A stretch of DNA of 64,000 nucleotides from assembly GCA_025055575.1 (NCBI GenBank), contig JANWWP010000023.1:38763-102762 (forward strand). The letters run 5' to 3'. The DNA is from Flavobacteriales bacterium. GTDB taxonomy: Bacteria > Bacteroidota > Bacteroidia > CAIKAF01. Shown here in pieces: positions 1 to 64,000 of this stretch. Within the stretch, counting starts at the first letter, position 1, and the number at the start of each line of letters is the position of its first letter. Below the pieces are notes generated by a model. It was not told where the DNA came from, made no database searches, and saw only the letters and a program-made list of their open reading frames with translations. Both the position numbers and the translations under genes were made by a program.

Positions 1-2
1 AT

Positions 3-1931
3 GCCCAGAACCCCGTCTTCTGGCAAACCTGGCATCGCGCGGTATTTGAAGAGGCCCAGCGCCGCGACTGTTTGGTAATACTTAGCATTGGCTATGCCAC
101 ATGCCACTGGTGCCATGTGATGGAACATGAGAGCTTTTCCGATCCGCTCGTGGCCGAAGTAATGAATGCCCATTACCTCTGCATTAAGGTGGACCGTGAA
201 GAGCTACCGGATGTGGACGCCTATTATATGGATGCCGTCCAGGCCATGGGAATACCCGGAGGCTGGCCTCTCAACCTCATTTTATTATCGGATGGCCGTC
301 CGGTTTTCGGCGGCACGTATTTCCCGAAACAAAGATGGCTGCGCCTTTTGCAGGACCTTGCTGAACTGTACAAAAGTGAAAAAAAACGCTTTCTGGAATA
401 TGCTGAACAACTCGCTCTCGCCCTCCAGGAATATGGACCCACCGGAAGTCGCGTTCCCCAGCAGACGGATGAATCCCAGCTGAAAGAAGCACTGAATACT
501 TTATTCCAGCAATTTGACACGTCGTACGGCGGGCTTAAGAAAGCCCCTAAATTTCCGGTACCCGTGTGGTGGAATTTCGTGTTAGACTATGCCCTTTTAC
601 ATCAGCGCCCGGACCTGGCAGATCATGTGCATTTCACATTAGGAAAAATGGCTTTGAGCGGACTTAGGGATCATGTGGAAGGCGGATTTTTCAGATATTC
701 TACGGATGCGGCTTGGCACATCCCCCATTTTGAGAAAATGCTCTATGACAATGCTCAGCTCATCAGCCTCTTTTCCAGGGCTTATCGCCACAGGCACATT
801 CCATTATATAAAGATGTAGTGAATACCACCACAGCCTGGCTGGAAGCCCGGCTGCAGCTACCCAATGGCCTGTATGCCAGCGGACTGGATGCCGATTCGG
901 CAGAGGGGGAAGGCGCCTACTATACTTTTAGAGAAGAAGAATTAAAAAATTTGGGGGGAACTGAATTTTCCTGCATGGCCGAAGCTTTGGGAATACTTCC
1001 TGAACTTCGGTGGGAGGGCCGGTATCATGTTTTTCCCAAAAAATTGTTCGATGCCTTTCCTGCTGAAGGAAAAGATGCGACATATTACACCCATGTGTGG
1101 ACAGCTCTGCGGACACTTCGTCAGGACCGCCCGACGCCGGCGCTGGACGACAAAGCTTTGCTGGGCTGGAATGCCTTGCTCGTCAAAGCCTTTGTGGAAG
1201 CGGCATGGGCTTTCCCAAAAGCGGGTTTTGAGGAAAAAGCACAAAATCTAGCCCAAAGGTTAAAAGACCATTTTCTGTCTGAGAAGAACCGGCCTTTGCG
1301 TTGTTGTTATCCGGATGGCACCCGTATCTCAGCCCGTTCCGATGATCTGGCTCTGGCTATTGAGGCCTTCATTTATCTGGCAGCCCTCACCGGCAGCGAT
1401 GCCCACTGGCAGCTGGCTGTTCAGCTCATGAACTTGGCTTTGGAGACATTTGGCGATCCTGCAGAGCCATTTTTCCGAATGACTTCCTTGCAGGAAAATA
1501 ATCTTTTGCCCGCGCCGCTTTATGAAACCGAAGATTCTGTCATTCCTTCGGCCAACGCTGTCATGTGTGGAAATTTGATGTACTTAGGAATTTTTACAGG
1601 GAATACGGCCTGGATAGAAAATGCATTGCGGATGTTAGAGGCCATCCGCCCGATGGCCTACCGCTACCCAGGCGCTCACGGCTTGTGGCTATCCTGGCAA
1701 AGCCTTCTGCCTGAGGGTCCCGCTATTTCTGCACTCACCAATCGGGCCCCGGATAAATGGATGGAAGTGGCACAATGTTACAGGCCGGGAGTATTGCCCA
1801 TAAAAGGATCCGAAACTTCAGCATGGCCTTTTATTGCGGAAAAAAGACGGGCCCCCGGAAGTTGGCATCTGTGCAACGTACACACCTGTCTTCCCCCTGC
1901 CGCCCACTTTTGCGCATCATCAGAAGACTAG
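3..1931 (+). CDS. Thioredoxin domain-containing protein, YyaL/DUF255 (SPATA20-like) family; 5' end lies outside the window
   Basis: Frame 3 is open from the window edge (AQNPVFWQTWHRAVFEEAQRRDCLVILSIGYATCHWCHVMEHESF); CHWCHVMEHESF is the DUF255 hallmark. The ORF-track start at 72 is an internal TTG. Confidence 0.92.
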   Translation, partial: AQNPVFWQTWHRAVFEEAQRRDCLVILSIGYATCHWCHVMEHESFSDPLVAEVMNAHYLCIKVDREELPDVDAYYMDAVQAMGIPGGWPLNLILLSDGRPVFGGTYFPKQRWLRLLQDLAELYKSEKKRFLEYAEQLALALQEYGPTGSRVPQQTDESQLKEALNTLFQQFDTSYGGLKKAPKFPVPVWWNFVLDYALLHQRPDLADHVHFTLGKMALSGLRDHVEGGFFRYSTDAAWHIPHFEKMLYDNAQLISLFSRAYRHRHIPLYKDVVNTTTAWLEARLQLPNGLYASGLDADSAEGEGAYYTFREEELKNLGGTEFSCMAEALGILPELRWEGRYHVFPKKLFDAFPAEGKDATYYTHVWTALRTLRQDRPTPALDDKALLGWNALLVKAFVEAAWAFPKAGFEEKAQNLAQRLKDHFLSEKNRPLRCCYPDGTRISARSDDLALAIEAFIYLAALTGSDAHWQLAVQLMNLALETFGDPAEPFFRMTSLQENNLLPAPLYETEDSVIPSANAVMCGNLMYLGIFTGNTAWIENALRMLEAIRPMAYRYPGAHGLWLSWQSLLPEGPAISALTNRAPDKWMEVAQCYRPGVLPIKGSETSAWPFIAEKRRAPGSWHLCNVHTCLPPAAHFCASSED

Positions 1932-1999
1932 GAAAACCTCTGATTAAAGGATTTTTTCCTAATCGGGCAGAAAAACTTGGAAAAGCCTTCTGATTTTCC

Positions 2000-2007
2000 T
2001 AACTTTG
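2000..2007 (+). promoter_or_regulatory. Bacteroidota -7 element TAACTTTG, with TTG about 20 nt upstream (1977-1979)
   Basis: TTG-N20-TAACTTTG, 19 nt before the ATG at 2027. Confidence 0.6.
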
Positions 2008-2026
2008 ACTTGAAATTAGCATAAAC

Positions 2027-3907
2027 ATGAAGAAAGTTGCCTTTTCCATTTTAAGTCTTTCAATTGGGGCCTTGGCCGTTCAAGCACAAACGCTTCAGGG
2101 CCTCACAAAAAATGCCGTTTCCGGCGTGGCCTTGAAAACTACCAATTACAAATACACCGGGGAAGAAATTCTTCCGGCGCTCATCGCCCCCGCCGCGCCT
2201 TATGTTTCGGCAGCTTACGACCAGTATGAGAAAGCCATGAACGAGGTGACAGCCGTAAAAATTGGGACCACCCGTTACGATTTACAGTCCAATTATGCAG
2301 TGGCCAACCGGATAAAATTTTATCCGGATAAAACCGTCACTTGTGTGTGGACCATGTCCCTCACAGATGGTGGATGGCCCGACCGCGGCACTGGTCTTAA
2401 TTACTGGAATGGCACCTCCTGGGCCTATCCGGATCCAGGACCCACCAGCCGCATAGAAACCGTTCGTATCGGCTGGCCCACGCTGGACTTCGTGGAAACA
2501 GTGAATAAAAAGGAATTTGTAATTTCCCACAATGCCGCCAATCCCTCCCTTCATATTATTGGACAAGCCAACAAAGGCTCCATGGCCTGGACCGGTGAAG
2601 CCGACATCACCCAATTACCCACCCTGTGGCCCCGTTGCAAGACCGGCGGGCCCGACGGCAGCACCATCCACTGCATTTCCACTACCGACCCAAGCGGGGC
2701 GCCCTATCAAGGCATTTTGGCAGCCAATGTTTACGCACGCAGCTTAAATGGTGGCGCCACCTGGGATCAGACCATGGTTATTCTGCCCGGCATGGACAGC
2801 ACCCAAACCTCGGGAGGTGGCGGTGATACCTACGCCATCGACGTGCGCGGAAATACTGTAGTTGCGGCCTTCTTCAACACTTTTGAACCCAGTTTCATTC
2901 TCAAATCCACCGATAATGGCAACACTTGGACTAAAACAGTCTTTGTAAATACCGGATTCGGGAAGTACAATGTGGACGGCCAAATCAGTGACGTGAACGG
3001 GGATATGATACCCGACACCGTGACCAGCACCGATCAGGCCGGCACCGTCATTTTAGATCAGAATAATGTGGCTCATGTCTTTTTTGGAGCCATGCGCTAT
3101 CTGGATGATGTAGATACCGGCGGCACTTATTCCTACTTCCCCGGCACAAGCGGACTTTTCCATTGGGCTGAAGGCATGAGCCAACCTGCCTTGGTGGCAG
3201 ATCTTGTGGATGAAAACGGAAACGGTACGATTGATATTGCCGGCACCAGTGAAATTGCTACTTACTACACATCTCTCACTTCCCATCCCACAGCTACCAT
3301 TGGGCCTAATGGTGAAATAGGGGTAGGCTATTCCGGTTTTGATGAATCCCGCATGAGCGCTAACCAAACCCAAAAGCTACGGCGACTTTATTTCATTAAA
3401 TCCACCGATGGGGGCACCACCTGGTCGGCGCCCCAGCAAGTTGCTGAGGCCGGGGACGAATTTGGAGAATATATGTATGCCACTCTGGCTCCCAACAGCG
3501 ACAATAACATCCGCCTTTGGGTACAAAGAGACTACGAGCCTGGTTTGATTGTTCGCGGCGATCAGGACAGTCCCGACAACAACGACATCCTGTATTTGCA
3601 ACTCACCTGGGATTTCCAAGATGCTCTCGTAGGTATCAAAAATGATTTCCAACTCGCCCGTCAAGCCAGACTCCAGCCCAACCCTGCCAGGGATGTGACT
3701 TACCTTTCAGCAGACCTTGTGAAAGGGGGTCTTTTCTCCATCCAAATTATGGACAACACAGGCAAAATCATTCAGCACAATACACAGTCTTTATCCGCCG
3801 GCCTTAACAGCATTCCACTCTCGGTGGAAAGCCTGTCCAGCGGCTTGTACCATGTTGTGCTGCAAAATGCAGAAGGGAGGATTTCCATTCCTTTAATTCG
3901 GAATTAA
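2027..3907 (+). CDS. Secreted protein with BNR/sialidase-like repeats and T9SS type A C-terminal sorting domain
   Basis: Signal peptide; repeated STDNGNTW/STDGGTTW motifs; C-terminal RLQPNPARDVTYLS...SGLYHVVLQNAEGR. Confidence 0.8.
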   Translation: MKKVAFSILSLSIGALAVQAQTLQGLTKNAVSGVALKTTNYKYTGEEILPALIAPAAPYVSAAYDQYEKAMNEVTAVKIGTTRYDLQSNYAVANRIKFYPDKTVTCVWTMSLTDGGWPDRGTGLNYWNGTSWAYPDPGPTSRIETVRIGWPTLDFVETVNKKEFVISHNAANPSLHIIGQANKGSMAWTGEADITQLPTLWPRCKTGGPDGSTIHCISTTDPSGAPYQGILAANVYARSLNGGATWDQTMVILPGMDSTQTSGGGGDTYAIDVRGNTVVAAFFNTFEPSFILKSTDNGNTWTKTVFVNTGFGKYNVDGQISDVNGDMIPDTVTSTDQAGTVILDQNNVAHVFFGAMRYLDDVDTGGTYSYFPGTSGLFHWAEGMSQPALVADLVDENGNGTIDIAGTSEIATYYTSLTSHPTATIGPNGEIGVGYSGFDESRMSANQTQKLRRLYFIKSTDGGTTWSAPQQVAEAGDEFGEYMYATLAPNSDNNIRLWVQRDYEPGLIVRGDQDSPDNNDILYLQLTWDFQDALVGIKNDFQLARQARLQPNPARDVTYLSADLVKGGLFSIQIMDNTGKIIQHNTQSLSAGLNSIPLSVESLSSGLYHVVLQNAEGRISIPLIRN

Positions 3908-3926
3908 AAAAATGAACCTTAAGTTG

Positions 3927-3950
3927 AGCCGGCGCATAGCCGGCTTTTTT
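3927..3950 (+). terminator. Rho-independent terminator
   Basis: AGCCGGC-GCATA-GCCGGCT followed by T6. Confidence 0.85.
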
Positions 3951-3957
3951 ATTTTTG
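3950..3957 (+). promoter_or_regulatory. Candidate -7 element TATTTTTG overlapping the terminator T-tract
   Basis: Matches TAnnTTTG, 18 nt before the ATG at 3976. Confidence 0.45.
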
Positions 3958-3975
3958 TGAAGTGAATTAAAAAAA

Positions 3976-5235
3976 ATGATGAGAAAATTTATTTACGCAA
4001 CCGCCCTATCCGTGGCGATAACCCCCCTGAAGGCCCAGCGCTTGACCGAAAGCCCCAGCCGGCTTCCGGTAGGGAAAATCCACCAAGCTCAGGTATTTGA
4101 CCTGACGCGTCTTCGTTCCGTGAATCCCCAATTGAATAAAGCGCCGGAGTTTCGCTGGCTGAATTATGGCCTTCAGCTGGACCAGTTTTTCTCTCCTAAC
4201 GCGGCGGAAGCCTGGTTTATGCACAACTTCCCCGATTCAACGGTGATTTTGGGCGTCACATCAACAGGAGAAGTCGTGTATCCTTGGATTCACAAAACAG
4301 CCACCATACTGGACCCTAAAAACATGCCGGATCCCTGGATTACGCCTTCTACTTCCTACACATTGGATTCTTTGGGCATAGTGTATGCCTATTTAAGGTC
4401 TCTGCCGCCCAGCGTGGTGGACAGCGTCATCGTTGAAATCATAAAACATGACAACAATCTGGTGTATACGGGTATTGGCGGAAGCTACACTTGGCAGGAC
4501 ATCGAGTATGAATTTGCTACCAACAGGGTGAAACCTTATCAGGTCATCAAAAGGATTGCTGTGCCTCTCACCCAAAACGACAGTACTTCTTTTGCCTCGG
4601 AAATTTTCATTCCGGTAACAGGCGTACCTGTCCAGCCCGGAAGTAACCGTATTGGCGCGGTGGTTTCCTATAAACCCGGCTTTAGCTACACGATCACGGA
4701 CTCCTTGGACAACCTGAACCAGTTTTACCAAATGTCACTTGAACAAAATGGAGCGAGCACAGATCCAAATTATTATGGAACTCCTGGAGACGCCAACTCC
4801 GATCTGAATTGTTCCTTTATTCTGCCGGTTTCCGTGCGGTATAATTATAATCCCAATGGTTGGAACGGCTACTTTATTCCCACTTGGGCTTTTGCCACCG
4901 GTTACCGCTATGAGCACCACCTCATCGAATTTGGACTCACGGCAGATTTAGCCTCTGTCAAAACCTCCGATCCTTTGGTGGAGTTATTTAATGCTCTTCC
5001 TGTTCCAGCTGACGAAGATCTTACACTGAATATCCAAATGCATAAAGCCGCTTCGGCCCATGTGAAAATTTACGACCTGGCCGGGAAACTTCTCCTTCAA
5101 CAAAATCTTGGCCATTTGCAGGCCGGATTTAACAGTGTGCCGGTACCGGTCAGTGCCTTGCCCACCGGGGTTTACAACCTCACGCTGCACACGCCGGCAG
5201 GAACCTCCAGCCGCAAGATTGTTGTAAAGCACTAA
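3976..5235 (+). CDS. Hypothetical secreted protein with T9SS-type C-terminal sorting domain
   Basis: Signal peptide; C-terminal VKIYDLAGKLLLQQNL...LPTGVYNLTLHTPAGTSSRKIVVKH. Confidence 0.75.
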   Translation: MMRKFIYATALSVAITPLKAQRLTESPSRLPVGKIHQAQVFDLTRLRSVNPQLNKAPEFRWLNYGLQLDQFFSPNAAEAWFMHNFPDSTVILGVTSTGEVVYPWIHKTATILDPKNMPDPWITPSTSYTLDSLGIVYAYLRSLPPSVVDSVIVEIIKHDNNLVYTGIGGSYTWQDIEYEFATNRVKPYQVIKRIAVPLTQNDSTSFASEIFIPVTGVPVQPGSNRIGAVVSYKPGFSYTITDSLDNLNQFYQMSLEQNGASTDPNYYGTPGDANSDLNCSFILPVSVRYNYNPNGWNGYFIPTWAFATGYRYEHHLIEFGLTADLASVKTSDPLVELFNALPVPADEDLTLNIQMHKAASAHVKIYDLAGKLLLQQNLGHLQAGFNSVPVPVSALPTGVYNLTLHTPAGTSSRKIVVKH

Positions 5236-5258
5236 ACTATTAATTTCTCATAAACATT

Positions 5259-5286
5259 AAAAAAGCCCCTTAAAGGGGCTTTTTTA
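5259..5286 (+). terminator. Rho-independent terminator
   Basis: AGCCCCT-TAA-AGGGGCT followed by T6. Confidence 0.85.
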
Positions 5287-5400
5287 TTTTGGATCCAGTG
5301 TGTCCTATTTGGGGGCTCCGTGTTTCTTATACCGTATTCTATCGAATCGAAGAGAAAAGGTTTTATTAAGCTGAGAGTTTTAAATTCTTTATTTTGGTTT

Positions 5401-6315
5401 TTATTGAAGGATAAAAGAACCCCTCGAAATTATCCGCTGCCCTTCGATCACTTTCAAATGGTACGGACCGGACGGGAAACCCTGCACATTTAGGGTGATA
5501 GGCCATTGTGTCACCGCATGTTGAGCTACCTGACGCCCCGTGGCATCCGTGATGACCAACACACCGTGCGATTGCCATCCCTCCACACCTATGTGCAGAA
5601 CATCACGGGTAGGATTAGGCCAGAGGCGCATTGGCAATCCGGGATAACTTTCTGAAAGACCGGAGCTGTATTCTAATTCCAGTTCGTCCACCCATAATGT
5701 GGAATTATTTTTCCCTGCACAAGCCAAAAGGTTGCTAAAATTGTAGCCGGCGCTGGACACACAAAGAATAATAAGAGAATCCGGCACCAGGGTGGTGGAA
5801 TAATACGTGATAGGCATATCGAATGGGGTGTAGGCCGCCACAGAATTTTTAATTTTCATGGCAGCGCGACCCACCGTATCCCTTACGGCTCCATTGCGCT
5901 TCATCAGGGCGATAAGAATCTCAGCCGAGTCGCCCTGAACAGGGCTGTATTTATACCAGCCCTTAAAGCGCGTAGGTTTTTCCGTGAAGGGCACGCCTAA
6001 AAATGCCGCCGGAGGCGCCGTCTGAACCTGTATTGTGGCCAATACCCCCGGAATAAAAATATTCAAGGCTACCAGCGTGTTGGATTTGAGTTCGGCGGCC
6101 AGATTGCTTTTGGCATCGCTGGTTTTGGTGACAGTGACAGGAACCCCCAGGCTGGTGAGGCTGTTCAAGGTTTTGAGCATCGTGCCGGCAGGCTCTTCAT
6201 AGCTGCCCATATTGTTCCAACTGTCCAAATTGCCGTTGTCAATCTGGGTCTGAGCCGAAAGGGATCCATATCCCCACAAGGCCGAAATGCAAAACAGTGT
6301 AAAGGTTTTTTTCAT
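5401..6315 (-). CDS. PCMD-like, T9SS type A sorting domain-containing protein
   Basis: Signal peptide; N-terminal NGNLDSWNNMGSYEEPAG; C-terminal RLWPNPTRDVLHIGVEG...FPSGPYHLKV. Confidence 0.7.
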   Translation of the reverse strand: MKKTFTLFCISALWGYGSLSAQTQIDNGNLDSWNNMGSYEEPAGTMLKTLNSLTSLGVPVTVTKTSDAKSNLAAELKSNTLVALNIFIPGVLATIQVQTAPPAAFLGVPFTEKPTRFKGWYKYSPVQGDSAEILIALMKRNGAVRDTVGRAAMKIKNSVAAYTPFDMPITYYSTTLVPDSLIILCVSSAGYNFSNLLACAGKNNSTLWVDELELEYSSGLSESYPGLPMRLWPNPTRDVLHIGVEGWQSHGVLVITDATGRQVAQHAVTQWPITLNVQGFPSGPYHLKVIEGQRIISRGSFILQ

Positions 6316-6334
6316 ATATTAAAAATAAAGCAGT

Positions 6335-6342
6335 CAAATTTA
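6335..6342 (-). promoter_or_regulatory. -7 element TAAATTTG for the downstream T9SS gene, overlapping the stop codon of the TonB receptor gene
   Basis: Reverse complement of CAAATTTA; the TAA stop at 6342-6340 is part of the element. Confidence 0.55.
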
Positions 6343-8778
6343 CAACGATAAGCCCAGTTGTAGCATCCAGGTCCGGGGTTCGGACGGGCTCATGGGCCGA
6401 AGAGCGTAAGCGCGGTTGGTAATGTTGTTCACAATCCAGGCCACGCGCCAGGTCTCACCTAATATGACACCCACCCGCGCATCGCCCACGGTGTTGCCGG
6501 TTTCCCGATCTCTATAATGCCGAATGCCCGTAGCAAAAGCTGTCGGCGTATCCAGATCATAGAAAAAGCGGTCAATAGATTGCATTTTACTGTAATATCG
6601 GACAGAGAAGCCGGCAAAGAGTTGGTGGCGGTTTTTCCGGCCCAATTTCACATTCAACTGGCAATCCCACTTCACTAAGTGCTGAATCCGGTATTTCAGA
6701 ATGCGCCGGGCCGTGTCGCCCACAGTGGAATTGAGGTAGGTGATGGTGTCTTTATTGGGCAGCCAGGTGAGACGTGCATACACATAATCCGGCGTGAGGG
6801 TTTGGGGCAGGGTGTAGGTATAGCCCCCGAACATTTGAAATTCTACACGGTCCGAAAACTTGCCCGAACCGGCCACAGAGGCTTCCAGACCCCACACCCG
6901 CGCCTTGCCTGTATTGAGGAACCTGAATCCCAGATCTTTGGAAATATTGCCCGTTTGGCCCCAACGACCGGAATTAAATTCCACAAAATTTTCATAATGT
7001 TGATAAAACCCGCACAGATCCACAAACCCACCAAAATTGCGGATTCTATACAGTTGCTTTATTCCGACTTCGGCGCTCCAGCTGTTTTCCGGCAGGAGAT
7101 CCGGATTGGGGAAAAAACCGAAGCCGCCCACATTGGTGAGAATGTAACGTTCGCCAATGCTGGGGAAACGAAAACCCTGGCCCCAGGAGCCCCTCAGATA
7201 CGTTGCTTCGGTGAGCATGAGATTCATCCCCGTTCGAAAAACAGGTTTTCCACGTTCCAAACCATTGATCTCAAAATATTCAAAACGGGCTCCGCCCAGC
7301 ACCGTCAAGCGCTTGAACATTTTTTTTTCCAGTTGCAAATACAGGGCGGCATTTTGTTGATGACTGCGGTTGCCTCCACCAGGCAGCCCAATGAAAATCC
7401 GGCTGGAGGCCGAAGTATATTGGCCTGAAAGCCCTGTTATTAAGTTGAATCCGATTTTTTTAAAAAACCTTTGATACTGATATTCCGCGAAGAAATTATG
7501 GCTTTGAGAAAATTGATCTTTATCGGCGTCGTTGTGGCTCAGGAAATATCGGCCCCGTGCGGTGTGACGATCTCCAGATTTGGCGTAATGGGTGATGAAA
7601 GGATCTAAATACACCAGCACATCTTTATAATTGTAAAGCGAACCCGGAAAAGAAACATACATCCCGGTGGTGTCATCGTACCAGAAGTAACTCTCGGCCT
7701 GGTGCTGCACCATTACATTTCCGCTCAGGCCGTACACCAGCCCTTCTACTTTTTGATTGCGATGGCGCACCGAAAAATTTATTCTTCCGCGCCGGTCATA
7801 GCGGCCTTTATTTTTGGGATTCAGATCAGAGGGCTTTACGAAGGTGGTGTCGGGTTTTAATTTTTCAGGCCCCACAAATCCATTTTCAAAATAGAAATTG
7901 CCTCCGATGACGATATCCCAGCTTCCCTGCTTGCGGGCGTGATTGAATCCCAATCCCGAAAAAAACGGAACCCGTCCCTCCAGAAGCCGGTCGCGCGAGC
8001 TATACCACCGGCGGCCCTTAGGCAATTCATACAAGCCGCTGAACACGTTCACACGGGTTTCAGGCTTTTCCTTGGCAAAAGCGGTGCGCACATTGATGAC
8101 GCCATTCATGGCCATGGAACCATACAGCACGCTGGAAGCGCCTTTGAGCACTTCAATCTGTTCCACATTTTCCACAGGCAGCAATTCCCATACAGGCCGG
8201 CCTACATCCACCCGCATCAGAGGCATATCGTCCACCAAAATCAACACCCGACTTCCCAAGCCGCTGCTGAAACCGCTTCCTCCGCGCACCTGAGGTTCGT
8301 TATCCACAACGGCCACACCGGGGGTTTGTTCCACGGCCTTATCCAGGGTGATGGTGTTTTTGTTCTGAATGAGCGTGGGTTGTATCACGTCCACCGTCGT
8401 GGTAAGTTCCTGTTGTTTTTGTTCGTAACGTCCGGCCGATACCACCGTGGTTTCCAAAAGCCGGGCCCTACGCATCATCTCTACATTCAAAACTGTCACG
8501 CTGTGAGCCTTCGCCTCCACCAGACGAAATTCTTTTTCATACCCCACGGCCGAAAAATTCAGCCGGGTGAGGCCGGGCTTTAGTTCAATGGAAAATTGAC
8601 CCTGGATATCCGAAACGGTGCCTTTGCCACTTTCTCCAATGGTGATATGGACAAAAGGCAGAGGTTCTTTTGTCTCGCCATCGATGATACGGCCTTTAAT
8701 CGTTCCATTTTGGGCTAGGGCCGGTTGGGAGAGGAAAATGCTGCAATGGGTTAATACAAAGGGTATAAGTAATCTCAT
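6340..8778 (-). CDS. TonB-dependent receptor with N-terminal carboxypeptidase-regulatory-like domain
   Basis: GTIKGRIIDGETKEPLPFVHITIGESGKGTVSDIQGQFSI; plug domain (RGGSGFSSGLGSRVLILVDDMPL, VEQIEVLKGASSVLYGSMAMNGVINVRT); start set at MRLLIPF. Confidence 0.92.
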   Translation of the reverse strand: MRLLIPFVLTHCSIFLSQPALAQNGTIKGRIIDGETKEPLPFVHITIGESGKGTVSDIQGQFSIELKPGLTRLNFSAVGYEKEFRLVEAKAHSVTVLNVEMMRRARLLETTVVSAGRYEQKQQELTTTVDVIQPTLIQNKNTITLDKAVEQTPGVAVVDNEPQVRGGSGFSSGLGSRVLILVDDMPLMRVDVGRPVWELLPVENVEQIEVLKGASSVLYGSMAMNGVINVRTAFAKEKPETRVNVFSGLYELPKGRRWYSSRDRLLEGRVPFFSGLGFNHARKQGSWDIVIGGNFYFENGFVGPEKLKPDTTFVKPSDLNPKNKGRYDRRGRINFSVRHRNQKVEGLVYGLSGNVMVQHQAESYFWYDDTTGMYVSFPGSLYNYKDVLVYLDPFITHYAKSGDRHTARGRYFLSHNDADKDQFSQSHNFFAEYQYQRFFKKIGFNLITGLSGQYTSASSRIFIGLPGGGNRSHQQNAALYLQLEKKMFKRLTVLGGARFEYFEINGLERGKPVFRTGMNLMLTEATYLRGSWGQGFRFPSIGERYILTNVGGFGFFPNPDLLPENSWSAEVGIKQLYRIRNFGGFVDLCGFYQHYENFVEFNSGRWGQTGNISKDLGFRFLNTGKARVWGLEASVAGSGKFSDRVEFQMFGGYTYTLPQTLTPDYVYARLTWLPNKDTITYLNSTVGDTARRILKYRIQHLVKWDCQLNVKLGRKNRHQLFAGFSVRYYSKMQSIDRFFYDLDTPTAFATGIRHYRDRETGNTVGDARVGVILGETWRVAWIVNNITNRAYALRPMSPSEPRTWMLQLGLSL

Positions 8779-8862
8779 TCTGAATTTGGGACACTGCAAA
8801 CCTAAACAAATTCTTAATGGCGTTAATGAAGGGCATCAGGGTGGCCCTCCGTCCCCCCGGAG

Positions 8863-11736
8863 TTATTTCCCTAAGACGGAAGCCAAAAAGCGGCCCGTTT
8901 GGGATTCCGAATGGGCGGCCACCTCCTCTGGCGTACCGGAAGCCACCACGCGGCCCCCTTCTGGCCCACCTTCGGGTCCAAGATCCGTGATATAATCACA
9001 GCACTTTAAGACTTCCAGATTGTGCTCAATCACCAAAATCGTGTGCCCTTGATCTAAAAGGGCTCCAAAGGCCCCCAGCAGCTTGTGGACATCATGAAAA
9101 TGAAGACCTGTGGTGGGTTCATCAAAAATGAATATTTTTTTTCCGGAAGAAGTCCCCGGACGCGCCAGAAAATAGGCCAATTTTACCCGCTGGGCCTCGC
9201 CACCGCTGAGCGTGGAAGCCGACTGGCCCAGCCTCAGGTAGTCCAAGCCTACCGCCTGCAGTGGCGCAAACAAACCAGCGATTTTGCGACCAGCCGGGTC
9301 CGGGGCAGCGGCAAAAAAGCGCTGTGCCTCGTCCACGGTAAGATCCAGAAGTTCGGCGATATTTTTTCCCTGGTAACTCACTTCCAGAACTTCGTCTTTA
9401 TACCGACGACCTTTGCAGGCTTCACACAACAACTTGACATCGGCCATAAATTGCATCTCCACTGTGATGTGCCCTTCGCCTTCGCATTCCTCGCAACGCC
9501 CGCCCGGCACGTTGAAGGAAAAATGAAAAGCTTTCAGACCCCGGCTTTTGGCCGCGGGCTGATCTGCATAAATATGCCGGATATCATCAAAAATTTTTAG
9601 GTACGTAATGGGATTGGATCTTGAGGACATCCCAATGGGACTTTGGTCCACCAATTCGACCCCTGAGATCAGGGCATTTTCAGGAATTTCAAGAGTCTTA
9701 TAGGGCAGAGGCGTCTCCGTGAGGGTATCCAAACCCAGTTTTCGCACAAGGGCCGGATACAAAATTTTTTTAACCAGAGTCGTTTTCCCCGAGCCGCTTA
9801 CCCCGCTCACACCGCTCATCACGCCCAAAGGCACAACAAAATCAATATTCTGCAGGTTGTGACCGCGGGCGCCGGCAAGATGTATAGCGCTCTTCCAGGT
9901 GCGGCGCTGGCTAGGCACAGAAATTTTCCGCCGGCCCGTCAGATAATCGGCCGTAAGCGTTTGGACATCAGCCAATCGGGAAGCCGGACCTGAGAACACC
10001 ACTTCCCCTCCCTTCCATCCAGCCTCGGGCCCCATGTCCACTAAAAAATCTGCCGACTCAATCATATCCCTGTCATGCTCTACTACGACAACGGTGTTGC
10101 CATCGTCCCTAAGTTTTTTCAAAGACCCAATGAGCCGGTGGGTATCGCGGGGATGCAAACCGATGCTGGGTTCATCCAAAATGTAAGTGGCCCCGGTGAG
10201 GCTGCTGCCGAGGGAGGCCGCCAGTTGTATCCTTTGGGTTTCCCCGCCGGAAAGTGTTCGGGAGCGCCGGTTTAATGTCAGATAAGAAAGCCCTACATCG
10301 CAAAGAAATTGCAAACGGCTGCGAATTTCCTGAAGAAGATGACGGGCCACGGCTTCATCCGTTTCGGATAGAGACAGCTTATCAAAAAAAGCCGCCACCT
10401 GGCCGACAGGTTTTAACAAAAGATCTGTAATAGAAACGCCGCCCACCTTCACCCAAGAGGCATCCTGACGAAGGCATGTGCCACGGCAATCCGGACATTC
10501 CGTGCGACCGCGGTAGCGAGAAAGCAACACCCGGTACTGTATTTTGTAAAGTTGGCTTTCCACATCCCGGAAAAAATCATCAATGCCATAAGGTTTGCCT
10601 TGACAACCTTTCCAAAGAAGACGCTTCTGCTCATCTGTGAGATCTTGATAGGGTGTGTGAATTGGAAAATTCTGCTTCAAAGCATGCTGAATAAATTGCT
10701 GCTTCCACCACCCCAGTGTCTCTCCGCGCCAGCAAGCCACAGCGTCGTCATACACACTTCGGGTAGAATCGGGTACCACCAAATTTTCATCAATGCCCAA
10801 GACCCAGCCGTAGCCTTCGCAAGTGCGACATGCACCATAGGGATTATTAAAGCTGAATAAATTCACACTGGGCGGCTCGAATGTGAGGCCATCAGCTTCC
10901 AGACGATCGGAAAATTCGGCTTCCAGCACCCAGCCATCCTCTGTTTCTGTGAATAGCAAACAGCGTCCATGCCCCTCATACATAGCGGTCTCCGCCGAAT
11001 CCACAATCCGGGAGAACCCCTCGTCATCTTTTTCTCCGGACTCAAAACGGTCAATCAGCAAAAAAGGTAGTTCCGAAGGCTCTTGAGGCAATACCCAATC
11101 CTCCATTCGAATCATTTTTCTCCCATCAAACAAACGGCTGAAGCCCTGAGCCATCAGCAATTCCACATCCCGGAATAAAGGTCGTTCTGGATGGCGGGGA
11201 AAAGGTACCACCAAAAGGCAGCGCAGGCCCAACTTTAATTTTTGAACATATCGGGCCACGTCCTGAGGCTGATGGCGCCGCACTTCCTTCCCAGAAACCG
11301 GGGAATACAAGCGCCCCACCCTGGCAAAGAGCAGTTTCAGGTAATCGTAAATTTCAGTGGAGGTCCCCACCGTGGAGCGTGCATTAGAGCTGACCACTTT
11401 TTGCTCGATGGCCACTGTGGGCGACAAACCCCGGATATCCTCCACATCCGGTCTTTCCATTCGGCCCAGAAACTGGCGGGCATAGCTGGAAAGGCTCTCC
11501 ACATAGCGGCGTTGCCCTTCGGCAAACAAAGTGTGGAAGGCCAAAGAAGACTTTCCCGAGCCGCTGACACCGGTGATTACCGTCAAGCGTCCATGCGGGA
11601 TTTTAACATGGACATTTTTTAAATTATGCGTGCGCGCTCCTACTATCTCGATATAATCCTCTGATTCAGGAGGGGACTTGTGCTTCGAACCCTTCGAAAC
11701 CGTATCAGACAAAACAGCAGCCCCTCGATGTTTCAT
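8863..11736 (-). CDS. uvrA: Excinuclease ABC subunit UvrA (copy 1)
   Basis: Two ABC modules: GVSGSGKSSLAFHTLFAEGQRRYVESLSSYARQF, LSGGETQRIQLA, LSGGEAQRVKLA; CxxC zinc motifs. Confidence 0.95.
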   Translation of the reverse strand: MKHRGAAVLSDTVSKGSKHKSPPESEDYIEIVGARTHNLKNVHVKIPHGRLTVITGVSGSGKSSLAFHTLFAEGQRRYVESLSSYARQFLGRMERPDVEDIRGLSPTVAIEQKVVSSNARSTVGTSTEIYDYLKLLFARVGRLYSPVSGKEVRRHQPQDVARYVQKLKLGLRCLLVVPFPRHPERPLFRDVELLMAQGFSRLFDGRKMIRMEDWVLPQEPSELPFLLIDRFESGEKDDEGFSRIVDSAETAMYEGHGRCLLFTETEDGWVLEAEFSDRLEADGLTFEPPSVNLFSFNNPYGACRTCEGYGWVLGIDENLVVPDSTRSVYDDAVACWRGETLGWWKQQFIQHALKQNFPIHTPYQDLTDEQKRLLWKGCQGKPYGIDDFFRDVESQLYKIQYRVLLSRYRGRTECPDCRGTCLRQDASWVKVGGVSITDLLLKPVGQVAAFFDKLSLSETDEAVARHLLQEIRSRLQFLCDVGLSYLTLNRRSRTLSGGETQRIQLAASLGSSLTGATYILDEPSIGLHPRDTHRLIGSLKKLRDDGNTVVVVEHDRDMIESADFLVDMGPEAGWKGGEVVFSGPASRLADVQTLTADYLTGRRKISVPSQRRTWKSAIHLAGARGHNLQNIDFVVPLGVMSGVSGVSGSGKTTLVKKILYPALVRKLGLDTLTETPLPYKTLEIPENALISGVELVDQSPIGMSSRSNPITYLKIFDDIRHIYADQPAAKSRGLKAFHFSFNVPGGRCEECEGEGHITVEMQFMADVKLLCEACKGRRYKDEVLEVSYQGKNIAELLDLTVDEAQRFFAAAPDPAGRKIAGLFAPLQAVGLDYLRLGQSASTLSGGEAQRVKLAYFLARPGTSSGKKIFIFDEPTTGLHFHDVHKLLGAFGALLDQGHTILVIEHNLEVLKCCDYITDLGPEGGPEGGRVVASGTPEEVAAHSESQTGRFLASVLGK

Positions 11737-11743
11737 GCCTGCA

Positions 11744-11751
11744 CAAAAATA
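11744..11751 (-). promoter_or_regulatory. -7 element TATTTTTG immediately upstream of uvrA copy 1
   Basis: Reverse complement of CAAAAATA; 7 nt between element and ATG. Confidence 0.5.
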
Positions 11752-11786
11752 GACTCCTCCTATCAACCGCTAAGGCCCGGGGAGGT

Positions 11787-12269
11787 TCACCGGGTCAGAT
11801 ACAGCCATATGGCATAGCCCAAACCCCAGACACCGTAAGCCAGCTTCAAAAGCATTCCGCTGAAAAAACCCGCCAGGCTGGCCCAGGCGCTGCGCAGGGA
11901 TTGCCCCACCGAACGCGAAGCCAGCCACTCTCCCACAAAAGCACCGCAAACGGGCCCTAAAAGGATACCCCAGGGCGGAAAAAGAAATAACCCGACCACC
12001 ATCCCGACTGTGGCACCACGGGTGGCCCAAGGGGAACTTTTAAAGCGCCGGGTGAAGTACACCGGCAACACATAATCGGCCACCGTAATCAAAGCCATCA
12101 TGAGTCCGGCCCCCAGGCTCACCCACAGGGGCGGAGCATACAGTTCTGTGCCATACAAAAGCAGCAAGCCGGCAAATGTGAGGGGAGGGCCCGGAATCAC
12201 AGGCAAAAAGGCACCCATCAAACCGGTGATAAAACATACGAAAGCTCCAACAACCCAAACGACTTCCAT
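11787..12269 (-). CDS. DUF456 domain-containing membrane protein
   Basis: GAFLPVIPGPPLTFAGLLLLYG and glycine-rich TM segments typical of DUF456. Confidence 0.8.
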   Translation of the reverse strand: MEVVWVVGAFVCFITGLMGAFLPVIPGPPLTFAGLLLLYGTELYAPPLWVSLGAGLMMALITVADYVLPVYFTRRFKSSPWATRGATVGMVVGLFLFPPWGILLGPVCGAFVGEWLASRSVGQSLRSAWASLAGFFSGMLLKLAYGVWGLGYAIWLYLTR

Positions 12270-12433
12270 GCGTGCTTTTTGCTATTGGACGAAGATAAAA
12301 ACATTTTGTTTTTTTAAAACCCATAAACGATTGCCCCGGAGGGACAACTGGTTTTGAGGAAAAGAAACTCTGTAGCCAGCAAGACGAAATAGGCCTTGCC
12401 GCTAATTGTCTTCTGCAATCATTGAAATTTTCA

Positions 12434-13162
12434 TCAGGCCATGCCTCCCACTTCCAGCCTAAAACCCACCCCGTGAATGTTCGTGATTCGGACGCGTGGA
12501 TCTTCTGCCAGATACTTTCGAAGTTTAGTGATAAAAACATCCAGACTTCGGCCGATGAAATAATCGCTCTTTCCCCACACGGCATTCATGAGAGTCTCGC
12601 GTTCGATAGTCTGCCCGGCACGCAGAGCCAGATACCTGAGAATCCGGGCCTCTTTGGCTGTAAGTTTTTTATGCAGTTGTCCTTTGTAATGTAATTCCAA
12701 GACACTAAATACGAGTTTAAAGTGTCCAATTTCCACGACATCCGGGTCTTGGTTTTTGAGGACTTCCTTATCCGGAGGCTGAATACGCTTCCGAATGTTG
12801 GCTATGCGCAGGATGAGTTCTTCGGGTTCATAAGGCTTGGTCACATAATCGTCAGCACCGAGGCGCAAGCCGCGCACTTTATCTTCCGTCATGTCGCGGG
12901 CCGTCACAAATATGATGGGCGCAAGAGGCTTCAACTTTCGGAGTTCTGCGGCGAGGGTAAAGCCATCTTTTTCCGGCATCATCACATCCAAAATGTACAA
13001 ATCAAAATCCTTTTCATGCATCCAGCGTGTGGCTTCCGCGCCGTCGGAGGCCAATGTCACTTCGTAGCCCTGATCCTGCAACAGATCCTGAGTGATGAGG
13101 GCCAGATTGCTATCGTCCTCGGCCAACAGAATTGAAAACGGCGCATTATCTCTAAGATTCAT
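12434..13162 (-). CDS. OmpR/RprY-type response regulator (receiver plus winged helix)
   Basis: ILLAEDDSNL, DLYILDVMMPEKDGF, VTARD, GADDYVTKPYEPEEL, wHTH LTAKEARILRYLALRAGQTIERETLMNAVWG; start at MNLRDNAPF. Confidence 0.93.
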   Translation of the reverse strand: MNLRDNAPFSILLAEDDSNLALITQDLLQDQGYEVTLASDGAEATRWMHEKDFDLYILDVMMPEKDGFTLAAELRKLKPLAPIIFVTARDMTEDKVRGLRLGADDYVTKPYEPEELILRIANIRKRIQPPDKEVLKNQDPDVVEIGHFKLVFSVLELHYKGQLHKKLTAKEARILRYLALRAGQTIERETLMNAVWGKSDYFIGRSLDVFITKLRKYLAEDPRVRITNIHGVGFRLEVGGMA

Positions 13163-13224
13163 GAACCCAAAAATACACAGCAGAAAGAGGGAAAGGCAAC
13201 GACACCGTACCTTTGAAAGGCCGG

Positions 13225-13593
13225 ATGAAGCCCACTCTGATTGCCGGTTTTTCTCCCCGGCCTGGACGCTACAGTCTGTTGGCCCTGCGCGCCCTTCAAA
13301 ATGCCGGGCACCAGGTGCATTTAATGGGGCGTAAAAGCGGAGAATTCGAGGGCCGGCGCGTTTTTGGTCTGGGTGAGGCCCCACCGCCCGGACTTCGTGT
13401 GCACACCCTCACGCTGTATCTGAGAGCCGAGTTCCAAAGGCCCTTTTATCCTTGCTTTCTACAATGGCAACCCCATAGGATTATTTTTAATCCTGGCACG
13501 GAAAATCCTGAATTTGAAGATTTGTGCCATCGGGAGGGAATTGAAGCCCTCCGGGCCTGCACCCTGGTCATGCTGAGCACGGGGCAGTATTAA
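13225..13593 (+). CDS. CoA-binding domain protein (CoA_binding_2 family)
   Basis: MKPTLIAGFSPRPGRYSLLALRALQNAGHQVHLMGRKSG; C-terminal NPGTENPEFEDLCHREGIEALRACTLVMLSTGQY. Confidence 0.8.
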   Translation: MKPTLIAGFSPRPGRYSLLALRALQNAGHQVHLMGRKSGEFEGRRVFGLGEAPPPGLRVHTLTLYLRAEFQRPFYPCFLQWQPHRIIFNPGTENPEFEDLCHREGIEALRACTLVMLSTGQY

Positions 13594-14465
13594 AAGCGGC
13601 TCAAAATATTTTTTACAGATTGGATGTAAGAACCAGGAAATAAATTCACATGCACCAGGAGCGGATACAGGTTGCATATGTCCACGCGTTTCTCCCACCC
13701 TGGGGATAGAGGATATTCGTTGGCATATCCTTCATAAAACTCATAATCAAACCCACCGAAAAGCCTTGTCATAGCAAGGTCCATCTCACGGTGGCCGTAA
13801 TATACGGCCGGATCAAAAACAGCCGGGTCGCCTTCCAAAGTGCACAAAAAATTGCCGCCCCAAAGGTCTCCATGCAGCAGAGCCGGTGGCTCTTGAGGGA
13901 AAATTTCAGGCAGGCGCTTGTAAAGACTTTCAAATTTCTGAACCACACCGCCGTCGGCTTTGCCGTTATCCACCGCCCGCCGCAGTTGGGGCTCGAGCCT
14001 GAACCGGACAAAAAAATCCGGCCAGGACTCGACCCAGGCATTTCTTTGCGGCAGAGAACCCACAAAATTGTCATGGTCTAACCCAAATTTATCGGACGTG
14101 TGACGATGCTGGCGGGCTAGTCTTTCGCCAAAATCTTCCCAGAAGCCAAACGAAGGTTCCCCTTGCTCCAGATATTCAAGAATGATAAAACAATGGTTTT
14201 CGTCTTCGCCGGTGCCTATGACGTCCGGCACTTTTATCTCTCCGGCCGCTTTCAGAAGGTCCAAGCCGCGGGCCTCGGCATCAAACATGCCTTTATGCCG
14301 GCGGGCATCATTCCATTTCACGAAAAAAGGACCTGCGTTGGTGCGGAGGATAGCGGCCGCGTTGATGGAACCGCCGCCTTTGACATCATAACTTTCAATC
14401 GTAACGGACGTACCTAAACGATCCGAAACATTTTTCTCAACAAGAAGCCTGAATTCGGGCGTCAT
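13590..14465 (-). CDS. Fructosamine/ketosamine-3-kinase family protein
   Basis: SINAAAILRTNAGPFFVKWN, FGLDHDNFVGSLPQRNAWVESWPDFFVRFRLEPQL, PALLHGDLWGGNFL, DPAVYYGHREMDLAMTRLFGGF. Confidence 0.92.
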   Translation of the reverse strand: MTPEFRLLVEKNVSDRLGTSVTIESYDVKGGGSINAAAILRTNAGPFFVKWNDARRHKGMFDAEARGLDLLKAAGEIKVPDVIGTGEDENHCFIILEYLEQGEPSFGFWEDFGERLARQHRHTSDKFGLDHDNFVGSLPQRNAWVESWPDFFVRFRLEPQLRRAVDNGKADGGVVQKFESLYKRLPEIFPQEPPALLHGDLWGGNFLCTLEGDPAVFDPAVYYGHREMDLAMTRLFGGFDYEFYEGYANEYPLSPGWEKRVDICNLYPLLVHVNLFPGSYIQSVKNILSRF

Positions 14466-14673
14466 TATGAAGGTGAAATTGATTGTGCGAAATAAACAAC
14501 CAGGGCTCTCTCTTGCAAGAATAACCAAGTTAGCCTTTTCACAAGGCTGTTCCTTACGACGGCCATAAACTCCCTAAGGCCAGTTTCTTTTACGTACTAC
14601 TTACAACTTAATTGGCAAAAAAATCGACATGAACCCATACCACAAAACATTAAAAATCCAGGCCTAAAGCCTC

Positions 14674-15612
14674 CTATTGCCCGTATTCCTTCACATTGAG
14701 GCTGCCTTTTTTCTTGTTGTATTCTTTTCCAAACTTCATTCTTTTGCCTTCCTGGCTTCTTTCGTTGGGCGCCTTACCGCGGGTAAAATCCGGACACAGA
14801 ACACCGGAAGAACCCCCTTTTTTACTACTGAACCGCCTGTTCATTAAAACCTTGAAAAAGAAAAAGCCATCGGGCTCCTGAGGATTGCCACGCGCTTTAA
14901 CCCCATCCAAATAATCCGAAAAAGCATACACATAGCCCAGCTCCAAGGAAAGTGACCACCGCGGATGCCACCAGTACTCGGCTCCCAGGCCGGCTTGAAG
15001 GGCCGGACTCATCCACGCGGAGCCTGACTCCGGAGGCCCCCCTGAACGACTCAAAGGAAAGGCCCGGATGCCAGATATGCCGACCAGGCCGTAAGCGCTC
15101 CAGGGAGAAATGGCTTTGGGAAGTACTTCCGCACGAAATCCCTTCTTGGGCAGACTTTGATCCGGCAGAAAATACCACTCGCCTTGCAGTCCGGTCTGAA
15201 AGAAAGGGGACTCCACGGCCAATCCACGAGCTTTATTCTCCGGATTATAACTGTAGCGGTCATTTCCGCTCAGGACCCCTCCATTTACAAAAAACTTGGC
15301 GGAAACGTAACGACTGAATTTATACCGGACACCCAGCTGCGCATCAACCCGTGTGGAAAGCATATCGATATCCCTCGGACGGCGGCTCCCCGGTCCGGAG
15401 GTTCCGCCCAGATCGCCCATCAGAACGTTGGGCCCTAAACCCACACTCACCTGAAAGCGATTAAGGAATGGGGTGCGGGGCTGTTCGGATTGAGCCAAAA
15501 TTTTGCAATACCCTAACGAAAAATTGGAAAATATGACAAGAAAGAGGTCTCGGAAAAAATTATTCAGGAGGGGGCTTGAAAGCCAAAGGTTGGCTACCTT
15601 AACAGGACGCAT
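14674..15612 (-). CDS. DUF6089-like outer-membrane beta-barrel protein
   Basis: VSVGLGPNVLMGDLGGTSG...RYKFSRYVSAKFFVNGGVLSGND...QGEWYFLPDQ pattern; start uncertain. Confidence 0.6.
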   Translation of the reverse strand: MRPVKVANLWLSSPLLNNFFRDLFLVIFSNFSLGYCKILAQSEQPRTPFLNRFQVSVGLGPNVLMGDLGGTSGPGSRRPRDIDMLSTRVDAQLGVRYKFSRYVSAKFFVNGGVLSGNDRYSYNPENKARGLAVESPFFQTGLQGEWYFLPDQSLPKKGFRAEVLPKAISPWSAYGLVGISGIRAFPLSRSGGPPESGSAWMSPALQAGLGAEYWWHPRWSLSLELGYVYAFSDYLDGVKARGNPQEPDGFFFFKVLMNRRFSSKKGGSSGVLCPDFTRGKAPNERSQEGKRMKFGKEYNKKKGSLNVKEYGQ

Positions 15613-15616
15613 ACCC

Positions 15617-17590
15617 TCAAAGTTTCACCAGGCGCGCGGTCTGCATGAAAGCGGCGTTGCGACACTGTATAATATAGACTCCGGCGGGCCAGGCAGATAC
15701 ATCCATGGCAAGAGCCCCGCTGGAGCGCACCGTCTCTTCCTTAAGCACAGCTCCGGAAGGATGGATGACACGAAGCAGGCAGCCTGGTATCATATGTTGA
15801 AAAATAACATAATCCTTGGCCGGATTGGGTGCAATAAAAAGTGCTGTTTCAGGATTTTCTTCAACTCCCAGCTGAGGATTAAAAATAGCGGTGTCCCGTG
15901 CCGCTATCCAATTAGGCTTGTCCACTTCCACTTCCAGCGGCATTTCTGAAAGAGGAAAAGAAAATAAGGTGGTGCTACCGGCCGGTGTGACACGCACTAA
16001 AGTGTCGCCTGAGGCGGTGCGAACATACACTGGCACCGGCACAGAAAAATAGGGCGTCACGGAGGGCATGCTCACCGTCTGATTGAGTTTGCCAATAAAA
16101 AGCCCGTTGCTATGGTCCCACTCTAAGGAATAGATCGGATAGCCTTCGCCGTAATACCATTGGTCAAAGAATTCGTCCAAATCTAAACCCGTAAATTCTT
16201 CCATGGCATCACGGAAATCCGCCCCAGTGGCATTCCTGTAAGCAAATTTTTGAAGATAGTGCTGCAGACCGCCAAAAAAGAGGACATCGTTGTGAATAAG
16301 CCAGCGCAGGGTGTGGATTATAAAAGCGCCTTTGTAATAAGTGAGCCGCCCGCTGAAAATACGCGCCACGTCGGTGGTATCGTCCACATACACACTGCCG
16401 CCGGGTTCGCTGATAACAGCGCTTTCCAGTCCGTTCAGGTCATCATCCACCCAAGCCGTATCCAAATTTTGGTAACTCAGGCTGGTGCTGTAAGTAGCGA
16501 AACCTTCATTTACCCAGATATCGCGCCAGGAAGCGCAGGTGACATAGTTACCGAACCACTGGTGCGCCAATTCATGCGTAGTGAGACCAAAACCGAAAGT
16601 GCCCTGGGTGGTCATGGTCTGATGTTCCATCCCCCCTCCCAAAGGCGCCATGCAATGCCCGTATTTTTCCTGCGGGAACGGATAAGGACCATAAAGCTCT
16701 GAAAACAGTTCCAGATAATCCGCCGTGCGGTCTATCATATTCATCCAGTAAGGTAGCGTCTGGGGATTGTCATACACATAATTGAGAATGGGAATGGCCG
16801 GACCATTCACAGGATTGGCAACCACAGTGTAGGGAACATAACGGGCCACAGCTGCGGAAATAAGATAATACGAAATAGGATAGCGGTGCTTCCAGTGCCA
16901 GGCTATTCTATTGCCTGGCAGATTATTTTGTGCCAGAAGAACTCCGTTGGAACCGGCCCTCAATGAATCTGCGGTTATAATGACCACATCCACACTATCT
17001 ATTTTGTCGTTCAGGGATTGTTTGCAGGGCCACCAGTGAAAGGCTGCGTAAGGCTGGCTCAGGGTCCACACAACGTGATTGCCCCAGGTGGGTGAGGTAC
17101 CGGCATTCATGCCGGCACCGATGGCCGATCCCCCGGAAGCCGGAGGCTGGCCGTGATAATAAATGGTCATATTGAAAAAATCTCCGGCCTGCAAAGTCAC
17201 AGGAAGGTTGGCTGAACGCACGCCGCCGGACGAAAGGACAGGAACCGGAAATCCATTAAAAAAGGCTGAATCCACAGTGAGATCCGGATGTAACTCAAAT
17301 TCAAAAACATCCAACATCGGGGCCACGACCTTGGCACGGGTTTCCACACGACCGTAAGGAATGTAAGTGCTGGTGTTAGACAGTTCCAGTTCAAGATGGT
17401 GGTGGTGCACGTCATAGCCATCACTCAGCAGGCTTTTGGGCCGGGCTGTTTGGGTCATGGCGGCAAGGCAGCGCATTTTTGCGGCCGCACAGGAAGCGGC
17501 GCCCTCATGCCAACAGTCGGCCTGGGCCAGCGAGTGCAGGCTTTGAAAGGCCAACCAAATCATCAGGATCTTTTTTTCCATACACTTCAC
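15617..17590 (-). CDS. M1 family metallopeptidase with T9SS type A sorting domain
   Basis: GGGMEHQTMTTQ, HELAHQWFGNYVTCASWRDIWVNEGFATY zinc site; C-terminal FIAPNPAKDYVIFQ...WPAGVYIIQ. Confidence 0.92.
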   Translation of the reverse strand: MKCMEKKILMIWLAFQSLHSLAQADCWHEGAASCAAAKMRCLAAMTQTARPKSLLSDGYDVHHHHLELELSNTSTYIPYGRVETRAKVVAPMLDVFEFELHPDLTVDSAFFNGFPVPVLSSGGVRSANLPVTLQAGDFFNMTIYYHGQPPASGGSAIGAGMNAGTSPTWGNHVVWTLSQPYAAFHWWPCKQSLNDKIDSVDVVIITADSLRAGSNGVLLAQNNLPGNRIAWHWKHRYPISYYLISAAVARYVPYTVVANPVNGPAIPILNYVYDNPQTLPYWMNMIDRTADYLELFSELYGPYPFPQEKYGHCMAPLGGGMEHQTMTTQGTFGFGLTTHELAHQWFGNYVTCASWRDIWVNEGFATYSTSLSYQNLDTAWVDDDLNGLESAVISEPGGSVYVDDTTDVARIFSGRLTYYKGAFIIHTLRWLIHNDVLFFGGLQHYLQKFAYRNATGADFRDAMEEFTGLDLDEFFDQWYYGEGYPIYSLEWDHSNGLFIGKLNQTVSMPSVTPYFSVPVPVYVRTASGDTLVRVTPAGSTTLFSFPLSEMPLEVEVDKPNWIAARDTAIFNPQLGVEENPETALFIAPNPAKDYVIFQHMIPGCLLRVIHPSGAVLKEETVRSSGALAMDVSAWPAGVYIIQCRNAAFMQTARLVKL

Positions 17591-19545
17591 AAAATAACAA
17601 ATTCTGTTCTTCGGTTTTTTGCCCGGCCTTCCGGTGTTGTATTATCCGCTATCGGCCGGCTCTCCCCGAATCCTTCGTGCTGGAGACGCTGGGGAGGAAT
17701 GCCCTGGTCGAGGAGTGCGTCGTACACGGCGCGCGCTCTCTGACGCGAAAGAGTCAAGTTGTCGTTGTCGTTGCCCACATTGTCCGTATGGCCGTGGATG
17801 GCCACCCTTACATCCGGATTTTCTTTCAGAAATTCAGCAAATGCCTGAATGGTGAACATGGCTTTCGGAGTCAGGGTGGCCGAGTTGGTAGCAAAATAAA
17901 TATCATTCAAGCGGTAGGCTTCCCCCTTCTTTAATTGCTTCTGTTCCAGTTTTACCTCTGGAACCAGGGGCGTAGTGTCGCTGGCCGAGATCAGTTGTGA
18001 GCTGAAAGCCGCGCCTTGCTTACGTACCGTGAGCAGATAGTCGTCATCGGCTTTCACCACGGCCACAAAACGTCCATCTTCCCGGTCCACCCTCACCAGG
18101 GAGGCCTCGCGCGAACTCAGATTTTTAAGCACCACATCCGCATCCGGGTTGTTGTTGTCAGCTTCCAGACGGCCTTTGATCAGGCGCACCTGTTCAGGCC
18201 GGGCCGCCTCATATAACGGAAAAGTAAACACATCCCGTCCACCCTTGCCCCCGGCCAGTTTGTCCGACGTAAAGAAAGCCCGGGTTCCATCCAGACTCAC
18301 AAAAAAACCCAGTTCATCGCCTTCCGTGTTAATAGGCGCTCCGATATTCACCGGAGGGCCCCACTGACCGTTTTCTCCTTTGCGGCTGTAAAAAATATCG
18401 TATCCCCCCAGACCTTTATGTCCTTTGGAACTGAAATACAGAGTTTTACCATCTGTATGCAAAAATGGCATCAGGTCGTTCTCTGGACTATTTATCACCG
18501 GACCCAGATTTTGGGGGGTCTCCCAGGAGCCATCAGAGCGCCGCTGGCTCACCCAAAGATCCGCCCCTCCCAACCCTCCTTTCCGGGTGGAAGAAAAAAT
18601 CATGGTTTGGCCATCGTAACTCAGCGTGGGCTGTGAATCCCACACTTCGGAATTGATACCTGGCGGGCGGTTGATCACATCCCAGCCCGGCCCATCGCGC
18701 TTCGTGTAATAAATGTCACACTTAGACACCTCATTATTCTCGCACATTACGAAATACAGGTATTTTTCATCCGCTGTCATGAAAGAAGCGCCGTTGTTGA
18801 AAACCGTATTGAAAGGAGCAGGCATAGGCCGGCCCCGGTCAAAATGCCAGTTGTTGTTCTGGGCTTCCATGAATATTTCTTTGTATCCGACGGCGGTGCC
18901 GGGTGCAGGCACTTTACGGGTGAAAAACATGCGGCTGTTATCCGGTGACAGCATAGCCAGATATTCGTCCTGCTCGGTGCAAATGTCTTCCACCGGACGC
19001 GGCTCGAAGGCCACGCGGTTGCGGGTGAGGTCCACCATGGCTTCGGCTTGTTTCAGAAGTTTTTGGGCTTCAAAAAAATCCTTATCATCAAAAGCTGCTT
19101 TTTCTCCCTTGTAGCCGACCACTTTTTTCAACATTTCGATGCTTTCCGTATAACGACCCTCCCCATAATAAATGTTGCCCAACCAGAACCAGGTGTAGGG
19201 GGAATAATCCGGACAAAGGCGCATCACCTGCTCCAATCGATATTTGGCCAGGCGGGCTTCCTGCTCCCGCACATATATCAATCCCAATTGAAAATGGGCT
19301 TCGTAACAATCCTCATTAAGCTTAGCTGCCTCAGCAAAGAGTTTTTTGCGTTCCAACCCTTTTTCCTTGAGCCCCCGTTCAAACAAACGAAGCGCCTGTG
19401 CATTTTCCGAGGGAGGGCAGGCGTCGCGGTCAAAAATATCTCGAGATTGGCTGTGGATGCAGGATAGCCTCAGAAAATTTATGAAAACGACCAGCGCCAG
19501 GCTGGAATTGGAATACATCCGCCAGTGCTTAGAATACATGTTCAT
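17587..19545 (-). CDS. OmpA family protein with TPR and PD40/WD40-like beta-propeller repeats
   Basis: TPR-like N-terminus; TMIFSSTRKGGLGGADLWVSQR and TLYFSSKGHKGLGGYDIFYSRK; C-terminal VAIHGHTDNVGNDNDNLTLSRQRARAVYDALL. Confidence 0.9.
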   Translation of the reverse strand: MNMYSKHWRMYSNSSLALVVFINFLRLSCIHSQSRDIFDRDACPPSENAQALRLFERGLKEKGLERKKLFAEAAKLNEDCYEAHFQLGLIYVREQEARLAKYRLEQVMRLCPDYSPYTWFWLGNIYYGEGRYTESIEMLKKVVGYKGEKAAFDDKDFFEAQKLLKQAEAMVDLTRNRVAFEPRPVEDICTEQDEYLAMLSPDNSRMFFTRKVPAPGTAVGYKEIFMEAQNNNWHFDRGRPMPAPFNTVFNNGASFMTADEKYLYFVMCENNEVSKCDIYYTKRDGPGWDVINRPPGINSEVWDSQPTLSYDGQTMIFSSTRKGGLGGADLWVSQRRSDGSWETPQNLGPVINSPENDLMPFLHTDGKTLYFSSKGHKGLGGYDIFYSRKGENGQWGPPVNIGAPINTEGDELGFFVSLDGTRAFFTSDKLAGGKGGRDVFTFPLYEAARPEQVRLIKGRLEADNNNPDADVVLKNLSSREASLVRVDREDGRFVAVVKADDDYLLTVRKQGAAFSSQLISASDTTPLVPEVKLEQKQLKKGEAYRLNDIYFATNSATLTPKAMFTIQAFAEFLKENPDVRVAIHGHTDNVGNDNDNLTLSRQRARAVYDALLDQGIPPQRLQHEGFGESRPIADNTTPEGRAKNRRTEFVIL

Positions 19546-19610
19546 GACAAAAACGTTTTGAATTTTTTTTTATTCAACCCACCGAGCGGTTTTTTTACAT
19601 GAAAAAACGA

Positions 19611-19618
19611 TATATTTG
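19611..19618 (+). promoter_or_regulatory. -7 element TATATTTG upstream of tRNA-Lys
   Basis: Exact TAnnTTTG match 19 nt before the mature tRNA 5' end. Confidence 0.5.
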
Positions 19619-19637
19619 CGGCCCCAAAATCAAGGTT

Positions 19638-19710
19638 GATTCCGTAGCTCAGCCGGTAGAGCATTACACTTTTAATGTAAGGGTCCTGGGTTCGAATCCC
19701 AGCGGAATCA
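19638..19710 (+). tRNA. tRNA-Lys(TTT)
   Basis: GATTCCG/CGGAATC acceptor stem, D arm GCTC..GAGC, anticodon arm TTACA-CTTTTAA-TGTAA, T arm CTGGG-TTCGAAT-CCCAG, discriminator A; CCA not encoded. Confidence 0.95.
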
Positions 19711-19721
19711 CAATCAAGTGA

Positions 19722-19746
19722 AAGTCCGGACAATCCGGGCTTTTTT
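19722..19746 (+). terminator. Terminator after tRNA-Lys, overlapping the 3' end of the convergent gene
   Basis: AAGTCCGGA-CAA-TCCGGGCTT followed by T-tract. Confidence 0.75.
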
Positions 19747-20578
19747 ATTTGGATTCTCTGGCCCACGCGGTTCGGATAGGTTCCACCACTTGTTTTCGCA
19801 CCATTTCCAGGTAATCAAAAGCCTGAAGCATCCGGCTCCCATACCAGGAAAACATTTCTCCGTCAGCGAGAAACAAATAGGCCTGAGGCACAATTTTTTC
19901 GAGTTCTTCAAAGTGTTTCTCTGAAAATGGATAGGGTTCTGAAGACAAAATCACAAGGGAGGGAGAAGCGGCCTGCAAATCTTCGGTGCTGATCTCTGGA
20001 TAACGCGCCTCATGCCCGGCGAAGACGTTTTCCATACCGGCCATGGCCATCATATGATGAATAAAAGTATTCCGGTTCACCGTCATAAATGGGCGGCGCC
20101 AAATCAAATACGCCACCGGTATTTTACTTTCCGGAGTCTTAAGCCACTTACGGGCTTTTTGCACGTCTTTCACAAGGCTCTGGGCTGTTTCAGGCACACC
20201 ACAAACATCCCCCAGACGCAGCATCATATCCAGGGCCGAATTGTAATCCGTGACATCGCTAATCCAGACCGGAAGGCCGGCATTTTTCAGGTGCAACAGT
20301 TTTTCTTTTTCATTTTCTTCTTTGTTGGCTACAATGAGGTCCGGATGAAGAGAACGGATCAGTTCCACTTTAAAATTTTTTGTGCCGCCCACACGAGTTT
20401 TGGTTTGGAGATAATGAGGGGGATGCACACAAAACTTGGTGATGCCCACCAGGTAGTCTTCCAGGCCCAAATCGTGCAGATACTCAGTGATGGAAGGCAC
20501 CAGGCTGACGATGCGGCGCGGCTTTGGAGGCACCTGCACCATGAACCCCATCTGATCCTGAACCGTTCGCAAATCCAT
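19745..20578 (-). CDS. BtuF-like periplasmic-binding-fold protein (helical backbone metal receptor)
   Basis: PRRIVSLVPSITEYLHDLGLEDYLVGITKFCVHPP, LHPDLIVANKEENEKE, RNTFIHHMMAMAGMENVF; no obvious signal peptide. Confidence 0.85.
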   Translation of the reverse strand: MDLRTVQDQMGFMVQVPPKPRRIVSLVPSITEYLHDLGLEDYLVGITKFCVHPPHYLQTKTRVGGTKNFKVELIRSLHPDLIVANKEENEKEKLLHLKNAGLPVWISDVTDYNSALDMMLRLGDVCGVPETAQSLVKDVQKARKWLKTPESKIPVAYLIWRRPFMTVNRNTFIHHMMAMAGMENVFAGHEARYPEISTEDLQAASPSLVILSSEPYPFSEKHFEELEKIVPQAYLFLADGEMFSWYGSRMLQAFDYLEMVRKQVVEPIRTAWARESK

Positions 20579-20609
20579 GCCTTCCTTGCCCAGACCGTTG
20601 GTTGGATAA

Positions 20610-21347
20610 TCAGAAATTAGGTTTCAACATATAACGGCTGTAAAATTCCCTGAAAATGCGGGCTATCTCTTTGGGATCATCAGATACCGAAAACAAGTTC
20701 AAATCTTCCGGATTAATATTTTTCTGCTCTTCCAGCACCACTTTTCGAAGCCATTCCAGCAAACCCTGCCAATAGGAACTTCCGGCCAAAACAATGGGAA
20801 ACTTGCCGATTTTATGGGTTTGAATGAGCGTGAGCGCTTCAAACAACTCATCGAGTGTTCCAAACCCTCCGGGCAACACCACAAAGCCCTGAGAATATTT
20901 TATAAAAACGACCTTCCGCACAAAGAAATAGTCAAATGTGATCAGCTTATCTCGGTCAATATAAGCGTTAGGGGCTTGTTCGAAAGGCAAGAAAATATTC
21001 AGGCCCACCGATCGGCCCTGAGCTCTGCGTGCGCCTTTGTTGGCAGCTTCCATGATGCCCTGGCCCCCCCCTGTAATAACACCAAAACCTTCCCTGGAGA
21101 GCTCATAGGAAATTTCTTCAGCCAATTTGTAATACGGAGAATCCGGGGCGGTCCGGGCGCTTCCAAAAACAGAAACCGAAGGCCCGATGCGTGCCATTTT
21201 CTCAAATCCTTGAACAAATTCTGCCATGATTTTGAACAATTCCCAGGAATCATGGCTTTTGATATCAGCCCAATCCATCTGATTTAAGGCCCGGCTAATT
21301 TCTTCCGGGGATAAATTACCGGGGGAGTCTGTGGCCTCTTTATTCAT
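20610..21347 (-). CDS. LOG family / TIGR00730 Rossmann-fold protein
   Basis: VSVFGSARTAPDSPYYKLAEEISYELSREGFGVITGGGQGIMEAANKGA; FVVLPGGFGTLDELFEALTLIQTHK. Confidence 0.93.
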   Translation of the reverse strand: MNKEATDSPGNLSPEEISRALNQMDWADIKSHDSWELFKIMAEFVQGFEKMARIGPSVSVFGSARTAPDSPYYKLAEEISYELSREGFGVITGGGQGIMEAANKGARRAQGRSVGLNIFLPFEQAPNAYIDRDKLITFDYFFVRKVVFIKYSQGFVVLPGGFGTLDELFEALTLIQTHKIGKFPIVLAGSSYWQGLLEWLRKVVLEEQKNINPEDLNLFSVSDDPKEIARIFREFYSRYMLKPNF

Positions 21348-21368
21348 TGGAATACAAAACTGCAAATT

Positions 21369-24209
21369 TTAAACCAGGGTCAGGGGCCGACGTTCCATTT
21401 CCAGGCGCAGATGTCGTGCGGTATGGCTTTCTTCGAACTGCATTAAGGCCTCCGGCGGCCCTTCAAATAGAATCTGCCCGCCTTCTTCGCCCGCTTCAGG
21501 CCCTAAATCAATGATGTGGTCAGCCTGCCGGATGACGTCCATGTTATGCTCTATGACCAAGATGGTATTGCCGCGATCGGCCAGACGATGTAGAATATGC
21601 ATCAGTTGACGGATATCTTCAAAATGCAGGCCGGTGGTGGGTTCGTCTAATAAGTATAATGCGTGCCCTGTGTCGCGTTTATTGAGTTCGGAAGCCAGCT
21701 TCACCCGCTGGGCTTCCCCACCACTGAGGGTCGTGGCCTGCTGGCCCAGCCGCAGATAGCCCAGGCCGATATCGCTGAGAGTTTGCAGTTTGCGGGCAAT
21801 AGAAGGAATATGTTCGAAAAACTCCGCGGCTTTTTGAATTTCCATATCCAACACATCGGCAATCGTTTTTCCACGATAGCGCACTTCCAGGGTTTCTCGG
21901 TTGTACCTCCTGCCGTTACAATATTCGCAGGTGACATGGACATCCGGAAGAAAATTCATTTCGATGGTCCGGATGCCGGCTCCTTGACATTCTTCGCAAC
22001 GGCCGCCTTTCACATTAAAGGAAAACCGGCCGGGCTTATAGCCCCGGATCTTGGCCTCCGGTAATTCGGCAAAAAGATTCCGGATTTCAGAAAAAACCCC
22101 GGTGTAGGTGGCTGGGTTGGAGCGTGGGGTTCGGCCGATTGGGCTTTGATCCACGGAAATGAGTTTGTCGATATGTTCCAGGCCGCGCAGATCTTTATAG
22201 GGCAAAGGTTTTTCGTGGCTTTTGTATAGGTGTTGCAAAAGCAGGGGCCTCAAAGTCTGATTAATTAATGTGGACTTTCCGGAACCGGAGACGCCTGTCA
22301 CCACGATAAAGCAACCCAAAGGCAGACGAAGGGTCACGTTTTTAAGGTTGTGGCCGCGGGCTCCCGTAAGCACCAACATGTGACCATTTCCCTTGCGCCT
22401 CTGTGCGGGCTCCTGGATGGTGATGTGGCCGGAGAGATAACGGCCTGTGAGGCTGTTGGAAGCCGCGCACACCGCTTCCGGTGGACCGCAGGCCACCACA
22501 TGACCGCCAGAGGCCCCAGCGCCGGGCCCAAGATCCACCACATAATCGGCAGCCAAAATCATGTCTCTGTCATGCTCCACCACAATTACAGTATTCCCCA
22601 AGTCTCGGAGGGCCTTGAGCGCTTGGATGAGCTGATGATTGTCCCGCTGGTGAAGTCCTATGCTGGGCTCATCCAGAATATACAACACTCGCGTCAGTTG
22701 GGAACCCACCTGCGTTGCCAGCCGAAGGCGCTGGATCTCCCCACCAGACAAAGAAGACACCGGTCGGTTGAGGGTCAAATATCCCAAACCCACATCGGTA
22801 ATAAACTGCAATCTTTTAGTAATCTCGTTCACCACTTCCCGTGCCACGGCTGCTTCCTTACCAGATAGCCGGCCCGGCAGACGATTAAACCACTGCAGGG
22901 TGCGGCTCAGCGGCCATTGGGCCACTTCCTGAATGGTGGCATCGCCCAGCTTAAAATACAAGGCTTCTTTTCGCAAACGAGAACCTTGACACACTGGGCA
23001 CACCACCGTGGTCATAAAAGATTCGGCCCATTTTTTCAAACTGGCCGGGGCATCTTCTGCTTCTGCCTGCCTTAGAATGAAAGGCGCAATGCCTTCAAAT
23101 GTGACACTGACGGGACGCAAGCCTTCGGCCGGAGCAAAAGTGAGCATCTGGTCGGATCCATATACCAAAGCGTGCAGAGCTTCTTCGGAAAAGGCGCTCA
23201 AGGGCGTGTCCAAAGTGAATCCAAACTTTTTGCCCAACGCCTCCAACGTTTTCATAAAGGTGCTTTGGGCCAACCTTCCCAGAGGTTCTAAGGCGCCTTT
23301 GCGGAGGCTTTTGGAAAAATCCGGAATTATTCTATGCAGGTCCACGCCCGGCACCTCGCCCAAACCGTTGCAGTGAGAACAAGCGCCATAGGGGGAATTG
23401 AAGGAAAAAAAGTTGGGTGCCGGTTCCGGATAAGAAATGCCCGATGTTGGGCACATCAGATTGCGGCTGAAATGGCGCAAACCTTCCGAATCCTCGGTGC
23501 GAACGGCCAGGCTGCCCTGGCCCATTTGCAAGGAGAGTTCAATAGCCCGGCGCAACCTTTGTTCCTGTCCATCATCCACCTTCAGGCGGTCGGTCAGAAG
23601 ATAAATGTCGTGGATTTTATAGCGGTCCAGCTTAATGGTTTCGCTGAGGCTGCGCTGACGACCATCCACCCACACCCATTCAAATCCGCTTCGGCGCAAT
23701 TTTTCAAAAAGTTCGCGGTAGTGCCCTTTGCGCCCCTGAACCAAGGGAGCCAGTAAGTATATTTTTTGCCCATGATAGGCCGACACAATATATTCCTGCA
23801 TCTGGGCTTCCGTGTAGCGCACCATGGCTTCGCCGGTCACGTAAGAATAGGCCGTGGCAGCCCGGGCAAATAGAAGGCGGATAAAATGATACACTTCCGT
23901 CACTGTGCCCACCGTGCTGCGCGGGCTGTGGCTGGTGGTTTTTTGCTCGATGGCCACCACCGGGCTCAGACCTTTTATTTTGTCCACATCTGGCCTTTTA
24001 AATCCGCCCAAAAACTGCCGGGCGTAGGCCGAGAAAGTTTCCATATAGCGCCTTTGGCCCTCCGCATAGAGCGTGCTGAATGCCAAAGAGGATTTGCCGC
24101 TGCCGCTCAAGCCCGTGACCACTACGAGGGCCCGATGGGGAATTTCTAAATCAATATTTTTGAGATTGTGCTCACGGGCTCCAAAAATTTCAATTTTTTT
24201 AGAATTCAT
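21369..24209 (-). CDS. Excinuclease ABC subunit UvrA (copy 2)
   Basis: GLSGSGKSSLAFSTLYAEGQRRYMETFSAYARQFLGGFKRPDVDKIKGLSP; LSGGEIQRLRLATQ; LSGGEAQRVKLASEL; start at MNSKKIEIFGARE. Confidence 0.95.
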   Translation of the reverse strand: MNSKKIEIFGAREHNLKNIDLEIPHRALVVVTGLSGSGKSSLAFSTLYAEGQRRYMETFSAYARQFLGGFKRPDVDKIKGLSPVVAIEQKTTSHSPRSTVGTVTEVYHFIRLLFARAATAYSYVTGEAMVRYTEAQMQEYIVSAYHGQKIYLLAPLVQGRKGHYRELFEKLRRSGFEWVWVDGRQRSLSETIKLDRYKIHDIYLLTDRLKVDDGQEQRLRRAIELSLQMGQGSLAVRTEDSEGLRHFSRNLMCPTSGISYPEPAPNFFSFNSPYGACSHCNGLGEVPGVDLHRIIPDFSKSLRKGALEPLGRLAQSTFMKTLEALGKKFGFTLDTPLSAFSEEALHALVYGSDQMLTFAPAEGLRPVSVTFEGIAPFILRQAEAEDAPASLKKWAESFMTTVVCPVCQGSRLRKEALYFKLGDATIQEVAQWPLSRTLQWFNRLPGRLSGKEAAVAREVVNEITKRLQFITDVGLGYLTLNRPVSSLSGGEIQRLRLATQVGSQLTRVLYILDEPSIGLHQRDNHQLIQALKALRDLGNTVIVVEHDRDMILAADYVVDLGPGAGASGGHVVACGPPEAVCAASNSLTGRYLSGHITIQEPAQRRKGNGHMLVLTGARGHNLKNVTLRLPLGCFIVVTGVSGSGKSTLINQTLRPLLLQHLYKSHEKPLPYKDLRGLEHIDKLISVDQSPIGRTPRSNPATYTGVFSEIRNLFAELPEAKIRGYKPGRFSFNVKGGRCEECQGAGIRTIEMNFLPDVHVTCEYCNGRRYNRETLEVRYRGKTIADVLDMEIQKAAEFFEHIPSIARKLQTLSDIGLGYLRLGQQATTLSGGEAQRVKLASELNKRDTGHALYLLDEPTTGLHFEDIRQLMHILHRLADRGNTILVIEHNMDVIRQADHIIDLGPEAGEEGGQILFEGPPEALMQFEESHTARHLRLEMERRPLTLV

Positions 24210-24222
24210 GGCTCCAGAATTT

Positions 24223-25191
24223 TCAAGGCGTGAGAATACCGGATATTTTTTTCTGGGCTTCCATATAGTCAAAGGGCTGTGGTATGAATACCGTGTAGCT
24301 TTTACGCCGGACGTTCCGTAGATAGGGCTTGCGTATCCAGGGATTGGCTTCTAATAGAAGCTTATAACTGATGCCCTGCTGCAAGGCAAAATCTACCCAG
24401 GAATTGACCGCTGAGTCCACCTGCACCTTTTTCACCGGCACAGGCGGATAAAGCTCTTTCTCATCCACATTAAAACTAAAATAGGAAGGATATTTCATGA
24501 TGTATTTTAAGGCTAGTATTCTAAAAACATACCGGGAGGTTTCGCTGTTCAAATACAAGTCATAGTAAGACGTCTGTTTTTGTTCCTGTTGTTTGTTTTC
24601 AAATCCCGCCATGCCCATGTTATAAGCGGCAGCGGCGTTGGTCCAGGAGCCCAGGCGCCGGCGGGCTTCCTTTAAATATTTACACGCGGCCCGAGTGGCC
24701 TTTTCCAAGTGGTAGCGTTCGTCCACTTCGTCGCTTACTTCCAAACCGGATTCCAGAGCTGTGGTCTTTAAAAATTGCCAAAAACCGGCAGCCCCTGCCG
24801 GGCTCACCACATTAGACAAATCACTTTCTATTACACACAGGTATTTAAAGTCATCTGGCAAGCCTTCTTCTTTGAGCAGGCTTTCAATAAAAGGAAAAAA
24901 TCGCCCCGCTTTTTTCATGATCAATAATGTTTTGGCATGGCGAAAAGTATTCTCTATTATTTCTCTCTCCAGCCTTTCCCGCACCTCAAAATCCTGCAGA
25001 GGAACAACCTCTCCTGCAAAATTGACTTCAGCCAGAAGTCGGGGCGGTGTCACGCAGTATCGGCATTCAGTATTCTTATTAGGTTCCGATTCCTTAGATG
25101 ACGTCAATAATTCACCTGAGTTTATTAATACCATAAGCATGGCAGCAGGTATTGCCAGCATTAAAGAACTACGACCCGCCCGAATTAACAT
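24223..25191 (-). CDS. Lytic transglycosylase (SLT) domain-containing protein
   Basis: YLCVIESDLSNVVSPAGAAGFWQFLKTTALESGLEV...SWTNAAAAYNMGMAGF; start probably MLIRAG. Confidence 0.85.
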   Translation of the reverse strand: MLIRAGRSSLMLAIPAAMLMVLINSGELLTSSKESEPNKNTECRYCVTPPRLLAEVNFAGEVVPLQDFEVRERLEREIIENTFRHAKTLLIMKKAGRFFPFIESLLKEEGLPDDFKYLCVIESDLSNVVSPAGAAGFWQFLKTTALESGLEVSDEVDERYHLEKATRAACKYLKEARRRLGSWTNAAAAYNMGMAGFENKQQEQKQTSYYDLYLNSETSRYVFRILALKYIMKYPSYFSFNVDEKELYPPVPVKKVQVDSAVNSWVDFALQQGISYKLLLEANPWIRKPYLRNVRRKSYTVFIPQPFDYMEAQKKISGILTP

Positions 25192-25219
25192 AAAACCAAT
25201 GTTTATAAATGATGAGCTA

Positions 25220-26281
25220 TTAACGCTGGCTCCGCGGCAATCGTGTGGTAATATATAAGCCACTAAAAATCAGCAAAATCACCGAAATTCCGGCAGCCAT
25301 GTGAAAAGATGTCCAACGGCGGCTTCCATACACAAGTACCACAGCCGTTAACCCCCCCATGATAGAAATGAGAAGATAGAGAATGGCCACTTGTCGCTGA
25401 GAAAAACCATTAAACACAAGATTGTGGGTGGTGTGGTCCCGCCCACCCACAAAGGGGCTTTGACCTTTTAAAATGCGATTGATTGTGACAGTGGCCGTAT
25501 CGGAAATAGTGACTATAAAAACCAAAACAGGAATTAAAACATTTTTTGACTGAATAAACTGTCCATGGATGTCAGTGGCATTCCAAAGGTAGCGCACGCC
25601 GAGCCAGGCTAATAGCATGCCTACAAACTGGCTGCCGCTGTCGCCCATAAACATTTTGGATGGATACCAATTATGGTAAAGAAATCCCGCAAAAGAGCCC
25701 ATCATGCCCACCGTAATTAAACTATAAAATCCGTCTTCTATTTGATTTAAGTATTGAAACAATCCGATAAAGAATAAAATAGAAAAACTTACAATAGTGG
25801 TGATGGCATCCATATTATCCAACATATTTAGAGAATTCATGAGGCCCACTACCCACAAAAAAGTAAATAGATAATTAATATATTCCCAGGGAAATACTTT
25901 AATATAATTATCAGAAATTACAAAGATGCCTGCACACAATGCCTGAATCAAAAATTTTATCAGAGGCCTGGTGTTGTATGCATCGTCCGCAAGGCCCATC
26001 AGGAAGCCTGCCAGTGCGCAAAAAAGAAAACCCCACAAATGTCGGCTGAAATACATTTCGTGGATCAAATTGGCCGCCAGAGAGGCGATTACCAGCAAAA
26101 GAAAAACAAGGAAAAAAGTAATCCCGCCTAGGGAGGGCTTTCTTGAAGGATTCCAACGGATTTGTAAAGCTTCATCGCGGGTGCCCAGGTTGGTTGCAAA
26201 CTTGAGTAAAAGCGTGTTGGTAACAATAGTAATGACCAGTGAAAGAATAAAAGCCGCCAAAAGAATTAGGACTTTTTCCAT
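25220..26281 (-). CDS. WecA/MraY family undecaprenyl-phosphate glycosyl-1-phosphate transferase
   Basis: RKPSLGGITFF, LADDAYNTRPLIKFLIQ, NSLNMLDNMDAITT, GDSGSQFVGMLLAWLGV, GGRDHTTHNLVFNGFSQRQVA. Confidence 0.93.
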   Translation of the reverse strand: MEKVLILLAAFILSLVITIVTNTLLLKFATNLGTRDEALQIRWNPSRKPSLGGITFFLVFLLLVIASLAANLIHEMYFSRHLWGFLFCALAGFLMGLADDAYNTRPLIKFLIQALCAGIFVISDNYIKVFPWEYINYLFTFLWVVGLMNSLNMLDNMDAITTIVSFSILFFIGLFQYLNQIEDGFYSLITVGMMGSFAGFLYHNWYPSKMFMGDSGSQFVGMLLAWLGVRYLWNATDIHGQFIQSKNVLIPVLVFIVTISDTATVTINRILKGQSPFVGGRDHTTHNLVFNGFSQRQVAILYLLISIMGGLTAVVLVYGSRRWTSFHMAAGISVILLIFSGLYITTRLPRSQR

Positions 26282-26293
26282 ACAGAAAATGTG

Positions 26294-26836
26294 TTACATT
26301 TTAAATGGACTTTTAAATTGAGAGAAAGCCATCCCATGTGCATCTTTTTCTGAAACGAGCGGCTGGCTCACCGGCCAGGGAATTGCAAGGTCAGAATCAT
26401 TCCAGCGGATACAAGCATCGGAAGGGGCGTGATATATCTGAGTCACTTTATACAGGAGCAAAGTGTCCGGCTCCAGAGCTGCAAAACCGTGGGCAAAACC
26501 CGGGGGAATCCAGAAAATATGATGATTTTGGGCGGTGAGAATTTCGGCATGGTACTTTCCGAATGTGGAGGAGCCTACCCGCAAATCCACCGCCACATCA
26601 TAAGCCGCCCCGCGCACCACGCGCACCAACTTCCCCTGCTCATAAGGAGGCAACTGAAAGTGCAGGCCTCGAATCACCCCGCGCGCCGAACAGCTTTCAT
26701 TGTCCTGTACAAAAGAACACTGAAGGGCTGATTGTAATTTTTCATTAAAAGACTCCATGAAATACCCCCGCGCATCCTGAAAAATTTTGGGTTTAATTAG
26801 TAAAAGCCCTGCAATGGGCAGCTCAAGCAGTTCCAT
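26294..26836 (-). CDS. rfbC: dTDP-4-dehydrorhamnose 3,5-epimerase
   Basis: ARGVIRGLHFQLPPYEQGKLVRVVRGAAYDVAVDLRVGSSTFG; IPPGFAHGFAALEP; WNDSDLAIPWP. Confidence 0.95.
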   Translation of the reverse strand: MELLELPIAGLLLIKPKIFQDARGYFMESFNEKLQSALQCSFVQDNESCSARGVIRGLHFQLPPYEQGKLVRVVRGAAYDVAVDLRVGSSTFGKYHAEILTAQNHHIFWIPPGFAHGFAALEPDTLLLYKVTQIYHAPSDACIRWNDSDLAIPWPVSQPLVSEKDAHGMAFSQFKSPFKM

Positions 26837-29330
26837 TGGTATTTTTCTTCTTTCTTAACCTCAGCACGCGCGTTAAAAAAGGTTCCTTAATTTCCATGCC
26901 TTTCTCCTGATCATAATAGCCATACCCATAGGTGTATCCATAGCCGCTGTAACCGTAGCCATAGCCGTAACCGTAACCATAGGAGTAGCCATAATTATAG
27001 CCGTAGCCATAGTTGTAGGAATAGCCATAGCCGTATTTTCCTGCCTTCTGAAGATCAACACCATTCAATATCACGGACATCTTTGAAATTTTACTTTCTT
27101 CGAGAAGGCGGTTGAGATTGTTAATGAAAAATTTTCTGGAATACTCAGAGCGAAATACATAGATTGGAAAATCCGACTTAATAAGATTGGAAATCGCGTC
27201 CGAAACAATCCCCACGGGCGGATTATCAATTACAATGTAATCATATTTTTTTTTAAGATCTTCTAATAAGGTACTCATAGCCTGACTGAGCAAAAGCTCC
27301 GAGGGATTGGGAGGGGGCGGCCCAGCCGTGATAAAGTCAAGATTGGCTAATTTACTGCTTTTAATGCATTGATCTAAAGAAGTCTGATGGCTGAGAATCG
27401 TACTTACCCCCGCGTTATTATCGGTTTCAAATCCCAAATGAATTTTGGGCTTTCTTAGGTCACAGTCCAGAAGAATCACACGACTGCCCGTAAAGGCAAG
27501 TATCCCGGCCAGATTCATGGTAATAAAGGTTTTCCCCTCGCCGGAAATGGTGGATGTGACAGATATTACTTTGGGGCCCGGTTCATTATTGAGAAATTGC
27601 ATGTTGGACCGCACTGCCCTGAAAGCTTCCGCAATGAGGCCTTTTGGCTTTTTGTCGATCACAAGTTGGGAAATAGGAATTTCTTCCTTATACTTATGAA
27701 TAATGCCTAATATTGGAGCCTGGGTGTGTTTGGCAATGTCCTGTGCAGAAAGTATTTCATCATAAAATAGGTAGCGCACAAGCACCAGCATGAGCGACAA
27801 TACAAGCCACCCTGCAAGACTCGATAGAATAATCAATTGACGGTTGGGGGCAATCGGTTGTTCCGGCGAAACGGCATATTGTAATATTTGATATTCCGGT
27901 ACGTAGCCTTCCCGCGCCAGCATATACTCCGTTCTTTTATCTATCAGTGAATTATAGTATTTTTCATTGATGGCCTGAATCCTCCTCAGCTTAGCCAGTT
28001 CAATGTTGGAAGTATCTCCTTTGGTTCCAGGCGCCTGAGGCATAATCACGGATTTGAGTCTGGAAATATTTTCCGTGATGGTATTCAGTCGGTTCTGGTA
28101 AACCTCCTGAATGGTTTTGGTGCTTTGTATCAATGCATCTTGCTGAATTTTAATTTGATAATCAATAGCTTCAAAAGCCTTGCTATTGGGGGTTACATTA
28201 TAGGCAATGTCTTCTTTACGACCCAGTAAATTTCGAATTTGATTGAGAATGGGAGACAAATATTTTTCCGTCTCGGTTCCAGACAGAATGACGAGTTGCT
28301 CATAAATATCCGCGGATGTGAATTTTTGCTTTTGAAGTAGATTTTTCAAAATCTGCATTTCCAACTCCAGTTTCAGTTTAGCATTTTCCAGTTCAAAAAG
28401 CAGTTTTGTTTGATTGCTTACATCGGTTTCGAGGGGCAGGAGCATACCATCCTCAAAAATTCGATTCACTCCGGAGAGCTTCTTCTCATTTTCCGAAAGC
28501 TTTTCGGTCACAAGGCCGAGCGTCCTGTCAATGTAAGCAATCACCTGATTGGCGCTTTCCTGTTGCTTTTCAGTGTGAAAAACCTCGAACTCTTTGGCCA
28601 TTCCGTTCACGAAATCTGCGGCTTTGACCGGATTGTTGTCTTCCAGACTGATCTCAATGGTTTTAGCTGCTTCATTCAAAACTTTTACTTTGAGGTTGGT
28701 GCGATACTTCTGAACCTGTTTGTTAGGATCATTAATTATGAAATAGAAATCGCCTTTTATTTTTTCCAACTTCTCATAATCCGGATTCACTTTCAGGCGA
28801 AACTCCGGAAAATCCGTCCAGGCACCCAAACTGATGACCTGTTTGATTTCCTTATTTTTTATTTTATAAAAAATTTCTGCAGAGTTGCTTTTTATCCTGA
28901 TATATACTGGAACAGAATAGATTATCTTATCTATTACTTCATACTCAACAGAGTAAGGAGATTGTTTATAAATTTCAAAGTCAATGATATTTCCTTTATT
29001 AAAATAGCTTATATCTAAATCAAGTTTTTCTATTACACGCCGAATAAAAACCGGCGATCGCAACAACTCCACCTGTTTAGCCAAATCCTCTGCATACAAT
29101 TGGCTCACGCCTTCAATGAGATTGGATTTTTGCTTATTGGATTCGCTCGTGAGTTGGATGATGGATTTTGTTTGATAAATCGGTTGCGTGTAGCGGATGA
29201 GAAGAAATGCCGTCGTAGCGGACACCAGAAGCAGCGTGACCACCCACACCACATTCTGCACCAATACCAAAAGGAGAAGACGCGGATCGAAATCCTGATT
29301 AATATTGGAAACAGGCTTTACATTGCTCAT
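26823..29330 (-). CDS. Wzc-like polysaccharide biosynthesis tyrosine autokinase (BY-kinase)
   Basis: Wzz-like N-terminus; Walker A STISGEGKTFITMNLAG; VILLDCDLRKPKIH; YDYIVIDNPPVGIVSDA; Tyr-rich tail. Confidence 0.95.
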   Translation of the reverse strand: MSNVKPVSNINQDFDPRLLLLVLVQNVVWVVTLLLVSATTAFLLIRYTQPIYQTKSIIQLTSESNKQKSNLIEGVSQLYAEDLAKQVELLRSPVFIRRVIEKLDLDISYFNKGNIIDFEIYKQSPYSVEYEVIDKIIYSVPVYIRIKSNSAEIFYKIKNKEIKQVISLGAWTDFPEFRLKVNPDYEKLEKIKGDFYFIINDPNKQVQKYRTNLKVKVLNEAAKTIEISLEDNNPVKAADFVNGMAKEFEVFHTEKQQESANQVIAYIDRTLGLVTEKLSENEKKLSGVNRIFEDGMLLPLETDVSNQTKLLFELENAKLKLELEMQILKNLLQKQKFTSADIYEQLVILSGTETEKYLSPILNQIRNLLGRKEDIAYNVTPNSKAFEAIDYQIKIQQDALIQSTKTIQEVYQNRLNTITENISRLKSVIMPQAPGTKGDTSNIELAKLRRIQAINEKYYNSLIDKRTEYMLAREGYVPEYQILQYAVSPEQPIAPNRQLIILSSLAGWLVLSLMLVLVRYLFYDEILSAQDIAKHTQAPILGIIHKYKEEIPISQLVIDKKPKGLIAEAFRAVRSNMQFLNNEPGPKVISVTSTISGEGKTFITMNLAGILAFTGSRVILLDCDLRKPKIHLGFETDNNAGVSTILSHQTSLDQCIKSSKLANLDFITAGPPPPNPSELLLSQAMSTLLEDLKKKYDYIVIDNPPVGIVSDAISNLIKSDFPIYVFRSEYSRKFFINNLNRLLEESKISKMSVILNGVDLQKAGKYGYGYSYNYGYGYNYGYSYGYGYGYGYGYSGYGYTYGYGYYDQEKGMEIKEPFLTRVLRLRKKKNTNGTA
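26913..27035 (-). repeat. Low-complexity 6-nt-periodic coding repeat encoding 41 residues (21 Tyr) in the BY-kinase tail
   Basis: YGYGYSYNYGYGYNYGYSYGYGYGYGYGYSGYGYTYGYGYY read codon by codon. Confidence 0.95.
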
Positions 29331-30127
29331 CCGCCAAAGAGATTTCTAAATATAATTATTGTGGTAATAAACGTGGAAATCGAGAATGTCACGGAGACCC
29401 AAGGCAATACTTCCACTCTTAGCCAATCTATAAAGCGTTCCCTGGGCTCCACATAGATGATATCGTTGGGTTTGAGCACAAGGTCTGCATCTTTCATTCC
29501 ATCTATAGTGGAGAGGTCCACCAGGTAGATTTTTGGATTTTTGAGATCGCCGCGAATCAGCTTAATTTTAAAGGCTTTGGCCCCTGTGGAGATGCCCCCG
29601 GAGGCCGCAATAGCTTCAAATAGCGTCATATTCGGATTCTGATATGGAATTATGGAGGCCTTTCCACTTTGCCCAGGGAATACGATGACCCTTTGATTGA
29701 GCACCCGCACCTGCACATAGGGATCCCTGTAGTGTTTGGAAAAAAGATACTCTAAAGTGTCCTCCAATTGGCGTACAGTGAGACCCGTCACCTTCAGGCG
29801 TCCTAAAATCGGCATTTTAATGGTGCCATCATATTCCACGAAAAAAGATACCTGCGCGCCCTGACGCCCCGACCCGCCTACTTCCCGGGTGAGTTCCATG
29901 TTGGCGTTCACAATGTCAATAAGAGGGAAGCCTCCATCGGCTACTAAAAGAATGGATACATTGTCATTTACACCTATCACATACTGTGAGTCTCTCTGAG
30001 TTGGAAATTCATCAAACTTATAATCTTTGGGGGTCCGGATCATGATGGAGGGATCCAGATATCGGCAACTCGAAATCCCTAAAAATATCAGTAAAGCAAC
30101 ACCGTACCGGAAAAAATTTTTAATCAA
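29327..30127 (-). CDS. Wza-like polysaccharide export lipoprotein (Poly_export/SLBB)
   Basis: Lipobox GISSC; QYVIGVNDNVSILL, GTIKMPILGRLKVTGLTVRQLEDTLEYLFSKHYRDPYVQVRVLNQRVIVFPGQ. Confidence 0.92.
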   Translation of the reverse strand: MIKNFFRYGVALLIFLGISSCRYLDPSIMIRTPKDYKFDEFPTQRDSQYVIGVNDNVSILLVADGGFPLIDIVNANMELTREVGGSGRQGAQVSFFVEYDGTIKMPILGRLKVTGLTVRQLEDTLEYLFSKHYRDPYVQVRVLNQRVIVFPGQSGKASIIPYQNPNMTLFEAIAASGGISTGAKAFKIKLIRGDLKNPKIYLVDLSTIDGMKDADLVLKPNDIIYVEPRERFIDWLRVEVLPWVSVTFSISTFITTIIIFRNLFGG

Positions 30128-30170
30128 TTTGTAGGGCGATTGGTTTATTCATTTGCAAAGATACTTTTCA

Positions 30171-31370
30171 TTAAGGAACAGGATTCTTTCTATCTAAAAG
30201 TTGCTCATAAAGAGAGCGCATGTCCGAGGCCAGCCTTTCAGCTGAAAACCTTTGACCGGTTTCAGTTCTTTTGAGAGAAGCCTGATACTTAAAATCTTGA
30301 GCGTGGAGGTACATTTCCTTAAAGGCCCGGCTCATGGCCTCAGGATCCCCGCTGGATACCAAGCAAGCCGGGAATCCTGGAACGATGACATCCCGTACTC
30401 CCCCCACCTCGGTGCTGACCACTGGAATGCCCGCGGCCTGGGCTTCAATGAGGCTCACGGGCGTACCCTCGTTGAGACTGCTCAGGGCCATCACATCGAA
30501 AGCCGGTAAGATTTCCTCAACGTATTTAATCCAGCCGGTGAAAAAAATATCGGCCTCCGGCTGCATGTTTTGGTAGGCCCATCGGAGCCCCAGGTTTTCT
30601 GCCAGTTCACAATTTTCCATCAAAAGGGGTCCGTCCCCAACGACCACCAAAAGCGCGCGACCTGAAATTTCAGCCCGCGCCTGGGCAAAGGACCGCAATA
30701 ATAAAGCGTGATTTTTGATGGGTGCTAAACGGCCTATGCTTCCGATGATAAACGCATCACCGGGCAAACGAAATTTTTGCCGAGCAAGGTGCCGGTTTTC
30801 GTCACCCAGGTTAAGGAATCTTTTCAATTGAAAGCCTAAGGGCACAACATGTACTTTGGAAGCCGGGCAGATTTTATGAACCTTCACCAGCTCATCTTTC
30901 TGAGCCGGACTGATGGCAACGACGGCATCGCTGATACGGGCCAGAAAACGTTCCAGATTTTTAAATAAAGATGTTTTGAGAGGGCCGAAATACCCATGAA
31001 ATACGTGGCCGTGAAAGGTGTGTAACACCACTGGCACACCGCACAACCTGGCCGCCAAACGACCGACAGCTCCGGCCTTAGAGGCATGGGTGTGAACTAT
31101 GTGGGGCCTAAACCGGCGGATGAGACGCATCACCTGCCCTAGGGTTTGGATATCCCGAAAAGGATGAATCTCCCGGCCCATGGAAGGCAGAATTTGGTAG
31201 GCCACGCCCAGATCTTTTAAAATGAATTCTGAACTTTCTTCTCCCGGCTCGTGGCGGGCCCCCACCAGCAACGTTTCGTATTCCGGAGCCAGATATTTGG
31301 TAAGCAAAGCCACATTGTAGGTGGGCCCTCCCAAATTGAAGCGGTTGGTGATACGCAAAATCCTGGGCAT
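30171..31370 (-). CDS. Glycosyltransferase family 4
   Basis: FNLGGPTYNVALLTKYL, HIVHTHASKAGAVGRLAA, IGSIGRLAPIKNHALLLRSF, SLNEGTPVSLIEAQAAGIPVVSTEVGGVRDVI. Confidence 0.92.
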   Translation of the reverse strand: MPRILRITNRFNLGGPTYNVALLTKYLAPEYETLLVGARHEPGEESSEFILKDLGVAYQILPSMGREIHPFRDIQTLGQVMRLIRRFRPHIVHTHASKAGAVGRLAARLCGVPVVLHTFHGHVFHGYFGPLKTSLFKNLERFLARISDAVVAISPAQKDELVKVHKICPASKVHVVPLGFQLKRFLNLGDENRHLARQKFRLPGDAFIIGSIGRLAPIKNHALLLRSFAQARAEISGRALLVVVGDGPLLMENCELAENLGLRWAYQNMQPEADIFFTGWIKYVEEILPAFDVMALSSLNEGTPVSLIEAQAAGIPVVSTEVGGVRDVIVPGFPACLVSSGDPEAMSRAFKEMYLHAQDFKYQASLKRTETGQRFSAERLASDMRSLYEQLLDRKNPVP

Positions 31371-33250
31371 CAGTTCAAATGTTTTTTATACCAATGTTGA
31401 AATACAATCAGAGACCATAGCCACCAAGCGCTGTCGCCGGCATCCGGGCCTGCCAGTTTTTTGATAAGGTGTTGGGCTGCCCTCGGATTAAAAATTTTTT
31501 GATGCTCCAGGAAGTCCGGGTCCAGATATTCTTTTTCTATGACCGACTTCAGGGGACCTAAAAACCATTTTCTCAGCGGCACTTCAAATCCCCGTTTGCC
31601 CCGTGTATAAATTTCAGGAGGTAATTCCTCTCGGAAAGCATCGCGCAATATTTTTTTTGAAAAACGAGGTCCGCATTTAAACCGCCAAGGAATGCGTAAG
31701 GCCAAATCCACCACGCGATTGTCCAGCAAAGGAGGTCGCACTTCCAGGCTGTGCATCATGCTCATCCGGTCGGTTTTCACCAGCATATCATTGGCCAACA
31801 CCAATTGAAGATCTGCCAGTAGGGTGGATTGCACTCCATCCTCCCACGATCTTTCTGCACAAAAATTTTCGGCATATTGGAACCATGCTTTCTTAAAATC
31901 CTCTCCAAGCGCTTCTGTGCACCAGTCCAAGTGCCCGTAAGAGGCCCAGGCCAAGTACCGGCGGCAAGGTTTCAGGCGGGCCCCTTCCATCATACGGATG
32001 AGCTGCCGCACTCGGTTGGCCCAAGGCCCGGACCTGTGATGGGGTAAAAGCCGGAGCAGGGGCAAGAGGAAATAGCCTCGCCGCAGGACAGGATACCTTT
32101 GAATAATGGCTTCTGCCACATGTTTCTGATAACCGCCAAAAAGCTCGTCCCCGCCATCACCAGAAAGCGCCACCGTGACTTCTTTTCGCACTTCGCGGGA
32201 TAAAATCGAAACGGCCAGGGCAGAGGAGTCAGCGAAAGGCTCATCCAAATAGTCCAGCACGGAGGGTAGGATATCTAACAGATCATTTAAAGATAGCGAG
32301 AACACTGTGTGCGGCACCCCGGCTTTTTGGGCCAAAAGACGGGCATAGCGGGTTTCATCGTAAAAGGGTTCGTCTTTAAACCCAATGGAAAAAGTGGCTA
32401 CTTCCGGATGGCGCCGTGCGGCTGCCAAGGTCAAGACGGCGGAGTCCAGGCCGCCACTTAGAAAAATTCCCACCGGCACATCGGCCACGAGCCAATCCTC
32501 CAGAACTTCGGATAAGGTGGTGCGCAGTTGATCCTTGGCCTGTTCAAATGTTAGGTTTTCCACCGTTGGGTCCGAAGGAAGTTTCCAAAAAAAATTCGGT
32601 TCCGAAGGGCCTTGATCGGAAATTTTCATCCACGTCCCCGGCGGCAGTTTGTAAATTTCCTTAAATGCTGAAAGCGGTGCGGGAATGTAAGTCAGCATGA
32701 AGTAGGGCGCAAGAGCGGAAAGATTCAGCTCCGGACGGCCCCACAACGGAAGGAGGGCCTTGGGTTCGCTGCCAAATACAAGATAATTATGACGCCAGCC
32801 GTAATACAAAGGCTTTATGCCCATGCGATCCCGGGCCAGGAAAAGCTCTTTTTTAAGGGTATCCCAGATGGCAAAGGCAAAAAAACCATTCAACCGAAGG
32901 AGACACGCAGGCCCTTCTTTTTCCCAAAGCCGCAGCAAAACCTCTGTATCCGAACGGGTACGAAATGCCACACCTTCCTGTTCCAGTTCTTTTCTTAGGT
33001 GGCGAAAATTGAGTATTTCGCCATTGTAGGCCAGGACATAGCGTCCATCGCCGCTCACCATCGGCTGATGCGCTTCGGGGCTGAGATCCAAAATAGCCAG
33101 GCGCCGGTGTGCCAAACCTATCTCAGGCTCTTCATAAAGGCCCGCGGCATCCGGCCCGCGTGCCGTGAGCGCTACTCCGGCGGCCCGCAACGCCTCCGCC
33201 CTTAAAGGCGGGGCACCCCGCAAGGCGAGCCAGCCGGCAAATCCGCACAT
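31370..33250 (-). CDS. asnB: Asparagine synthase (glutamine-hydrolyzing)
   Basis: MCGFAGWLALRG N-terminal Cys; SGGLDSAVLTLAAARR; LSGDGGDELFGGYQKH. Confidence 0.95.
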   Translation of the reverse strand: MCGFAGWLALRGAPPLRAEALRAAGVALTARGPDAAGLYEEPEIGLAHRRLAILDLSPEAHQPMVSGDGRYVLAYNGEILNFRHLRKELEQEGVAFRTRSDTEVLLRLWEKEGPACLLRLNGFFAFAIWDTLKKELFLARDRMGIKPLYYGWRHNYLVFGSEPKALLPLWGRPELNLSALAPYFMLTYIPAPLSAFKEIYKLPPGTWMKISDQGPSEPNFFWKLPSDPTVENLTFEQAKDQLRTTLSEVLEDWLVADVPVGIFLSGGLDSAVLTLAAARRHPEVATFSIGFKDEPFYDETRYARLLAQKAGVPHTVFSLSLNDLLDILPSVLDYLDEPFADSSALAVSILSREVRKEVTVALSGDGGDELFGGYQKHVAEAIIQRYPVLRRGYFLLPLLRLLPHHRSGPWANRVRQLIRMMEGARLKPCRRYLAWASYGHLDWCTEALGEDFKKAWFQYAENFCAERSWEDGVQSTLLADLQLVLANDMLVKTDRMSMMHSLEVRPPLLDNRVVDLALRIPWRFKCGPRFSKKILRDAFREELPPEIYTRGKRGFEVPLRKWFLGPLKSVIEKEYLDPDFLEHQKIFNPRAAQHLIKKLAGPDAGDSAWWLWSLIVFQHWYKKHLN

Positions 33251-33262
33251 GCCTTCCGCTTA

Positions 33263-34651
33263 TTACAGATGTATCACTTCGCCGTATGCAGCGGCGGCCG
33301 CTTCCATAATAGCTTCGCTCATGGTGGGGTGGGGATGCACGGATTTGATGATTTCATGGCCTGTTGTTTCCAGTTTCCGGGCCACCACCACCTCGGCAAT
33401 CATTTCCGTGACGCCGGCGCCCACCATGTGGCAACCAAGCCACTCCCCGTAGCGGGCGTCGAATATCACCTTCACAAAGCCTTCTTTGTGTCCTGCAGCG
33501 CTGGCTTTCCCTGAAGCCGAAAAAGGAAATTTCCCCACTTTGATGTCGTATCCCTTTTCGCGGGCTTGTTTTTCAGTGAGCCCCACGGAAGCAACTTCAG
33601 GCTGGCAATACGTGCAGGAAGGAATATTGTTGTAGTCAAGAGGTTCGGGATTCAGGCCTTTGATCGCTTCCACGCAAATAATGCCTTCGTGTGAGGCCAC
33701 ATGAGCCAAGGCTGGCCCTTTCGTGACGTCCCCGATGGCATAAATCCCAGGTACATTTGTACGATAATAAGGGTCGGTGACGATTTTGCCTTTTTCCACC
33801 TGCACCCCCAGAATTTCAAGGCCCAGATTCTCAAGGTTGGCTTGCACACCTGCCGCGCTCAACACAACGTCGCAGGCCACCTGAACCATCCCCTGGGCGG
33901 TTTTGATGTGGGCCACAGGCCGCCCTCCTTTCACTTCCACTTGTTCTACTGTGCTGTTGGTAAAAATTTGAATGCCGGCTTTTTTGAAAGATTTTTCCAC
34001 AGCTTTGCTCACTTCTTCGTCCTCCAGAGGAAGAATATTGGGCATGTATTCTACAAGCGTCACGCGGGTGCCCATAGCGTTGTAGAAATACGCAAACTCG
34101 CTGCCAATGGCTCCTGACCCAATCACCACGAGACTTTCCGGACGGGTCGGCAACACCATAGCTTCTCGGTAGCCAATCACCGTTTTACCGTCCTGCGGTA
34201 TTCCGGGCAACTCCCGAGAGCGGGCTCCTGTGGCCAGGATAATATGCGGGGCTTCAAGAATTTTGCGCTGGCCATCGGCTGTGGAAACTTCCACCTTGCC
34301 AGGAGCCAATAATTTCCCAAACCCTATCACCACATCAATTTTGTTCTTCCGCATCAAAAATTCCACGCCTTTGCTCATACCCTGAGCCACCTGGCGGCTG
34401 CGGCTAATGACTTTTTCAAAATGAATTTGAGGGCTCTGCACTTCAAAGCCGTAGTCTGCCGCATGATCTAAATATTCCTTGACGGTGGCGCTTTTCAAAA
34501 GAGCCTTTGTGGGAATGCAGCCCCAGTTGAGACAGACACCGCCCAGGGCTTCCTTCTCCACAACCGCTGTTTTAAAGCCCAATTGCGCTGCGCGAATAGC
34601 CGCCACATAACCTCCCGGACCACTGCCCACCACTATCACATCGTACTTCAT
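33263..34651 (-). CDS. lpdA: Dihydrolipoyl dehydrogenase
   Basis: VVGSGPGGYVAAIRAAQLG, GGVCLNWGCIPTKALL, HPHPTMSEAIMEAAAAAYGE. Confidence 0.96.
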   Translation of the reverse strand: MKYDVIVVGSGPGGYVAAIRAAQLGFKTAVVEKEALGGVCLNWGCIPTKALLKSATVKEYLDHAADYGFEVQSPQIHFEKVISRSRQVAQGMSKGVEFLMRKNKIDVVIGFGKLLAPGKVEVSTADGQRKILEAPHIILATGARSRELPGIPQDGKTVIGYREAMVLPTRPESLVVIGSGAIGSEFAYFYNAMGTRVTLVEYMPNILPLEDEEVSKAVEKSFKKAGIQIFTNSTVEQVEVKGGRPVAHIKTAQGMVQVACDVVLSAAGVQANLENLGLEILGVQVEKGKIVTDPYYRTNVPGIYAIGDVTKGPALAHVASHEGIICVEAIKGLNPEPLDYNNIPSCTYCQPEVASVGLTEKQAREKGYDIKVGKFPFSASGKASAAGHKEGFVKVIFDARYGEWLGCHMVGAGVTEMIAEVVVARKLETTGHEIIKSVHPHPTMSEAIMEAAAAAYGEVIHL

Positions 34652-34666
34652 AATAAAATTTTTCCG

Positions 34667-34674
34667 CGAAAGTA
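34667..34674 (-). promoter_or_regulatory. Variant -7 element TACTTTCG upstream of lpdA
   Basis: One mismatch to TAnnTTTG, 15 nt before the ATG; identical 10-mer TACTTTCGCG at 46424. Confidence 0.35.
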
Positions 34675-34721
34675 CGAGGCAGCAGGAAAATTAACCTAAA
34701 AGCTGTCGGAAGGCCCCCGGA

Positions 34722-35543
34722 TTATGGACGTTCGCGCTCCAGATCCTGCCGCAGGCGCCTCAGTTCATCCTGAACGGCAGAAAGCGCGTCGTGAAGGTGG
34801 TTTTTGCTCAGGTTGGGCGGTGGCAGTTCGCTGCTGATGTAATTTACAAAGCGCCATACCTCCAGCACATCCTCTGCCCGCACTTCATAGGGAGGGTACG
34901 CCGGGTTGGTGGAAGAAAGAACAAAAGAGCCCCTTTCCTTCAATTCATTTTTCAGGATTTTAAAAACAACCCCTTCCTGCCGGGTTACAACGATGCAGGG
35001 TGTGCCATCGCGGAGGCCCATCCAGTTGTCCACATATTCACCCGTAACGTAGGAGCCATCGCCCACGGGAGGCATGCTGTCGCCCTTTATCTGGAAGGTG
35101 CGGTGCTTGCGGTCGGTGCGCAAAAAAGGCAGGTGAAAGGCCGGCAAAACCCGAATGTATTCCGGATCGGCATATCCGGTGGTGTAACCGGCGCGCGCTT
35201 TTTCAGGAACCAGCTCCACATTTTCCCGGCCTTGATGATCGGTTGTGGTGACGACCACACGCAGATTCCGGCCCCGGGCCCTTTCTTCCGCCCCCATTTC
35301 CAGGCTGCGCAGCTGGCTTTCGCGATAGGTTTCCAAAGGCTCGCGCAATAAAACATCTAGGGGCATCCTGAAGTAATCAGCCATCTGCAACAGGCACTCC
35401 AACGGCGGTTCTGCCACGCCTTGTTCATAGGCGCTCCAAGTGGTGCGTTTAAGTCCTAGGGCGTCGGCTACGTCTTCCTGAGACCGCTTTAAACGTTTTC
35501 TCAAAAAGCGAATATTGGAGGCCAAATGATGGAGTTTCGACAT
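34722..35543 (-). CDS. XRE-family regulator with C-terminal S24 (LexA/CI-like) domain
   Basis: HTH RSQEDVADALGLKRTTWSAYEQGVAEPPL; S24-like FQIKGDSMPPVGDGSYVTGEYVDNW; start at MSKLHHLASN. Confidence 0.88.
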   Translation of the reverse strand: MSKLHHLASNIRFLRKRLKRSQEDVADALGLKRTTWSAYEQGVAEPPLECLLQMADYFRMPLDVLLREPLETYRESQLRSLEMGAEERARGRNLRVVVTTTDHQGRENVELVPEKARAGYTTGYADPEYIRVLPAFHLPFLRTDRKHRTFQIKGDSMPPVGDGSYVTGEYVDNWMGLRDGTPCIVVTRQEGVVFKILKNELKERGSFVLSSTNPAYPPYEVRAEDVLEVWRFVNYISSELPPPNLSKNHLHDALSAVQDELRRLRQDLERERP

Positions 35544-35554
35544 ATTTATTGGCA

Positions 35555-35562
35555 CAAAATTA
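35555..35562 (-). promoter_or_regulatory. -7 element TAATTTTG for the XRE-S24 gene
   Basis: Reverse complement of CAAAATTA; 11 nt before the ATG. Confidence 0.5.
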
Positions 35563-35571
35563 GTCAAAATA

Positions 35572-35592
35572 TTTGTACTTTATTTTTACAAA
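35572..35592. promoter_or_regulatory. Inverted repeat TTTGTA-N9-TACAAA, candidate autoregulatory operator
   Basis: TTTGTACTTTATTTTTACAAA lies where the -33 region of the XRE-S24 promoter is expected. Confidence 0.45.
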
Positions 35593-35642
35593 ATTCCCCA
35601 CGGCTTTTTCTATTGAGGATTATATTAAAAATTTTCGTAATC

Positions 35643-37733
35643 TCAAAACTTTAATCTCATCTGTAGCCGAGCATCCGTGCGTACGTTGCCATCAATCTGA
35701 GAGGGGCCCGAGCTGATCACTTGACGATCTGCATACCAGGTGTGCGCCACTTTTATCCACAAATCCCAAAACCTCAAAATCTGCCACCGCAGCACCGCGT
35801 AAGTTCGAATACCTCGGCCATACAGGGCCGGAATAGAGAAATAGTACAAAACATCGTTTTCATACGCATACAAGCGGGTGTCATAATCCGATGTTTGAAA
35901 AAGAGTGTAACGCAAAGCCAGGGCCAAAGGCTTTTTGAGACTTTTGTAGGTGATGTCAGCGAACATCATGTAGCCGTATTTGCGGCCTTCGGAGGGGGCA
36001 TCAAAAATCATCATCTCCGCCCGCCCTCTCAGGCGTATGCGGCGTCCGGCGTCGGTGGTAAGGTTCAAGCGGATGTTGGTGCGAGCCAGATCTTCCACAA
36101 TGTTAATAATTGGAGCATTGCGCACGTTTTGCTGTCCCAAGCGATGGCGTACCCGTCCGTAAATTTCAGTTCCTTTGACGGGCATCCAGGTCACCTGAAG
36201 CAAACCATCCCAGGCCCGACCCGGTGCTTCTGCGCCATAGCGCGGCCAGGGAAAACGAATTTGATCAAAGTAGCCGGAGATGCCCACACGGCGCACCGGG
36301 CGGCAGTCCACTCCCAGATAGAGCCCACTTTCGTTGTTCCCGCCACGGCGATCGGCCACTGGATTGGCATACAAAGCAGCGTAGGAAGGTTGAAAATTCC
36401 GGTAATAAGCTGTGAAGGTGAAAAAGGTCGTCAAAGTGGCCTGAAGCCCATGCACCATTGCCCAGCCGCGCGGCTGGCTCCGCGAGACTTCCCCAAACAA
36501 TGTAAAATGCGGGCCCACCCACTGGTAATCCACACCTAAGTTGACCAGACTATTGCCCTGAAAACGGTACACATTATAAAGCGCTTCGCTACGGCGCAGC
36601 ACCGCATTAAGGTGCGTGTACACTCCGGTAAATCCGACGCGGAGATTTCGCCAGTTGATATCGGCATGTCCTCCGGCCATCTGTTCGCGTACGGTGCCTT
36701 TGTTGTCGATTTCTGAGACAGTACGGTGCAAACCGGACGTGATGAGGGAACTGATTTCGGGCAGGTTGTTCAAAATGTCCTCCGTGGTGGTGTCGGTTTC
36801 GACCAAGTTGCCATCTAAATTTTTGCGGGAATAAAAGGCTGTAATATCCAACCATGGAAGAGGTCGAAGCGTGAAGGCGCCGCCCCGCATGAACAAATTT
36901 TCATTGATAGAAGTGTAAGGCCTCAGACCCTGTCCGGTGCGCCGCAGATTGATACCGAAAGCGGTCTTTCCGAAAGCCAGCCCGGTCCAAAGAGTAAGCC
37001 CCTGGCCAAAACGACATTGATAGTCTCCCAAAGCCAGGGCTTTCAACCATTTAATATTGCTGATAAAAAGGTGCGCGCTATAAAAATCAAATCCATATTT
37101 ATTCACCCCTGAAAAAAAAGGCTCGCCGGCATCCTTGTCGGCCGTAAACCCAATGCTATAATGCCGGTTGTGCTGATAACGGAAACGGGTGAAAAGCCCA
37201 AAGGGCGGCCCCAGAAAGCCACGGGTCGGATCTTCGGCATTCTGAATGTAGCCCGCCTGCCGCTGAAAGGTATATAGACTTCTGAAAAACCACTCTCCAC
37301 GGCCATATTTTAAAAGGCGCCTGAAAGAGAGGGAAGTCCGTGCGTCCTCGTTGCGGACAGTGACAAAAGGGCGTACCACATCGATGGTTTCATCGTCCAG
37401 ACCCGGTATCAGCTTCAATTCATATAACGTCACCAGAGGCCCGTGGTTTTTGCGGTACTTCAGAATGTTCTCTATCTGGCGATCGGTGAAGACTTGCAAC
37501 TTTTCGAGATCCTCCCTCGTGGCCTGATTCAAATCCAGTGGATGTTCAAAAAAATACTGGAGATCTTCCGTGAGGGTGGTGAAATCCAACTGTTCATCCA
37601 CGTTGTCTGTAATGGTTTCAATGAGCTTTTCAATCAGATTATCCCGTCGGGTTTCATCGTCCCGGGCCCTGTCCCTCTGGGCCATCAGAAAACAGGGCCA
37701 AAGGATCAGAAAAAAAAGGGTGCAGCGGCTCAT
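35643..37733 (-). CDS. Fusion of ComEA-type helix-hairpin-helix domain with predicted outer-membrane beta-barrel
   Basis: Signal peptide MSRCTLFFLILWPCFLMAQ; LDLNQATREDLEKLQVFTDRQIENILKYRKNHGPLVTLYELKLIPGLDDETIDVVRPFV; long amphipathic-strand region ending in ...ARLQMRLKF. Confidence 0.75.
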   Translation of the reverse strand: MSRCTLFFLILWPCFLMAQRDRARDDETRRDNLIEKLIETITDNVDEQLDFTTLTEDLQYFFEHPLDLNQATREDLEKLQVFTDRQIENILKYRKNHGPLVTLYELKLIPGLDDETIDVVRPFVTVRNEDARTSLSFRRLLKYGRGEWFFRSLYTFQRQAGYIQNAEDPTRGFLGPPFGLFTRFRYQHNRHYSIGFTADKDAGEPFFSGVNKYGFDFYSAHLFISNIKWLKALALGDYQCRFGQGLTLWTGLAFGKTAFGINLRRTGQGLRPYTSINENLFMRGGAFTLRPLPWLDITAFYSRKNLDGNLVETDTTTEDILNNLPEISSLITSGLHRTVSEIDNKGTVREQMAGGHADINWRNLRVGFTGVYTHLNAVLRRSEALYNVYRFQGNSLVNLGVDYQWVGPHFTLFGEVSRSQPRGWAMVHGLQATLTTFFTFTAYYRNFQPSYAALYANPVADRRGGNNESGLYLGVDCRPVRRVGISGYFDQIRFPWPRYGAEAPGRAWDGLLQVTWMPVKGTEIYGRVRHRLGQQNVRNAPIINIVEDLARTNIRLNLTTDAGRRIRLRGRAEMMIFDAPSEGRKYGYMMFADITYKSLKKPLALALRYTLFQTSDYDTRLYAYENDVLYYFSIPALYGRGIRTYAVLRWQILRFWDLWIKVAHTWYADRQVISSGPSQIDGNVRTDARLQMRLKF

Positions 37734-38620
37734 GGTTCGGAAGCGCTCGAGCTTGAACGGTTTCGGCGCATTTCCTTTTGAACCTGGGGCCCGAAATCCA
37801 CCGAAAGCCCGGCTTGGGGCGAAAAGCCCAAGACCTGATGGTAGGAGGAAGCCAGATCCAGTTGCCAGGGGCCCAGCCTCAGCCCCATGCCAAAAGCGGC
37901 CGTCACGGGACCAGTACCGCCCCCGGCCCGCACCTGAAGGATCGGAACCGGAAGATATTCCAGGCCCAACCGAACGGCAAAAGGCCGGTCCAGGTCTTTT
38001 TCTGCATCCACATGCGTCCGAAGTTTTCCCGCCCACAGGTATCCAATTCCAAACCGTACCAGAGCCGGAAGCCTTTCATTATCAAAGGCAGCGATGGTTT
38101 GGCGCACAGGATTCACCAAATGAAAGGCCACCGAAAAATCCCGGGTGGGCCGTGCCAGCACGCCCAATTCCCCCGTGAAAGCATGGGCCGAACCGTACAT
38201 ATCCCCAAAAGCCAAGTAATGGTAATTAAAAGTCATCCCAGCGCTCAGGTAAGGGCTAAAAGTGCGGGCGTAGGAAAAAGATAGGCGGTTCCTGTTAAAA
38301 AAGCGGCCTCCGAAGCGCAAAAAAGCCAGATTAAAAACACCCAGACGCCGCGTCGCAGCGGCAGCAGACATACCCGCCGTACCAAGTTCGGGCAATAGAA
38401 ACCGATTGTCATAAAAAACACCGGCCCCACTGCGACCCAGGTAACCCAAAGCCCCCGGATTATTGAAGGCCGCGTATACATCCACGTTGCACAGAGAGGC
38501 ATGGGCCATTCCCGCAGCCCTTCCGCCCACCGGCCAGGATTGTGCTTCTAAACCCACGATGGCGATAGAACAGGCGAGTCCGGTGGCTATTAATCTTTTA
38601 AGGCATCGATGTCGGGACAT
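37730..38620 (-). CDS. PorV/PorQ-like (FadL-type) outer-membrane barrel protein
   Basis: GGRAAGMAHASLCNVDVYAAFNNPGALGYL N-terminal motif of PorV/PorQ-like proteins; 4-nt ATGA overlap with the downstream HhH gene. Confidence 0.65.
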   Translation of the reverse strand: MSRHRCLKRLIATGLACSIAIVGLEAQSWPVGGRAAGMAHASLCNVDVYAAFNNPGALGYLGRSGAGVFYDNRFLLPELGTAGMSAAAATRRLGVFNLAFLRFGGRFFNRNRLSFSYARTFSPYLSAGMTFNYHYLAFGDMYGSAHAFTGELGVLARPTRDFSVAFHLVNPVRQTIAAFDNERLPALVRFGIGYLWAGKLRTHVDAEKDLDRPFAVRLGLEYLPVPILQVRAGGGTGPVTAAFGMGLRLGPWQLDLASSYHQVLGFSPQAGLSVDFGPQVQKEMRRNRSSSSASEP

Positions 38621-39129
38621 AGGCGACCAAACTGAAAAGACTCCAGGTTGAGTTGGTGCTGCGCATCCAGCACTTTCGTTTTTAAGGATTGCTTAAAGGC
38701 CAGAAGACGTTCCTGAAGTGCAGGATCTGACAAGGCCAAAATGGAAGCCGCCAGGAGCCCCGCATTGTGGGCATTGTTCAAGGCTACGGTGGCCACCGGA
38801 ATGCCGGCCGGCATTTGCAGAATGGAGAGGAGGCTATCCCATCCGTCCAGACTCTGGGATGACTTTACCGGCACACCTATCACCGGAAGAACGGTGTGGG
38901 AAGCCACCATGCCCGGCAGATGGGCCGCGCCGCCAGCTCCTGCCACCAGGACCCCCAGGCCTCTTTGAAGTGCCGAAGCGGCGTAGCGCGCCATAAATTC
39001 CGGAGTACGATGGGCTGAAACAACCGCTGCTTCAAAAGGCACCTGCAATTCATCTAAAATCTTCGCGGCACCTTGCATCACCTCCCAGTCCGATGCACTG
39101 CCCATGATTATGCCCACTCTGGCTTGCAT
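38590..39129 (-). CDS. purE: 5-(carboxyamino)imidazole ribonucleotide mutase
   Basis: VGIIMGSASDWEVMQGAAKILDELQVPFEAAVVSAHRTPEFM; VLVAGAGGAAHLPGMVASHTVLPVIGVPV. Confidence 0.96.
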   Translation of the reverse strand: MQARVGIIMGSASDWEVMQGAAKILDELQVPFEAAVVSAHRTPEFMARYAASALQRGLGVLVAGAGGAAHLPGMVASHTVLPVIGVPVKSSQSLDGWDSLLSILQMPAGIPVATVALNNAHNAGLLAASILALSDPALQERLLAFKQSLKTKVLDAQHQLNLESFQFGRLCPDIDALKD

Positions 39130-39170
39130 AAGCCAAAGTAAAGCATTTTCGGCCGAACAGCCAAAATATC

Positions 39171-39929
39171 TTAACTGCAGGGCCCTGTGGTCATGCCCGG
39201 CGCCGGCTGAATGACTTCGGCCAGAAGACGACGCACTATGGGAAAAAAGGTTTCATAAAAGGGCAAGGGCTTTACGCTCACCGCCCCAAAAACGGCCGGA
39301 TTGGGCCAGTCGGGTCTTTCCCTGATCAATTCCTGCTTGATCTGCCGGAAATGGTAGCGTAAGCTTGTGGGATAGCTGCTGACGTAGGCCGTGTGAATGG
39401 CTTTAAATTTTTCACCAGGTTTTTCGTACAGTGTCACATGATAGGAATACACGCGATTTTCGGCATTTTCCTGATCTTCAAGAATCACATACCCTTCATC
39501 CTGATGGAGCGGCATCACGCCGACGGCTTCCAGAGCTATGAGTTTTTCAGCTTCTTCATAACGCACGCGGCCCTCCTGGATGGACTCAGCAAAATGTGGG
39601 ATAGCAAACGACACAATATCCATCAGTTCTTCCATAACCTGGCTTTCCGGCATTTTCTTTTCATAAATCAGAAGCAGTTTCTCCCAATCCACACCCGACA
39701 CCGTGGCCGTACCGGATTCAAACAACTCCGCCTTGTCTTTTAAGTTCTGTAAATCCTTATAGTGCTGGATCAGATCAGCCAAAACAGGATACAGGCGATG
39801 GCTCCGGAAATAGGCCGCCACGCTCTGCAAATACCCTAAGATCACGTAGCTTTTGTATTCAAGGTCCACATGGCCGTCCGTGATCCAGGTGGGCGATAAT
39901 CTGGGAAAGTCAGATTTTAGGGATTCCAT
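39171..39929 (-). CDS. Conserved-looking hypothetical protein, family not recognised
   Basis: 252-aa ORF collinear with purE, 41 nt gap; no motif recognised. Confidence 0.7.
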   Translation of the reverse strand: MESLKSDFPRLSPTWITDGHVDLEYKSYVILGYLQSVAAYFRSHRLYPVLADLIQHYKDLQNLKDKAELFESGTATVSGVDWEKLLLIYEKKMPESQVMEELMDIVSFAIPHFAESIQEGRVRYEEAEKLIALEAVGVMPLHQDEGYVILEDQENAENRVYSYHVTLYEKPGEKFKAIHTAYVSSYPTSLRYHFRQIKQELIRERPDWPNPAVFGAVSVKPLPFYETFFPIVRRLLAEVIQPAPGMTTGPCS

Positions 39930-39982
39930 AGTGTTATGAAATCTTTACGCATAAATAACGAAAAAGATAAGCCAGAGTTGTA

Positions 39983-40002
39983 TTGATAAAGTTTTTTATC
40001 AA
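39983..40002. promoter_or_regulatory. Perfect 8-bp inverted repeat TTGATAAA-GTTT-TTTATCAA between divergent transcription units
   Basis: Direct reading; located between the purE-side operon and ccoS. Confidence 0.45.
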
Positions 40003-40175
40003 CAGATTTTAAAACGTGCTGGATTATTTACATCTTTCCTATTTAGAGTAAGATTAAAATTTTTTGAAATCCCCAAACCCTCCAAAAAAAATTTTTAATT
40101 CTAAAAGCTGACAAAAGTCATTGTTTCCGGGAGCCAAGGTGTCTGACCTTTGAACTGGATTTCACAACACAAACA

Positions 40176-40346
40176 ATGTACGTGCTCTTCGTCCTTATCC
40201 TTATCAGCCTGGCACTGGCAGGGGTATTTCTGATATGGTTTTTAAAGGCGGCCCGGGAAGGCCAGTTTGACGATACCACGACCCCGGGCATCCGGGTGCT
40301 TTTTGATGACAAACCGCTCAGCAAACAATTTAAAATTAAACAATAA
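40176..40346 (+). CDS. ccoS: cbb3-type cytochrome oxidase assembly protein CcoS (56 aa, absent from ORF track)
   Basis: MYVLFVLILISLALAGVFLIWFLKAAREGQFDDTTTPGIRVLFDDKPLSKQFKIKQ; directly precedes ccoNO. Confidence 0.92.
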   Translation: MYVLFVLILISLALAGVFLIWFLKAAREGQFDDTTTPGIRVLFDDKPLSKQFKIKQ

Positions 40347-40354
40347 AATGAGCT

Positions 40355-42529
40355 ATGGAACGGTTCTATTATGACAACAAAATTGTAAAATTCTTCCTCA
40401 TCGCCACGGTGGTGTGGGGAATTGTGGGCATGCTGGTGGGCCTACTGGCGGCCTATCAGTTGTATTTTCCGGAACTCAACCTGGGCCTTCCTTATACCTC
40501 CTTTGGGCGCATCCGCCCCCTGCACACGAACGCTGTAATTTTCGCATTTGTGGGCAATGCCATTTTTATGGGGGTGTATTATTCTACACAAAGGCTGTTA
40601 AAGGCCCGCATGTTCAGTGATTTTTTAAGTTGGTTTCATTTCTGGGGCTGGCAATTGATTATTCTTTCTGCGGCTCTGACTCTGCCCACCGGGCATACCC
40701 AGGGAAAAGAGTACGCCGAGCTGGAATGGCCTATTGACATTGCCATCGCTTTGGTGTGGGTGGCATTTGGGACCAATTTGATCGGCACCATGATCCGGCG
40801 CAGGGTGCAGCACATGTATGTAGCCATTTGGTTTTATGTAGCCTCCTTCGTCACTGTGGCTGTGCTCCACATCGTGAATTCTATTTCGATACCGGCAGGT
40901 TTTTTAAAAAGCTACTCGATATATGCCGGTGTTCAGGACGCGCTGGTGCAGTGGTGGTATGGCCATAATGCAGTGGCCTTTTTTCTTACCACGCCCTATT
41001 TGGGCCTCATGTATTACTTTTTAGTAAAAGCCGCCAACCGTCCGGTTTATTCTTACCGCCTCTCCATCGTTCATTTCTGGACGCTGATTTTCATTTATAT
41101 CTGGGCTGGCCCCCACCATCTTTTGTATACGGCCTTACCCAACTGGGCCCAGGCCTTAGGGGTGATTTTTTCAGTCATGCTGATTGCGCCTTCCTGGGGC
41201 GGTATGGTGAACGGTTTGCTGACGCTGCGTGGGGCTTGGGACAAAGTGCGCGAAGATCCGGTTCTGAAATTTTTTGTGGTGGCCGTCACGGCCTACGGTA
41301 TGGCCACTTTCGAGGGTCCCATGCTGTCCCTAAAAAATGTCAATGCCATCAGCCACTACACAGACTGGACAGTGGCCCACGCGCATGTGGGCGCTCTGGG
41401 CTGGAACGGATTTCTCACCTTCGGAATGCTGTATTGGCTGGTGCCACGTATGTGGCAAACCACCCTGTTTTCGAAAAAACTGGCTGACTTCCACTTCTGG
41501 ATTGGCACGTTGGGCATCATTTTCTATGCCCTGCCCATGTATGTTGCGGCGCTTACCCAAGCCCTGATGTGGAAGCAATTCAATGAGGAAGGTCTGCTCC
41601 AGTACCCGAACTTCCTGCAAACTGTAAAGCAAATCATGCCCATGTATTTACTGCGCGGCATTGGCGGCACGCTCTACCTGGCCGGGGTGGTGGTGATGGT
41701 GTACAACCTCATTAAAACGGCGGCTCAGGGCAAGTTTCTGGCAGAAGAAGAAGCCGAAGCACCCGCCCTCGCCCCCTCCCAAGCCCACACGGGCGGATTC
41801 AGCCACCGCGTTTTGGAACGCAAACCCGTGTTGTTTACCTCCTTGGCTCTGGTGGCCATCCTCATTGGCGGGGTAATTGAATTCCTTCCTGCTTTCCTCA
41901 TCAAAACCAATGTTCCGACCATCGAAAGCGTTAAGCCCCTCACGGCCCTTGAATTGCAGGGACGGGATATCTACATCCGGGAGGGTTGTTACAATTGCCA
42001 TTCCCAAATGATTCGACCCTTCCGTTCCGAAACCGAGCGCTACGGGGAGTATTCTAAAGTGGGCGAATTTGTCTATGATCATCCTTTTCAATGGGGATCC
42101 AAACGCACAGGGCCCGACCTGGCAAGGGAAGGCGGAAAAAATCCCCACGCCTGGCACTTTTTGCATATGTACGATCCCTCACTCACGTCCGCAGGAACCA
42201 TCATGCCCGGCTACAAGTGGATGATCACCAACGATCTGGATCTCTCCAGCACCAGAGCCAAAATCAAAGCCCTTCGAACGGCCGGAGTTCCCTATCCGGA
42301 AGGCTACGAAGAACAAGCAGAAGCCGACTTGATCCGTCAGGCTAAGGATCTTGCCGATCAGTTGAAAACCGATGCCAAAGTGCAGCAGATCCTTGAGATG
42401 GAGGGAATCACGGAATTGGAAAATAAAGAAATCGTGGCCATGATTGCCTACATGCAACGTCTGGGGCGTGATATTCAGGGCGATACAAGCAGCCACAAAT
42501 ACCTGCCTCCCCAACTCACCAAAAAATAA
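40355..42529 (+). CDS. ccoN: cbb3-type cytochrome c oxidase fused subunits I/II (CcoNO)
   Basis: Heme-copper oxidase VAHAHVGALGWNG, WAGPHHLLYTALPNW; CcoO part EGCYNCHSQMIRPFRSETERYGEYSKVGEFVYDHPFQWGSKRTGPDLAREGG. Confidence 0.96.
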   Translation: MERFYYDNKIVKFFLIATVVWGIVGMLVGLLAAYQLYFPELNLGLPYTSFGRIRPLHTNAVIFAFVGNAIFMGVYYSTQRLLKARMFSDFLSWFHFWGWQLIILSAALTLPTGHTQGKEYAELEWPIDIAIALVWVAFGTNLIGTMIRRRVQHMYVAIWFYVASFVTVAVLHIVNSISIPAGFLKSYSIYAGVQDALVQWWYGHNAVAFFLTTPYLGLMYYFLVKAANRPVYSYRLSIVHFWTLIFIYIWAGPHHLLYTALPNWAQALGVIFSVMLIAPSWGGMVNGLLTLRGAWDKVREDPVLKFFVVAVTAYGMATFEGPMLSLKNVNAISHYTDWTVAHAHVGALGWNGFLTFGMLYWLVPRMWQTTLFSKKLADFHFWIGTLGIIFYALPMYVAALTQALMWKQFNEEGLLQYPNFLQTVKQIMPMYLLRGIGGTLYLAGVVVMVYNLIKTAAQGKFLAEEEAEAPALAPSQAHTGGFSHRVLERKPVLFTSLALVAILIGGVIEFLPAFLIKTNVPTIESVKPLTALELQGRDIYIREGCYNCHSQMIRPFRSETERYGEYSKVGEFVYDHPFQWGSKRTGPDLAREGGKNPHAWHFLHMYDPSLTSAGTIMPGYKWMITNDLDLSSTRAKIKALRTAGVPYPEGYEEQAEADLIRQAKDLADQLKTDAKVQQILEMEGITELENKEIVAMIAYMQRLGRDIQGDTSSHKYLPPQLTKK

Positions 42530-42535
42530 AAGGTC

Positions 42536-42733
42536 ATGTATAAAGATGTAGCAAGCCGTATTCCGGATGTGTGGATTTACCCCACCATCTCCCTTGTGAT
42601 CTTTTTCACCTTTTTCCTTATCCTGTTTGTGGTGGTTTTCACCCGCCGAAGGGAACTGGTACAATCCCAGAAAATGATTCCCCTTGAAGACGGCACCCAC
42701 CTATCTGAAAAAAGTAAAATGATACAGCCATGA
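42536..42733 (+). CDS. ccoQ: CcoQ-like small membrane protein
   Basis: 65 aa, single TM, located between ccoNO and ccoP. Confidence 0.75.
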   Translation: MYKDVASRIPDVWIYPTISLVIFFTFFLILFVVVFTRRRELVQSQKMIPLEDGTHLSEKSKMIQP

Positions 42734-43692
42734 AAAAGGTATTCGGTTTTTTAAAATGGATTCTCCTTGGGCTCATCGGGGGTTCCACAACTCTGCCACT
42801 TTACGGCCAAGGAAATGCTCCGGAGCTCCCATTCTATCTGAAGCAGGATTTTCTGAACCAGGTTTTGGCTATTGTGGCCTTTTTGTACGTCCTGCTTTTG
42901 ATGCGGCATTTGATGGTTCTGGAAAAACTGGCCCGGGAAGTGGGCCGTATGATGCTGCCCCAGGAGGAGGCCGCCAAGCTGGCTGAGGAGCCGAGTATTT
43001 GGCAAAAAATTCTGAAACACCTCTCCGGCCTCAAACCCTTGGAAGCCGAAAAAGATCTTGTGCTGGAAGGCCATGAATACGATGGCATCAAAGAACTCAG
43101 CAATGGCATGCCCCCATGGCTTCGCTATCTTTTCCTTGGAACCATCCTGTTTGGGGTGCTGTATTTCACCTACTTTACGATGTTGGGAATAGGTCCTACC
43201 CAAGAGGAGGAATACGCCCAGGAAATGGCCCGGGCCGCCCTTCAAAAAGAAGAACGTATGAAACTGGCTGCCAATAAGGTGGATGAAAACACGGTGGTAG
43301 TGCTGACAGAAAAAAATTACCTGGAGGAAGGTCGTAAAATTTTTATTGAAAACTGCGCCACATGCCATGGGGAAAATGGTGGTGGTGGAGCGGGCCCTAA
43401 CCTCACGGATGAATATTGGCTCCATGGAGGTGGCGTAAAAAATATTTTTAAACTGGTCAAATATGGCTTTATTCAAAAAGGAATGCCGCCGTGGGAAGAT
43501 AAGCTCACACCTTTTCAAATTCAAAAGGTCACGAGTTATGTCTTGAGTTTACAAGGCAGCAACCCACCCGGGGGGCTGCCTCCCGCCGGGGAAAAATGGA
43601 CGGAGACCCCCCCAGATACAAGCACCCTGAAAACAACCACAGCTTCGCTGAGCTCCCTCGATGCAGCTGCCCAGCGTCAGATCAGCCAATAA
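42730..43692 (+). CDS. ccoP: cbb3-type cytochrome c oxidase subunit III (CcoP), single heme-c motif
   Basis: EYDGIKELSNGMPPWLRYLFLGTILFGVLYF; CATCHGENGGGGAGPNLTDEYWLHGG; only one CxxCH. Confidence 0.92.
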   Translation: MKKVFGFLKWILLGLIGGSTTLPLYGQGNAPELPFYLKQDFLNQVLAIVAFLYVLLLMRHLMVLEKLAREVGRMMLPQEEAAKLAEEPSIWQKILKHLSGLKPLEAEKDLVLEGHEYDGIKELSNGMPPWLRYLFLGTILFGVLYFTYFTMLGIGPTQEEEYAQEMARAALQKEERMKLAANKVDENTVVVLTEKNYLEEGRKIFIENCATCHGENGGGGAGPNLTDEYWLHGGGVKNIFKLVKYGFIQKGMPPWEDKLTPFQIQKVTSYVLSLQGSNPPGGLPPAGEKWTETPPDTSTLKTTTASLSSLDAAAQRQISQ

Positions 43693-43697
43693 GAACC

Positions 43698-45131
43698 ATG
43701 AACCGCACGGTAACCCTGGAAGATCTTGTATATGGTGAAGAGGACTTCAGGGACCACATCCCCTACGAGGATGCTCATGGCAAGCGACGCTGGATATACC
43801 CGAGGAAGCCCCGGGGCCGCTTTCATAAATACAGACAGATTATGGCCTTGGGGCTTTTGGGTCTTTTTTTCACGATGCCCCATATCCGATGGCATGGACA
43901 GCCTTTTTTTCTTATCAATATTTTTGAACGCAAATTCGTGATCCTGGGTCAGGTGTTCTGGCCTCAGGATACGCATCTTCTGATTTTGCTTCTGCTCATA
44001 TTTTTTGTAACGGTCATTTTATTCACCGTTGCTTTTGGCCGAATCTGGTGCGGGTGGACCTGCCCCCAGACGGTCTTCATGGAAATGGTATTCCGGAAAA
44101 TTGAATATTGGGTTGAAGGCGATGCCAGTGCTCAACGAAAATTGGACCGCCAGCCATGGAATGCGGAGAAAATACGTAAAAAAAGTCTTAAACACGCTCT
44201 GTTTATTATCATTTCGCTTCTAATCAGCCACACTGTTATGATGTATTTGGTGGGCCGGGACAAAGTCTTTGAACTTGTGACCCGCTCTCCCGCTGAAAAC
44301 TGGCCGGGATTTTTGGGTCTGGTAACCTTTACCGGAATTTTTTACTTCGTATTTTCGATATTGCGCGAACACGCCTGCACTTTTATCTGTCCGTACGGCC
44401 GCCTTCAGGGTGTGCTCATCAACCCAGATACCCTCGTTGTAGCATACGATTTCGTGCGGGGCGAACCGCGCGGAAAATTAGTGAAGGGTGAAAAGGCCGA
44501 AGGCAAAGGAGATTGTGTGGACTGTGGATTGTGCGTGCAGGTGTGCCCCACAGGTATTGATATCCGCAACGGAACCCAACTCGAATGTGTGAATTGCACA
44601 GCCTGCATAGATGCCTGCGATGAAGTGATGGACAAAGTGAAAAAGCCCAAGGGCCTTGTGCGTTTCGCCTCCTTAGCCCAAATTCGGGAAGGGCGATCTT
44701 TTCGTTTCACCTGGCGCATGGCTGCTTATTCGGGTGTCCTATTGGTTCTGGTATCTGTTTTTTTCACACTCATCTTTACCCGTAATAAAGTGGAAACTAC
44801 CATTCTGCGGGCTACCGGGCAGCTGTATAACGAAACAAGCGACGGAAAAATTTCCAACCTGTACAATGTGCAGGTCATCAATAAATCTTTTGACAGCCTG
44901 AGGATTCGGTTTGAGATGGAAGGCCTTCCCGGTGTCCTCAAAAGTGCAGGCCATGGAAAAGAAAAAGTTATTCCGCCCCAGGGCATGCTTCAGGAAGTTC
45001 TCATTTTTGAAGTGGAAAAAAGCCAAATACCCCAGCTTAAAAATAAAATTCAATTAAAACTGATAACCTCCCAGGGTATTTTGGATAAAGTCTCCACAAC
45101 GTTCTTAGGTCCCCCGTCAAAAATTCATTAA
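43698..45131 (+). CDS. ccoG: Cytochrome c oxidase accessory protein CcoG (FixG)
   Basis: GRIWCGWTCPQTVFMEMVFRKIEYWVEGD; CTFICPYGRLQGVL; ferredoxin CVDCGLCVQVCPTGIDIRNGTQLECVNCTACIDACDEVM; start at MNRTVTLEDL. Confidence 0.95.
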   Translation: MNRTVTLEDLVYGEEDFRDHIPYEDAHGKRRWIYPRKPRGRFHKYRQIMALGLLGLFFTMPHIRWHGQPFFLINIFERKFVILGQVFWPQDTHLLILLLLIFFVTVILFTVAFGRIWCGWTCPQTVFMEMVFRKIEYWVEGDASAQRKLDRQPWNAEKIRKKSLKHALFIIISLLISHTVMMYLVGRDKVFELVTRSPAENWPGFLGLVTFTGIFYFVFSILREHACTFICPYGRLQGVLINPDTLVVAYDFVRGEPRGKLVKGEKAEGKGDCVDCGLCVQVCPTGIDIRNGTQLECVNCTACIDACDEVMDKVKKPKGLVRFASLAQIREGRSFRFTWRMAAYSGVLLVLVSVFFTLIFTRNKVETTILRATGQLYNETSDGKISNLYNVQVINKSFDSLRIRFEMEGLPGVLKSAGHGKEKVIPPQGMLQEVLIFEVEKSQIPQLKNKIQLKLITSQGILDKVSTTFLGPPSKIH

Positions 45132-45147
45132 AACAACAGTTTTTTAT

Positions 45148-45618
45148 ATGGACCACATCTCAAAAAAATCTTTTCGGCTGGGCTGGGGTTGGGGTATCAC
45201 CTTTGGGATAGCCGGTTTTATGAGTTTTATTCTTGCGATGGTGACCATCAGCATGCGTCAAAAAGATATCCATCTCCAGGCCGACAACTATTACGAACAA
45301 CAACTCAGCTATCAATCCGTGATTGATCAAAAGCGTAAAGCATCTCTGCTTCCTGGACTGCCCAGTATAAAAGCGGACCCGGTATCGGGCGTTTTGGTAT
45401 TAGATTTTTCACACACACAACAGCAGGATGTCCATGGCCGGCTTTCTTTATTCCGACCTTCGGATCCATCCTTGGATCAGGATTATGAAATTCATCTGGA
45501 CTCATCAGGACAACAAATCCTACAATTAGAAAAGTATCGATATGGAAAATGGCTTTGTAAAATAGCCTGGACTCATCGGGGGGAGGCATACTACACCGAA
45601 TTTTCTTTGCTTTTTTAA
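45148..45618 (+). CDS. ccoH: FixH/CcoH family protein
   Basis: N-terminal TM then DNYYEQQLSYQSVIDQKRKA; follows ccoG. Confidence 0.85.
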   Translation: MDHISKKSFRLGWGWGITFGIAGFMSFILAMVTISMRQKDIHLQADNYYEQQLSYQSVIDQKRKASLLPGLPSIKADPVSGVLVLDFSHTQQQDVHGRLSLFRPSDPSLDQDYEIHLDSSGQQILQLEKYRYGKWLCKIAWTHRGEAYYTEFSLLF

Positions 45619-45621
45619 AAC

Positions 45622-46314
45622 ATGTGGATTCTGGCCTTCACCATGGGCATCACCAGCAGCCTGCATTGCCTGGGAATGTGCGGCCCTCTCGCAATGGCTT
45701 GTCCCGTAACGGGCACAAAAAAAAGTCAGATCCTCGCCAGCCGTCTGGCCTATCACGGAAGCCGAATTCTGATGTATTCGGCCATAGGTTCCGTCCTGGG
45801 ACTCATCGGGGAAGCCTTTAAAGTAGCGGGGTGGCATCAGTTTTTATCCATCGTACTCGGCCTCCTGATTCTGCTTCATCTGATGGTGCGTTGGTTGGGA
45901 TTTGAAATTCAGGATGCATATATCTTTCGGTTGTTTTTACGGCTCAAAAAGCCCTTTAACGCCTTGATCCTACGTCGAAATTTGGCTTCCATCGCTCTTC
46001 TGGGGTTGTTGAACGGCCTTCTCCCCTGTGCGATGGTGTATCTGGCCGGCACAATCGCTCTGGCTAATGGCCATTGGGTCCAAGCCATGCTGTTCATGCT
46101 GGCATTTGGCTTTGGGACTACCCCCTTGCTTCTTTTGGCCGCGGAGGGTTTTCGATGGATAAAAAATAAATTGAACTTCGCAGCGGGGTTGGCCTTGCCT
46201 GTGCTTTCGGCTTTGACGGGTCTTCTTCTCATCTTTCGGGGTCTGAACGCCGGCCTGCCCTGGATCAGTCCTGAAATTTTTGGATGGGCCGGAGAGGCCG
46301 CCATGTGCCGGTGA
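45622..46314 (+). CDS. Sulfite exporter TauE/SafE (UreH-like) family membrane protein
   Basis: MGITSSLHCLGMCGPLAMACP; GLLNGLLPCAMVYLAGTIAL; end of the cco cluster. Confidence 0.88.
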   Translation: MWILAFTMGITSSLHCLGMCGPLAMACPVTGTKKSQILASRLAYHGSRILMYSAIGSVLGLIGEAFKVAGWHQFLSIVLGLLILLHLMVRWLGFEIQDAYIFRLFLRLKKPFNALILRRNLASIALLGLLNGLLPCAMVYLAGTIALANGHWVQAMLFMLAFGFGTTPLLLLAAEGFRWIKNKLNFAAGLALPVLSALTGLLLIFRGLNAGLPWISPEIFGWAGEAAMCR

Positions 46315-46448
46315 ATGTGCACAAGGGGATTAATGCGCTTTAAAGGATTTCGAAAACAACGCCTTCACAGGTCCACTGAGAAAAGCCAAGGACAGTTGAG
46401 CCGCAGGCTTCAGGCTTTCTCTTTACTTTCGCGCAAAGATTCTGAGGC

Positions 46449-47288
46449 ATGCGGCTTTACACTGTGAACACAGGTTTTTTTAAGCTGGACGGCGGGGCCA
46501 TGTTCGGCGTGGTGCCCAAATCTATCTGGAATTCTTTGAACCCGGCTGACGAAAACAACATGTGCACGTGGGCCATGCGCTGCCTTCTGGTAGAAACAGA
46601 GAAACGTTTGATTCTGATAGATTGCGGAATTGGCAATAAACAGGATGCCCGTTTTTTTGCCCACTATTATTTGCATGGCTCAGACAATCTCGAAACCTCC
46701 TTGCGCCATCACGGTTTCGCACCGGAAGACCTAACCGATGTGGTGCTCACCCACTTGCATTTTGACCACTGTGGAGGCGCGGTGTTGCGTAAGAATGATG
46801 GACGCCTTGTGCCTACATTTCCGAATGCCCGGTATTGGACAAACCGCCCACACTGGAACTGGGCCTGCCAGCCAAACCTCCGAGAAAAAGCCTCTTTTCT
46901 CAAGGAAAATTTCATCCCTTTGCTGGAACATGGACAAGTGGTTTGGTGTCAGGATAACGAAGAAATTGCACCTGGGGTTCGGGTGCGCTTTTTCCACGGC
47001 CACACGGAAGCGCAAATGATCCCTTTCATCCAATATCAAAACCGAACTGTTGTCTTTTGCGCGGATCTAATGCCATCGGCAGGTCATATCCGGCCGGCTT
47101 ACGTGATGGCTTACGACGTGCGGCCCCTTACATCCCTGGATGAACGGTATGCCTTCGTGAAGGAAGCCATCGAGAATGAATATATTTTATTTTTCGAACA
47201 TGATCCGCGCTATAGCTGCGGAATTTTGGAAGGTTCTGCTGAAAAACCTCAAGGACGCTTTTTCTCTGAACTTTCTGAAGTGTTATAA
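46449..47288 (+). CDS. MBL-fold metallo-hydrolase
   Basis: DVVLTHLHFDHCGGAV, FFHGHTEAQMIPFI, VVFCADLMPSAGHI. Confidence 0.92.
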   Translation: MRLYTVNTGFFKLDGGAMFGVVPKSIWNSLNPADENNMCTWAMRCLLVETEKRLILIDCGIGNKQDARFFAHYYLHGSDNLETSLRHHGFAPEDLTDVVLTHLHFDHCGGAVLRKNDGRLVPTFPNARYWTNRPHWNWACQPNLREKASFLKENFIPLLEHGQVVWCQDNEEIAPGVRVRFFHGHTEAQMIPFIQYQNRTVVFCADLMPSAGHIRPAYVMAYDVRPLTSLDERYAFVKEAIENEYILFFEHDPRYSCGILEGSAEKPQGRFFSELSEVL

Positions 47289-47308
47289 ACCACTCATCCC
47301 CTCTTCTC

Positions 47309-48322
47309 ATGACGATGCGCCAATTGATTTTAGGTTTTTGGGACGATGTGCGGCAAGCCTTCAACCAGCCGCTCCCTGAAAATTTAGAAAAATATAAAAC
47401 ACAACATTTTTCACGCCTGGTGCTTTGCGGCCTGGGGGGCAGCGGAATGGCAGGCAGCCTTATCCGTAGCCTGACCGAAAATTTTTCCGAATTAAATAAT
47501 TCAAATCCTTTATGGATCAGCCAATGTCGTGAATACGACCTGCCGGCCTGCCGGCCGGAAGACACCTTAATTTTTTTGTCTTCCCATAGCGGCAACACGG
47601 AGGAAACCCTTTCTTGCGCCCAGCAGGCTGCCGAAAAAGGAATTTTTTGCGTGGTCTTCACCTCCGGCGGCAAGTTGCAACACATGGCCCTGGAGCACAA
47701 TTGGCCTTGGGTCCCCCTGCCAGGTGGCAGGCCGCCCCGTTCATGCCTGGGTTTTTCCTGGGTGCTTCAGATGCGCGTGATGGCAACTTTAGGATTGTTG
47801 CATGAGAGCGTATTAAACACGCTGATCACCTCAATTCCAGAATGGGCCCAAAGGCAAAATATCATGGACGATGATGCCCGCGAAATGGCTTTTCATTTAA
47901 AAGACAAATGCCTTCTCATCGTCACAGATACCTTGCTTCAGCCTGTGGCAGAAAGATGGATGCAACAGTTGTGTGAAAATGCCAAAACCATGACCCATGT
48001 AGCCATCGTTCCTGAAATGAACCACAACGAACTGGTGGCCTGGCGCAACCTGCCGCGCGAAACCCATGTTCTTTTCCTGGAGCATCCAGGCTTGCATCCC
48101 CGGAACCGTCTGCGCTATACTTTTTTACAAAACGAAATAAACAACCGCCTTCCCTATTCCCGAATTGTGGCCGGTGAAAACTCACTAATAGCCAATTATG
48201 CCTACTTAATACACTGGGGTGATGTGTTGTCAGATCATCTGGCCACTGTCCATGGTGTCGATGCCATGGATATCCAAGTGATTGACCGACTGAAACAATT
48301 TTTGGATGCACACCGCGGATGA
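47309..48322 (+). CDS. SIS-domain bifunctional phosphoglucose/phosphomannose isomerase-like protein
   Basis: LCGLGGSGMAGSLIRSL, FLSSHSGNTEETLSCAQQAAEKG, PEMNHNELVAW. Confidence 0.88.
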   Translation: MTMRQLILGFWDDVRQAFNQPLPENLEKYKTQHFSRLVLCGLGGSGMAGSLIRSLTENFSELNNSNPLWISQCREYDLPACRPEDTLIFLSSHSGNTEETLSCAQQAAEKGIFCVVFTSGGKLQHMALEHNWPWVPLPGGRPPRSCLGFSWVLQMRVMATLGLLHESVLNTLITSIPEWAQRQNIMDDDAREMAFHLKDKCLLIVTDTLLQPVAERWMQQLCENAKTMTHVAIVPEMNHNELVAWRNLPRETHVLFLEHPGLHPRNRLRYTFLQNEINNRLPYSRIVAGENSLIANYAYLIHWGDVLSDHLATVHGVDAMDIQVIDRLKQFLDAHRG

Positions 48323-49118
48323 ATTACCTGTGATCCGGGTAGCCGACCTGGGACAGGCCGATTATTTGGCCAGTTGGAAGCTTCAGGAAAGCCTGCTCTA
48401 CGAAGCCACGGAAATCAAATTATTCAACCGCGAGCGACCGGCCAGTGAACACCGGCCCATGCCCCACTATCTTCTTCTCTGTGAGCACAATCCTGTGTTC
48501 ACTTTAGGAAAAAGCGCACACCCTGAAAATATCCTGACAGATGAAAAAACGTTGGCCAAGCTGGGTATCCAGGTGCACCGCATCAACCGTGGGGGCGATG
48601 TCACATACCACGGCCCGGGACAGTTGACGGGTTATCCTATTCTGGACCTGGAATTTTTTTTTACAGACCTTCATAAATACATGCGTATGCTGGAGGAAGT
48701 GATGATTCGCATGTTATCCGACTTTGGCCTAAAGGCGGGGCGTATTCCAGGGTTGACAGGCGTTTGGATGGACGGCGACAAACCCTATCAGGCGCGCAAA
48801 ATTTGTGCGTTTGGCGTGCACATGAGCCGATGGATCACGCTGCACGGATTTGGCCTTAATGTGAATCCGCGCTTGGATATGTTCCAACATATCGTCCCAT
48901 GTGGCATTCAGGATAAAGGCGTCACTTCCATGGCTTGGGAACTCGGATACGACCCAGGAATGGACCGGGTGAAAGAGTCGGTTATCCATCATTTTGGTAA
49001 AGTTTTTAAGGCCAGGATGGAAAATTTGGAATCCGGAAAATTAGAATGGTTCAAATCCCAGACCCGGTTGTCAACCGCTAAGCCGGAGGCTGCCGCTCCA
49101 GATGCCGCTCCCGCATGA
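48306..49118 (+). CDS. lipB: Octanoyltransferase LipB
   Basis: HRINRGGDVTYHGPGQLTGYPILDL; KICAFGVHMSRWITLHGFGLNVNP; PCGIQDKGVTSM. Confidence 0.95.
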   Translation: MHTADELPVIRVADLGQADYLASWKLQESLLYEATEIKLFNRERPASEHRPMPHYLLLCEHNPVFTLGKSAHPENILTDEKTLAKLGIQVHRINRGGDVTYHGPGQLTGYPILDLEFFFTDLHKYMRMLEEVMIRMLSDFGLKAGRIPGLTGVWMDGDKPYQARKICAFGVHMSRWITLHGFGLNVNPRLDMFQHIVPCGIQDKGVTSMAWELGYDPGMDRVKESVIHHFGKVFKARMENLESGKLEWFKSQTRLSTAKPEAAAPDAAPA

Positions 49119-49410
49119 ACAGGAAGAAAGGAAGGGCAAAAGCTATGGAAATAATAACCGCTAAAACGGGGTAAACCCACACCCGGCGCATCCTTAAACG
49201 CCCTCCTTCCACCCCCATAAAAATAACGCCCGCCAGGGCGGCGAACAGCAGATCATACACCAGCGAGGACAGCACCGGGAAAGCGTGAATCAGTTGCCAT
49301 GGAGTAGCTTTTTCAAAAGTCCAGTCTGTGAGAATATTGAAATACATAGGCACCACAGCGCCCGGCAAGCTGATGAGGAGATAAACATATTTGAGATGGC
49401 GCCTTTTCAT
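49078..49410 (-). CDS. DUF2834-like small membrane protein
   Basis: 3-4 predicted TM segments; 41-nt convergent overlap with lipB; family call by resemblance only. Confidence 0.55.
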   Translation of the reverse strand: MKRRHLKYVYLLISLPGAVVPMYFNILTDWTFEKATPWQLIHAFPVLSSLVYDLLFAALAGVIFMGVEGGRLRMRRVWVYPVLAVIISIAFALPFFLFMRERHLERQPPA

Positions 49411-50150
49411 TCTGAGGAATCCTCCGTGAAGCCCAACACATCCCGCATGGAATACATGCCCTGCCGCCCCGCCAAAAATTCAGCCGCCATGACGGCGCCC
49501 AAGGCAAACCCTTCCCTAGAAAAAGCGTGATGCCGAATTTCTAACCTATCCACCTGCGAAGTCCAGATCACTTGGTGCCGTCCCACCTCGCCGGGAACCC
49601 TGGAAGAAAATACCGAAAGCAGGTCTTCCTGCTCCGCGGAATTCAGTTGCCATCCCTTTTGGCCGGAGATTTGGATCAAATCCTGAGCTAATTGAACCGC
49701 GGTGCCGCTGGGCATATCTTTCTTACCCGTATGGTGGCTTTCAAGAATCACAGGGCGATATTCCGGAAATTTTATCATGCGACGGGCCAGCCAGCGGTTC
49801 AATTCAAAAAAAAGGTGTACCCCCAGGCTGAAATTCGAGGATGCAATCATGGCGCCCTGATGCGCCCTGCACAAGGCTTCGGCCTCTGAAAGCCGCTTTT
49901 GCCAGCCGGTGGTGCCGCTTACAACAGGGATTCCGGCACGGAAGCAGGCCGCAATATTGTCAAAAGCGGAATCCGGAGAAGTAAATTCAATCACGACATC
50001 TGCAGGCCCGAATTTTTGAAGCCAAACATCCGGAGGTTCCGACCGGTCGGATTTAATGCCGACAATCGAATGCCCTCTTTGCAGAGCCACATGTTCCACC
50101 ATGCGGCCCATACGGCCATATCCCATCAAAAGGAGGCGCAGGGAGGGCAA
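49407..50150 (-). CDS. dapB: 4-hydroxy-tetrahydrodipicolinate reductase
   Basis: LLLMGYGRMGRMVEHVALQRGH, DVVIEFTSPDS, VVSGTTGW, ASSNFSLGVHLF, ESHHTGKKDMPSGTAVQLA. Confidence 0.95.
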   Translation of the reverse strand: MPSLRLLLMGYGRMGRMVEHVALQRGHSIVGIKSDRSEPPDVWLQKFGPADVVIEFTSPDSAFDNIAACFRAGIPVVSGTTGWQKRLSEAEALCRAHQGAMIASSNFSLGVHLFFELNRWLARRMIKFPEYRPVILESHHTGKKDMPSGTAVQLAQDLIQISGQKGWQLNSAEQEDLLSVFSSRVPGEVGRHQVIWTSQVDRLEIRHHAFSREGFALGAVMAAEFLAGRQGMYSMRDVLGFTEDSSE

Positions 50151-50154
50151 GGGT

Positions 50155-50718
50155 TTACTCTTTGACCCTTTCCAGATACTCGCCGGTTTCGGTGTTCACC
50201 CGGATTTTTTCACCTTGGTTCACGAAAAGGGGAACCGATATCCGGGCGCCGGTTTCCAGGGTGGCGGGCTTCAGCGTCTTGGTAGCGGTATCCCCACGAA
50301 GGCCTGGTTCTGTGTAAGTCACTTCCAGCTCCACCACTTTGGGAGGCCTGGCCAGAACAGGCGTTTCTCCATCAAAACCCACCACCACTTCGCTGCCTTC
50401 TTTCAGAAAACTGAGGGCTTCGCCAAAAAGGTTTTCATGCACATAATACTGCTCGAAAGTGCCGCCGTCCATACACACCAAATCGTTTCCATCTTTATAT
50501 AAGTATTGAAGGTTGCGCTCTTCAACCCGGACTTCCTCCACTTCTTCATCCGGACGAAAGCGGTATTCCGCCAGTTTTCCTGTTCGAATATTCCGCATTT
50601 TAGCCTGGTAAAAGGCCCTGAGGTTTCCCGGTGTCCTGTGAATGTATTCAATGATCAGGCAGAGCTCACCATTGAATTTGATGTAGCTGCCGGTGGAAAG
50701 GTCGGATGCTTTGGCCAT
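50155..50718 (-). CDS. efp: Elongation factor P
   Basis: MAKASDLSTGSYIKFNGELCLIIEYIHRTPGNLRAFYQAKMRNIRTGK; C-terminal KTLKPATLETGARISVPLFVNQGEKIRVNTETGEYLERV. Confidence 0.95.
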   Translation of the reverse strand: MAKASDLSTGSYIKFNGELCLIIEYIHRTPGNLRAFYQAKMRNIRTGKLAEYRFRPDEEVEEVRVEERNLQYLYKDGNDLVCMDGGTFEQYYVHENLFGEALSFLKEGSEVVVGFDGETPVLARPPKVVELEVTYTEPGLRGDTATKTLKPATLETGARISVPLFVNQGEKIRVNTETGEYLERVKE

Positions 50719-50722
50719 GGTG

Positions 50723-50730
50723 CAAATTTA
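50723..50730 (-). promoter_or_regulatory. -7 element TAAATTTG 4 nt upstream of the efp start codon
   Basis: Minus strand TAAATTTG-CACC-ATG. Confidence 0.6.
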
Positions 50731-51435
50731 CTTGACCCGCTTTTCTTTTTCCCAATTTCTTGTAATTTGGAATGAAACAGATAACCACCAGAGCGGACTC
50801 CGCGTGTCTTTAAAAGGCTTTTGCCCCATGTTATCCACATAGGCCCGATTTAAATAATTAAACAGTGTAATATTGTATTTAATAGAAAACATCCAAACCT
50901 GAACCCCGGCGTGAAAGGAAGGGTTAAAAGGAAGTACTGCTTCCGAAAAAATTGTAAACCTCTTATCCATCCGGTTATTATGCAGCCGTGTTGTTTCTTT
51001 ATAGAAAATCATCAAATTGGCGGCCATTCCCATCAAAGCCGCAAACTGGGGCTTTCTGAGCCGGCCTATCCGGAAGGTGAGCGGCGCACATAAGGCAATA
51101 TTTCGCCATTTTCGTTGAAGGCTGTCGTTGGCCAATATCAAGCCCAGATTGCGCATGCCAAAACCCAGGGAAAGTCCCATGGTTTCGCTGAAATGGTAGT
51201 TGAGATGCCCCATGAGATTAGGGAATGCTGTGTATCGAAACCGGGGGCGAAGATTCAAAGCATCGCTGGTGTTTTTGTAAAAACTGCTCGACAGAATGTT
51301 TTCCCACTCCAGAGTGCCGCTCCATTTTTGAGCTGTCAAGGGCAGCCCCCTCCCCAAGGAAAGGCCCATAATCAAACAAATGGATTGCAAATAGTGTTGG
51401 AAGGTTTTTGGACGTTGAATTGTTATCGAGGACAT
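50728..51435 (-). CDS. Hypothetical outer-membrane beta-barrel-like protein
   Basis: Signal-like N-terminus; alternating-strand character; no family recognised. Confidence 0.6.
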   Translation of the reverse strand: MSSITIQRPKTFQHYLQSICLIMGLSLGRGLPLTAQKWSGTLEWENILSSSFYKNTSDALNLRPRFRYTAFPNLMGHLNYHFSETMGLSLGFGMRNLGLILANDSLQRKWRNIALCAPLTFRIGRLRKPQFAALMGMAANLMIFYKETTRLHNNRMDKRFTIFSEAVLPFNPSFHAGVQVWMFSIKYNITLFNYLNRAYVDNMGQKPFKDTRSPLWWLSVSFQITRNWEKEKRVK

Positions 51436-51497
51436 GATGATTTTTATACCAAAAGTAAATCCGATGGCCTAAATTTGAGGGCAATTTTAATGGTACC

Positions 51498-52112
51498 ATG
51501 AGTTTCCAATTACCTTCTCTGCCTTATGCCTATGATGCCTTAGAGCCTCACATTGACGCCCTCACCATGGAAATACATTACAGCCGGCATCATCAAGCTT
51601 ATGTGACGAACTTGAACAATGCCCTGCCAGGGTCCGGCGCCGAAGGGCTTTCATTGGATGATATCTGCCGGCAGGTGTCGCGCTTTTCGGCGGCCATCCG
51701 TAATAACGGGGGCGGCCATTGGAACCACAGCCTATTTTGGGAAATTATGAGCCCTCAAGGTGGTGGGGAGCCCGGTGGCGCTCTGGGGGAGGCCATTCAA
51801 AACTACTTTGGTTCCTTTTCCGATTTCTGGAATCAGTTCGCCCAGGCTGGCGCTACGCGTTTTGGAAGCGGGTGGGCCTGGTTGTGCGTGAAGGACGACA
51901 AAAGCCTCTGCGTATGCAGCACGCCTAATCAGGACAATCCCTTGATGGACGTGGCGGAGTGTCGAGGAGTGCCCATTCTTGGTATGGATGTTTGGGAACA
52001 CGCCTACTATTTAAAGTACCAAAACCGTCGTCCAGACTACATAGCGGCCTTTAAAAACGTCATCAACTGGCCAGCCGTAGAAAAAAGATATCAACAGTTC
52101 ATGGGAATTTAA
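51498..52112 (+). CDS. sodB: Superoxide dismutase [Fe/Mn]
   Basis: [61 protein letters not shown]. Confidence 0.97.
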
Positions 52113-52135
52113 TCCTGATAATCAACCCTTTGACC

Positions 52136-52162
52136 TCCCGCCGGTAGGCGGGATTTTTTTTT
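52136..52162 (+). terminator. Rho-independent terminator after sodB
   Basis: TCCCGCC-GGTA-GGCGGGA followed by T9. Confidence 0.85.
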
Positions 52163-52205
52163 CTGTTTTTTGTTCAACTTTTTCTTGTTTTTCTTAAACA
52201 AAACG

Positions 52206-52213
52206 TATATTTG
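52206..52213 (+). promoter_or_regulatory. -7 element TATATTTG upstream of the ECF sigma gene, TTG at 52185
   Basis: TTG-N18-TATATTTG. Confidence 0.55.
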
Positions 52214-52243
52214 TGGAGTTTTTTATCCAAAATCTTAAACAAG

Positions 52244-52780
52244 ATGGACTCCAGAAAATTCTCAACTCTGGTTCTCGCGCAAAGAGATCATTTACACTAC
52301 TTCGCATTAAGCCTCACACGCAATGTGCCGGACTCCGAAGATCTCGTTCAAGAAACCCTGTGCAAAGCCTTCACGTACCGAAACCGATTTGCAGAAAACA
52401 CCAACTTGAAGGCCTGGCTATTCACCATTATGAAAAACATTTTTATTAACAACTACCGGCGGAAAGTGAAAGCCAATACCATTTTTGACCATTCTAAAGA
52501 AAGTTGGCTTATCAACCTGCCCCAGGTATCCCGCTTGCCGGATCCGGAAACCTCTTACCGATACCAGGAACTTTTAAATGCCTTGAACTTTCTGCCTGAA
52601 GAATTGGGCACACCCCTCAAAATGTATTTCGAGGGATACAAATACAAGGAAATTGCGGAACGCTTTGGGCTCCCTATCGGCACAGTAAAAAGCCGAATTT
52701 TTATTGCCCGTAAACAGATACTCAAAATTTTGCGGGAGGGAAAAACGGTCCCATCCGAACAAGGAGTCTGTCTCGCTTGA
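52244..52780 (+). CDS. ECF-family RNA polymerase sigma factor
   Basis: Region 2 DSEDLVQETLCKAFTYRNRF...KAWLFTIMKNIFINNYRR; region 4 GYKYKEIAERFGLPIGTVKSRIFIARKQI; start at MDSRKFSTLV. Confidence 0.93.
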   Translation: MDSRKFSTLVLAQRDHLHYFALSLTRNVPDSEDLVQETLCKAFTYRNRFAENTNLKAWLFTIMKNIFINNYRRKVKANTIFDHSKESWLINLPQVSRLPDPETSYRYQELLNALNFLPEELGTPLKMYFEGYKYKEIAERFGLPIGTVKSRIFIARKQILKILREGKTVPSEQGVCLA

Positions 52781-52903
52781 AATTGTCTCCGAACGCGTTA
52801 TATTAAAACTCCGGAAAAAGTTTTCCGGATTGTTTATTAGGTTGTCTGCCCTGCTCGACAAGCCTATATATATGTATATTTGACACTTTCATTTCCTTGA
52901 CCT

Positions 52904-54691
52904 ATGGCACGTTTTGGAACGTCCTTCTGGGGTGCTTTTACAGGCACGCTTCTGGCGTTTTTTCTATTTTTTGTAATCCTCTTTATCGGAGGGCTCCTAA
53001 TGGTGGGATTTTTTGCATCGGGACTGTCGGAACTAGGTAAAGAAAAAACTGTTAAAACCAAAGGAAGTTTTCTTCACCTGAAGCTATCAGGAGATATCCC
53101 TGACAAACCCCAAAAAGATCCCTTGAGAAAATGGATGTCGGCTTATTACAATTCATCCGTGGTCTCCTTACCAGAAATTATCCATGCTCTTAAAGAAGCC
53201 GCTCAGGATGAGGACATCGTTGGTGTTTTCTTAGAAAACCCCCGGACCGATGCCGGTTTGGCGACATTGGAAGAACTTCGCCAGGCGCTTCAGGAATTTA
53301 AAAAATCTTCTAAACCTGTGATGGCGTATGCCGATTACTTGGACCAGCGCAACTATTTTTTGGCCAGCGTGGCCGACAGCCTTTTCTTAAATCCAGCCGG
53401 CAGTATAGGACACGTGGGCCTGGCCGCCCAATTTATTTCATTTAAAAATCTCCTGGATAAACTAGAAATTAAGGCTCAAATCATCCGTCCGGATTCCAAC
53501 GCGTTCAAGAGTGCGGTGGAACCTTTTATGTACGAAAAGATGAGTCGTGCCAACCGTCAGCAGGTGCGGCAACTGATTTCCAACTTTTGGGATTACATCG
53601 TTACAGCCGTGGCTCACAACCGAAAAACAAATGTGGATAAGGTGCGTCAGTGGGCCCGGGAACTTTCCGGCAGGAACGCCATGGCAGCCCTTGAAGACCG
53701 CATGGTGGACGGATTAAAGTATTACGATGAAATGCTTGAAACCCTAAAAAAAATCAGCTCTACAAATTCCGAAAAGCCCAATCTCATTCCGCTGAATGGC
53801 TATTTGGCAAACTCCAGAGAAAAAACTTCCACTCGGGAAAAAATCGTAGTTATTTACGCGGAAGGCGAAATTACAGACGACGGGAGTGCGTCTGAGCAGA
53901 TCGTCGGTTCCCATTACGCCGGTTTACTTCGCACAGCGCGCCAGGATGACAAAGTAAAAGGCGTGATATTACGTGTCAACTCCCCCGGAGGCAGTGCCCT
54001 CGCCAGCGAGATTATACACCGGGAGGTACAATTAACCAAGGCCGTGAAACCTGTGTATGTTTCCATGGGAAATTATGCCGCCTCGGGAGGCTACTACATT
54101 TCCTGTGCTGCCGACAGCATTTTCGCGGACTTCACCACCTTAACGGGGTCCATTGGCGTCTTTGGGGTGCTCCCGGATATGTCGGCATTTTTTAAAAATA
54201 AAATAGGCATTGTCCGCGACACCGTGCTCACGGAAAGGTTTTCAGATATTACAACGGCTGGGCGCACACTTTCCGCCGCTGAGATGCAGATTTTTAAAGA
54301 AGAAATCCAAGGCATTTATCAGCGGTTTCTGAAAAATGTGGCCGAAGGTCGCAGAAAAAGTCTTCAAGAAATCCACGCCATGGCCCAGGGTCGGATTTGG
54401 TCCGGTGCGGACGCACAACGCCTGGGCCTGGTGGATCGCATCACCCCCCTGGAAGGTGCGCTGGAGTCCATGAAACTGAAGCTGCAGAAGCAAGATATCT
54501 CCGTGGAAGAATGGCCCAAAGAAAGGAGCCTTTTCAATAAAATATTTTTGGAAAATTTCGAGTCCCGATTTTTAGGGCAACTATTTTTGAACAATAAGTC
54601 AAATATCAGAAGAGTGATTAATTCTATTGATTATGAGATGCTTAATAATTACAAAGTTTGGGCAATCTCTCCAATAATCCAATGGATTTAA
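52904..54691 (+). CDS. sppA: Signal peptide peptidase SppA (67K-type)
   Basis: VKGVILRVNSPGGSALASEIIHREV; YVSMGNYAASGGYYISCAAD; RIWSGADAQRLGLVD. Confidence 0.95.
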   Translation: MARFGTSFWGAFTGTLLAFFLFFVILFIGGLLMVGFFASGLSELGKEKTVKTKGSFLHLKLSGDIPDKPQKDPLRKWMSAYYNSSVVSLPEIIHALKEAAQDEDIVGVFLENPRTDAGLATLEELRQALQEFKKSSKPVMAYADYLDQRNYFLASVADSLFLNPAGSIGHVGLAAQFISFKNLLDKLEIKAQIIRPDSNAFKSAVEPFMYEKMSRANRQQVRQLISNFWDYIVTAVAHNRKTNVDKVRQWARELSGRNAMAALEDRMVDGLKYYDEMLETLKKISSTNSEKPNLIPLNGYLANSREKTSTREKIVVIYAEGEITDDGSASEQIVGSHYAGLLRTARQDDKVKGVILRVNSPGGSALASEIIHREVQLTKAVKPVYVSMGNYAASGGYYISCAADSIFADFTTLTGSIGVFGVLPDMSAFFKNKIGIVRDTVLTERFSDITTAGRTLSAAEMQIFKEEIQGIYQRFLKNVAEGRRKSLQEIHAMAQGRIWSGADAQRLGLVDRITPLEGALESMKLKLQKQDISVEEWPKERSLFNKIFLENFESRFLGQLFLNNKSNIRRVINSIDYEMLNNYKVWAISPIIQWI

Positions 54692-54709
54692 TTTTTTTTT
54701 GAAGAAAAA

Positions 54710-54740
54710 TTTGGTGAATCAAAATTCTCATTTACTTTTG
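54710..54740 (+). promoter_or_regulatory. Consensus Bacteroidota promoter TTTG-N19-TACTTTTG
   Basis: TTTG at 54710-54713, TACTTTTG at 54733-54740, exact 19-nt spacing; upstream of the OmpA gene. Confidence 0.75.
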
Positions 54741-54777
54741 CACCGACAGAACCAATTATTAAATAATATTAAATGCT

Positions 54778-56469
54778 ATGGAAATGAAAAAACCAATTAC
54801 GTTGATTTTAGCTCTCATACTTTCCGGGAGTGTTTCCGGAGTAGTTGCCCAGGAGGGCGGAGATAAAAAGGCCCAAAAAGAGGGTTCGGAAGACCCCAAT
54901 TCAAAGCCCATGTCTTGGCATATTGGACTTTATGGAGGCTTAAACCATTCCTACACAGATATTCGCAAAAGGGAATATTTCAGCATCAAACAGATAGGCT
55001 GGAATGCTGGCTTATCTCTCATGAAAATGTTCAATCCAATGTTGGGATTGAGACTTCAAGGAGGATTTGGCGGAGGCCGTGGTACAGCCGATGATAAAAC
55101 CTTTATGGCTTATACTCAGGCATACTGGCATCCAAATCTCAAGGGGAGACCTTTGCGTTTTGCAAACTCATTTCAAGAAGTTTCCCTCCAAATGATCATC
55201 AATTGGAGTGGCATGTCTTTGAATGATTATCCGCCCCGCATTCCCAAGTCCGGCGCTCGCAAGTTTGGTTTTTACAGTGTTTTGGGAGGAGGTGTTAATA
55301 TGTACACAGCCAAAGTTTACGATGCCGTAACCGGCGATTATCTGGGAGGCGATCAGGCCATTGGTGCTGGCTATTCAGGAAGGATGCATGATTTTGCATT
55401 GATTGTTGGTTCTGGATTTTCGTTTAAAGTTTCCCCAAAATTTCATATAGATTTGGAAGGAGGCGTTCGCATGTTAGGAACCGACAAATGGGATGGCGTT
55501 TTGATGCGTCCAAGGCCTGTTAATTCAAATGGTCCCTTCGCTGGTAAATATCAGTTCGGTCGCTATTTTGATTGGTATTCATATGCAAATGTCAACCTCG
55601 TATTTTCTCTTGGCAAAAAAGGTCAAACGCGTTCCCGTTACTGGGATAATCCCGTGCTGGCATTCTATCAGGATATGGAAAAACGCCTTAGTGAAATTGG
55701 CAAGGTGGATATGGAACCGATCAAAAAACAGATTGATGAAAAACTTCAGGAGTTTGAAAGAATGCTCAAGACCGATTCTGATAACGACGGAGTTCCCGAC
55801 ATGTACGACAAGGAAAAGAATACCCGTTGGGACATCACGAATGTCAAGCCCTCCGAATTTGGGTGGACTGCTGATGAAATCAATGCTCTGCGTGAAAAAG
55901 CAAGTAAAAACGAAAGGATTATTGTGGACGGAAGTGGTATTGCCATGGATATTGACCGCGACGGTGTACCCGACCATTTGGATAAATGTCCGTTTGAACC
56001 GGGGTCTTCCATGCACAATGGTTGTAAAATCAAACCGAATGCTGAAACCATTAAATTGTTAACCGATCTTCAAACCATCGAATTTGAGCTGGATAAAGAC
56101 AACTTCGTAGATTGCTCTAAAAAGAAATCTGCCGCTCTCCGCGATCGCTGCAACAAGAAACAAACCACGGATATGGCCAACTTAAAGCGGCTTGCAGAAA
56201 TTGTAAATTCCCCTGAATATAAAGACGCGAAGCTCCGTATTGAAGGCCATACAGATGACCGCGGTACCGATGAATATAATTTGGATCTTTCCAACCGCCG
56301 AGCTAACACAATTAAGAACTACTTAGTTAACCTGGGCGTTAGTGCCAATCGTATCAAGACGGTGGGTAAAGGTGAGCGCGAACCCCGTGTCGGTCCTTCC
56401 GGGAAAAATGGCACCTTCACCGAATTTGAGCGCGATAGAAACCGCCGCACTGAGTTTTACATCGAGTAA
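54778..56469 (+). CDS. OmpA family outer-membrane protein with thrombospondin type 3-like repeats
   Basis: DSDNDGVPDMYDKEKNT; DRDGVPDHLDKCPFEPG; LRIEGHTDDRGTDEYNLDLSNRRANTIKNYLV. Confidence 0.93.
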   Translation: MEMKKPITLILALILSGSVSGVVAQEGGDKKAQKEGSEDPNSKPMSWHIGLYGGLNHSYTDIRKREYFSIKQIGWNAGLSLMKMFNPMLGLRLQGGFGGGRGTADDKTFMAYTQAYWHPNLKGRPLRFANSFQEVSLQMIINWSGMSLNDYPPRIPKSGARKFGFYSVLGGGVNMYTAKVYDAVTGDYLGGDQAIGAGYSGRMHDFALIVGSGFSFKVSPKFHIDLEGGVRMLGTDKWDGVLMRPRPVNSNGPFAGKYQFGRYFDWYSYANVNLVFSLGKKGQTRSRYWDNPVLAFYQDMEKRLSEIGKVDMEPIKKQIDEKLQEFERMLKTDSDNDGVPDMYDKEKNTRWDITNVKPSEFGWTADEINALREKASKNERIIVDGSGIAMDIDRDGVPDHLDKCPFEPGSSMHNGCKIKPNAETIKLLTDLQTIEFELDKDNFVDCSKKKSAALRDRCNKKQTTDMANLKRLAEIVNSPEYKDAKLRIEGHTDDRGTDEYNLDLSNRRANTIKNYLVNLGVSANRIKTVGKGEREPRVGPSGKNGTFTEFERDRNRRTEFYIE

Positions 56470-56490
56470 AAATCTCATTTTTCAAAATAA

Positions 56491-56518
56491 AAAACTCCGG
56501 CGTAGGCCGGAGTTTTTT
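56491..56518 (+). terminator. Rho-independent terminator
   Basis: CTCCGGC-GTAG-GCCGGAG with flanking A/T tracts. Confidence 0.85.
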
Positions 56519-56547
56519 ATTTTTAGGCCACCCTTATTTTTGGCTTT

Positions 56548-58050
56548 ATGATGGCAAAATTCATCAAAGCTTTCCTTAAATTACGGGAAGCCGCGTTGGT
56601 AAGCCATTACAAAGCTCCCCTGGTACTTCAGGAAAAAACTTTTAATTCCCTCATTCGATATGGGATTTCCACCCACTTCGGTTACAAATACCATTTTAAG
56701 AATATCCGCACCCCGGAAGACTTCAACCGGTGTGTACCAGTCCACCGATATGAAGATCTCTTGCCATATTTCCAGGAAATTCTGAAAGGAAAACCATCGG
56801 TACTCTGGCCTGGAAAAGTCAGTTGGTTTGCAAAATCCAGCGGCTCCACAGATGCCCGCAGCAAGTATATCCCCGTCACAAGGGAAGCGCTGTACCATTG
56901 TCATTTTAAAGCCGCAAAAGATGTCCTTACCTTGTATTTGGTGCACAGGCCGGATTCTCGTCTATTCAGCGGTAAAGGGTTTGTGCTGGGCGGTTCCAGC
57001 GCTGTCCATCCCGCCTCGTACGGTGTACGATCCGGCGATTTGTCGGCCGTTCTCTTGCACAATTCACCCTGGTATTCCCGATGGGTGAGGACGCCTTCAA
57101 ACAAAGTGGCTCTTTTAGGCGATTGGGAGAAAAAAATGGAAATTTTAATACGCCTTTTACCCCGGCAAAACATCACGAGTTTATCCGGAGTCCCCTCCTG
57201 GATGTTGGTTTTGTTAGAAAAAATTCTATCCCAAAATAAATTGGATACCGTAGCAAATCTCTGGCCTCATCTCGAACTATATATCCATGGGGCCGTGAGC
57301 TTTGCCCCTTACAAAAAGCGTTACGAGGAAATATTTTCTGGCCTGAAAGTTTGGTTTCTGGAAACATACAACGCTTCAGAAGGCTTTTTCGCCATTCAAG
57401 ACCGGCCAGGCAGCGATGAAATGCTTTTATTACTTGACCATGGGGTGTACTATGAATTTATTCCCTTAGAAGAACTTTCTAAGGATTGGCCACGCGCATA
57501 TCATCTGGGAGAAGTGAAAACAGGTGTTTCATATGCCATGGTGATTTCCACCAACGGTGGATTGTGGCGGTACCTGATAGGTGATACCATTCGGTTTACA
57601 TCCATTCAGCCCTACCGCATTCAAATCACAGGACGTACCAAACACTTCATCAATGTTTTTGGGGAAGAACTGGTGGTGGAAAATGCCGAACGGGCCATTG
57701 CCGAGGCTTCGCGACAATTAGGCCTGGTGGTCACAGACTTTACGGCCGGCCCTTTGTATATGCAGGGGGGCAAGGCCGGAGCCCATGAGTGGTTTGTGGA
57801 ATTTGCCACGCCGCCGGCAGAAATTCAAGAATTTAGTGAAAAACTTGACCAGGAGCTGCGCAAACTCAACTCAGATTACGACGCCAAACGCTTTGGTGAT
57901 CTGGCTTTAGGACCTCCGGTGGTGCATGCTGTACCCCGGGGTACATTTGAAAAATGGCTGCGCAAACACAATCGCTTAGGCGGTCAGCACAAAGTACCCC
58001 GATTGTCCAATGAAAGAAAGATCATCGATGAAATCCTGGAATGCATGTGA
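56548..58050 (+). CDS. GH3 auxin-responsive promoter family protein (bacterial GH3 acyl-adenylate type)
   Basis: WFAKSSGSTDARSKYIPVT; FLETYNASEGFFAIQD; GGLWRYLIGDTIRF; ITGRTKHFINVFGEELVVENAERAI. Confidence 0.93.
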   Translation: MMAKFIKAFLKLREAALVSHYKAPLVLQEKTFNSLIRYGISTHFGYKYHFKNIRTPEDFNRCVPVHRYEDLLPYFQEILKGKPSVLWPGKVSWFAKSSGSTDARSKYIPVTREALYHCHFKAAKDVLTLYLVHRPDSRLFSGKGFVLGGSSAVHPASYGVRSGDLSAVLLHNSPWYSRWVRTPSNKVALLGDWEKKMEILIRLLPRQNITSLSGVPSWMLVLLEKILSQNKLDTVANLWPHLELYIHGAVSFAPYKKRYEEIFSGLKVWFLETYNASEGFFAIQDRPGSDEMLLLLDHGVYYEFIPLEELSKDWPRAYHLGEVKTGVSYAMVISTNGGLWRYLIGDTIRFTSIQPYRIQITGRTKHFINVFGEELVVENAERAIAEASRQLGLVVTDFTAGPLYMQGGKAGAHEWFVEFATPPAEIQEFSEKLDQELRKLNSDYDAKRFGDLALGPPVVHAVPRGTFEKWLRKHNRLGGQHKVPRLSNERKIIDEILECM

Positions 58051-58850
58051 GATATTTCTCTTTCTTAATTCCTTTTTTTCTTTATCTCCCCCTCTTACCT
58101 GCCCAAAACATTCCATGTGGACGGGTCTTCAAAATTCAAGAGCCTGTGTCTTTAGAGTACGACCCGCTGGGTCAGGCGCTCATTTTTAATGAACAGGAAA
58201 TTTTAAAAATCTCTTCGGGCGACACCATATTCAATCGGTTTAGCCAACTTTCCTGGGGCCCTATCCGCCTTGTAGACGCGACCAATCCCATGAAAATTCT
58301 CGTTTTTTATAAGGAGGCCGCACGCTTGGTCTTTCTTGATAACACATTATCCCCGAACGGCGATCCGTTGGACTTGATTGCCTTAGGCTACGATCAGACG
58401 GAACTGGCCTGCACCTCCTTCGACAATGGATTGTGGCTCTATGACCGTTTGAATTTCAGACTTGTACGCCTAAACGCATCGCTGGCCCCATCCGTGGTGG
58501 TTCCCAATCTCAACCAGGTCTTAAGTTCGGACCTCCAGTTTTGCCGTCTTGCGGAACGCAACAATCGTCTTTACCTTTTTTCCACAAAAGGCGAAGTGTT
58601 TGTCTTTGATGTGTATGGCAGTTTCTTATTTCAGTCCCATTGCCCTGCGGGTTGCCAATGTCAGGTTGCGGATAATTATTTTCGATTTACCAAGGACGGC
58701 GCCTGGATGGAAATTCCAATCCGAAATGCCTCCACCATGCCACGGACTCTTGCCCAAAGCCCCGAAGAAGGCCTGGTGTACTGGCTTTCTGCAAAAAAGG
58801 CGCTCTTCCGCTCTGAAGAGGGACAGTTCAAAGTGTGCCGGGTTCAATAA
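58041..58850 (+). CDS. Hypothetical secreted protein, possible beta-propeller
   Basis: Signal peptide MHVRYFSFLIPFFLYLPLLPAQ; repeated strand-rich segments; overlaps the GH3 gene by 10 nt. Confidence 0.65.
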   Translation: MHVRYFSFLIPFFLYLPLLPAQNIPCGRVFKIQEPVSLEYDPLGQALIFNEQEILKISSGDTIFNRFSQLSWGPIRLVDATNPMKILVFYKEAARLVFLDNTLSPNGDPLDLIALGYDQTELACTSFDNGLWLYDRLNFRLVRLNASLAPSVVVPNLNQVLSSDLQFCRLAERNNRLYLFSTKGEVFVFDVYGSFLFQSHCPAGCQCQVADNYFRFTKDGAWMEIPIRNASTMPRTLAQSPEEGLVYWLSAKKALFRSEEGQFKVCRVQ

Positions 58851-58887
58851 TTCCTCCTACTTTTGACCAGCGGATTTCACTTCCCTT

Positions 58888-59502
58888 ATGCACATTGCGA
58901 TCGCCGGTAACATTGGGTCAGGGAAGACAACCCTCACGGGCTTGCTGGCCAAACATTTAAAGTTGGAACCCCACTATGAAAACGTGGAGGAAAATCCTTA
59001 CCTGTATGACTTTTACGAAGACATGCAGAGATGGTCTTTTAACCTTCAGGTGTATTTCCTCCAGAGTCGGTTTCGTCAAATTTTAGAGATCCGTGAAAAA
59101 GGCCGGAACGTAGTTCAAGACCGCACCATTTACGAGGACGCTTACATTTTTGCCCCTAACCTTTATAGCATGGGGCTGATGACCACCAGGGATTTCAAAA
59201 CGTATCAGGAACTCTTCCAACTCATTGCATCTTTCGTTAAACCCCCGGACCTTTTGATTTATTTGAGGGCCTCCGTGCCGGCGTTGGTGCAGCAGATACA
59301 GAAACGGGGCCGGGGGTTTGAAGCCGGTATTCGCCTGGATTACCTCAAAAAACTCAACGACCGCTACGAAGCCTGGATAGAAAACTACGATCTGGGAAAA
59401 CTTCTGACTGTGGAAGTGGATACCTGTAATTTTATTGAAGATGAAGAGGCATTGGGTTCCATTATCAACGGCATCCAGGCCGAACTTTTTGGGCTGGTGT
59501 GA
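58888..59502 (+). CDS. Deoxynucleoside kinase
   Basis: IAIAGNIGSGKTTLTGLLAKHL; QDRTIYEDAYIFAPNLYSMG; LIYLRASVPALVQQIQKRGRGFE. Confidence 0.93.
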   Translation: MHIAIAGNIGSGKTTLTGLLAKHLKLEPHYENVEENPYLYDFYEDMQRWSFNLQVYFLQSRFRQILEIREKGRNVVQDRTIYEDAYIFAPNLYSMGLMTTRDFKTYQELFQLIASFVKPPDLLIYLRASVPALVQQIQKRGRGFEAGIRLDYLKKLNDRYEAWIENYDLGKLLTVEVDTCNFIEDEEALGSIINGIQAELFGLV

Positions 59503-59601
59503 TCCTGCCGGGCTCTGATGGTATGTGGGGAAAGGTTTATCGTGGGACATCCTTTTTCTAGTTATTAAAACGTTGAATACAAATGATATGGATTAATCAA
59601 G

Positions 59602-61902
59602 GTGACTGATGCCATGGACACCGCGCCCCTCTCCGACCCTCTCTTAAAGGACCTGAATGAAGCTCAGCGCCAGGCGGTGCAGCACACCGAAGGCCCGGTC
59701 ATGATCATTGCCGGGGCGGGCTCCGGGAAAACGCGCGTCATCACTTACCGTATAGCCTGGCTGCTGAAACAAGGCGTGCCCCCCTGGCAAATTATCGCGC
59801 TCACCTTCACCAATAAGGCAGCCCGCGAAATGCAGGAGCGTATTGGCAGGCTCACCGCCCCGGAACAAGCCCGTGCCCTTTGGATGGGAACTTTCCACTC
59901 ACTTTTTGCCCGCATTTTACGCACAGAATTTGAGGCGATTGGATTTCCCAGAAATTTTACCATCTACGACACCGAAGACAGCAAGAGCCTTATCCGATCC
60001 CTGCTGAAAGAACTGCATTTGGAGGACAAAAAATACCGACCTAACCTGGTGGCCCACACCATCTCCATGGCTAAAAATTCCCTTATTACCGCCGATGAAT
60101 ACGCTTCGGACCCCGATATCCAGGCGGAGGATTACAGCCGTGGCTTGCCCATGATGGGAAAAATCTATCAACTCTACCAGAAGAGGCTGGAAAAATCCGC
60201 CGCCATGGATTTTGATGACCTTCTGGTGCGCACCTTTTTTCTTTTTAAAGACAGGCCGGATATTCTTTACAAATACCAGTGTCAGTTTCGCTATGTGATG
60301 GTGGATGAATACCAGGATACCAATCACGTGCAGTATTCCATTATACGCCAGCTGGCAGCCATGAATGAAAACATCTGCGTAGTGGGAGACGATGCCCAAA
60401 GCATATATTCCTTTCGCGGCGCCGTAATCGAGAATATTTTCAATTTTGAAAAAGACTATCCCGACCGAAAAATTTTTAAACTCGAACAAAACTACCGCAG
60501 TACGGCCACCATTGTCCAGTCATCCAACAAACTTATTGAGCGCAACAAATTTCAGATCAAAAAAAGGGTTTGGACTGAAAACGAGGAAGGTGAGAAAATT
60601 CAGGTCATTCAAACATTGAGCGACCAGGAGGAAGGCCGGGTGGTGGCTCAGGCCATCTTTGAGCTGCGCATGCGCGAAAGAGCTGCCAACCGGGATTTTG
60701 CCGTTCTGTACCGTACCAACAACCAGTCCAGGGCCCTGGAAGAAGCGTTGCGGAAATTGAACATCCCGTATCGGATTTATGGAGGGCTTTCATTCTATCA
60801 AAGGAAAGAAGTGAAAGATTTGCTGGCGTATTTCCGCCTGGCCGTGAATCCCAGGGACGAGGAAGCGCTGATGCGGGTGATCAACTTTCCGGCCCGCGGC
60901 ATTGGCGCCACCACTTTAGACCGGCTGTCGGTGTTGGCCTCCGAAAACGATGTGCCGGTGTGGGAAATTCTGATCCGAGCCCGTCAGTTTTCGGCGCAAT
61001 TGGGCGGCCCCGCCATAGGAAAACTCGAAGATTTTGCCGCAAAAATTCAGGCTTTTGGGGCGATGGCGGAAAAATTGAACGCTCTGGATGCGGCCCGGCG
61101 CATTGCCATGGATTCCGGCTTGATGCGCGAATTTTATTCGGATCGCTCGCCGGAAGGCATCATGCGTTACCAAAATTTAGAGGAACTCATCAACGGGGTC
61201 AAAGAATATCTGGAAAACCATCGAGAAGCTCCCGATTTCGATCAAAATCCACCCCGGCTGGCCGGCTTTCTTTCCGAAGTAGCCCTGCTGACTGACGCGG
61301 ATGAAAAAGACAAAGGCGACTCGGACCGGGTGTCACTGATGACCATCCACGCCGCCAAAGGTTTGGAATTTCCTTATGTGTTTGTGGTGGGCATGGAAGA
61401 AAATCTTTTTCCTTCACAACTGTCACTCAACGATTACCGGGAATTGGAAGAGGAACGACGTTTGTTTTATGTGGCCATCACCCGCGCCATGAAGCGGCTC
61501 ACGCTCACCTATGCCCGCACGCGTTTTCGTTGGGGCAACCAGATGCACTGCGAACCCAGCCGCTTCCTCTTCGAGCTGGAACAGCACCTCCTCCACATGC
61601 CCGGCACCCCGGGCATTGGAGCCTCGCTCCCACGGGAACCGGGCTTTTCTCTGCCCCGCCGCAAACAACCCGAGAACACAGTTTCAAAAAACCTGCCGAC
61701 CTACGATTTTGTGCCGGACAAACCCGAATCTTTCAAAACAGGCATGGCGGTGCTGCACAACCGTTTTGGCCAGGGCACAATACTTGAAATTGAAGGCACG
61801 GGCTCAGAGGCCATCGCCCTGATTGATTTTAAAGACCATGGCACGAAAAGAATTCTGCTTAAATTTGCCAAAATGAAAGCCTGCGGATCCGCTCAAGGCT
61901 GA
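59602..61902 (+). CDS. UvrD/PcrA-type ATP-dependent DNA helicase
   Basis: LNEAQRQAVQHTEGPVMIIAGAGSGKTRVITYRIAWLL; VDEYQDTNHVQYSIIRQLA; VGDDAQSIYSFRGA; LMTIHAAKGLEFPYVFVVGMEENLFPS. Confidence 0.96.
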   Translation: MTDAMDTAPLSDPLLKDLNEAQRQAVQHTEGPVMIIAGAGSGKTRVITYRIAWLLKQGVPPWQIIALTFTNKAAREMQERIGRLTAPEQARALWMGTFHSLFARILRTEFEAIGFPRNFTIYDTEDSKSLIRSLLKELHLEDKKYRPNLVAHTISMAKNSLITADEYASDPDIQAEDYSRGLPMMGKIYQLYQKRLEKSAAMDFDDLLVRTFFLFKDRPDILYKYQCQFRYVMVDEYQDTNHVQYSIIRQLAAMNENICVVGDDAQSIYSFRGAVIENIFNFEKDYPDRKIFKLEQNYRSTATIVQSSNKLIERNKFQIKKRVWTENEEGEKIQVIQTLSDQEEGRVVAQAIFELRMRERAANRDFAVLYRTNNQSRALEEALRKLNIPYRIYGGLSFYQRKEVKDLLAYFRLAVNPRDEEALMRVINFPARGIGATTLDRLSVLASENDVPVWEILIRARQFSAQLGGPAIGKLEDFAAKIQAFGAMAEKLNALDAARRIAMDSGLMREFYSDRSPEGIMRYQNLEELINGVKEYLENHREAPDFDQNPPRLAGFLSEVALLTDADEKDKGDSDRVSLMTIHAAKGLEFPYVFVVGMEENLFPSQLSLNDYRELEEERRLFYVAITRAMKRLTLTYARTRFRWGNQMHCEPSRFLFELEQHLLHMPGTPGIGASLPREPGFSLPRRKQPENTVSKNLPTYDFVPDKPESFKTGMAVLHNRFGQGTILEIEGTGSEAIALIDFKDHGTKRILLKFAKMKACGSAQG

Positions 61903-61929
61903 CTTATTTAATTCCCCAATCTTGCGCCT

Positions 61930-62574
61930 TTGAAAAAAAATCTGGAATACAACACCGAACGCCCTTATCTGGTGAACCGAGAGTTTGGCCGGAATATTCA
62001 AAAACTGGCCGAATACGTCACCGGAATTTCGGATCCCGCCGAGCGCCAGCGTTCGGCTGAAGCTTTGATTCAAGTGATGCAGTTGGTGGCGCCTCAATCG
62101 AAAGAGGACGATAATTACCTTCAAAAACTCTGGGACCATTTGCACATCATAGCACATTATGAACTGGATGTCAACAGTCCCTATCCAAAGCCCGATCCTG
62201 CGGCCCCCAAGCCCGCTTTTGTGAAGCCCTCCTACCCTAAGCGCCAGATGCGCTTCGGCCAATATGGCAACCTTTTGGAAAAGATAATTTCGTACGCCGC
62301 CTCTCTGCCGGATGGCGAAGAAAAGGAATACCTCACCGAAACCGCAGCCAACCTGATGAAGAAGTCCTACTTGCTGTGGAATAAAGACTCCGTAAACGAT
62401 GAAATGATCAAGGACCAACTGGCCCAATTGAGCGGTGGGAAACTCATTCTGAAAGACATTCACAGGCTCAGCAGCACACGGGACATATTGCATCAGTCAC
62501 GCAACCACCCCATTCAGGATAATAGCGAGCTCTTCCCTCAGAAAAAGAAAAAAAAGAAAAAGAAAAGGCGCTGA
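61930..62574 (+). CDS. DUF4290 domain-containing protein with C-terminal K8R2 tail
   Basis: LEYNTERPYLVNREFGRNIQKLAEYV...HIIAHYELDVNSPYPKP; apparent TTG start. Confidence 0.88.
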   Translation: MKKNLEYNTERPYLVNREFGRNIQKLAEYVTGISDPAERQRSAEALIQVMQLVAPQSKEDDNYLQKLWDHLHIIAHYELDVNSPYPKPDPAAPKPAFVKPSYPKRQMRFGQYGNLLEKIISYAASLPDGEEKEYLTETAANLMKKSYLLWNKDSVNDEMIKDQLAQLSGGKLILKDIHRLSSTRDILHQSRNHPIQDNSELFPQKKKKKKKKRR

Positions 62575-63126
62575 AACTGCCGATTCGAAATCCTTTTTTA
62601 ATCCTTTTTTCTCGATTTTTTACGCAATCATTTTTTAAGGTCCTGGGTTCAAAATCCAAGACTCCACGACAATTCATTAAAAAATGCCGAATCAGGACTG
62701 GATTTTCTTAATTTAACTTACAGCATAAACCGTAATCCTAAAAAATATCATTCTGTATAAAACAGGATTCTCCATTCTCATAATAATTTTTTTTATTTAA
62801 TGAATGAACAAGATCCGTTTAGTTCCCGACCTCTAAATAAGTATTAATACTCAGATAAACATACAATTTTCTTCTTAAATTTTTTATATCATTAGAATGT
62901 GTATTCATCCAATTATTGGATTGAGTTTTAAAGGATTTAATTTTCTTTTTTACTCAAATTCAATTCATTAAAATACAAATTGAATAAATTCCTGATCTGC
63001 CATACTGGAAGCCCCTAAAATTTTTCTGTAATTTACTACCGAAAAAATGATACAATTATTTTTTAATAATAAAATACATTAGATTCGCGGAAAATCACTC
63101 AAGATAAACCCAATTTTCAATTTTTA

Positions 63127-64000
63127 ATGACAGCACATTCCCCCCATCTGACTCCTGGAACTCTGCTCCAGGAGGGTAAATACAAAATATTGGAAGTGCT
63201 GGGCAAAGGCGGGTTTGGCATCACATATCTGGCCTGGCACAGCTTGCTGGAGACGGAAGTGGCCATAAAAGAGTTATTTCTCCAATCCCCGGAAGCTTTT
63301 TGCACACGCCATCCCGAAAACCACACCGTGATCCCACATACCGACCCGGGAAAGTTTGAAGAATTTCGCGAAAAATTCATTTCAGAAGCCCGTATTCTGG
63401 CCCGTCTTAAGAATATTCCCGGTATCGTGCAGGTGGTGGACATTTTCAGTGAAAACGGAACGGCCTACATGGTGATGGATTATGTGAAAGGGCCTTCGGT
63501 CAGAAAATATGTGGAAGAACGGGGCCCCTTCAGCCCTTCGGAGGCCGTGGCTTTTATCAGCCGTCTGCTGGAAGGTCTTGAAAAAGTGCACGAAAAAGGC
63601 ATATTACACCGGGATATCAATCCCAACAATATCCTGGTGTCCCCATCCGGCGAGCCAGTTTTAATAGACTTTGGTATATCCCGCGAGTATGAGGAAAACG
63701 CCCAGCTGACCCAAACGGCCTATCGGACTCCAGGCTACGCAGCGCCCGAACAGGCCGTTCCAAAAGCCCGCCGGGGCCCCTACACGGACATATATGGCGT
63801 AGGCGCCACCCTATATTTTATGCTTTCAGGGCAGCGTCCGCAAACCTTGGACGAAGCCGAACTGGAATCGCCTTTGGCCTTACGAAGCCTAAATCCGTCT
63901 GTGCCTGAAGCATTGGAAGCGGTAGTACAAAAAGCCATGAGCCGAAGGCCTGACCAACGCTACCCCCAGGCCCGCATCATGCAGGAGGCTTTGAAAAAAG
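63127..64000 (+). CDS. Hanks-type serine/threonine protein kinase (3' end outside window; absent from ORF track)
   Basis: Own translation: YKILEVLGKGGFGITYLAW, VAIKELF, GILHRDINPNNILVSPSGEPVLIDFGISRE, TPGYAAPEQ; open to window end. Confidence 0.95.
   Translation, partial: MTAHSPHLTPGTLLQEGKYKILEVLGKGGFGITYLAWHSLLETEVAIKELFLQSPEAFCTRHPENHTVIPHTDPGKFEEFREKFISEARILARLKNIPGIVQVVDIFSENGTAYMVMDYVKGPSVRKYVEERGPFSPSEAVAFISRLLEGLEKVHEKGILHRDINPNNILVSPSGEPVLIDFGISREYEENAQLTQTAYRTPGYAAPEQAVPKARRGPYTDIYGVGATLYFMLSGQRPQTLDEAELESPLALRSLNPSVPEALEAVVQKAMSRRPDQRYPQARIMQEALKK

Follow-up and report, generated by a model that had tools for sequence, protein, structure and literature searches.

The locus described here lies in a window of 64,000 nucleotides, by which we mean the whole stretch of DNA that was analysed. 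It carries two neighbouring genes for outer-membrane barrels, a large one that joins an HhH domain to a predicted beta-barrel (P0001) and a smaller, PorV-like one (P0002). The P0002 gene sits directly upstream of the P0001 gene, and the two overlap by 4 nt (ATGA). The features of this module, together with those of related loci, are collected in Table 1.

Table 1. Features of the two-barrel module in the window and at related loci
Feature	Position	Strand	Description
Large barrel protein P0001	35643..37733	-	696 aa, ATG start
Signal peptide, predicted	37680..37733	-	residues 1-18, cleavage ...LMA/Q; from sequence
HHH_3 (ComEA-type HhH) domain	37356..37544	-	residues 64-126; degenerate hairpins; Pfam
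Beta-barrel, predicted	35646..37301	-	residues 145-696, ~24 strands; AlphaFold2 and Foldseek
PorV-like partner P0002	37730..38620	-	296 aa, predicted 14-strand barrel, N-terminal plug helices
purE (AIR carboxylase)	38590..39129	-	overlaps start of PorV-like gene
PorV-like barrel with C-terminal HHH_3	L119:3327-4478, L121:3454-4614		family f15
PorV-like barrel with C-terminal HHH_3	L120:3324-4439, L122:3098-4219		family f28
porD, divergent, beside module/partner	L051, L053-L057, L060-L067 and others (35/89); L123, L124, L125, L138		

The first-pass annotation of this gene had proposed a signal peptide, a ComEA-type HhH domain and an outer-membrane barrel ending in a terminal Phe, all fused in one protein, and each of these parts is borne out. 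The N-terminus of P0001 is signal-peptide-like (MSRCTLFFLILWPCFLMA, then Q), and 96% of the aligned relatives keep the Q at position +1 (Q19). Residues 64-125 match the Pfam family HHH_3 (PF12836) with 43.9 bits (cut-off 27, E 2.5e-11), and the protein ends in ...ARLQMRLKF. The AlphaFold2 model, which was run on an 18-sequence alignment, places the HhH helices at residues 73-79, 84-97, 103-108 and 114-123, followed by a barrel of 24 strands, from residue 145 to 695, as tallied from its element list. This model has a pLDDT of 77 and a pTM of 0.76, and its barrel is of medium confidence, with the loops as the weakest region. The best 50 Foldseek matches of P0001 in the PDB are outer-membrane barrels only, including Mtr complex chain B, TonB-dependent receptors, AlgE and FimD, and all have TM <0.47, which supports the barrel class while a close solved relative is absent. 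P0001 thus shows the marks of an outer-membrane beta-barrel, namely a signal peptide, an even number of amphipathic strands, a terminal aromatic residue and the barrel fold. By sequence, phmmer and hmmsearch with the family profile match the N-terminal part to ComEA and other HhH chains of the PDB, and for the barrel part they return nothing convincing there, with a single marginal match at E 0.09. Pfam searches of the 18 aligned members give HHH_3 in 14 of them and no family for the barrel part; neither barrel of the window's pair has a Pfam family. The anatomy of the HhH-barrel protein is well supported, and its function is what we infer below.

Canonical HhH motifs grip the DNA backbone through GxG turns. 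The domain had been described as a tandem HhH, and here the HhH stands and the tandem does not, as there is one HHH_3 domain of two motifs, both without the GxG turn. The turns of P0001 read QVFTD in hairpin 1 and PGLDD in hairpin 2. GxG is found in hairpin 1 of none of the 89 family members and in hairpin 2 of 14, nearly all of which come from related genomes of two families (f21, f23). The fold positions N69, L76, R94, E105, L106 and P122 are retained; a check of DNA-contact geometry, as had been proposed, thus finds the fold residues in place and the turns lost. Compared with the ComEA-type periplasmic HhH proteins (PF12836; PDB 8dss, 8dfk), P0001 shares the HHH_3 fold and its fold residues, but differs in its fusion to an outer-membrane barrel and in the loss of the turns. 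It also falls below the ComEA cut-offs, with 21.0 against 53.1 bits for TIGR00426 and 22.9 against 152.35 bits for TIGR01259. The net charge of the HhH domain was considered as a sign of DNA binding and dropped as a criterion, because the solved ComEA domains have a similar charge of -2. A further likeness is to the periplasmic domain of T2SS GspK (T2SSK_1st), which 7 of the 18 aligned members match along half of their HhH region; this profile similarity is weak and below the curated cut-off, and the protein context differs. The GspK domain is a periplasmic HhH-like fold that serves protein contacts.

A device made of one protein, as was first envisaged, is not what the locus presents, since the gene of a PorV-like 14-strand barrel is coupled to that of the large barrel and co-occurs with it. 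The best PDB fold match of P0002 is the T9SS protein PorV (8gl6_F, TM 0.75, E 4.7e-10), and its predicted structure has the 14-strand FadL/PorV fold with an N-terminal plug. A profile of 40 partner sequences picks up PorV by sequence as well (E 4.5e-9). P0002 itself stays below the NCBI PorV/PorQ cut-off (NF033709, 32.8 against 90 bits), and the window's genome encodes a distinct, true PorV that scores 409 bits. Of the 89 family loci, 64 have the partner gene directly upstream on the same strand, and at such linked loci the ORFs of the two barrels usually overlap or nearly touch.

The search for homologues of the same architecture, also proposed at first pass, finds relatives across the phylum. 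The starting set comprised 19 loci from Flavobacteriales, Saprospirales, Bacteroidales, Prevotellaceae, Prolixibacteraceae and others. In the phylum as a whole, 170 of 198 genomes match the large-barrel profile; some of these scores are weak and probably reflect the HhH part alone. At E <= 1e-30, the large barrel is present in 133 of the 158 genomes (~85%) of the window's class, taken as Bacteroidia. Matches this widespread, with the parts in the same order, make the architecture common and conserved and exclude a chance fusion. In a whole-genome search, none of 28 barrel-less Bacteroidia genomes has a partner of at least 80 bits (the highest background score is 57 bits), whereas 14 of 23 barrel-bearing genomes do, or 16 when two low-scoring adjacent copies are counted. 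These are raw counts that ignore kinship, and 14/23 is a low estimate because the 23 genomes were picked partly for their missing adjacent partner. Both barrel genes are present, though unlinked, in family f6, and a recognisable partner is missing in the barrel-bearing genomes G002, G007, G190, G222 and G226 and in most of f17. Literature searches returned no description of the two-barrel pair, the nearest account being a screen in Riemerella. The large barrel is one half of a widespread and previously unstudied pair of Bacteroidota outer-membrane barrels; the module occurs in most of the sampled Bacteroidia genomes, yet has neither a Pfam barrel family nor a description in the papers searched.

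Conservation along the large barrel bears on what kind of barrel it is. In ordinary porins and receptors, variability is usually highest in the surface loops. Here the ranking is the reverse, with a mean relative entropy of 1.96 for the long outer loops, 1.76 for the strands and 1.09 for the periplasmic turns, where the long loops are counted as extracellular on the premise that both ends of the large barrel are periplasmic. The order holds for the 59 loci that are shared with the partner (2.11, 1.90 and 1.21, respectively). Near-invariant residues of the large barrel include D201, G203, E204, E278, H336, R337, E468, E625 and G641. Such outer loops suggest a machine whose gate or cap is conserved. 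It is very unlikely that the protein is an ordinary porin or receptor in which the HhH fold is merely a periplasmic anchor or plug: passive and receptor barrels do appear among the best Foldseek matches, but the predicted surface loops show the highest conservation where the highest variability would be expected, and a strict partner barrel is unexpected for a simple porin.

The PorV likeness of the partner raises the question of the T9SS. The module could be an accessory or carrier-loading part of that system: the large barrel would provide the dock for the PorV-like barrel, which would be an alternative carrier, and both would cooperate with PorD and the SprA translocon. Beyond the fold and the sequence link that the partner shares with PorV, gene neighbourhood speaks for this reading. 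The genome's single-copy porD (NF052317) adjoins the module divergently in 35 of the 89 loci, spread over 13 families, and in three more (f22, f32, f40) it adjoins the PorV-like gene alone. The available parts of two T9SS papers (PMC8754138, PMC10994853) describe PorD as binding the PorW/SprE arm of the translocon; these parts report neither a porD neighbourhood with the present barrels nor such a protein in the Sov and SprA pull-downs, the latter weighing against the reading. Distribution weighs against it as well. The large barrel is present without SprA and PorD in all four genomes of f17 and in G002, whereas f4, f5 and some f3 genomes have SprA but not the large barrel; indeed, SprA is found in every barrel-less Bacteroidia genome tested. 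Strict T9SS membership was rejected on these grounds: with the barrel occurring without the T9SS, and the T9SS without the barrel, the barrel is not a core T9SS part. Even the accessory role seems to us unlikely.

The HHH_3 domain suggests a different cargo. To our knowledge, the crossing of the outer membrane by transforming DNA is not settled for this phylum. The barrel pair may be a DNA-uptake gate that passes transforming DNA, with the HhH domain catching it and handing it on to a ComEA-type protein and ComEC, a possibility that we consider doubtful. Support comes from family f2, where comEC lies directly downstream of the HhH-barrel gene, with ORFs that overlap or are 0-4 nt apart, in all four barrel-bearing genomes, from three genera (L093-L096). 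Three of these genomes have the order PorV-like gene, HhH-barrel gene, comEC, and G002 has HhH-barrel gene, comEC; the PorV-like gene is upstream in all the f2 loci but L094. However, adjacency to comEC is seen in f2 only, among about 55 families tested. In one lineage, this could be chance if several competence genes are considered, yet the coupling is tight. In f6, comEC adjoins a standalone HhH protein instead of the large barrel. The near absence of GxG turns across the 89 members also argues against DNA as the ligand. Co-occurrence with DprA and ComEC, a check proposed with the original DNA-uptake idea, can be made but is uninformative because both are near-universal: DprA is found in 80/80 genomes, barrel present or not, and ComEC in 79/80 barrel-bearing genomes. 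In two f3 genomes, dprA lies about 5 kb from the barrel gene, and this proximity is weak because other genes and the opposite strand intervene.

The HhH domain is not confined to the large barrel. The PorV-like barrel of four genomes, from the families f15 and f28, carries a C-terminal HHH_3 (54-64 bits), and it does so besides the HHH_3 of the large barrel. The occurrence of HHH_3 on either barrel marks it as a periplasmic part that can be exchanged within the module, and its presence on both is consistent with the receipt of DNA. As an observation in its own right, the PorV-like barrel with a C-terminal HHH_3 represents a second way of joining a barrel to HhH, and an unusual one.

Besides the barrel fusion there is a separate ComEA-type protein, which again counts against the uptake of DNA by the fusion. 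The second HhH protein of the window's genome (L002:937-1893, in G000:C79) has 318 aa, three HHH_3 matches, one intact GIG turn and a possible N-terminal membrane segment, and resembles the triple-HhH protein RA0C_RS02645 of Riemerella; it is likely the ComEA of this genome. ComEA-type HhH matches occur in 80/80 genomes tested, in most of them including a separate short protein, with some of the long frames among these matches probably other HhH proteins.

Another system to set beside the module is the transformation machinery of Riemerella. In Riemerella anatipestifer, the triple-HhH protein RA0C_RS02645 is essential for transformation, which also needs the outer-membrane proteins RA0C_RS04915/RS04920 (PMC8459023). 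The resemblance lies in a barrel of the Bacteroidota outer membrane, a surface-type protein beside it and an HhH protein, but RS02645 resembles the L002 protein of the window's genome rather than the barrel fusion, and the published pathway names no protein of the present kind (PMC8459023). The RS04915-type barrels belong to a family of their own, and their partner, unlike that of the HhH-barrel, is a DUF5689 protein. At most of the loci L107-L118, a TonB-receptor-like barrel lies directly upstream of the DUF5689 gene, and the profile of this type separates orthologues by a clear gap, with at least 366 bits against at most 128; the label rests on adjacency to DUF5689 genes and on the description in PMC8459023. 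The window's genome (G000) has no RS04915-type match at E 1e-30 (profile A3). Across genomes, this barrel occurs in 17/29 of those that lack the HhH-barrel but in 9/51 of those that have it, an excess that would favour DNA as the cargo. By family, our own tally fades to about 4/13 without and about 8/40 with the HhH-barrel, so that mutual exclusion is not established. Replacement of the Riemerella-type barrel by the HhH-barrel was rejected accordingly, as the genome-level signal, though suggestive, comes from few families, while many families lack both barrels and several have both. The claim that in many Bacteroidota the module is the natural-transformation gate, with DNA moving through the barrel pair and received by periplasmic HhH domains, appears to us a little more doubtful still.

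Sequences and structural models show a pair of barrels that are coupled and co-occur, a marked conservation of the predicted surface loops, and the loss of the GxG turns. The reading that we prefer, tentatively and with somewhat less than even confidence, is a two-barrel outer-membrane gate in the style of the T9SS translocon, with the HhH domain as its periplasmic docking part, and not a passive porin or nutrient receptor. By analogy with PorV on SprA, the PorV-like barrel would dock on the large barrel, and the conserved loops may serve as cap or gate of the large pore. Hanging in the periplasm, the HhH domain would dock or clamp either cargo or a periplasmic partner. Against this two-barrel gate, it must be said that the mechanism is incomplete and names no cargo, that no partner is recognisable in several of the genomes with the large barrel, and that the f2 comEC operon would be a coincidence under a non-DNA view.

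The comparison with the T9SS pair of SprA/Sov and PorV (6h3i, 8gl6) gives this gate its outline. Both systems pair a 14-strand PorV-fold barrel with a larger outer-membrane barrel, and gene neighbourhood ties the module to PorD. However, the large barrel has about 24 strands against 36 in SprA, shows no detectable sequence relation to it and carries an HhH domain. Additionally, the large barrel is found in genomes without a T9SS, and the true PorV of the window's genome is separate. The module thus resembles the SprA-PorV pair in outline but stands apart from it, and may be a gate organised in the same way yet distinct.

The order purE, then PorV-like gene, recurs at three other loci (L003, L011, L020), and purE probably shares a transcript with the module here and at those three loci, while it is not part of the module's function. 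Just downstream of the barrel gene (34722-35567, reverse strand) is a regulator with an XRE helix-turn-helix and a Peptidase_S24 domain (LexA/CI-like), a neighbour that is not conserved at other loci. Further along the window, on the forward strand (40355-42529), a 724-aa ORF appears by eye to be a fusion of the cbb3 oxidase subunits CcoN and CcoO.
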